This document shows positions 1 to 26,326 of a stretch of 26,326 nucleotides of DNA, piece by piece. Position 1 is the first letter of the stretch. The number at the start of each line of letters is the position of its first letter. The notes beneath the pieces are model-generated. The model was not told the origin of the DNA. It searched no databases and was given only the letters and a program-made list of their open reading frames with translations. Source of the DNA: a virus; IMG/VR virus record IMGVR_UViG_3300027906_000131, positions 1-26,326 of that record; one strand, given 5' to 3'. The translations under genes and the position numbers were made by a program.

Positions 1-330
1 TCTGAACAGAATACTAAGCCAGAATCTGCTTGGTCTAGTGATGAGAAGAAGCAGATTTCTACCTATGGTTGTCAACTACTTGTAGAAAATGCTACTAAAG
101 AACAGGTAGAAGATAAGAAGGTTCCAAGTGATGCTATGATTGTAACCTATAAGACAGAGGAGAAGGTTCATCAGGATCTTTGTCGTGGATCAAAGATTAA
201 TATATTTGATCTATACTATGACAAGTTTGGTAAAGGATCTCTTATATCAATTGATTGGGGTCATGGAAATATTAAACCTTCACAGTGGGGTTATAAACCA
301 CCTGAGAAAAAGAGGAGGAGAAAATCATGA
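1..330 (+). CDS. Conserved-type phage hypothetical protein, 5' end missing
   Basis: The frame is open from base 1 to the TGA at 328-330, so this is the C-terminal 109 residues of a gene that begins before the window. An internal ATG at 136 exists, but the open frame and similar composition upstream argue against using it as the start. The visible protein is hydrophilic with a very basic C-terminus (PPEKKRRRKS) and a Trp/Gly-rich stretch (IDWGHGNIKPSQWGY). I do not recognise a family. The stop overlaps the next start (ATGA at 327-330), which suggests a translationally coupled operon leading into purM. Confidence 0.75.
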   Translation, partial: SEQNTKPESAWSSDEKKQISTYGCQLLVENATKEQVEDKKVPSDAMIVTYKTEEKVHQDLCRGSKINIFDLYYDKFGKGSLISIDWGHGNIKPSQWGYKPPEKKRRRKS

Positions 331-608
331 AGCAGAATGATGATAACATTAGATCTCAGATAAATGAACTTATTCGAGATGAAATACAAGATAACATAAA
401 CGATTATTTGGATGCACAGGAGGAGACTAAAAAAACTGGTTTAGGTTTTGTTTCTAAAGAAGATGAGAGTGAATTAAAAGTTAATATACCTGAGAGTGAA
501 GTGGATAAAATTCTTAGAGATTATAAGAAAATTAAAAGGAGTCAAAAGTCTAACTTGAGTCAGATAAAAAAACTTGGATTACTTGATAAAAATGGGAGAC
601 CTTTATGA
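327..608 (+). CDS. Small hypothetical protein upstream of purM
   Basis: A 93-residue charged protein with many Asp, Glu and Lys residues, predicted mostly helical, ending LGLLDKNGRPL. It overlaps both neighbours by four bases (ATGA at 327-330 and 605-608), and a purine-rich stretch (gaggaggagaaaatc) before the ATG supplies the ribosome site. No family is recognised. The tight overlaps put it in one transcript with purM, but nothing in the sequence shows a role in purine synthesis. Confidence 0.75.
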   Translation: MKQNDDNIRSQINELIRDEIQDNINDYLDAQEETKKTGLGFVSKEDESELKVNIPESEVDKILRDYKKIKRSQKSNLSQIKKLGLLDKNGRPL

Positions 609-1654
609 ACTATAAGGATGCAGGAGTTGATCTTGAAGCAGGGAGATCTTTTGTTGATGATATAAAAGACACCGTTAAATCTACCCATCGATCTGAAGTC
701 ATCGGTGGGTTTGGTGGTTTTAATGGGATGATGAGAATCCCTACTGGATATGAGAAACCTATATTAGTTTCTGGCACTGATGGTGTAGGAACTAAAATAC
801 ATGTTGCTGAATTAGAAGCAACTGGTAATCCATCTGTGATGCGTGGTATAGGGCTTGACCTTGTTGCCATGTGTGTGAATGATGTAATCACTTGTGGTGC
901 AAAACCATTATACTTCTTAGATTATATCTGCACTTCGGATTTGAAATTGCATGGAGACTTGGTAAAGGAATTAGTTAATGGTATAGCAGAAGGATGTAAG
1001 ATTTCTGGATGTAGTTTACTTGGTGGAGAGACAGCAGAACATCCAAGACGTTCATCAATGGTAGATCCTATTAAAGATATAGCAGGATTTTGCACTGGTA
1101 TTGTAGAAGAGAATGAAATAATAGATGGTAGATTGATTAAAGAAGGAGATGTAGTTATTGGTATTGAGAGTAGTGGTCTTCATAGTAATGGGTATAGTTT
1201 GATTAGGGATATGCTATGGAGGCATAAGATTTTTCTTAAGAAAGGTTATGATGAAGCATGGGGTGGTGGTAAGATTAAAGATCCAAGCCCTACTCCAGAA
1301 CTTCTTAATCCAACTATAATATATGCTCCATTAGTTGCAGACTTATTAGAAGAGTTTCCGATACTTGGTATGGCAAACATCACAGGTGGTGGTATTCCAG
1401 AGAATCTTCCACGTTGTATTCCTGATGGGTTAGAAGCAAGAGTTGATTATAATTCTTGGAAGATGCCAGATCTTTTTAGTAAGATTATGTTGTTAGGTGA
1501 GATCCCAGAAGAAGAAATGAAGAATGTATTTAATCTTGGTATTGGATATTGTTTGGTTGTTCCAGAAGAAGTGGTAACAGATGTGCAACTCAGGATATTT
1601 GGTCATGATTTGCAGTCATGGGTGATAGGGGATATAATTACTACATCTAAATAA
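605..1654 (+). CDS. purM: Phosphoribosylformylglycinamidine cyclo-ligase (AIR synthetase)
   Basis: PurM catalyses the ATP-dependent closure of FGAM to aminoimidazole ribonucleotide, the fifth step of de novo purine synthesis, in the cytoplasm. At 349 residues it is full length (bacterial PurM is about 345). It shows the family signature from the first residues (YKDAGVDLEAG), the glycine-rich nucleotide-binding segment GTDGVGTK (57-64), the DLVAMCVNDV segment near 85-94, GGETAE (140-145), GLHSNGYSL, and NITGGGIPENLPR with FNLGIGY near the end. It overlaps the upstream small gene by ATGA. With purN 520 bases downstream it forms part of a phage purine set that presumably supports dNTP supply during infection. 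The identification is secure; activity is inferred from the intact motifs. Confidence 0.96.
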   Translation: MNYKDAGVDLEAGRSFVDDIKDTVKSTHRSEVIGGFGGFNGMMRIPTGYEKPILVSGTDGVGTKIHVAELEATGNPSVMRGIGLDLVAMCVNDVITCGAKPLYFLDYICTSDLKLHGDLVKELVNGIAEGCKISGCSLLGGETAEHPRRSSMVDPIKDIAGFCTGIVEENEIIDGRLIKEGDVVIGIESSGLHSNGYSLIRDMLWRHKIFLKKGYDEAWGGGKIKDPSPTPELLNPTIIYAPLVADLLEEFPILGMANITGGGIPENLPRCIPDGLEARVDYNSWKMPDLFSKIMLLGEIPEEEMKNVFNLGIGYCLVVPEEVVTDVQLRIFGHDLQSWVIGDIITTSK

Positions 1655-1672
1655 GACAAAGAATTTTTTCTT

Positions 1673-1927
1673 ATGAGTAAGATTGACACGCAAGGGATGA
1701 GTGGCCCAGTTGATCCCAACTACAAAGGGCCAGTAAGGATGCAACCACATAAACCGATGATGATTCATCCTATGAGGTTACATACTTCAGAGGAAGTTAA
1801 AGAATTAAAGATACTACTTAATGAAGTATTAGATGAGAGGGAAGGTAAGATGGATTACATATCTTATTTTGATACCCAACACTTTAATCACCGCATTAAT
1901 GAAGATGAACCAGAATACAAATCATAA
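1673..1927 (+). CDS. Small hypothetical protein between purM and purN
   Basis: An 84-residue protein. The N-terminal half is rich in Pro, Met and His (GPVRMQPHKPMMIHPMRLH), followed by a predicted helix (EEVKELKILLNEVLDEREGK) and an acidic tail. It starts 18 bases after the purM stop and its 3' end overlaps the next small gene in another frame. No family is recognised. The gene density and lack of competing frames support it being real. Confidence 0.65.
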   Translation: MSKIDTQGMSGPVDPNYKGPVRMQPHKPMMIHPMRLHTSEEVKELKILLNEVLDEREGKMDYISYFDTQHFNHRINEDEPEYKS

Positions 1928-2177
1928 TTATAAGAATCCATCCAAGAAACAGGATCTTGGACACGTAGAGGCACAGGTTACTAAAGGTAAGAAATACTAT
2001 GATGAGCAGGGGTGGGAGATTTCTCCACCCATAAGTGACAGAGAATGTATCTATCGTTGTTTAGAGAACTGTGAATCACTTGCTGGACTTGACAAGAAAC
2101 AAGTACAACGATTGATGAAAGACTTTGAGACTATGAAGACAGAGTTTGTAAGGAATGAGGAGTATCCAGTATTATGA
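1899..2177 (+). CDS. Small hypothetical protein coupled to purN
   Basis: The reading frame is open from further upstream, but ATG 1899 (or 1905) is preferred because an earlier start would bury much of the preceding gene. From 1899 the product is 92 residues, with a hydrophilic N-terminus, a segment GWEISPPISDRECIYRCLEN containing two cysteines, and a helical Lys/Gln-rich end. The stop overlaps the purN start (ATGA at 2174-2177), so translation of purN is probably coupled to it. No family is recognised. Confidence 0.65.
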   Translation: MKMNQNTNHNYKNPSKKQDLGHVEAQVTKGKKYYDEQGWEISPPISDRECIYRCLENCESLAGLDKKQVQRLMKDFETMKTEFVRNEEYPVL

Positions 2178-2749
2178 GATTAGGTGTTATGTGTTCTGGT
2201 AACGGAACCAACTTCGAGAACATAGTTACCAATCCTATATGCAATAAGCATGAAGTTGTGTTGATGATACACAACACTAAACAATGTGGTGCTGTTAAGA
2301 GAGCAGCAAAATGGGGAATACCTCATGTGAGAATACCTCATAAGGATGAGGATAAAATGATAGAAATGTTTAAAGCATGGAATGTAGATCTCATTATTCT
2401 TGCAGGATATATGAGAGTGCTTAAGAATCCTTCTGCGTTTCCTGCTCCTATCATTAATGTTCATCCATCCCTACTACCTAAGTATAAGGGATTGAATGTA
2501 GTAGAAAGAGCAATGGATTCAGGTGATGAAGAAACAGGATGCACTGTTCATTATGTCAATGAGGAACTTGATGGGGGTGAAATAATTCTTCAAGGAAAAG
2601 TTCCTATTTTACCTGATGATACTGTAGAATCATTAACAAAAGCCATTCAAAGAATGGAATACTCCATATTACCAACAGCAATTGAACATGTTAAGCACGA
2701 ATTACAGAAATCAAATAGTGGATATATGTTGTCGCATGATTTCAACTGA
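2174..2749 (+). CDS. purN: Phosphoribosylglycinamide formyltransferase (GART)
   Basis: PurN transfers a formyl group from 10-formyltetrahydrofolate to GAR, giving FGAR, the third step of purine synthesis. The 191-residue product has the N-terminal phosphate-binding loop SGNGTN (8-13), the catalytic stretch INVHPSLLP with Asn95 and His97, and the ELDGGEIILQ segment with Asp133. These are the Asn-His-Asp catalytic residues of the family. It is about 20 residues shorter than the E. coli enzyme (212), mostly at the ends. It overlaps the gene before it by ATGA. Together with purM it indicates that the phage reinforces host purine synthesis. Confidence 0.95.
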   Translation: MRLGVMCSGNGTNFENIVTNPICNKHEVVLMIHNTKQCGAVKRAAKWGIPHVRIPHKDEDKMIEMFKAWNVDLIILAGYMRVLKNPSAFPAPIINVHPSLLPKYKGLNVVERAMDSGDEETGCTVHYVNEELDGGEIILQGKVPILPDDTVESLTKAIQRMEYSILPTAIEHVKHELQKSNSGYMLSHDFN

Positions 2750-2855
2750 TGGTGAAGTTACTTTGTCTGAGAGGATCTGGATGAGTAAGTTGTGTGAACA
2801 TAACAGACATGCAAAAGACTTGGTTGAATCCTTACTAGAGGAATCGAAGCATTAA
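2736..2855 (+). CDS. Very small ORF (39 aa) overlapping the purN end
   Basis: Starts at ATG 2736, inside the last codons of purN in another frame, and ends at TAA 2853-2855. The predicted protein begins MISTDGEVTLSERIWMSKLC and continues as a charged helix rich in His, Glu and Ser. The overlap style matches the neighbouring genes, and the composition (charged, helical, no odd codons) is protein-like. There is no recognised family and it is short, so it remains tentative. Confidence 0.45.
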   Translation: MISTDGEVTLSERIWMSKLCEHNRHAKDLVESLLEESKH

Positions 2856-2900
2856 AAACTGTATCAGGGAATACAAACATAGTTGCATATATAGTATAAC

Positions 2901-2918
2901 TGTGTTAAACTTAACACA
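2901..2918. promoter_or_regulatory. 18-bp palindrome, possible operator
   Basis: TGTGTTAA-AC-TTAACACA is an inverted repeat with two perfect 8-bp arms around a 2-bp centre. It lies in the noncoding stretch before the small-gene cluster, just after an AT-rich run (gcatatatagtataac) that could hold a -10 element. No T tract follows, so it is not an intrinsic terminator. A binding site for a dimeric regulator is the simplest reading, but no partner protein is identified. Confidence 0.4.
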
Positions 2919-2921
2919 TAC

Positions 2922-2982
2922 ATCGTTCATCCCCCTTACATAGGGGACGCAAGTAAGCCGACTCGGAACGGATCGTTCATCC
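2922..2982. repeat. Direct repeats flanking a GGACGC-type element, copy 1
   Basis: The 11-mer ATCGTTCATCC occurs at 2922-2932 and again at 2972-2982. Between them lies a 5-bp hairpin (CCCCT 2932-2936 / AGGGG 2942-2946) and the element GGACGCAAGTAAGCCGACT followed by CGGAACGGAT, ending at 2973. A close copy of that element occurs at 3117-3147. The arrangement sits immediately before the ATG of the small gene at 2985. Function is unknown. Confidence 0.6.
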
Positions 2983-2984
2983 TT

Positions 2985-3137
2985 ATGGAATTTCTACTCG
3001 CAACTCTCTTAACTTGTGAAAGTGCAGAGGATATTATCTCTAAGATAAAACCTTCTACACAAAACAGATCTGAACTGGTTCAGGTTGTTAAGAGTTCAAC
3101 AGAGAAGGGATGCTTTGAGGACGCAAAAGCCGACTAA
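2985..3137 (+). CDS. Very small protein (50 aa) with hydrophobic N-terminus
   Basis: From ATG 2985 the product starts MEFLLATLLTCESAED, then a polar helical region, and ends CFEDAKAD. The hydrophobic first 11 residues lack a positive charge, so they do not look like a classical signal peptide; membrane association is possible. The last codons lie inside copy 2 of the GGACGC element, so the repeat there is partly coding. No named family. The clean open frame and the position between similar small genes support it. Confidence 0.6.
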   Translation: MEFLLATLLTCESAEDIISKIKPSTQNRSELVQVVKSSTEKGCFEDAKAD

Positions 3138-3147
3138 AGGAACGGAT
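3117..3147. repeat. GGACGC-type element, copy 2
   Basis: GAGGACGCAAAAGCCGACT followed by AAAGGAACGGAT matches copy 1 (2943-2973), apart from a 2-base deletion and a few changes in the centre. Here the first part encodes the C-terminus EDAKAD and the stop of the preceding small gene, whereas copy 1 is not in any gene I accept. The next small gene begins about 30 bases later. Confidence 0.6.
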
Positions 3148-3177
3148 TAAAAACCCAACTACTTTAGGAGTAATCCA

Positions 3178-3321
3178 ATGGCAAAAGTCATCTACCGTGG
3201 TGTCGAGTATGACACCAAAGAGTACAACGCAAAGGTGCTTTCAGAAGCATCACAGCGTAACCGACACGATTTAATGTATCGTGGTCTCAAGGTTAAGAGT
3301 GGGGCAGTGCCTTGCAGTTAA
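3178..3321 (+). CDS. Small DUF4278-like protein (47 aa)
   Basis: Starts at ATG 3178 with an AGGAG ribosome site at 3166-3170 (actttaggagtaatccaATG). The sequence contains two copies of the motif that marks DUF4278 proteins, VIYRGVEYDT near the N-terminus and LMYRGLKVK near residue 32-40. DUF4278 proteins are small, of unknown function, and typical of cyanobacteria and their phages, which supports a cyanophage origin. The assignment rests on the YRG repeat only. A strong terminator follows 34 bases after the stop. Confidence 0.65.
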   Translation: MAKVIYRGVEYDTKEYNAKVLSEASQRNRHDLMYRGLKVKSGAVPCS

Positions 3322-3354
3322 CCTATTTGTAAATCTTACTTTGCATATACGTTT

Positions 3355-3385
3355 AGAGGAGGGCTGTTGACCCTCCTCTTTTTTT
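3355..3385 (+). terminator. Intrinsic terminator after the small-gene cluster
   Basis: Perfect 9-bp stem AGAGGAGGG (3355-3363) / CCCTCCTCT (3371-3379) with a 7-base loop, followed by a run of T to 3385. It is one of the two strong rho-independent terminators visible in the window and closes the purM-purN-small gene transcript. Confidence 0.93.
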
Positions 3386-3395
3386 GTATTATAAT
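3367..3395 (+). promoter_or_regulatory. Sigma70-type promoter overlapping the terminator
   Basis: TTGACC at 3367-3372 and a perfect TATAAT at 3390-3395 are separated by 17 bp, the optimal spacing for the host housekeeping sigma. The -35 lies in the loop and right arm of the terminator. Transcription would begin near 3402 and drive the small gene at 3416 and thyX. An early or host-type promoter is implied, in contrast to the TATAAATA-type boxes ahead of tail genes. Confidence 0.78.
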
Positions 3396-3415
3396 TAGTG
3401 TGAAAGAAAATTCTA

Positions 3416-3553
3416 ATGAATAAAAGTAAACTTAAAGTTTTATTAGCTGCCTTAAAACAAGTGGTTGATGAACTGGAATCAGAAGTCTATTCAGATACTG
3501 CTTCCTATACTACTTCTTCTCCAGAATACGATGAGGTGTTTGATGACGGTTAA
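3416..3553 (+). CDS. Very small acidic protein (45 aa) coupled to thyX
   Basis: ATG 3416 to TAA 3551-3553. The N-terminal half is a basic amphipathic helix (NKSKLKVLLAALKQVVDEL) and the C-terminal half is acidic and Ser/Thr/Tyr-rich, ending YDEVFDDG. It lies about 14 bases beyond the predicted transcription start, and its end overlaps the thyX start by 11 bases, so thyX may depend on its translation. No family is recognised. Confidence 0.6.
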   Translation: MNKSKLKVLLAALKQVVDELESEVYSDTASYTTSSPEYDEVFDDG

Positions 3554-4175
3554 ACTTGTAAGCATTACACCTGATGCGGAACAACTCATGGCATACATTG
3601 CTAGAGTTTCTAATCCATCTAATCAGGATAATGAAAAGTATGCGGGTCTATTAAAGTATTGTATTAAGCACAATCATTGGAGTGTGTTTGAACAATCCTC
3701 TATGACAGTAGAGATAGAGACTACTCGTGCTATTGCTGCACAGATATTAAGACATAGAAGTTTTACTTTCCAAGAGTTCTCTCAAAGGTATGCTGCTAGT
3801 ACAGCACTTGGTGATATTGATTTACCAGAACTCCGTAGACAAGATGATAAGAATCGTCAGAACTCTACAGATGATCTGGATCCTGAGATGATAGAGAAGT
3901 TTAATAAACAAATGATTACTTTGTTTAGTTCCTCTAAATCATTATACGAACAGATGCTCAGTCAAGGTGTTGCTAAGGAGTGTGCTAGAATGGTATTACC
4001 TTTATGCACTCCCACAAGGATCTATATGACTGGTTCATGTCGTTCTTGGATACATTATATTAATCTAAGATCTGCACATGGAACACAGAAAGAGCACATG
4101 GTAATTGCAGAAGCATGTAGGAAGGTGTTTACCGAACAGTTCCCTGCAGTCTCAGAAGCCCTTGAGTGGGTCTAA
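3543..4175 (+). CDS. thyX: Flavin-dependent thymidylate synthase
   Basis: ThyX makes dTMP from dUMP with methylenetetrahydrofolate and FAD/NADPH. ATG 3543 gives a 210-residue protein beginning MTVKLVSITPDAEQLMAYIA, as expected for the family; the longer in-frame extension upstream belongs to the overlapping small gene. The ThyX signature RHRSFTFQEFSQR (70-82, pattern RHRxxSxxxxSxR-like) is intact, preceded by HNHWSVFEQ (43-51) and followed by a C-terminal SWIHYINLRSAHGTQKEH segment typical of the nucleotide-binding end. ThyX regenerates tetrahydrofolate directly, so it fits with PurN, which consumes a folate cofactor. Confidence 0.96.
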   Translation: MTVKLVSITPDAEQLMAYIARVSNPSNQDNEKYAGLLKYCIKHNHWSVFEQSSMTVEIETTRAIAAQILRHRSFTFQEFSQRYAASTALGDIDLPELRRQDDKNRQNSTDDLDPEMIEKFNKQMITLFSSSKSLYEQMLSQGVAKECARMVLPLCTPTRIYMTGSCRSWIHYINLRSAHGTQKEHMVIAEACRKVFTEQFPAVSEALEWV

Positions 4176-4180
4176 ATAAA
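4172..4180 (+). promoter_or_regulatory. Late-promoter-like box before 4199 gene
   Basis: CTAAATAAA at the thyX stop (TCTAAATA differs from the T4 late box TATAAATA at one position). It lies about 20 bases before the ATG at 4199, a spacing seen for other boxes in this window. The motif is short and AT-rich, so chance occurrence is possible. Confidence 0.35.
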
Positions 4181-4198
4181 TCTACACATTATCTTATT

Positions 4199-4450
4199 AT
4201 GCCAACATATCCAGTTATTCACAAAGAAACTAAAGAAAAGAAAGAACTCTCCATGACAATGAAAGAGTATGATCAATGGAGAAAAGATAACCCAGAGTGG
4301 GATAAGGATTGGCAAGCAGGTGTTGCTAGTTCCCAAGAGGTGTTTGGTTGGAAGGGAGAAGCAAACTCTAGCGGATGGAATGAGGTGCTAGATAGAGCAT
4401 CCAGACAACCTGGTGCTAACGTTCGTAAAAACCGAGACTACAGTTTCTAA
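4199..4450 (+). CDS. Small conserved-type phage protein (83 aa)
   Basis: ATG 4199 is chosen over the upstream in-frame codon at 4166, which lies inside thyX. The product starts MPTYPVIHKETKEKKELSMT, then has a Trp-rich charged segment (EYDQWRKDNPEWDKDWQAG) and a basic Gly/Asn-rich end. The beginning resembles small FmdB/zinc-ribbon-like phage proteins (MPTY...), but there is no cysteine, so a zinc ribbon is excluded. Similar small proteins are, from memory, common in marine T4-like phages; the function is unknown. Confidence 0.7.
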   Translation: MPTYPVIHKETKEKKELSMTMKEYDQWRKDNPEWDKDWQAGVASSQEVFGWKGEANSSGWNEVLDRASRQPGANVRKNRDYSF

Positions 4451-4452
4451 GT

Positions 4453-5205
4453 ATGCCACGTAAAAAGAAATCAGACCAACCGATTGGTGTTGGCATGACG
4501 GCTAAGCAGATGAAAAGAAAGAAACCTATTAATACGGATATGATGAGGGATATAGAACCCCTCACAGATAATCAGAAATTGCTTTACAATGCCTATGCAG
4601 AGGATAAAAACGTCATTGCATATGGTGTAGCAGGAACTGGTAAAACTTTCATCACTCTTTACAATGCACTTCAAGATGTATTGGATCCTCATACTCCTTA
4701 TGAAAAAATATATCTTGTAAGGTCACTTGTATCTACCAGAGAGATTGGTTTCTTACCTGGTGACCATGAGGATAAGTCATTCCTTTATCAGATTCCTTAT
4801 AAGAATATGGTAAAGTATATGTTTGAGATGCAAAGTGAAGCAGACTTTGAAATGCTTTATGGTAATCTTAAAGCACAGGATACTATTTCTTTCTGGAGTA
4901 CTAGTTTTATTAGAGGAACTACATTTGATAAAGCAATTATTATTGTAGATGAATTTCAGAACTTAAACTTCCATGAACTTGATAGTATTATCACAAGGGT
5001 TGGAGAGAATAGTAAGATAATGTTCTGTGGTGATGCCACTCAGTCTGATTTGATTAAGACTAATGAAAGGAATGGTATCATAGGCTTCATGGAGATTCTT
5101 CGCAACATGTCTTCAGTGGATATTATTGAGTTTGGTGTAGATGATATTGTTAGATCTGGATTAGTTAAGGAATACATCCTTACTAAATTAGAAATGGGTA
5201 GGTAA
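4453..5205 (+). CDS. phoH: PhoH-like P-loop ATPase
   Basis: A 250-residue PhoH family protein. Walker A is GVAGTGKT (58-65); Walker B is AIIIVDEFQN (161-170), and MFCGDATQSD follows as the sensor-like strand. The stretch IYLVRSLVSTREIGFLPGD is typical of PhoH. PhoH proteins are predicted RNA/DNA-acting ATPases, in bacteria often phosphate-regulated, and are widespread in marine phages. Their role in infection is not established. The N-terminus is a basic tail. It starts two bases after the preceding stop and its stop overlaps the next ATG (TAATG). Confidence 0.93.
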   Translation: MPRKKKSDQPIGVGMTAKQMKRKKPINTDMMRDIEPLTDNQKLLYNAYAEDKNVIAYGVAGTGKTFITLYNALQDVLDPHTPYEKIYLVRSLVSTREIGFLPGDHEDKSFLYQIPYKNMVKYMFEMQSEADFEMLYGNLKAQDTISFWSTSFIRGTTFDKAIIIVDEFQNLNFHELDSIITRVGENSKIMFCGDATQSDLIKTNERNGIIGFMEILRNMSSVDIIEFGVDDIVRSGLVKEYILTKLEMGR

Positions 5206-5852
5206 TGCCAACCGTATATTATGCAAGTGTTTTCAATCCAGAAGACACTTTAGTGAGACAGTCTGATCTTATTGATGAGGATTTTGTTCAGAATAAATGC
5301 CCAGTATTCAATCATAAACAGAGTAGAACTTTTATAGCATCCTCACCTATTGATTTTAATTTGGAAATTGATAGAACATCTGGTAGGAATCATATTATTT
5401 GTTCACGACCAGAGTTACTTGAGTATGATGATGAACATCTTAATTCACCACGACCAGTTATCCAATTAGTATTTCCAAAGTTTTTATTTTGGACGAAGGA
5501 AGATAATATTTGGTTTGAATTTAATGATCATCCAATGACTTCTTTGACTAATAATTTCATAGGAATTTCTGGGTGGTTTAACTTATCAAATTGGTCAAGG
5601 ATGTCAAGTACTGCAATAACACTTGTGGATGAGCGAAAACCTGTTATAATAGAGAAAGGAGATCCTCTTTTTAGAGTTTCTTTCTATCCTCCTAATCTTG
5701 ATGATGGTATTGTTTTGAAGAAACAGAATGATGTTGATGTAGATTTATGGCTTAAGGGTCATTCTCTAGCATCTGAACAAGATTGGAGACCAAGATTATT
5801 TTCTAAGACCAAGACAGAAAGTAAGTGTCCTTTTAGTTTTTTATTTAAATGA
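5205..5852 (+). CDS. Hypothetical protein between phoH and the nuclease
   Basis: A 215-residue protein starting MPTVYYASVFNPEDTLVR, with alternating hydrophobic and aromatic strands (VIQLVFPKFLFWTKEDNIWFEF; FIGISGWFNLSNW) that suggest a mainly beta fold. There is no signal peptide or recognised catalytic motif. Its ends overlap phoH by one base and the nuclease gene by four (ATGA). The position among DNA-metabolism genes hints at an early or middle function, but I do not recognise the family. Confidence 0.75.
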   Translation: MPTVYYASVFNPEDTLVRQSDLIDEDFVQNKCPVFNHKQSRTFIASSPIDFNLEIDRTSGRNHIICSRPELLEYDDEHLNSPRPVIQLVFPKFLFWTKEDNIWFEFNDHPMTSLTNNFIGISGWFNLSNWSRMSSTAITLVDERKPVIIEKGDPLFRVSFYPPNLDDGIVLKKQNDVDVDLWLKGHSLASEQDWRPRLFSKTKTESKCPFSFLFK

Positions 5853-6535
5853 CTTTTATTCATGAGAATCATCTAGGTGATCTTGAACTCAACAAAAAAG
5901 AAACTAAGGGGATAAGATTATATAATCTTCCTAATGGAGATTGGGTTCCATCAATTACTTCAGTAACTTCTTTTTATAATCGACAGATCTTTGTGAACTG
6001 GAGAAAGAGAGTTGGTATTGAAGAAGCAAATCGTATTACTAAGAAAGCAACAACCCGTGGCACAGATTTTCACGAAGCTGCTCAAGCATATTTGGAGAAT
6101 AGAGATATGGTTTGGGAGGATTACCTTCCTGCTACTCGTTTTATGTTTCATCATGCTACACCATATCTAGACCGTATAAATAACATACACGCTATAGAAA
6201 GAACTCTCTACTCAGAGTATTATGGTCTTGCTGGTAGAGTTGATTGTATCGCTGAGTATGAAGGCGAACTAGCGGTTATAGATTTTAAGACTTCTGAAAA
6301 GATTAAACCTGAAAAGTGGCTTGAAAACTACTTTGTTCAGGAGATGTTTTACGCAGCAGCATATTACGAACTCACTAAGATTCCTGTTAAAAAATTGATC
6401 ACCATTATGGTTACACCTGGTGGTGAGGTAAAAGTATTTGACAAACGGAACAAAGGGGATTATATTAAGTTATTAGTTCGTTATATAAAAGAATTTGTAT
6501 CTCACAATACTGGGGAGAAGAATGGAGAAAACTGA
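5849..6535 (+). CDS. PD-(D/E)XK exonuclease, Cas4/RecB-like
   Basis: A 228-residue nuclease with the full motif series of the RecB/Cas4 nuclease family: RGTDFHE (70-76, His75), GRVDCIAEY (Asp132), VIDFKTS (Asp145-x-Lys147) and a QEMFYAAAYYE segment giving the QxxxY motif. The four motifs define a metal-dependent DNA end-processing nuclease. There is no run of clustered cysteines, so the iron-sulfur cluster of true Cas4 is absent. In the phage context, lying next to gp33, gp59 and gp32, a role in recombination or host DNA breakdown is plausible. The 3' end overlaps gp33 by 14 bases. Confidence 0.85.
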   Translation: MTFIHENHLGDLELNKKETKGIRLYNLPNGDWVPSITSVTSFYNRQIFVNWRKRVGIEEANRITKKATTRGTDFHEAAQAYLENRDMVWEDYLPATRFMFHHATPYLDRINNIHAIERTLYSEYYGLAGRVDCIAEYEGELAVIDFKTSEKIKPEKWLENYFVQEMFYAAAYYELTKIPVKKLITIMVTPGGEVKVFDKRNKGDYIKLLVRYIKEFVSHNTGEKNGEN

Positions 6536-6782
6536 ATTAGAACAGGCACTGAAGGATAAGTTCTTTTGCCCTGCAAGATTTGCACAAGAAATAGAAAGCA
6601 TGGTTCAAACCCATCAAGGTATGAACTACATCGATGCAATAGTTTCTTTCTGTGAATTAAATGCTATAGATTTAGAGTCGGTTCCTAAACTTATTTCTAA
6701 ACCCCTCAAAGAAAAAATTAAATACGAAGCACAAGAGTTAAACTTTTTAAAAAGAACATCACGGGCTAAATTGGTTTTTTAA
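6522..6782 (+). CDS. 33: Late transcription coactivator gp33
   Basis: ATG 6522 with a GGGGAG ribosome site at 6512-6517 is chosen over the in-frame ATG at 6495, giving 86 residues. The sequence FCPARFAQEIESMVQTHQGM and MNYIDAIVSFCELNAIDLESVPKLI match the gp33 pattern of marine T4-like phages. In T4, gp33 bridges host RNA polymerase and the sliding clamp, activating late promoters; the hydrophobic C-terminal end here (RAKLVF) is a candidate clamp-contacting tail (inference). T4 gp33 is longer (112 residues). The position next to gp59 and gp32 matches the T4 59-33-32 cluster, with order changed. Confidence 0.85.
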   Translation: MEKTELEQALKDKFFCPARFAQEIESMVQTHQGMNYIDAIVSFCELNAIDLESVPKLISKPLKEKIKYEAQELNFLKRTSRAKLVF

Positions 6783-6794
6783 TTCCATAAAAGA

Positions 6795-6840
6795 GGGAAA
6801 AAATTCCCGCCAAAAAAATCACTCTATTACTTTTTTATAA
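6795..6840 (+). promoter_or_regulatory. Hairpin plus late-promoter-like module, copy 1
   Basis: GGGAA (6795-6799) and TTCCC (6804-6808) can form a short hairpin, followed by GCC and seven A's. Then comes CTATTACTTTTTTATAA (6824-6840), which is identical to 25419-25435. Copy 2 at 25387-25438 has a proper terminator and a full TATAAATA. In this copy the T tract is replaced by A's and the box runs directly into the start codon at 6840, so it is probably a degenerated or differently used version. Confidence 0.6.
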
Positions 6841-7043
6841 TGCCTACTAAAGGTGAATTGATACATTGGAGACTTCAAGCAATGCTAAGGGATCATACGT
6901 TCCCTGACCTTGAGTATCTTGGTGAGAGACCTAGTTATAAGACAGGTGAAGATGTGCATTGGTATCGTATAGGAGCAGCAGAGGTTCCTGTAGATGCTAT
7001 TACAGAATTAGATGCTGAAGAAGAGGAAGATGATGCCGTTTGA
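6840..7043 (+). CDS. Small hypothetical protein upstream of gp59
   Basis: A 67-residue protein beginning MPTKGELIHWRLQAMLRDHT and ending in an acidic run of Glu/Asp. The middle (EYLGERPSYKTGEDVHWYRIG) is beta-like. ATG 6840 abuts the TTTTTTATA box with no Shine-Dalgarno sequence. If the box is a promoter, translation must start at the internal ATG 6882 or the transcript must come from upstream. Its 3' end overlaps gp59 by 11 bases. No family is recognised. Confidence 0.65.
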   Translation: MPTKGELIHWRLQAMLRDHTFPDLEYLGERPSYKTGEDVHWYRIGAAEVPVDAITELDAEEEEDDAV

Positions 7044-7626
7044 TGCCTATAAGTGCTACCTTGCGATGAAGAATCACTTCACAAAGGATAACTATGATTA
7101 TATAAAGTATCGTGGTAAGACTAGAGCAACTCAGCAAGCATTTTATAAGAGGAAGGATAGGTTTTGGTTTGAGAAATTTGCAAGACAGAAATCAGATAAA
7201 GAAGTGGAAGAATTTTTTGTTGCTAACTTTACTTCTTGTTCTGATCCAGAATCATTATGGATAGGAGAGATGATAAAGGAAGGTGAGGGTAGGTATCAAG
7301 ATTGGCAGAAGAAGGTTCAGTCATTATCATATATTTTTAAAGAAGAATCTGAGAAGTTGTTTGAAGATAATAAGGTTGATGATGCATTTAATTGTAGTAA
7401 AGGTCATCCCATAGTTCTTAAAAAGTTTCTGGGTGGTAACTTAAGCCTTGAAAGTTTGGTGATCTATGATATAATATTTGGGTATACTAAAAACTTCGAT
7501 AAGAAGTTGAAAGATCCAGTGTGGGAAACCGTCAGTAGACGGGTGAAAAAATATTCACCCTTCCTAAATATTGATGTATCCCGTTATAAAAACATACTAA
7601 AGGAGGTTGTTATTCATGGCTCTTGA
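7033..7626 (+). CDS. 59: Helicase loader gp59
   Basis: ATG 7033 follows an AGAGG ribosome site at 7022-7026 and gives 197 residues; an adjacent ATG at 7030 and an in-frame one at 7012 are possible. It begins MPFDAYKCYLAMKNHFTKDN as in T4 gp59, followed by a basic region with YKRKDRFWFEKFARQK and an FFVANFTSCSDPESLWIGEM segment. T4 gp59 (217 residues) is an all-helical protein that loads gp41 helicase at forks and D-loops, and it binds gp32. The gp32 gene follows two small genes later, in keeping with that partnership. Confidence 0.9.
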   Translation: MPFDAYKCYLAMKNHFTKDNYDYIKYRGKTRATQQAFYKRKDRFWFEKFARQKSDKEVEEFFVANFTSCSDPESLWIGEMIKEGEGRYQDWQKKVQSLSYIFKEESEKLFEDNKVDDAFNCSKGHPIVLKKFLGGNLSLESLVIYDIIFGYTKNFDKKLKDPVWETVSRRVKKYSPFLNIDVSRYKNILKEVVIHGS

Positions 7627-7813
7627 AAATGAAACAGTGCTTGAAAATTTAAAGTCACAATTGAAAGAAGTTTCAGAACAGTATGAGCAACTTGCTACTA
7701 CTCGTTTGAAATTGATCGGTGCAATTGATGTACTAGAACAAATTGAACAGAGTAAGGAAGAAACATCTGAGACTGGAACAGTTGAGGTTGTTGATAATGA
7801 GGGTGGTGAATGA
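7616..7813 (+). CDS. Small coiled-coil protein (65 aa)
   Basis: Very strong ribosome site AAAGGAGG at 7599-7606, ten bases before ATG 7616. The protein starts MALENETVLENLKSQLKEVS and is a continuous amphipathic helix with Leu/Ile heptad spacing up to about residue 48, then a Glu-rich disordered tail. It overlaps the gp59 end by 11 bases and the next start by ATGA. It occupies the position of small T4 genes between 59 and 32, but has no clear relation to dsbA. Function unknown. Confidence 0.7.
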   Translation: MALENETVLENLKSQLKEVSEQYEQLATTRLKLIGAIDVLEQIEQSKEETSETGTVEVVDNEGGE

Positions 7814-8142
7814 GTTTCTTTGATTCCGATATCGTAAGGGCTGAAATGGCAGAAATTTCTGAACTCCAAGAGGAGATCTTTCAAAATGTCATGAAGTTTA
7901 CTTACATGAATACGGAAGATCAAACTTATCATATTGAATCCCTAGATAAACTTATCTCCAAACAAAAGATTATGTATGCACGTTTGAGTTTATCTGATGA
8001 TCCTGAAGCAAAGAAGATGAAGGAAGAGATTATGAAATCTGCTAATATGATGGGACTACCAACTAATGTTGATATGAACATTGTTTTCCAGCAGATGAGT
8101 GACATGATTGTGTTGATGAAACAACAACTTGACATCTCCTAA
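7810..8142 (+). CDS. DUF1825-like small protein
   Basis: A 110-residue protein starting MSFFDSDIVRAEMAEISELQ, then helices with YHIESLDKLISKQKIMYARL and SLSDDPEAKKMKEEI, ending with VFQQMSDMIVLMKQQLDIS. The N-terminal FFDSDIV, the central (E)xLxKLxxKxxxMYARLxLSxD and the C-terminal hydrophobic helix recall DUF1825 (PF08855), a family principally cyanobacterial. The match is from memory and is not certain. It lies just upstream of gp32 and is translationally coupled to the coiled-coil gene before it. Confidence 0.6.
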   Translation: MSFFDSDIVRAEMAEISELQEEIFQNVMKFTYMNTEDQTYHIESLDKLISKQKIMYARLSLSDDPEAKKMKEEIMKSANMMGLPTNVDMNIVFQQMSDMIVLMKQQLDIS

Positions 8143-8202
8143 TTTTAATCCTAAAATAACAAAGTTACACAAGCCAAATCTAATTAATCCGAGGTAATCC
8201 GA

Positions 8203-9111
8203 ATGTCTTTCGCAAGTCTAAAGAAGCAGTCGAACTTAGGTTCACTGACTGCTAAGTTAGTCAAAGAAGTAGAGAAGGTTAATAATTCTGGAGGTGGAGA
8301 TGACCGCCTTTGGAAGCCTGAACTAGATAAAACTGGAAACGGTTATGCCGTTATCCGATTCTTACCCGCCCCTGATGGAGAAGAAATTCCTTGGGCAAAA
8401 CTATATTCACATGCCTTTCAAGGGCCTGGTGGTTGGTATATTGAGAACTCTTTAACCACAACTGGTGGTAAAGATCCTGTCTCTGATTACAACCGTGAGT
8501 TATGGAACAGTGGTAATGAATCAGACAAGGATGTTGTTCGTAAGCAGAAGCGTAAGTTATCTTATTACAGTAACATCTATGTTGTTAAAGATCCTACTAA
8601 TCCTCAGAACGAGGGTAAAGTATTCTTATTTAAGTTTGGTAAGAAGATCTTTGATAAGGTTATGGAAGCAATGCAACCTGAGTTCGAGGATGAAACTCCA
8701 ATCAATCCATTTGATTTCTGGCAGGGTGCAAACTTCAAGTTGAAGATCAAGAAAGTTGCAGGGTTCTGGAACTATGATAGTTCTGAGTTCGATTCTGTAT
8801 CACCATTACTTGATGACGATGATGCATTAGAAGCATTATGGAAGAAGGAGTATTCTCTTACATCAATAACTGCTGCAGATCAGTTCAAGTCTTATGATGA
8901 TCTTGAAAAGCGTCTGAAGTATGTTTTAGGTAAGAAGAAACCTGCTGTTCGTTATGATGAAAGTCTAGAAGGCGAGAGTGAAGGTCGTGGATCCTACGAG
9001 GTTGCTGAAAGAACAGTAACCAAAGCAGTATCTTCTCCACCACCAACTAGAAAAGTAGATGCAGATGAAGATGATGCTCTCTCCTACTTTCAGCAGTTAG
9101 CAGAAAGTTAA
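8203..9111 (+). CDS. 32: Single-stranded DNA-binding protein gp32
   Basis: A 302-residue gp32 (T4: 301) that coats ssDNA during replication and recombination. The Shine-Dalgarno GAGGTAA lies at 8191-8197. The N-terminal basic part (MSFASLKKQSNLGSLTAKLV) is the cooperativity (LAST) domain; the OB core carries AVIRFLPAPDGEEIPWAKLYSH (His70) and GGWYIENSL; the tail is acidic and Ser-rich, ending DEDDALSYFQQLAES for partner contacts. The protein contains no cysteine. T4 gp32 binds zinc through His64 and three Cys in this region, so the zinc site is missing here. Variants without cysteine also seem to be usual in marine T4-like phages (from memory). Confidence 0.94.
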   Translation: MSFASLKKQSNLGSLTAKLVKEVEKVNNSGGGDDRLWKPELDKTGNGYAVIRFLPAPDGEEIPWAKLYSHAFQGPGGWYIENSLTTTGGKDPVSDYNRELWNSGNESDKDVVRKQKRKLSYYSNIYVVKDPTNPQNEGKVFLFKFGKKIFDKVMEAMQPEFEDETPINPFDFWQGANFKLKIKKVAGFWNYDSSEFDSVSPLLDDDDALEALWKKEYSLTSITAADQFKSYDDLEKRLKYVLGKKKPAVRYDESLEGESEGRGSYEVAERTVTKAVSSPPPTRKVDADEDDALSYFQQLAES

Positions 9112-9783
9112 TTACTCATATAGTCTGATATTATCGGCACGTTTCAAGGATTCACTCACATACTGAGTGGATCCTTCTTTGTATTCCATCATTTCTTCCA
9201 TATCATCATAGATAACGTTAAGATATATTGGTTTAATTAAGAAGATACGTCTCTTTTGATTGTTTATTTTCTCTTCATATTGATAATTAGTCACTGCTTT
9301 AGATACTGGATTGACAGTCACTTGTTCGTCTGTCATAGGTTCATGGTAACTTACACTTTGACCTACACCAACTGTTAATCCTTTAGGAAATATAACTACG
9401 CCAGTGCTATCTTTAACTTCATTTGATTCGTAGTGATGTATCTCATCAAGTTTTTCAAGTGTTACATACTTATCTAATAGGTATATTTCAAATGATGCTT
9501 GTGGCATAGGCCATTCATTATGAACGTTCACTATATTGTTTGATAATAATACAACCCAATCTAATGTTGCGTCACCATAGATTTCATTAGCAACATTGTC
9601 AGGTCTATCGTCACCTTTGATGTTATACTTTTCAAAGATAGTTAGATCTTGGAATAGATCTTCTCTTAATTTTCCTCTCTTAAAGAAGTTTTTTACTTCA
9701 GTATAGTTGGAAATAAATTGGCCATCTTTTGTTCGATTGACATATTCAAACTTTGGTATGTTGCGGAAGTATGGTTTTGCCAT
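9112..9783 (-). CDS. 53: Baseplate wedge protein gp53
   Basis: A 223-residue protein starting MAKPYFRNIPKFEYVNRTKD and carrying the hallmark stretch DDRPDNVANEIYGDATLDWV and VLLSNNIVNVHNEWPM, which are characteristic of gp53 in T4-like phages (T4 gp53 is 196 residues). gp53 joins wedges into the assembled baseplate around the hub. The gene lies on the minus strand; its stop abuts the gp32 stop with no gap and its start is one base from the gp48 stop. The C-terminal extension is beta-rich and not recognised. Confidence 0.9.
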   Translation of the reverse strand: MAKPYFRNIPKFEYVNRTKDGQFISNYTEVKNFFKRGKLREDLFQDLTIFEKYNIKGDDRPDNVANEIYGDATLDWVVLLSNNIVNVHNEWPMPQASFEIYLLDKYVTLEKLDEIHHYESNEVKDSTGVVIFPKGLTVGVGQSVSYHEPMTDEQVTVNPVSKAVTNYQYEEKINNQKRRIFLIKPIYLNVIYDDMEEMMEYKEGSTQYVSESLKRADNIRLYE

Positions 9784-9784
9784 A

Positions 9785-11218
9785 TTAATAACCTATAGAT
9801 ACGTCTGTATTACCATCAAGTTTTGCATAATCTTGGTTGAAGACTGGTTCTAGTTCTTGGAAACTGAATTGAACTTCGTATGCTATCATTGAACTATCTT
9901 CATATGTTGCATAGTTACCATCAGGAGTATAGTTAACATTGAATGATGTAAGAGCACACTCTTTTATTTTCGGTAAGAAATTATGTTCTTTCTGACCATG
10001 ATGGAAAGTTAATTTATATGTGTTAGGTGATTCTAAAAACAATCCACTCTTTGATTGTGATGGCATCATAGATTGTTTAAACATTCTAATTATTTTCTTT
10101 ACCATAACACTTTCTTCTCTACTTCTAGGGCTCATTCTATATGTAAATGAAAATGGTCTTAGTTGTGGAGCATTAAATAGCAATTCCATATTTGGGTTTG
10201 CAATTCTACCTTGCTTCCTTGTTAGAATATTACCAACTCCAGTTACTTGTTTAGTAAGTATCCCTGCTAATGCTGTTGTTCCTTCTTTACTGGATCCAGC
10301 TTGCATTGCAGCATCTGCTATATCTTTAGCAGATTTTTCTAATTTTTTTCCAGGTCCACCTCCTGTAGATAATCCATCAAAGACTGCATTAGCCATTGCA
10401 AGAGATGCTGGATCCATATTATCTGGTCCCCAACTTACTACGTTAGAATCAGCAACTCCACCTGGAACAGGTAAGTAAACAGAACCAAGAATCCTTTTCT
10501 TCATACTCTCTCGTTCCCCCATCACTAACTTAGATTTTCCTGCCATTCCTTTTTTAGCCCATTTCAATACGGATATTGATAATTTATCTTGAGTATAATT
10601 TCTTTTTAGTGCTGTTGGATAATAGTATGTGTGTGATGATTCATATTTATCTCTTTGTTTACTTTTTATTCCATCTTCATCTGGAAGAGATTTGATTGCA
10701 AAACGATTACCTGCTTCACCTGCATCAGTTGGGTTCCCCTGATTACCTGAACCCTGACTCTTAGATATTTCTCTCATTGCACCTGCTTGACTACCAAGCC
10801 CACCACTTTTACCGTAACCAAGTGTAATAAAGTATTTTGCTACTGAAACTGCTGCATTATTATTAACTTGAGCACCGAAATTACTTTTCCTATTGTTTAG
10901 ATCTGCCCATCCTTTATCTGGTAATACAAAACCTAAGTTTGTTTGAGTTTCATCTAAATGTTTTCTTGTCCATGCACCACCTGCTCCTATTCCTCTTGTT
11001 GCTCCAGTAGTCCATGTTGCATTCACACCACCACCTGTGATCCCTGCATCTATTGCAACACGATCAACTTGTAGGTTAGTAACAAAAGAACCAGAGGAAG
11101 GAGCACCACCAGCACCTATCTTCCATGTGGTCTTTGTTCTATATGCTATTTGATACTCAGTTCCGTCGTCTTTTGTATATGTTCTCACCCAACTAGGACT
11201 GTTAGCAGAGTTTGCCAT
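9785..11218 (-). CDS. 48: Baseplate tail-tube cap gp48
   Basis: A 477-residue gp48-like protein. The C-terminal half has the diagnostic PFSFTYRMSPRSREESVMV segment, then KKIIRMFKQSM, and an end with SFQELEPVFNQDYA. T4 gp48 is 364 residues; the extra length is in the Gly/Ala-rich N-terminal half (residues about 20-170), probably a disordered or inserted domain. gp48 sits on the hub and, with gp54, starts the tail tube. No Shine-Dalgarno is visible: the start codon sits in TTATAAATGGCA. The gene follows gp4 and a small gene in the same minus operon. Confidence 0.9.
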   Translation of the reverse strand: MANSANSPSWVRTYTKDDGTEYQIAYRTKTTWKIGAGGAPSSGSFVTNLQVDRVAIDAGITGGGVNATWTTGATRGIGAGGAWTRKHLDETQTNLGFVLPDKGWADLNNRKSNFGAQVNNNAAVSVAKYFITLGYGKSGGLGSQAGAMREISKSQGSGNQGNPTDAGEAGNRFAIKSLPDEDGIKSKQRDKYESSHTYYYPTALKRNYTQDKLSISVLKWAKKGMAGKSKLVMGERESMKKRILGSVYLPVPGGVADSNVVSWGPDNMDPASLAMANAVFDGLSTGGGPGKKLEKSAKDIADAAMQAGSSKEGTTALAGILTKQVTGVGNILTRKQGRIANPNMELLFNAPQLRPFSFTYRMSPRSREESVMVKKIIRMFKQSMMPSQSKSGLFLESPNTYKLTFHHGQKEHNFLPKIKECALTSFNVNYTPDGNYATYEDSSMIAYEVQFSFQELEPVFNQDYAKLDGNTDVSIGY

Positions 11219-11230
11219 TTATAAGAGTTT

Positions 11231-11578
11231 TTATTTATTTAGGATGATTTTTGCATAGGGTATTGCAAGTAGGTCATCAAGTTCATCATATTGAACAACA
11301 TATAACTGACCTGCTAGTTCTTCCCATGTATAATTTCTTGATTGTTGCCAGTGAAAGTTGAGACCTTTGAATCCCCATCCTTGTAAATCAGTGCAAGCAA
11401 TCAATGGATGTTGGTCGTATGTTATATTAGGAGTCTTAGCATTATAAACAAAGGTATAGTATTGCCCCACTTCAGGAATAGGTGTTACTGTATCATTCAA
11501 TAGTTCCATGATTTCTAACATCATTTCTTCAGGATCATTAGTCCCTTTGTTTATGTCGTTGCCTTCTAGTCTGCTCAT
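11231..11578 (-). CDS. Hypothetical protein between gp4 and gp48
   Basis: A 115-residue protein beginning MSRLEGNDINKGTNDPEEMM with a central aromatic segment (GQYYTFVYNAKTPNITYD) and a Trp-rich stretch (GWGFKGLNFHWQQSRNYTW). It overlaps gp4 by ATGA (11575-11578) and ends 12 bases before gp48. I do not recognise the family; its place in an otherwise structural minus-strand operon suggests a virion or assembly protein, an inference from position only. Confidence 0.7.
   Translation of the reverse strand: MSRLEGNDINKGTNDPEEMMLEIMELLNDTVTPIPEVGQYYTFVYNAKTPNITYDQHPLIACTDLQGWGFKGLNFHWQQSRNYTWEELAGQLYVVQYDELDDLLAIPYAKIILNK
11236..11242 (-). promoter_or_regulatory. Late-promoter-like box before gp48
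   Basis: On the minus strand CTAAATA reads from 11242 to 11236, in the last codons of the hypothetical gene, about 18 bases upstream of the gp48 start. Similar to the T4 late core but short; AT-rich coding sequence could give it by chance. Confidence 0.3.
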
Positions 11579-12018
11579 TTGATTCCTAGTTCGTCTTCTG
11601 TGATGATTTTAAATTCAATTCTGTTATCCTTACAGAATTCAGATGCTGCTTTCCATTTTGCTTGGTTAACTGCATAGGTTTGACATTCATAGATATATGA
11701 TTTAGTTATCCTAGATCTTTTTCTAGGAGGAATTGTTTGTTTCTTTGGTTTCACTTCAACTACATATGTTTTAATTCTATTGTTACTTTCTTTAACTTTA
11801 ATAAGAAAGTCTGGGTAATACTTATGAACTCGGTTATCTTTTGGTGAGATATATGGTATGTTAATTTCTTCAGAGGCCCAAGAGACTACATTATCTTTTC
11901 TATCAGCCCATTGACAGAATTTTCTTTCCCAACTACTACGACATATAATATTGTTGGGATTACCTTGATATTTCTTAGGATTTACTGGTTTATACCGACT
12001 CTTAATACTTTCTGCCAT
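11575..12018 (-). CDS. 4: Head completion protein gp4 with nuclease-like motifs
   Basis: A 147-residue protein close in length to T4 gp4 (150). It shows a PD-(D/E)XK-type series: SSWERKFCQWAD with Glu31, YYPDFLIKVKE with Pro69-Asp70, and TYVVEVKPKKQ with Glu88-x-Lys90. In T4, gp4 completes the DNA-filled head so that the tail can attach; its biochemical activity is not well defined. The motifs suggest it may act on the DNA end (inference). It is the first gene of the minus-strand block, with a TATAAATA box at 12052-12059 about 35 bases upstream. Confidence 0.9.
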   Translation of the reverse strand: MAESIKSRYKPVNPKKYQGNPNNIICRSSWERKFCQWADRKDNVVSWASEEINIPYISPKDNRVHKYYPDFLIKVKESNNRIKTYVVEVKPKKQTIPPRKRSRITKSYIYECQTYAVNQAKWKAASEFCKDNRIEFKIITEDELGIK

Positions 12019-12051
12019 TATCTTGCATACATAATATATAAGGTCAAATAG

Positions 12052-12059
12052 TATTTATA
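12052..12059 (-). promoter_or_regulatory. T4-type late promoter for the minus-strand block
   Basis: TATAAATA, a perfect match to the T4 late-promoter consensus, reads on the minus strand from 12059 to 12052. Transcription would start near 12046, leaving a leader of about 28 bases before the gp4 start at 12018. The same bases also read TTTATAAAT on the plus strand just before the gp54 ATG at 12061, but there the box is too close to that start to serve it. Confidence 0.65.
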
Positions 12060-12060
12060 A

Positions 12061-12900
12061 ATGGCATCACCAAGACCACGTTCAAGGTCTCTCTCAGAAG
12101 TTAAGGCCAAATTATTAAATCCTGCTACTACGTCTCATTTCCAAGTCATGATTGGAGATCCTAGACAACAGGGAGATAGGAGTGGAAGTTTTGTTGACTA
12201 CTTAAGACGACAAGGACTTATAGAATTAAATGGTAGAGGTATACCTTCTGAGACGAGAGATAAATTAAACTTAATGTGTTGTGAAACAGCATTGCCTGGA
12301 TCTAACTTAGCAACCACTGAATTAACAAATGATTTCACTGGTGTTACTGAGAGACATGTTCATCGTAGAATATTTGATGATCGTATTGATCTCACATTTT
12401 ATTGTGATGCTGTAGAGTATTTGCCTATTAGATATTTTGAAGCATGGTTGTCATATATTACAAATGAAACTGGAGGTACTCATAGTGAGGAATATCATTA
12501 TAGAATGAGATTTCCAAACATGTATAAAGGTCAACTTGAAATTACAAAGTTTGAAAAAAACTTAGAGGCAAAGAGGGGAAGTGCAGATAGAATTAGAAAG
12601 GCAATACCATTAACATATACTTTTGTTAATGCATATCCAATTTCGATTGCATCTATGCCTGTAACTTATGATGCATCATCTCTCTTAAAATGCAATGTAT
12701 CATTTACTTATTCTCGATACAGTGCAAGACCTTCTAATCCAGATGCTAATGATCCCATACTTAATCCTTTTGGTATGGCACAGTTTAATAGTGCATCATT
12801 CATAGGTGGTTTAGTTGATACTGCTGTAGATAGACTAACAGGTAATGATTTCTTAGGAGATTTTGCTGGTGGATTAGCAGGCTCTTTACTAAGTCGTTAA
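12061..12900 (+). CDS. 54: Baseplate tail-tube initiator gp54
   Basis: A 279-residue protein (T4 gp54: 320). It starts MASPRPRSRSLSEVKAKLLN and contains the tail-tube-like fold markers: FQVMIGDP, CCETALPGSNLATTEL, RIFDDRIDLTFYCDAVEYLPIRYFEAW, and an AYPISIASMPVTYDASSLLK segment typical of tube-initiator and tube proteins. gp54 caps gp48 and is the platform on which gp19 polymerises. There is no clear Shine-Dalgarno: ATG lies directly after TTTATAA, with AAGG 17-20 bases before it. Adjacent gp48 on the other strand shares this start context. Confidence 0.85.
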   Translation: MASPRPRSRSLSEVKAKLLNPATTSHFQVMIGDPRQQGDRSGSFVDYLRRQGLIELNGRGIPSETRDKLNLMCCETALPGSNLATTELTNDFTGVTERHVHRRIFDDRIDLTFYCDAVEYLPIRYFEAWLSYITNETGGTHSEEYHYRMRFPNMYKGQLEITKFEKNLEAKRGSADRIRKAIPLTYTFVNAYPISIASMPVTYDASSLLKCNVSFTYSRYSARPSNPDANDPILNPFGMAQFNSASFIGGLVDTAVDRLTGNDFLGDFAGGLAGSLLSR

Positions 12901-12911
12901 AAACCCTTATA

Positions 12912-12919
12912 TATAAATA
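12912..12919 (+). promoter_or_regulatory. T4-type late promoter before gp26
   Basis: Perfect TATAAATA between gp54 and gp26. Transcription would begin near 12925, leaving about 17 bases to the ATG at 12942. It would drive the gp26-gp51-tape measure-gp27 operon late in infection. Confidence 0.7.
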
Positions 12920-12941
12920 TACGATCTGAATATTATAGATT

Positions 12942-13661
12942 ATGCCTTTACCAAAAATTGCTACTCCAACTTATAGTTTGGAGTTGCCATCAACTGGAAA
13001 ACCTATTAACTATAGGCCTTTTCTAGTTAAAGAAGAGAAGTTACTTGTCATTGCTTTAGAGAGTGAGGATAACAAGCAGATTACTACTGCTATTAAAGCA
13101 GTCATTAAGGCATGTGTTCTTACGAAGGGTATTAAAGTTGAGACACTTCCTACATTTGATATTGAGTATTTGTTTTTAAATATTAGAGGTAAGTCTGTAG
13201 GTGAAGAACTAGAAGTTAATATTATCTGCCCAGATGATAAGGAGACTACTGTTCAAACTACTATTTACTTGGATGATATTAAATGCATCAAGAGTGAGGA
13301 ACATACTAATAAAATTAAATTAGATGATAATATTATGATGGAGATGAAGTATCCATCCTTGAATGAATTTATTAAAAACAACTTTGATTTTGATGAGAAG
13401 AATCAAATGGAACAGTCATTTGATCTGATTGGATCTTGTGTTGATAAGATTTATACAAAAGAAGAATCTTATGCTGCATCTGATTGCACTAAGAAAGAAA
13501 TGAATGACTTTCTTGAGTCGATGAATTCCTCTCAGTTTAAAAAGATTGAAGAGTTCTTTACAACAATGCCTAAGTTATCTCACACTATTGAAGTAACTAA
13601 TCCTAAGACTAAGAAGAAGAGTGAAGTGGTACTGGAGGGCCTAGCGTCTTTTTTCGCATAG
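12942..13661 (+). CDS. 26: Baseplate hub protein gp26 (tail chaperone G-like)
   Basis: A 239-residue protein whose sequence (MPLPKIATPTYSLELPSTGK, IEYLFLNIRGKSVGEELEV, and conserved KYPSLNEFIKNNFDF) matches gp26 of marine T4-like phages (T4 gp26: 208). In T4 gp26 is a hub assembly factor. The last codons are TCT TTT TTC GCA TAG and contain a T TTT TTC slippery heptamer in phase with the gp26 frame; a -1 shift there would read through CGC ATA GCA into the following 60-codon gp51. The fused product would have 301 residues (238 of gp26, three junction residues, 60 of gp51). See the separate feature for the signal. Confidence 0.85.
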   Translation: MPLPKIATPTYSLELPSTGKPINYRPFLVKEEKLLVIALESEDNKQITTAIKAVIKACVLTKGIKVETLPTFDIEYLFLNIRGKSVGEELEVNIICPDDKETTVQTTIYLDDIKCIKSEEHTNKIKLDDNIMMEMKYPSLNEFIKNNFDFDEKNQMEQSFDLIGSCVDKIYTKEESYAASDCTKKEMNDFLESMNSSQFKKIEEFFTTMPKLSHTIEVTNPKTKKKSEVVLEGLASFFA

Positions 13662-13679
13662 CAATGATCCACATGGATC
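13634..13679 (+). other. Candidate programmed -1 ribosomal frameshift signal (gp26 to gp51)
   Basis: Three elements line up. (1) GGAGGG, 13634-13639, an internal Shine-Dalgarno-like sequence nine bases upstream. (2) T TTT TTC at 13649-13655, phased X XXY YYZ in the gp26 frame. (3) A 5-bp hairpin GATCC (13666-13670) / GGATC (13675-13679) starting 10 bases after the heptamer. The -1 frame after the slip is open (CGC ATA GCA ATG ...) into gp51 and continues to the stop at 13844-13846. The layout is that of the E. coli dnaX signal and of G/GT tail-chaperone genes. Efficiency is unknown; the hairpin is weak. Confidence 0.75.
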
Positions 13680-13846
13680 TCGAAAGTTATTTTAGGCTTA
13701 ATTTTGCCTTGATGCAGTATCATAAATACAGCTTAACAGAGATTGAAAATTTAATGCCTTGGGAACGAGACATTTATGTTGGATTATTAAAGCAGCATCT
13801 TGAAGAAGAGAGGCTGAAACAACAACAAGAACAGAGTAATGCCTGA
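13664..13846 (+). CDS. 51: gp51-like hub assembly protein, probably expressed as frameshift fusion
   Basis: A 60-residue ORF in the -1 frame relative to gp26. It reads MIHMDLESYFRLNFALMQYH, then YSLTEIENLMPWERDIYVGLL and a helical Gln/Glu-rich tail. The position after gp26 matches T4 gene 51, where gp51 is a hub-assembly catalyst, but T4 gp51 is much longer (249 residues). The MPWERDIY type of sequence occurs in the downstream part of tail-assembly chaperones. No ribosome site precedes ATG 13664 or ATG 13673, which supports expression by frameshifting from gp26. Its 3' end overlaps the tape-measure gene start by eight bases. Confidence 0.7.
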   Translation: MIHMDLESYFRLNFALMQYHKYSLTEIENLMPWERDIYVGLLKQHLEEERLKQQQEQSNA

Positions 13847-15617
13847 TTTACCCAGACCAGCTGGAGAGAAACAACAAGGAGCTTCCTTTGTTACCCATGA
13901 ATCTATGGGTAAATCTTTGGGTTCTCAAAAAAAGGTACTTGGTAGGGTTATTGGTGTAGAAAAAAGACTTGGTAATGCTGAGAAGAAGATAACTATAATG
14001 AAAAATATCATGAAGATGAGGAAGTCTTCAGATAATATAGGTAATACTATTCAGGGTATAGCAGATTCAGTTGAGGCTATAGCAGAGACAACCACTCAAC
14101 AGTATGATCTTGAAAAGGATAAGGCTGAAGATGAAAGATTATCTGGAGAGAAAGATGATGCTAAGAAGGATGAGAAGAATTTAGAAAAAGGATGGGGTGC
14201 ATTTAAAGGTGGTGTATCAAAAATTCTTGCTCCCGTCGGTAATATGTTTAAGACGTTGGGAGATTTTATAAAGAAGTTTGTATTAGCTGCAGGTGTGATG
14301 AGTTTGCTGGAGTGGTTCCAGGATCCAGAAAATATGGGTAAAATTCAATCACTATTCAGGTTCCTTAAGGATTGGTGGCCTATTCTGGTCACTGGTCTTA
14401 TTCTATTAGTAGGAACTTTTGCTGGACCAGGAGCATTATGGATAGCAGGAATAGTAGCAGTAGCAGCAGTTATACCTACAATTGTTAATGCCGTAAAAGG
14501 TATATTTGGAATGGGTAAGAATGTAGATAAGGAACTTGACGATAAAAAAGGTGAGAAGATTGCTCAAGAGGGTATAGATGGTGTAGAAAAGGGTGCAGAA
14601 AAGGGTGATCTTCCTGAAGTGAAAGAGAATGAGGATAAGACAGATGAGATGAAAAATCTGCAAGAACCGCAGAAATTTAATAAGGGTGGTCCAGTTCCTG
14701 GTAAGGGTAATAAAGACACTGTTCCTGCGATGCTAACTCCTGGTGAGTTTGTGATGAGTAAGGGAGCAGTGCAGAAGTATGGTTCTGATACTCTTGCTGG
14801 TATGAATGCTGCTGCTGGTGGAACAAATAGACCAACAAGTATAAGATATTCTGGTGGTGGTATGGCACCTGCAGGTGATGATACATCTAAAATGACTCAA
14901 GACCAATTAGTGGAAGCAGCTCTTCCTGAATTGATGAAGTTTATGGAACAACATAATGCAATGCTTGATAGTGATCCAGAGTTTTATAATCAGAGCACAA
15001 GACTAGAATTGGATAGAGATGGAAAGATGTTAAACTTTGGTAAGGTGGTTGCTAATATGAGTGAGTGGGCTTTTAATGCTGGAGCTGAACAATTGGCGAA
15101 TAATGAGGCAATTGATCCAGATGTTAAGGAAGCACTTCTTAAGAAGATGGCATGGGTTAGAAAGGAAACATTGGATAATCCTAATTTCAAATCTGATATG
15201 GCTTTTAATATTAATAAAGATATACCAGGAACAGCAGCAAATAGATTATATTTGAAAGCACAAAACTCACCTAACAACATAGCAATAAAAGCAGGAATTG
15301 ATCCAGCTGAGGTAGCAAAACTTTGGAATAGACAGGGATTTGCTGGTGGTGGTTTAGTTGGTAGGTTACCACAGGTTAGAGCAGCAAAATGGTTAGGTGG
15401 AAAGGCAGCGAATGCTATGAAGTTTGTAAGAAATAAACTTCAATCTCCTCCACCACCACCTGGTTCTAAGTCTGGTGGGAATACTTATAACTTAAATGTT
15501 CCAACGATGACTGCTAATCCACAGGGTGGTGTGGATAGGGGAAGTAGTGTTCCAAGTTTTAGTGTTATTGCTGGTGGTGGTATGGCTAAAGAGCAAACAC
15601 TGGGGATAAGAAGATAA
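13839..15617 (+). CDS. Tape-measure-like tail protein (592 aa), gp29-position
   Basis: Residues about 30-120 form a charged coiled coil, followed by strongly hydrophobic segments around 145-155 and 180-215 (ILVTGLILLVGTFAGPG; WIAGIVAVAAVIPTIVNAV), as in tail tape measures. Then comes a Gly/Pro segment with the tape-measure-type signature KFNKGGPVPGKGNKDTVPAM and LTPGEFVMSKGAVQKYGSDT, and a Gly/Pro-rich end. T4 gp29, the tail length gauge, is 590 residues and also follows the hub factor genes, so this is the best candidate. No helix-based alignment was possible. It would be folded with the gp26/gp51 chaperones. Confidence 0.75.
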   Translation: MPDLPRPAGEKQQGASFVTHESMGKSLGSQKKVLGRVIGVEKRLGNAEKKITIMKNIMKMRKSSDNIGNTIQGIADSVEAIAETTTQQYDLEKDKAEDERLSGEKDDAKKDEKNLEKGWGAFKGGVSKILAPVGNMFKTLGDFIKKFVLAAGVMSLLEWFQDPENMGKIQSLFRFLKDWWPILVTGLILLVGTFAGPGALWIAGIVAVAAVIPTIVNAVKGIFGMGKNVDKELDDKKGEKIAQEGIDGVEKGAEKGDLPEVKENEDKTDEMKNLQEPQKFNKGGPVPGKGNKDTVPAMLTPGEFVMSKGAVQKYGSDTLAGMNAAAGGTNRPTSIRYSGGGMAPAGDDTSKMTQDQLVEAALPELMKFMEQHNAMLDSDPEFYNQSTRLELDRDGKMLNFGKVVANMSEWAFNAGAEQLANNEAIDPDVKEALLKKMAWVRKETLDNPNFKSDMAFNINKDIPGTAANRLYLKAQNSPNNIAIKAGIDPAEVAKLWNRQGFAGGGLVGRLPQVRAAKWLGGKAANAMKFVRNKLQSPPPPPGSKSGGNTYNLNVPTMTANPQGGVDRGSSVPSFSVIAGGGMAKEQTLGIRR

Positions 15618-15618
15618 G

Positions 15619-17634
15619 ATGGCTATAGATACTAAAAAATTTTTAGGTAGATCTGCTGGAGGTGGGAGTAGTATTAGTTCTAGTCAGGTTAAAACTCTTC
15701 AAGTAGTTAATGTAAAACTTGGATCTATTAGTAATAATTTAAAAGACTCTCTAGTTTTATCTAAAGTTCGAACGGAGTTGGAAAGACGGAATGAGGAGGA
15801 ACAAAGACGAAAGAAAAGAGAGAAAGCTTTAGAAAAGTCTAAGCAGAAAGATAAACCAAAAGGAGGAATGCTTAAGGGTATTAAGGTTCCATTCATGGAT
15901 AGGGCCACTAATTTTTTAATTGGTATGATTTGGTCTTCTGTTATAATGAGTCTAATTGACATCACTAAAAGTAATAAATTCTCAGGTCTTATAGATGGTC
16001 TAATTGGTGCTGGTAAAAATATACTTACTTCAGCTGCATGGTTATTGGAAGGATTAGTAAATTTAATTGATTGGGGATATAAAATTTATGATACTGTAAG
16101 GGGATTTATTGGTAATGTTTTTGGTGAGAAAGGAGTTGCAGTATTTGATGCCTTAGCAGGTGTTTTGAATAAAGTAGTAAATGTTATTGGAGTTATAGGT
16201 TTAATCTTTCTTAAGTTTAGAAAGTTCTTTACTAATTTAATAAAGAATACTTTTAAAATTTTTAGGAGAGGTTTAGGTAAAGCATTTAGACGTTTGAGTC
16301 TTAAGTTGTTTGGTAAAGGTGGAACAAAATTACTACAGAATATGGGTAAGGTTGCTGGTAAAGTTGGAAAAAATATTGTCAACTTTGGAAAAAATGTTGG
16401 TGGTAAAGCATTCAATTTGGCAAAAAATGTTGGTGGTAAAGCACTTAATGTAGCAAAGAATCTTGGTGGTAAAGCACTTAAGGTAGGTAAAAATTTACTA
16501 GGTGCAGGTAAAGGATTAGCAACCAAAGGAGCAAGTAAAGTTGGTGGGTTTGCTGCGAAGATATTTGGTAAGGCAGCAAAACTTATTGCTCCAGCAATGA
16601 AGAGTGCCAAACCATTTCTTTCTAAATTCTTTGGTAGAATTCCTATTATTGGCCCTCTTATTGTTGGTATAGTTTCACTTTTATCAGGAGAACCAGTAGG
16701 AAAAGCACTGTTTAAAATGATTGGTGCTGCATTGGGTGGAGCACTTGGAACATTCATTCCTATTCCTGTTATAGGAACACTACTTGGTGAGACTATTGGT
16801 GTATGGTTTGGTGATATGCTTTACACCTTGATGTTTGGTGGTGGATTATCAGCAGTAGGTGCGAAACTTAGAAAGCAATTGATGGGTATTTTTAATGCAG
16901 GTAAGACAGCAATAAAATGGGTTGGTGGAGGAGTGAAAAGATTTATAAAAAATATAATTGCAACAGATCCTATTTCAATACCAGAGGGTGGTGGAGTTAG
17001 AATGGCACTTACTAAGGGTGCTAAGATGCTTGGTCTTTATGATTGGCTTTCTGGTCTTGGATTTGCTGGAGGTAAGAAAGGTCAGATAGATAAGTTTCCT
17101 AATATTCTTAATGTACTTAATCCATTTAAGTATGGATCCATTTTAATTAAATCTTTCTTCCCACCTGACGAAGAAGGTGCATCATCCGCAGAACCAGCAG
17201 CAGCACCTGCAAAGGCTGGAGGAGAAGAAAAGAAAAAGAAAAAATCTGTTGTTTCTGAAGGGATGTCTGGAAAAGAAAAGGATGAATTTATAGCTTTACA
17301 AAAAGAAAGACGAGACATAAGTAAGAAACATGGAAGAGATTCTGATGAGTTTAAAGCTATAGAAACTAAAATATCAGATTTTAAAACTGGGATAAAAACT
17401 AAAGGTGATGCCAGTAGCATTACTCCAAAAGCAAATAATAATATTGATTCTATTAGTAGTCAGGCATCCTATGAACAGGGTGGTGGGGAAGGATCTTCTC
17501 AGATGATTCCAATACCACTTGCAGAGACTGGTGCTTCTGTTCCTTCCTCCTCTAAAGGTGGAGGAGGTGGAGGTGGATCTTCTTCCTCAGAAGATGCAAG
17601 TGATCCATTGCTCACATTGTACATGGGTAAATAA
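15619..17634 (+). CDS. Second tape-measure-like structural protein (671 aa)
   Basis: Starts one base after the previous stop. It has a basic coiled-coil N-terminus (ELERRNEEEQRRKKREKALE), a hydrophobic segment ATNFLIGMIWSSVIMSLIDI, a Gly/Lys-rich repeat section (259-291, three copies of an 11-residue unit), a further hydrophobic region near 340-400 and a Gly/Ser-rich C-terminus. Such composition is common in tail tape-measure or hub proteins of marine myophages. The two large neighbouring genes may share the gauge and membrane-insertion roles; which is the true gauge cannot be decided from sequence alone. Confidence 0.65.
   Translation: MAIDTKKFLGRSAGGGSSISSSQVKTLQVVNVKLGSISNNLKDSLVLSKVRTELERRNEEEQRRKKREKALEKSKQKDKPKGGMLKGIKVPFMDRATNFLIGMIWSSVIMSLIDITKSNKFSGLIDGLIGAGKNILTSAAWLLEGLVNLIDWGYKIYDTVRGFIGNVFGEKGVAVFDALAGVLNKVVNVIGVIGLIFLKFRKFFTNLIKNTFKIFRRGLGKAFRRLSLKLFGKGGTKLLQNMGKVAGKVGKNIVNFGKNVGGKAFNLAKNVGGKALNVAKNLGGKALKVGKNLLGAGKGLATKGASKVGGFAAKIFGKAAKLIAPAMKSAKPFLSKFFGRIPIIGPLIVGIVSLLSGEPVGKALFKMIGAALGGALGTFIPIPVIGTLLGETIGVWFGDMLYTLMFGGGLSAVGAKLRKQLMGIFNAGKTAIKWVGGGVKRFIKNIIATDPISIPEGGGVRMALTKGAKMLGLYDWLSGLGFAGGKKGQIDKFPNILNVLNPFKYGSILIKSFFPPDEEGASSAEPAAAPAKAGGEEKKKKKSVVSEGMSGKEKDEFIALQKERRDISKKHGRDSDEFKAIETKISDFKTGIKTKGDASSITPKANNNIDSISSQASYEQGGGEGSSQMIPIPLAETGASVPSSSKGGGGGGGSSSSEDASDPLLTLYMGK
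16393..16491 (+). repeat. 33-bp in-frame tandem repeat, three units
   Basis: Three consecutive 33-base units, 16393-16425, 16426-16458 and 16459-16491, each begin AATsTTGGTGGTAAAGCA-like and encode NVGGKAFNLAK, NVGGKALNVAK and NLGGKALKVGK. A partial fourth unit (NLLGAGK) follows. The repeat is in frame and would give regularly spaced Gly-Gly-Lys turns. Confidence 0.85.
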
Positions 17635-17637
17635 AGT

Positions 17638-18972
17638 ATGGCACAAGTATCTTCTAAAAATTCAAGCCCAGCTAATGTAACTGCTGCTGATATAACATCC
17701 AACTCTTCATCTGATTCTGTTAGTTTGGTGAATGGATTGGTTCGCCTTCAATACTTTGAAAGTATTCTTCAAGATTCTATAAAAGCGACTGTTATATACG
17801 CTGATGCTGGTGATGCTATTGATGGTAAGTCTATTATTGAAGGATTACCTTTAGTTGGAACCGAAGATTTTGAACTTGCATTTACTGATAATAATGATGT
17901 TAAGATTAAAGTTAAATTAAATGTGAATGAGATAACTCCTTTCTTTGAGGATGCTAATAAGACTATGACCTCTTTAAGTTTAGTATCTGAAGAGTTCATT
18001 CGTAATGAGGGATCAAGTTCTAGATTGGTTCATAGATATGATGGAAAGATTTCAGATCATATAGAGAGTATATTAAAGTCGGGGGAGAGATCTTTAAAGA
18101 CGAAAAAGAAATGTGATATAGAAACAACATCTAATGATTATAATTTCCTTGGTAATGGTCGTAAACCATATTATATTCTGAATTGGCTATCTAAAAACTC
18201 AGTTCCTGAAGGTGGTGAAGATGATAGTGCAGGCTTTATTTTCTTTGAAACTTCTGAAGGGTATCATTTTAAATCAATTGATAAATTATTTGCACAAGAA
18301 AAGAAAAAATCATTTATCTTTACTGATACTCCAGATAAGGAAAAAATTCCAGCAGGATATGATGGTAAGATATTAGAGCAAAGATCTGACAATTCTATTA
18401 ATGCACAAGCAAAGTTTAGTATTGGTGCATATAATACTAAGTTAGTTTTATTTGATCCATTTAATTGTAAGTATCAAGTTGTTGAGAAGACTGCTGAAGA
18501 GGCCAAGAAAGTAAAACATGCTGGTAAAGCACTTCCAAAATTCAATAAGAAGTTTGACGCAGAGTATACTCGCACAACATATATGTTAGTTGATACTGGA
18601 AGTCTTCCTACTGGAAAGGGTGAAGCTAAAGGTACAGATTCTAAAGATGTTCAAGAGCAAGTTAAAAAGAACGATAAAAAGAATTTTGAAGCAGCGATAA
18701 CTCTTAATCAGGCTATTCGTAGATATAATCAGATGTTCTCTGCTATGATGGAGGTTACTATCGCAGGTGATTTTAGTTTACATGCAGGAGATGTAATATA
18801 TGTTGACATTCCTTCTGTTAAAGCAGAGAAAGATGATAGTATAAACAAGCAAAGTGGAGGTCTATATATTATAGCCGACTTATGCCACTTAGTGACACCC
18901 GATGGAACTTGGACTAAGTTAAACTTGGCGAGAGATTCTTTCGGAAGAAAAGGCAATCACACTACTAGGTAG
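17638..18972 (+). CDS. 27: Baseplate hub protein gp27-like
   Basis: A 444-residue hub protein (T4 gp27: 391). The N-terminal half has the strand pattern of gp27/gpD-type hub proteins (GLVRLQYFESILQDSIKATV; DFELAFTDNNDVKIKVKLNV), the middle contains the FIFFETSEGYHFKSIDKLF domain, and the end has MEVTIAGDFSLHAGDVIYVD and GGLYIIADLCHLVTPDGTW followed by a LNLARDSFGR motif. These are typical of hub proteins forming the trimeric ring over the central spike. It starts three bases after the tape-measure stop, and the next gene has a strong ribosome site. Confidence 0.87.
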   Translation: MAQVSSKNSSPANVTAADITSNSSSDSVSLVNGLVRLQYFESILQDSIKATVIYADAGDAIDGKSIIEGLPLVGTEDFELAFTDNNDVKIKVKLNVNEITPFFEDANKTMTSLSLVSEEFIRNEGSSSRLVHRYDGKISDHIESILKSGERSLKTKKKCDIETTSNDYNFLGNGRKPYYILNWLSKNSVPEGGEDDSAGFIFFETSEGYHFKSIDKLFAQEKKKSFIFTDTPDKEKIPAGYDGKILEQRSDNSINAQAKFSIGAYNTKLVLFDPFNCKYQVVEKTAEEAKKVKHAGKALPKFNKKFDAEYTRTTYMLVDTGSLPTGKGEAKGTDSKDVQEQVKKNDKKNFEAAITLNQAIRRYNQMFSAMMEVTIAGDFSLHAGDVIYVDIPSVKAEKDDSINKQSGGLYIIADLCHLVTPDGTWTKLNLARDSFGRKGNHTTR

Positions 18973-18980
18973 GAGGAATT

Positions 18981-19247
18981 ATGTCAGACATTAAACACGA
19001 TTTAGATCATGAAGTTTACTTGGATCCAAAGGATCATAAGGAACATATCAATCATGGTATGCTTGAGTATTCTGAAGCAGACTTGAAAGATGTTCATGCT
19101 AATTATGAAGGATATCACAAGGATGATGTAGTAGACAAGAATGATGGTGCTATTAATGACTATCATACTAGGCATGAAGATAAGCACTTAGAGGTTTATT
19201 GTGACAATCATCCAGATGCATTTGAATGCAGAGTATATGATGAGTGA
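18981..19247 (+). CDS. His- and acid-rich small protein between gp27 and gp5
   Basis: Strong ribosome site AGGAGG (18971-18976) five bases before the ATG. The 88-residue product starts MSDIKHDLDHEVYLDPKDHK and holds 11 His, 16 Asp and 9 Glu, with two Cys in a C-terminal CDNHPDAFECRVYDE. This C-terminal ending is, from memory, seen in other small cyanophage proteins. The composition would suit metal binding or a strongly hydrated linker, but no function is known. The conserved place between two hub genes suggests a virion or assembly role. Confidence 0.7.
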   Translation: MSDIKHDLDHEVYLDPKDHKEHINHGMLEYSEADLKDVHANYEGYHKDDVVDKNDGAINDYHTRHEDKHLEVYCDNHPDAFECRVYDE

Positions 19248-19253
19248 TAACTA

Positions 19254-21467
19254 ATGGAAGGAGGATCATTATTTAATTCAGGATTTACTGGATCTAGTTT
19301 CTTATGGTGGATCGGCCAAGTTGCCGATGAATCAGTGTGGCGTGATAATTTACAACCAAATAAGTTTGATGATCCAAACTCTGGTGATGGAGTTCCTGGA
19401 TGGGGTTATAGGTATAAGGTAAGAATTATAGGTCATCATAGTGAGGATGAGTCTGCGGTAGAATCTGATCAACTTCCTTGGGCTCAGGTAATGTATCCTG
19501 TTTGGGGTGGTGGTCAAGGTTCTCATATCATGACACCAGGTCTTAGACAGGGTTGTTTTGTTTTTGGTTTCTTTATTGATGGCCCTGACCAACAAGTTCC
19601 TGTCATCATGGGTGTTCTTGGTAACAATGCCAAGACTCAGTTGGAAAGAAAGACATCGATGACTGGTGGTAAGAACTTTTCACCACAAAGTGCTTTTGCA
19701 AAGAGTGGAGTTGAAGAACCACCAGAACAAAAGAAATTACAAGATGCTAATTTAGCAACTCAGAATAGTAATAAATCACAAGAATCAACTGATGCTGTTC
19801 ATCAAGAGACTGCATCAGATACAAAGAAAGATAAGGTATTAGATAAGAAACATGCTCTTGCATGTCCTGATCCTAATCATAAGTCTGAGATGAAGAACAT
19901 CCAGACCGTTTCTGAAACTCTTTCAGAAAAGATTACGGAGATGCAGAAGTCATTACAAACTCTTAAAGATGCAGGTGGATTACCTATTGTTCAAGCAACT
20001 AAGAATATTGATGCAGAAATAACTAAGGCATCAGAAGAGATGTCTAAGTATATGAAGGGTATATTAGGTAAGGTTCAGCAATACACTACTGATCAATTTA
20101 ATGAGACTGTAGCTCCTTTAATTAATCTTGCACCTCCTGCAGCTAAACTTGATATTATGGAGAAGCAAGTTGAGGGTCTTGAAAAACTTGCTTGTGCTTT
20201 TAATGGTATGGCTGGAGTGGCATTAGCATCATTACTTGCTGCTGCATTAAAGAGTGCATTCAAGAGAAAGAAAAGTAGATCTGAAGGTGTTCCTCCTGTA
20301 GGTATTAGTACAGTAGCAGGTGCTACAAGAACCAACAATGGAGTTCTTGAAGTGTTTGTTCCTGTAATTGGTGGAGATGGATCAACTCGTGGTGAGTGGA
20401 AATCAACAACAACTACACCACCACAGTTAGATACACCAGGATCAGATATATTACCACCTGTTGCACCTGATGGATATTATTCTCCTATTCCTCTTTGTTC
20501 AACTGAAGAGTTAATTGGAGAAGTATTGGGTGCAAATATTAATACTATCATGTCAACATTTGATGATGCAGTTGGTCCAGTGGTTGATCAGGTTAGAATT
20601 TCTTTGGGTGAAGAACCTACCGAATCTGGATCTGCACCAACTGGAAAAGTTGATAATTCTATTAATGAAAACACTGTCTTAGCAGCGTTAGCATCTGGTG
20701 ATCTTACGAATAGTATTTCTTCAGAGATGGCAGTTCAAGCTGGTATTGATCCTACTAAAATTGGAACAGTTGCTGGCCCATTTGCAGCAGGAGATTACCC
20801 TGCTGGTTTAACTAATCTTATTGATCTTGCTGGTAAAAATACACCAGCAAATAAAGTTCTTATTGCTTCTGCAGTTGCTGCTCTTGCTTCTGGAGATATT
20901 CTTGGTGGATTTTCAAGTGTATCTAATATGTTAGGTATTGATTCTGATTTTATGAACAAAGTTGGTGGTGCCTTTGGTGCTATTAGAACAGGTGATATTA
21001 GTGGTTTAGTTGGATCAATGGGAGGTCTTGCATCATTAAATGGTGGGATCTTAGATTCTATTATAGGTAAGGGTGCTGCTCTTGCAGGCCCTCTTGGTAA
21101 TTTTGCTGGTGGTCTTGGTTCACTTGGTGGAATGAATCTTGACATTGGAACATCAATTGGTTTTATTAAATCTGTTACACAACTATTTAATTGTGACCCA
21201 GAACCAGAATGTTCACCTAATGATACTCATACCATGCAAGGAGGAGGTGGTGATGGTGGAACTCCAAGTGAGTCATCTGTAGCAAAATCAGCAACAGATG
21301 GATATACTAAACCAAGAGAATCATATGGTTCTAATACATTAGCAGATAGAAGATCTCAAGAGGCCAAGAAAGGTAGAACAGTATCTCAGGCAGAAACCAA
21401 GGCTTTAATTGATTCACCTAAGACTGCTGGTAAGAAATATATTCCACCAAGAGCATCATATCCATAA
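19254..21467 (+). CDS. 5: gp5-like baseplate hub protein without recognisable lysozyme
   Basis: A 737-residue protein. Residues about 10-125 match the gp5 N-terminal OB domain (SSFLWWIGQVADESVWRDN; YRYKVRIIGHHSEDE; LPWAQVMYPVWGGGQGSHI; GCFVFGFFIDGPDQQVPVIM). In T4 the OB domain is followed by a lysozyme and a triple beta-helix; here I see instead a coiled coil (about 190-300), Thr/Pro-rich linkers, then Gly/Ala-rich GD repeats (ALASGDLTNS, PFAAGDYPAG, ALASGDILGG, AIRTGDISGL) and an acidic/Gly end. No Glu-x8-Asp-x5-Thr lysozyme pattern was found. It would sit below gp27 at the tail tip. Confidence 0.8.
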   Translation: MEGGSLFNSGFTGSSFLWWIGQVADESVWRDNLQPNKFDDPNSGDGVPGWGYRYKVRIIGHHSEDESAVESDQLPWAQVMYPVWGGGQGSHIMTPGLRQGCFVFGFFIDGPDQQVPVIMGVLGNNAKTQLERKTSMTGGKNFSPQSAFAKSGVEEPPEQKKLQDANLATQNSNKSQESTDAVHQETASDTKKDKVLDKKHALACPDPNHKSEMKNIQTVSETLSEKITEMQKSLQTLKDAGGLPIVQATKNIDAEITKASEEMSKYMKGILGKVQQYTTDQFNETVAPLINLAPPAAKLDIMEKQVEGLEKLACAFNGMAGVALASLLAAALKSAFKRKKSRSEGVPPVGISTVAGATRTNNGVLEVFVPVIGGDGSTRGEWKSTTTTPPQLDTPGSDILPPVAPDGYYSPIPLCSTEELIGEVLGANINTIMSTFDDAVGPVVDQVRISLGEEPTESGSAPTGKVDNSINENTVLAALASGDLTNSISSEMAVQAGIDPTKIGTVAGPFAAGDYPAGLTNLIDLAGKNTPANKVLIASAVAALASGDILGGFSSVSNMLGIDSDFMNKVGGAFGAIRTGDISGLVGSMGGLASLNGGILDSIIGKGAALAGPLGNFAGGLGSLGGMNLDIGTSIGFIKSVTQLFNCDPEPECSPNDTHTMQGGGGDGGTPSESSVAKSATDGYTKPRESYGSNTLADRRSQEAKKGRTVSQAETKALIDSPKTAGKKYIPPRASYP

Positions 21468-21471
21468 ACTC

Positions 21472-22464
21472 ATGCCAATAATTCCAACATCATTTAATAA
21501 TATTAAAGTAGGATACGTCAGTGAAACTGAGGGATACATTAAGAATGTTTCTCTTGCTGATGCAAATGTCTATGCAGAATCTTTTCCCGACACCCAGTTT
21601 ATTTTTATAGATGGGGATGGGAATGTTCAATATTTAAATATAGATCAGGTCAATGCACTTACTCCTAAGAGTTTATTGAGATCAGATCCTTGTGATACAT
21701 CAGATAAGAAATGTGGCCCTCCAAGACTTAAGTTCTTTGGTGGTCGTGGTGTAGGAGCAAAGGCAAATCCAATAGTAGATGTGAATGGTAATTTAATTGC
21801 TGTTGACCTTGTTGATGGTGGGTTTGGATATAAGTCACCACCTCAAGTTCAAGTGATTGATCCATGTAAGAATGGTAGTGGTGCTGTTCTTAAAACAATC
21901 ATTGAAGATGGTGTTGTAGTAAAGGTTATAATTGGTGATAGTGGTAATGGATACCTTCCACCTCCACCAGAGAGTACTAATCAATATCCTGCTGTGTTAA
22001 CTTTAACAGATGTTGTGGTAAAGGATCCTGGTATTGCATATAATTGTGGAGTGGATAAGTTGACAATTACACCTAATAATGGTACAGTTTTATCTTATAA
22101 GTGTGATCCCTTTGGTAAGATTAGATCAGTAAGTGTTGATAAGGGTGGTAGATTTACTGAACTACCACAAATAATGATGGATACTGAGACTGGTTTTAAT
22201 GCAAAGTTTACTCCTTTCTTTGATGTAGTTCGTGATCCACAACCAATTGAACCAGAAGCAACTGATGTTGTTCAGGTATATGATCTTGTTGGATTGAATG
22301 TTCAAGGTTGGGTTGATGGAAAAGTATATTATGGAAATGTATTTTATATTAATGAGACAAGGTATGCAGGTACTTCATCTGCGACTGCAACTAGAATTAG
22401 GGTTTATGATACTCGGTCAGAGAGTATTGAAAAATCCACCAAGGCTGATGAAATTCTACAATAA
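21472..22464 (+). CDS. Beta-repeat virion structural protein
   Basis: ATG 21472 gives 330 residues, preferred over an earlier in-frame codon in the gp5 tail. It has degenerate repeats with a glycine-aromatic-proline pattern (LVDGGFGYKSPPQVQVIDP; IGDSGNGYLPPPPEST; VDKGGRFTELPQIMMD), each about 60 residues apart and separated by segments such as VLKTIIEDGVVVKVIIGDSG. The C-terminal part includes YYGNVFYINETRYAGT. The pattern is common in marine phage structural proteins with beta-helical folds. A tail-tip or fibre-anchor role is inferred from the neighbours. Confidence 0.7.
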   Translation: MPIIPTSFNNIKVGYVSETEGYIKNVSLADANVYAESFPDTQFIFIDGDGNVQYLNIDQVNALTPKSLLRSDPCDTSDKKCGPPRLKFFGGRGVGAKANPIVDVNGNLIAVDLVDGGFGYKSPPQVQVIDPCKNGSGAVLKTIIEDGVVVKVIIGDSGNGYLPPPPESTNQYPAVLTLTDVVVKDPGIAYNCGVDKLTITPNNGTVLSYKCDPFGKIRSVSVDKGGRFTELPQIMMDTETGFNAKFTPFFDVVRDPQPIEPEATDVVQVYDLVGLNVQGWVDGKVYYGNVFYINETRYAGTSSATATRIRVYDTRSESIEKSTKADEILQ

Positions 22465-22473
22465 ATATTAATT

Positions 22474-23082
22474 ATGTCAAAGAAAAAGAATTATTGGTCA
22501 CAGGTAATTAGCTCAATGAATGGGTTGATATCTTTTGGTGGGTTAAGTCCGAAAGAAGATGTCACTCACAGTATTGAATTAAAAGCACTTGATGGCAGAC
22601 ACTTCATCTCTATGGAAGAGGATGGAGTTCGTCAGGGATGGACTACAATGAATTCTCCTGGTGCAACAATGATTCACTGTGGAGAAGACCTTGTAGAGTT
22701 GGATGACAGTTCTACCACATCTAAGACAGAGAAGGAAGCATTTGTTGTTATTGCAGAGAATGGTGACATTCAGTTGAAGGCAGCGAATGGTAAGATAAGA
22801 ATCGAAGCACTTGATATAGAGTTTGTTGCAACAGGTAATGCTCCTGCAGGTCAGTTCTGGGTGAGTGCAAATGAATCTATTAAATTAGATTCAAAAAATA
22901 TTACTATAGATGGTAAGCAATCTTGCAAAGTATTAACTACTGGTCTCATGACTATCTCTGGGGGCTTGGCAACAGCAATATTTTCTCCTATAATATCAGG
23001 AGTAAGTGCAGCAACTATAAGTAAAGCATTACCACTTCCAGGTAAAATACTTGGTGATTTATTATCTAAAAGAGAACAATAG
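22474..23082 (+). CDS. Needle-like beta-prism protein, possible detached spike
   Basis: A 202-residue protein. The first part has short strands (SIELKALDGRHFISMEEDGV), then a repeated pattern of alternating strands: GDIQLKAANGKIRIEALDIE and NESIKLDSKNITIDGKQS. The GxIxLxAxxGxIxI spacing is like the triple beta-helix of T4 gp5C, gpV and VgrG spikes. The C-terminal third is hydrophobic and Gly/Ala-rich (GGLATAIFSPIISGVSAATI), which could be the tip or a membrane-active part. A separate spike for a gp5 lacking its own helix is an attractive reading but inferred. Confidence 0.65.
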   Translation: MSKKKNYWSQVISSMNGLISFGGLSPKEDVTHSIELKALDGRHFISMEEDGVRQGWTTMNSPGATMIHCGEDLVELDDSSTTSKTEKEAFVVIAENGDIQLKAANGKIRIEALDIEFVATGNAPAGQFWVSANESIKLDSKNITIDGKQSCKVLTTGLMTISGGLATAIFSPIISGVSAATISKALPLPGKILGDLLSKREQ

Positions 23083-23090
23083 GAGGTAAC

Positions 23091-23945
23091 ATGTCATTCG
23101 CATTTGATGAGATTTGGGCTTATGGGGGCCAAATAACAAGTAGTAGAAGGAATGTTGTTCCTGAAGGATTGGGTAAGGGTGAAGATAAAGTAACCCATTC
23201 GCTGTATATTCAAGGCCCTTCACAGTTTGGAACCAATACTTCTTATAGTGGAAGTAAGGGTGGTGTTGAAGCAACCGTTATGATTGCTCAGAATGGCACT
23301 TCAGTTCCTACTACTAAGTCTCTGTATATAAAAGGAGATACAAAGATTGAGGGTGATGGTCAAGAAAAAAATGCTGTTCATATTTCAGGATCTGGCCAAA
23401 CTGATGTAGTTTATATTGACGGTGATGTTTTTGTTACTGGTGCTGTAGACTGTGGTAACAAAGGAAAACTTGCATCTAGATTCGACACTGCAGATGAAAG
23501 ACCAAAACCATTTGACCTAGTTCACCCTACAAAAGGGAAAGGTCACCGACTTAGATATGCATGTATTGAAGGCCCAGAGGTTGGAGTATATTGTAGAGGA
23601 AGAGTAAGAAATGAGAAGATAATTAAATTACCATACTATTGGAAAGATCTAGTAGATGTTGAAAGTATTTCTGTTCAACTTCAACCTATCGGTGCTCATC
23701 AAGATGTTATTGTTAAGAGATGGGATGAAGAAACAATTTATCTTCAGGCACAAGGTGGATTACCAGTTAATTGCTTTTATCATGTTTATGCAGAAAGAAA
23801 AGATATTAATCCATTGATCGTTGAGTATGCAGGTGATACTTGGAAAGATTATCCTGATCCAAACTTTAATCCAGAGACAGCAGGAGATAATCCAGTCTTT
23901 AATGATCCAAATTATCGTGGTAGAAGAAATACTATTACTATTTGA
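23091..23945 (+). CDS. Virion structural protein with EGPE-type C-terminal domain
   Basis: A very strong ribosome site AGGAGGT precedes ATG 23091. Residues 1-150 are strand-rich with repeats of the form HSLYIQGPSQFG, KSLYIKGDTKIEG and DVVYIDGDVFVTG, as in fibre-type beta helices. The second half carries FDLVHPTKGKGHRLRYACIE followed by GPEVGVYCRGRV and a beta domain ending with ERKDINPLIVEY, a pattern found in many marine phage structural proteins. The N-terminal MSFAFDEIWAYGGQI looks like an anchor. The 1-base overlap with the next gene (TGATG) suggests coupled expression. Confidence 0.72.
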   Translation: MSFAFDEIWAYGGQITSSRRNVVPEGLGKGEDKVTHSLYIQGPSQFGTNTSYSGSKGGVEATVMIAQNGTSVPTTKSLYIKGDTKIEGDGQEKNAVHISGSGQTDVVYIDGDVFVTGAVDCGNKGKLASRFDTADERPKPFDLVHPTKGKGHRLRYACIEGPEVGVYCRGRVRNEKIIKLPYYWKDLVDVESISVQLQPIGAHQDVIVKRWDEETIYLQAQGGLPVNCFYHVYAERKDINPLIVEYAGDTWKDYPDPNFNPETAGDNPVFNDPNYRGRRNTITI

Positions 23946-24547
23946 TGAAGAAACTTATATATGTTGAGGAGAATTTTATAACTCCTGATGAATGTAGAAC
24001 ATTTATAGATTATGCTAATGCCAATAAGAAAGAGATTCCTTATGGTAGTGAAAAGAGAGGTGGAGATACTTTTCTTAGTTCTATAACAACCGAAGGACAT
24101 CAGGTTGTTCATGATGTCACAGGACCTATTGCTTCTCCACAAGATGATGGTCATGCTGCATACCAAGGTGGAGATGCAGATTTTATAAACATGAAGGAGG
24201 AGAAGGCAGATTTTTTTAAAGAGGTAGTTGATAAAGTTACTACCATATGCAAATCTTTTGATGATCGTGCTAATTTAGATTATGTTGGTGTAGTAAGATG
24301 GCCGATAGGAACCTTTATGAATCCTCATTATGATAATTCTTCAAAGGATGGTATCTATGATATATTTGCAGCAATGTTATATTTGAATGATGATTTTAAT
24401 GGAGGACACACTGGATTTGAGAATTTTGAATTGGTTCCTAAACAAGGTCAGATATGTATTTTTTCTAATTCACAATATAAACACCATGTTACCAAAGTGA
24501 AGGATGCAGAAAGATTTGTTCTTTCCTTTTGGTATAATACTGCTTGA
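23945..24547 (+). CDS. 2-oxoglutarate/Fe(II)-dependent oxygenase (prolyl-hydroxylase-like)
   Basis: A 200-residue enzyme with the facial triad of the family: His128-x-Asp130 in NPHYDNS, His181 in YKHHVTK, and Arg190 (AERFVLSFWY), which would bind the 2-oxoglutarate carboxylate. GGHTGFENF and GQICIFSN lie in the expected core strands. These enzymes use Fe(II), O2 and 2-oxoglutarate, typically to hydroxylate a protein or small molecule. The start is ATG 23945; the upstream TTG is less likely. Placed among tail genes, a virion-protein substrate is possible but not shown. Confidence 0.87.
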   Translation: MKKLIYVEENFITPDECRTFIDYANANKKEIPYGSEKRGGDTFLSSITTEGHQVVHDVTGPIASPQDDGHAAYQGGDADFINMKEEKADFFKEVVDKVTTICKSFDDRANLDYVGVVRWPIGTFMNPHYDNSSKDGIYDIFAAMLYLNDDFNGGHTGFENFELVPKQGQICIFSNSQYKHHVTKVKDAERFVLSFWYNTA

Positions 24548-24572
24548 CAATCACTCTGCGTTGTGATATATT
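24544..24572 (+). promoter_or_regulatory. Sigma70-type promoter at the end of the oxygenase gene
   Basis: Perfect -35 TTGACA (24544-24549), spacer 17 bp, -10 TATATT (24567-24572). The -35 contains the TGA stop of the oxygenase. The transcription start would lie near 24579, three bases past the ATG at 24576, so the promoter fits an internal ATG (24582), or mainly the methyltransferase gene. Confidence 0.75.
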
Positions 24573-24575
24573 ACT

Positions 24576-24779
24576 ATGAGTATGATAAGTGCTTGGATGG
24601 ACGAAGAATTTTTAATGAAGTGTGTGGTAGACCCAACCAAGAAAACAGTTTATATCTATTCTAATGAAGGGGATAGTAAGGAAGTAGTATGTGATAATAC
24701 TGAACAGTTCATGAATGTATTGAGTGTAGTACGTGCAATGTGCCCTGAAGAACGGTTGACTTATGCAGACCCAATTTAA
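24576..24779 (+). CDS. Small hypothetical protein (67 aa)
   Basis: Starts MSMISAWMDEEFLMKCVVDP, followed by strands (TVYIYSNEGDSKEVVCDN) and a helix with cysteine residues. The first ATG at 24576 lies inside the predicted promoter and would make a leaderless message; the in-frame ATG at 24582 is a few bases past the predicted transcription start. The 3' end overlaps the methyltransferase by 17 bases. No family recognised. Confidence 0.55.
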   Translation: MSMISAWMDEEFLMKCVVDPTKKTVYIYSNEGDSKEVVCDNTEQFMNVLSVVRAMCPEERLTYADPI

Positions 24780-25350
24780 TAGGGAAGATTGGGAAGAATT
24801 TTATAATATGGGCAATATACCTTGGGATAGGCCTGTTCCTCAAGAAGAGTTAATAAAGATAATTAGAGAATATTCTATTCTTCCTTGTAATGTTTTAGAT
24901 ATAGGTTGTGGCACAGGGGCATCACCTATAGAACTCGCAAAGAATGGTTATAATGTAACTGCAATAGATATATCATCCAAAGCTATAGATACTGCTAGAA
25001 ATAAAATAGATTCTGAAAAGGTTAATTTTAAAGTTTGTGATATATTGAATCAAAATTTAGATGATGTGTTTGATTTTGTAATTGATATTGGATGTTTTCA
25101 TCATAATTTTAGTAGTAAATTTGTTGAAGTAGTTTCTAAAAATCTTCGTAATAAAGGTATTTGGTTTAGTACTATAGGTAGTATAGAGAGAAGACCAAGT
25201 TATATTTCCCCACCAGAGGCACCTCCCGCATATTCTATACAAAATATAGTTGATCTTGTTGATCCATTTTTTGAGATCGTTTCTATTAAGACATTTAATG
25301 ATGGTGGTGGAGGATTTTCTTTCTGGTCTTGTCTTATGTGTAAAAGATAA
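24763..25350 (+). CDS. Class I SAM-dependent methyltransferase
   Basis: A 195-residue protein. The SAM-binding glycine motif VLDIGCGTGA (44-53) is followed by NGYNVTAIDIS with the acidic residue that binds the ribose, then by VCDILN and FVIDIGCFHHNF in the positions of motifs II-IV. The N-terminal WEEFYNMGNIPWDRPVPQEE is typical of the small-molecule methyltransferases related to TehB and thiopurine methyltransferase. Target unknown; it is not a DNA methyltransferase by any motif I can see. It overlaps the small gene before it and is followed by a terminator. Confidence 0.85.
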   Translation: MQTQFNREDWEEFYNMGNIPWDRPVPQEELIKIIREYSILPCNVLDIGCGTGASPIELAKNGYNVTAIDISSKAIDTARNKIDSEKVNFKVCDILNQNLDDVFDFVIDIGCFHHNFSSKFVEVVSKNLRNKGIWFSTIGSIERRPSYISPPEAPPAYSIQNIVDLVDPFFEIVSIKTFNDGGGGFSFWSCLMCKR

Positions 25351-25386
25351 TTTCTAGCCACGAAAATTAGCTTTAGCTTCCAAAAA

Positions 25387-25416
25387 GGCGGGTAAAAAAC
25401 CCCGCCAATTTTTTTG
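25387..25416 (+). terminator. Intrinsic terminator after the methyltransferase gene
   Basis: GGCGGG (25387-25392) pairs with CCCGCC (25401-25406) across an 8-base A-rich loop, followed by AATTTTTTTG. It separates the oxygenase/methyltransferase transcript from the fibre genes. Bases 25351-25386 between the stop and the stem show nothing further. Confidence 0.88.
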
Positions 25417-25418
25417 CC

Positions 25419-25438
25419 CTATTACTTTTTTATAAATA
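25419..25438 (+). promoter_or_regulatory. T4-type late promoter module, copy 2
   Basis: CTATTACTTTTTTATAA (25419-25435) is a perfect 17-base copy of 6824-6840 and continues into the full late box TATAAATA (25431-25438). Transcription would begin near 25444, about 18 bases before ATG 25462. Terminator and late promoter are therefore one compact unit. Confidence 0.75.
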
Positions 25439-25461
25439 TCTAAAAAAGTATGTAAGTACAC

Positions 25462-25974
25462 ATGGGCATTATAATTCAAGGCACACAAGATGTCATTAAG
25501 GCCGTTGATGGTAGTCTTACTATTGAAGGAGACTCGACTAATTACTCAGGTATTGTAACTGCTGCAGGTGGATTTAGAGTTGGGACTGCTGTTACTATTG
25601 GTCAACATTCTCCAGGTAATGCAACATTCTCAGGAATTGTAACTGCTGCTAATTTTGTTGGTGATGGTTCACAATTAACTGGTGTTGCTGCTGGAGTGTG
25701 GACAGAGGATTCTGTTGGTGTTAGCACAATTAAGGTTGCTGGTATAAATACGACTGGTGCGAAAGGAACTGCTGCTGGTGCTGCTACCTCAGAAGGTGCT
25801 GCTCAAGTTCATGGTAACCTTTCTGTATATGATGGATTTGTGATGACAGACCAAGTGATTGATAAACATCTTACATTACCTGCAGGAAAGAACGCAATAT
25901 TAGTAGGCCCTGTTCAAGTTGCTTCTGGAATTGGAGTAACTGTTGAAGCGGGATGCACTCTACTTATAGCATAA
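25462..25974 (+). CDS. Fibre-like virion structural protein
   Basis: A 170-residue protein starting MGIIIQGTQDVIKAVDGSLT. It has two copies of a GIVTAA motif (YSGIVTAAGGFRVGTAV and ATFSGIVTAANFVGDGSQL), each followed by short strands, as in phage tail-fibre and collar proteins. The C-terminal LTLPAGKNAILVGPVQVASG with VEAGCTLLIA also occurs in tail-fibre-associated proteins. No Shine-Dalgarno is strong; a late box lies upstream. The neighbouring partial gene has similar character. Confidence 0.75.
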   Translation: MGIIIQGTQDVIKAVDGSLTIEGDSTNYSGIVTAAGGFRVGTAVTIGQHSPGNATFSGIVTAANFVGDGSQLTGVAAGVWTEDSVGVSTIKVAGINTTGAKGTAAGAATSEGAAQVHGNLSVYDGFVMTDQVIDKHLTLPAGKNAILVGPVQVASGIGVTVEAGCTLLIA

Positions 25975-25977
25975 ATA
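25970..25977 (+). promoter_or_regulatory. Late-promoter-like box before the last gene
   Basis: CATAAATA fits the NATAAATA form of the late box and lies in the stop codon region of the previous gene, about 25 bases ahead of ATG 26002. Confidence 0.55.
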
Positions 25978-26001
25978 CACAAAATAGGACTTTATCGATA
26001 A

Positions 26002-26326
26002 ATGGCTAATTTACAGGTTGGTGTTGCTGGAAATGGAACCGTCACGGTAGGTGCAGGTGCATCAGTACATTCTCCTGCAAATAACACACTGACGTTAGGA
26101 ACTAATAATTCAGAAAGAGCTCGCATCGACTCAAGTGGTCGATTAATACTTGGAAATAATGCTTCTGAGTCTGTTTATGGAATTGAACATCAATTTCAGA
26201 TAGAAGGAACAAATGGTGCAACATCATCTGCTTCATTTACTCGTAATTCAAATAATGCTAATCCCCCTTATTTAACACTAGCTAAAAGTAGAGGAACTTC
26301 TCTTGGTTCTGAGACTATTGTTCAAG
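26002..26326 (+). CDS. Fibre-like structural protein, 3' end beyond the window
   Basis: Open from ATG 26002 to the window end (108 codons), so the C-terminus is missing. It begins MANLQVGVAGNGTVTVGAGA and contains LGTNNSERARIDSSGRLILG, a motif of phage tail-fibre and tail-tip proteins. Further Ser/Asn-rich, strand-forming sequence follows. Long fibre proteins of this kind often end in an intramolecular chaperone domain, which would lie outside this window. Confidence 0.75.
   Translation, partial: MANLQVGVAGNGTVTVGAGASVHSPANNTLTLGTNNSERARIDSSGRLILGNNASESVYGIEHQFQIEGTNGATSSASFTRNSNNANPPYLTLAKSRGTSLGSETIVQ

Follow-up and report, generated by a model that had tools for sequence, protein, structure and literature searches.

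The locus examined here raises the question of whether two neighbouring reading frames in the tail region of a virus, annotated as gp26 and gp51, encode two separate proteins, or whether they are a single gene whose second part is reached by ribosomes that shift into the -1 frame. The window, meaning the whole stretch of DNA that was analysed, is a complete record of 26,326 bases from an uncultivated marine virus, and its tail genes are T4-like. The junction lies in the segment 12942–13846 (Table 1). The codon register at the end of gp26 is TCT TTT TTC GCA TAG; the first T of the heptamer occupies the third position in a gp26 codon, which gives it the phase X_XXY_YYZ. After a slip of one base back, the message would be read as CGC ATA GCA ATG ATC and onward in the same frame as gp51, with no stop before the TGA at 13844–13846, and the resulting conceptual fusion is 301 aa long as compared with 239 aa for gp26. 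The annotators' gp51 (13664–13846), which begins at the ATG at 13664, is only part of this -1 frame domain. A preliminary sequence-only reading had pointed to the in-phase heptamer, to the open frame that follows the shift and to a GGAGGG nine bases upstream, and all three were found as described.

Table 1. Features of the gp26–gp51 junction in window coordinates.
Feature	Position	Strand	Remarks
gp26, putative short tail assembly chaperone (TAC-N, gpG-like), 239 aa	12942..13661	+	TAG at 13659-13661
GGAGGG, Shine-Dalgarno (SD)-like candidate upstream stimulator	13634..13639	+	9 nt 5' of the heptamer
Slippery heptamer T_TTT_TTC in gp26 phase	13649..13655	+	identical in 213/215 non-redundant homologues
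-1 frame C-terminal domain (putative TAC-C, gpT-like), 63 aa, RIAMIHMDLESYF...	13655..13846	+	phrog_634, E 8e-28
Possible downstream stimulator, hairpin GATCC-ACAT-GGATC	13666..13679	+	stem-loops in relatives; the window's own is weak
Tape-measure-like gene, 592 aa	13839..15617	+	begins before the -1 frame ORF has ended

Elsewhere in the window, a glutamine riboswitch aptamer (RF01739) was detected at 2922–2974 on the plus strand with a score of 36.6 bits, the gathering threshold being 35, and a 50-codon ORF (2985–3137) lies just downstream. The ORFs at 605–1654, 2174–2749 and 3465–4175 resemble PurM, PurN and ThyX, putative assignments that were judged by eye. Metabolic genes of these types are typical of cyanophages.

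The 25.3 kb of coding sequence in the window contain a single in-phase TTTTTTC, and this heptamer is not used for any of the 15 remaining Phe-Phe dipeptides; its presence at the junction is therefore not a matter of chance. All 127 close homologues carry the heptamer, whereas the synonymous codon usage of these genes predicts approximately 12% per sequence, a figure that cannot be multiplied into a p-value because the homologues are related. When the close homologues were clustered at 70% identity, it was kept in 15 of 15 clusters. A larger set added S-PM2-like cyanophages, freshwater-type contigs and Straboviridae outside the T4 core, with the counts covering homologues that have a TTN-TTN codon pair near the end of gp26. 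Here TTTTTTC was in phase in 213 of 215 non-redundant sequences and in 40 of 42 representatives that are less than 70% identical; the two exceptions read TTTTTTT (Sinorhizobium phage phiM19) and TTTTTTA (Rhizobium phage RHph_I1_18). The sequence-only reading had looked to such a comparison for loss of the heptamer coupled with a ribosome site proper to gp51, and what the homologues display is near-universal retention. The codon 5' of the heptamer differs among the phages (TCT, AGT, GAT, GGT, AAT and GCT, encoding Ser, Asp, Gly, Asn and Ala), while its third base is always T. In RHph_I1_18 (locus L172, about 3700–3735), T_TTT_TTA is situated nine codons upstream of the zero-frame stop instead of one, and the tail of the short form is longer.

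A search of all viral contigs with the pattern GAGGG-N9-TTTTTTCG-NN-TAG recovered at least 120 stretches, and all 80 of those examined were gp26–gp51 homologues. An off-by-one control, in which the gap of the same pattern was set to N10, recovered eight stretches, two of them in homologues. Judged by these comparisons, the frameshift signal is under strong selection. One clade in the tree, consisting of Pseudomonas Cygsa01 (L169, 3720–3745) and Vibrio K364 (L173, 3705–3730), has no T6C heptamer, and the TAA of gp26 overlaps the ATG of the -1 ORF (TAATG); this junction has possibly switched to reinitiation, or else contains a weaker slip site.

Upstream of the heptamer, GAG.GGN or GAA.GGG was present in 124 of the 127 close homologues compared with 37% predicted by codon usage, and the spacing of the GAGGG or GAAGGG element to the heptamer is fixed. 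Stimulation of -1 frameshifting by SD-like elements has been reported at spacings of 9–14 nt (PMC5009743), a range that includes the 9-nt gap of the window. The element is weaker in distant groups, where the codon after GAA is mostly GGA or GGT; the strong form is therefore a trait of the clade to which the window belongs. A general rule that GAA appears only with GGG was also considered and rejected, as it holds for 21 of 24 sequences in the window's clade and fails in the S-PM2-like and freshwater groups.

Downstream of the heptamer, the sequence-only reading had noted a GATCC/GGATC hairpin and likened the arrangement to the dnaX signal. Its position was borne out, with the two arms at 13666–13670 and 13675–13679, the first beginning 10 nt 3' of the heptamer, and a folding energy of -7.9 kcal/mol. 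Its strength was not, since the 5-bp stem is weak against the codon null (z of -0.8), though the stem-loops of relatives are non-random. For the relatives, the folding of the 45 nt directly 3' of the heptamer was compared with that of synonymous-codon versions of the same sequence. The mean z was -2.7 for 73 representatives and -2.3 for 42 representatives below 70% identity; elsewhere in the gene the same z is about 0 to -1.2, with the stem-loop signal peaking just after the heptamer. A strict 5-bp stem was found in 40% of representatives versus 12% in the synonymous-shuffle null. Stem lengths are 14 bp in S-PM2 (shuffle z of -7.3), 11 bp in P-SSM2 and 5 bp in the window, and the position of the stem varies among relatives. 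Covariation backs the GATCC/GGATC stem among the nearer relatives but not across all of them. RNAalifold, applied to 72 junctions, returned no consensus structure; a single hairpin conserved across the relatives was therefore rejected in favor of hairpins that are specific to each lineage. That the stem-loops following the heptamer in relatives are clearly non-random is well supported by these comparisons; the corresponding statement for the window's own hairpin, a possible stimulator, is not.

Of the competing explanations, the one that survives best holds that gp51 is a separate 60-aa protein produced by termination-reinitiation, the ribosome restarting at the ATG that in the window lies 2 nt past the stop of gp26. 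An SD-like sequence before a stop codon can retain ribosomes (PMC5009743), and the overlapping TAATG of Cygsa01 and K364 would suit such a restart. However, no ribosome site stands at normal spacing from the window's ATG, in line with the sequence-only reading, and the GGAGGG ends 24 nt upstream of that codon; an ATG occurs close to where the -1 ORF begins in 123 close homologues, and in a single one of them the first such ATG is preceded by an SD-like 4-mer. Moreover, four of the 127 close relatives (L024, L070, Syn19 and S-MbCM7) lack an ATG within codons 1–15 of the -1 ORF, and the freshwater-type contigs L265–L280 read RITLSQDSLANYFTLNFSLM..., with the first Met only at about residue 20. 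Yet close homologues keep the -1 frame free of stops, and its residues show conservation beginning with the codon that immediately follows the slip. Reinitiation would also give the invariant heptamer no reason to exist, and the gp51 of T4 corresponds to the whole fusion. We consider this explanation very improbable and conclude, from the homologous sequences, that gp51 does not constitute an independent gene.

A run of six T is short for transcriptional slippage in bacteria, and we give slightly less credence still to the proposal that RNA polymerase, not the ribosome, makes the fusion by slipping on this run. Although the homopolymer is there, and transcriptional slippage also yields mixed frames and can be favored by stem-loops (PMC5009743), the T run is almost never longer, ends in C and has its first T fixed in codon phase, and the distance of the conserved SD-like element stays within the ribosomal range of 9–14 nt.

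The identity of the protein was approached through both family and fold. gp26 matched PF12322 (E 5.8e-74) and phrog_150 (E 1.8e-79). Its AlphaFold model has a pLDDT of 85.6, and the top match in the PDB was the HK97 tail assembly chaperone 2ob9, with a Foldseek probability of 0.91 at a modest E value of 0.56, and a VIA Z score of 8.0 (rmsd 3.9) over 84 residues within positions 1–86 of the model. The next structural matches, 3fgx (Z 7.9), 3klu (YqbN; Z 7.1) and 5ir0 (Z 5.1), are small phage-like or uncharacterised proteins, and the remaining ones scored 4.3 and below. The scores for the predicted fold are modest, yet the top matches stand clear of the rest. A sequence search of the PDB with gp26 gave no match, and a search for relatives starting from the gp26 of a Desulfovibrio phage returned no loci. 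The ORF directly following the pair had been called tape-measure-like; it does match several tail length tape measure families in PHROG, though weakly (E 8e-6 to 7e-3, residues 264–352). The earlier proposal that the two frames form a chaperone pair is supported by the 2ob9 fold match, by the position before the tape-measure-like gene and by the collinear alignment of the fusion and T4 gp51.

We therefore regard it as very probable that gp26 and the -1 frame gp51 constitute one tail assembly chaperone gene expressed as a short and a long form through -1 frameshifting. We infer that slippage does occur at this site, in a minority of ribosomes, and that both products have a chaperone role. Most ribosomes would end at the TAG to release the short form (TAC-N), while the minority would slip one base back on T_TTT_TTC, re-pairing from TTT TTC to TTT TTT, to produce the long form (TAC-NC), which would read ...SFF-RIAMIHMDLESYF... 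across the junction. Slippage would probably be aided by base pairing of the GGAGGG to the 16S rRNA upstream of the slip position, and in the window's phage the stem-loop ahead of the site may contribute weakly. By analogy with gpG and gpGT of lambda, many copies of the short form would coat the tape measure protein, the C-terminal domain of the long form would recruit tail tube subunits, and neither form would stay in the virion.

The relation to T4 provides a further perspective on the locus. Both gp26 and gp51 of T4 appear in the list of hub assembly chaperones, and gp51 is needed although the particle does not contain it (PMC3004832). Like the gp26 of the window, these two T4 proteins belong to PF12322/phrog_150, with T4 gp51 aligning to the whole fusion and T4 gp26 to its N-terminal part; the difference is that in T4 the two forms are separate, divergent genes. 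When 81 conceptual fusions were combined into a profile, it aligned to residues 15–247 of T4 gp51 with the junction included; T4 gp26 ends at the junction, and T4 gp51 matches both phrog_150 and phrog_634. Since T4 gp51 spans the fusion and T4 gp26 stops at the junction, T4 has two genes for what these phages would obtain by frameshifting. A tree of 32 sequences resolved the T4-type 26s and the T4-type 51s as two clean groups, jointly placed on one side (98/95); on the other are all the frameshift-type phages, among them the Straboviridae nt-1, CC2 and Ah1. A single duplication in the T4 lineage would explain both T4-type genes; as the tree was rooted by midpoint, we infer the direction of that duplication.

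In the abstract of a 2022 study, Vladimirov and colleagues reportedly describe conservation of the frameshift among several groups of T4-like phages and the use of genes 26 and 51 by T4 itself. According to later papers, poly-T slippery sequences are present in T4-like TAC-N genes (PMC12846349, phage Adele, citing Vladimirov et al., 2022), and some T4-like phages encode the short and the long chaperone in separate genes and do not frameshift (PMC10885494, PRFect, citing Vladimirov, Gautam and Davidson, 2022). Since poly-T slip sites and short and long T4-like chaperones were reported in 2022, the core of our finding was already known; this settles the doubt in the sequence-only reading as to whether T4-type phages were known to carry such a signal. 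The T4-like phages of the 2022 study reportedly have the short and long chaperone forms that we propose for the window, whose phage is an uncultivated relative. A 2016 review had presented T4 as the exception to the conserved frameshifting of tail genes (PMC5009743). Literature searches combining frameshifting with cyanophages or gp51 found no direct report; with incomplete coverage, they also found no report of stimulators in the T4-like chaperone group. The literature searched yielded no peptide, ribosome profile or reporter for the gp26–gp51 junction, nor an experiment showing frameshifting in the group. The stimulatory elements of this frameshift may be undescribed.

The proposed arrangement is comparable to that of lambda, in which a short chaperone and a long form made by -1 frameshifting act on the tape measure protein (PMC5009743), but the heptamer differs (T_TTT_TTC in the window), the tail is contractile and T4-like, and stimulators are evident in relatives. 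With Escherichia coli dnaX it has in common an upstream SD-like element, an X_XXY_YYZ heptamer and, as a possible stimulator, a downstream stem-loop; unlike dnaX, the heptamer is T6C and not A6G, the gene is another one, and the window's stem is short and further off (10 nt). We suggest tentatively, with somewhat less than even confidence, that in T4-like phages of cyanobacteria and their kin a dnaX-like three-part signal, undescribed for the tail chaperone genes of this group, drives chaperone frameshifting, its parts being the SD-like element, a near-invariant T_TTT_TTC and a stem-loop re-formed at places that differ between lineages under the constraint of -1 coding.

In the public records of P-SSM2 (L162), Syn19 (L164) and S-MbCM7 (L165), gp51 begins at an arbitrary ATG, starts late or is absent. 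On the reading preferred here, the gp51 of marine phage records is a fragment, and the annotation of these three phages could be corrected to a frameshift product. The stem-loops, which recur at different places despite changed sequence, make up a natural set of variants for gauging how far such elements tune frameshifting in cyanobacteria. The frameshift and the gene pair were reported in 2022; what this analysis contributes is evidence of the strictness with which the slip signal is conserved across more than two hundred relatives. The signal is kept almost without exception in most of the T4-like phages examined outside the T4 core, and the two genes of T4 would represent one duplication that replaced the frameshift.
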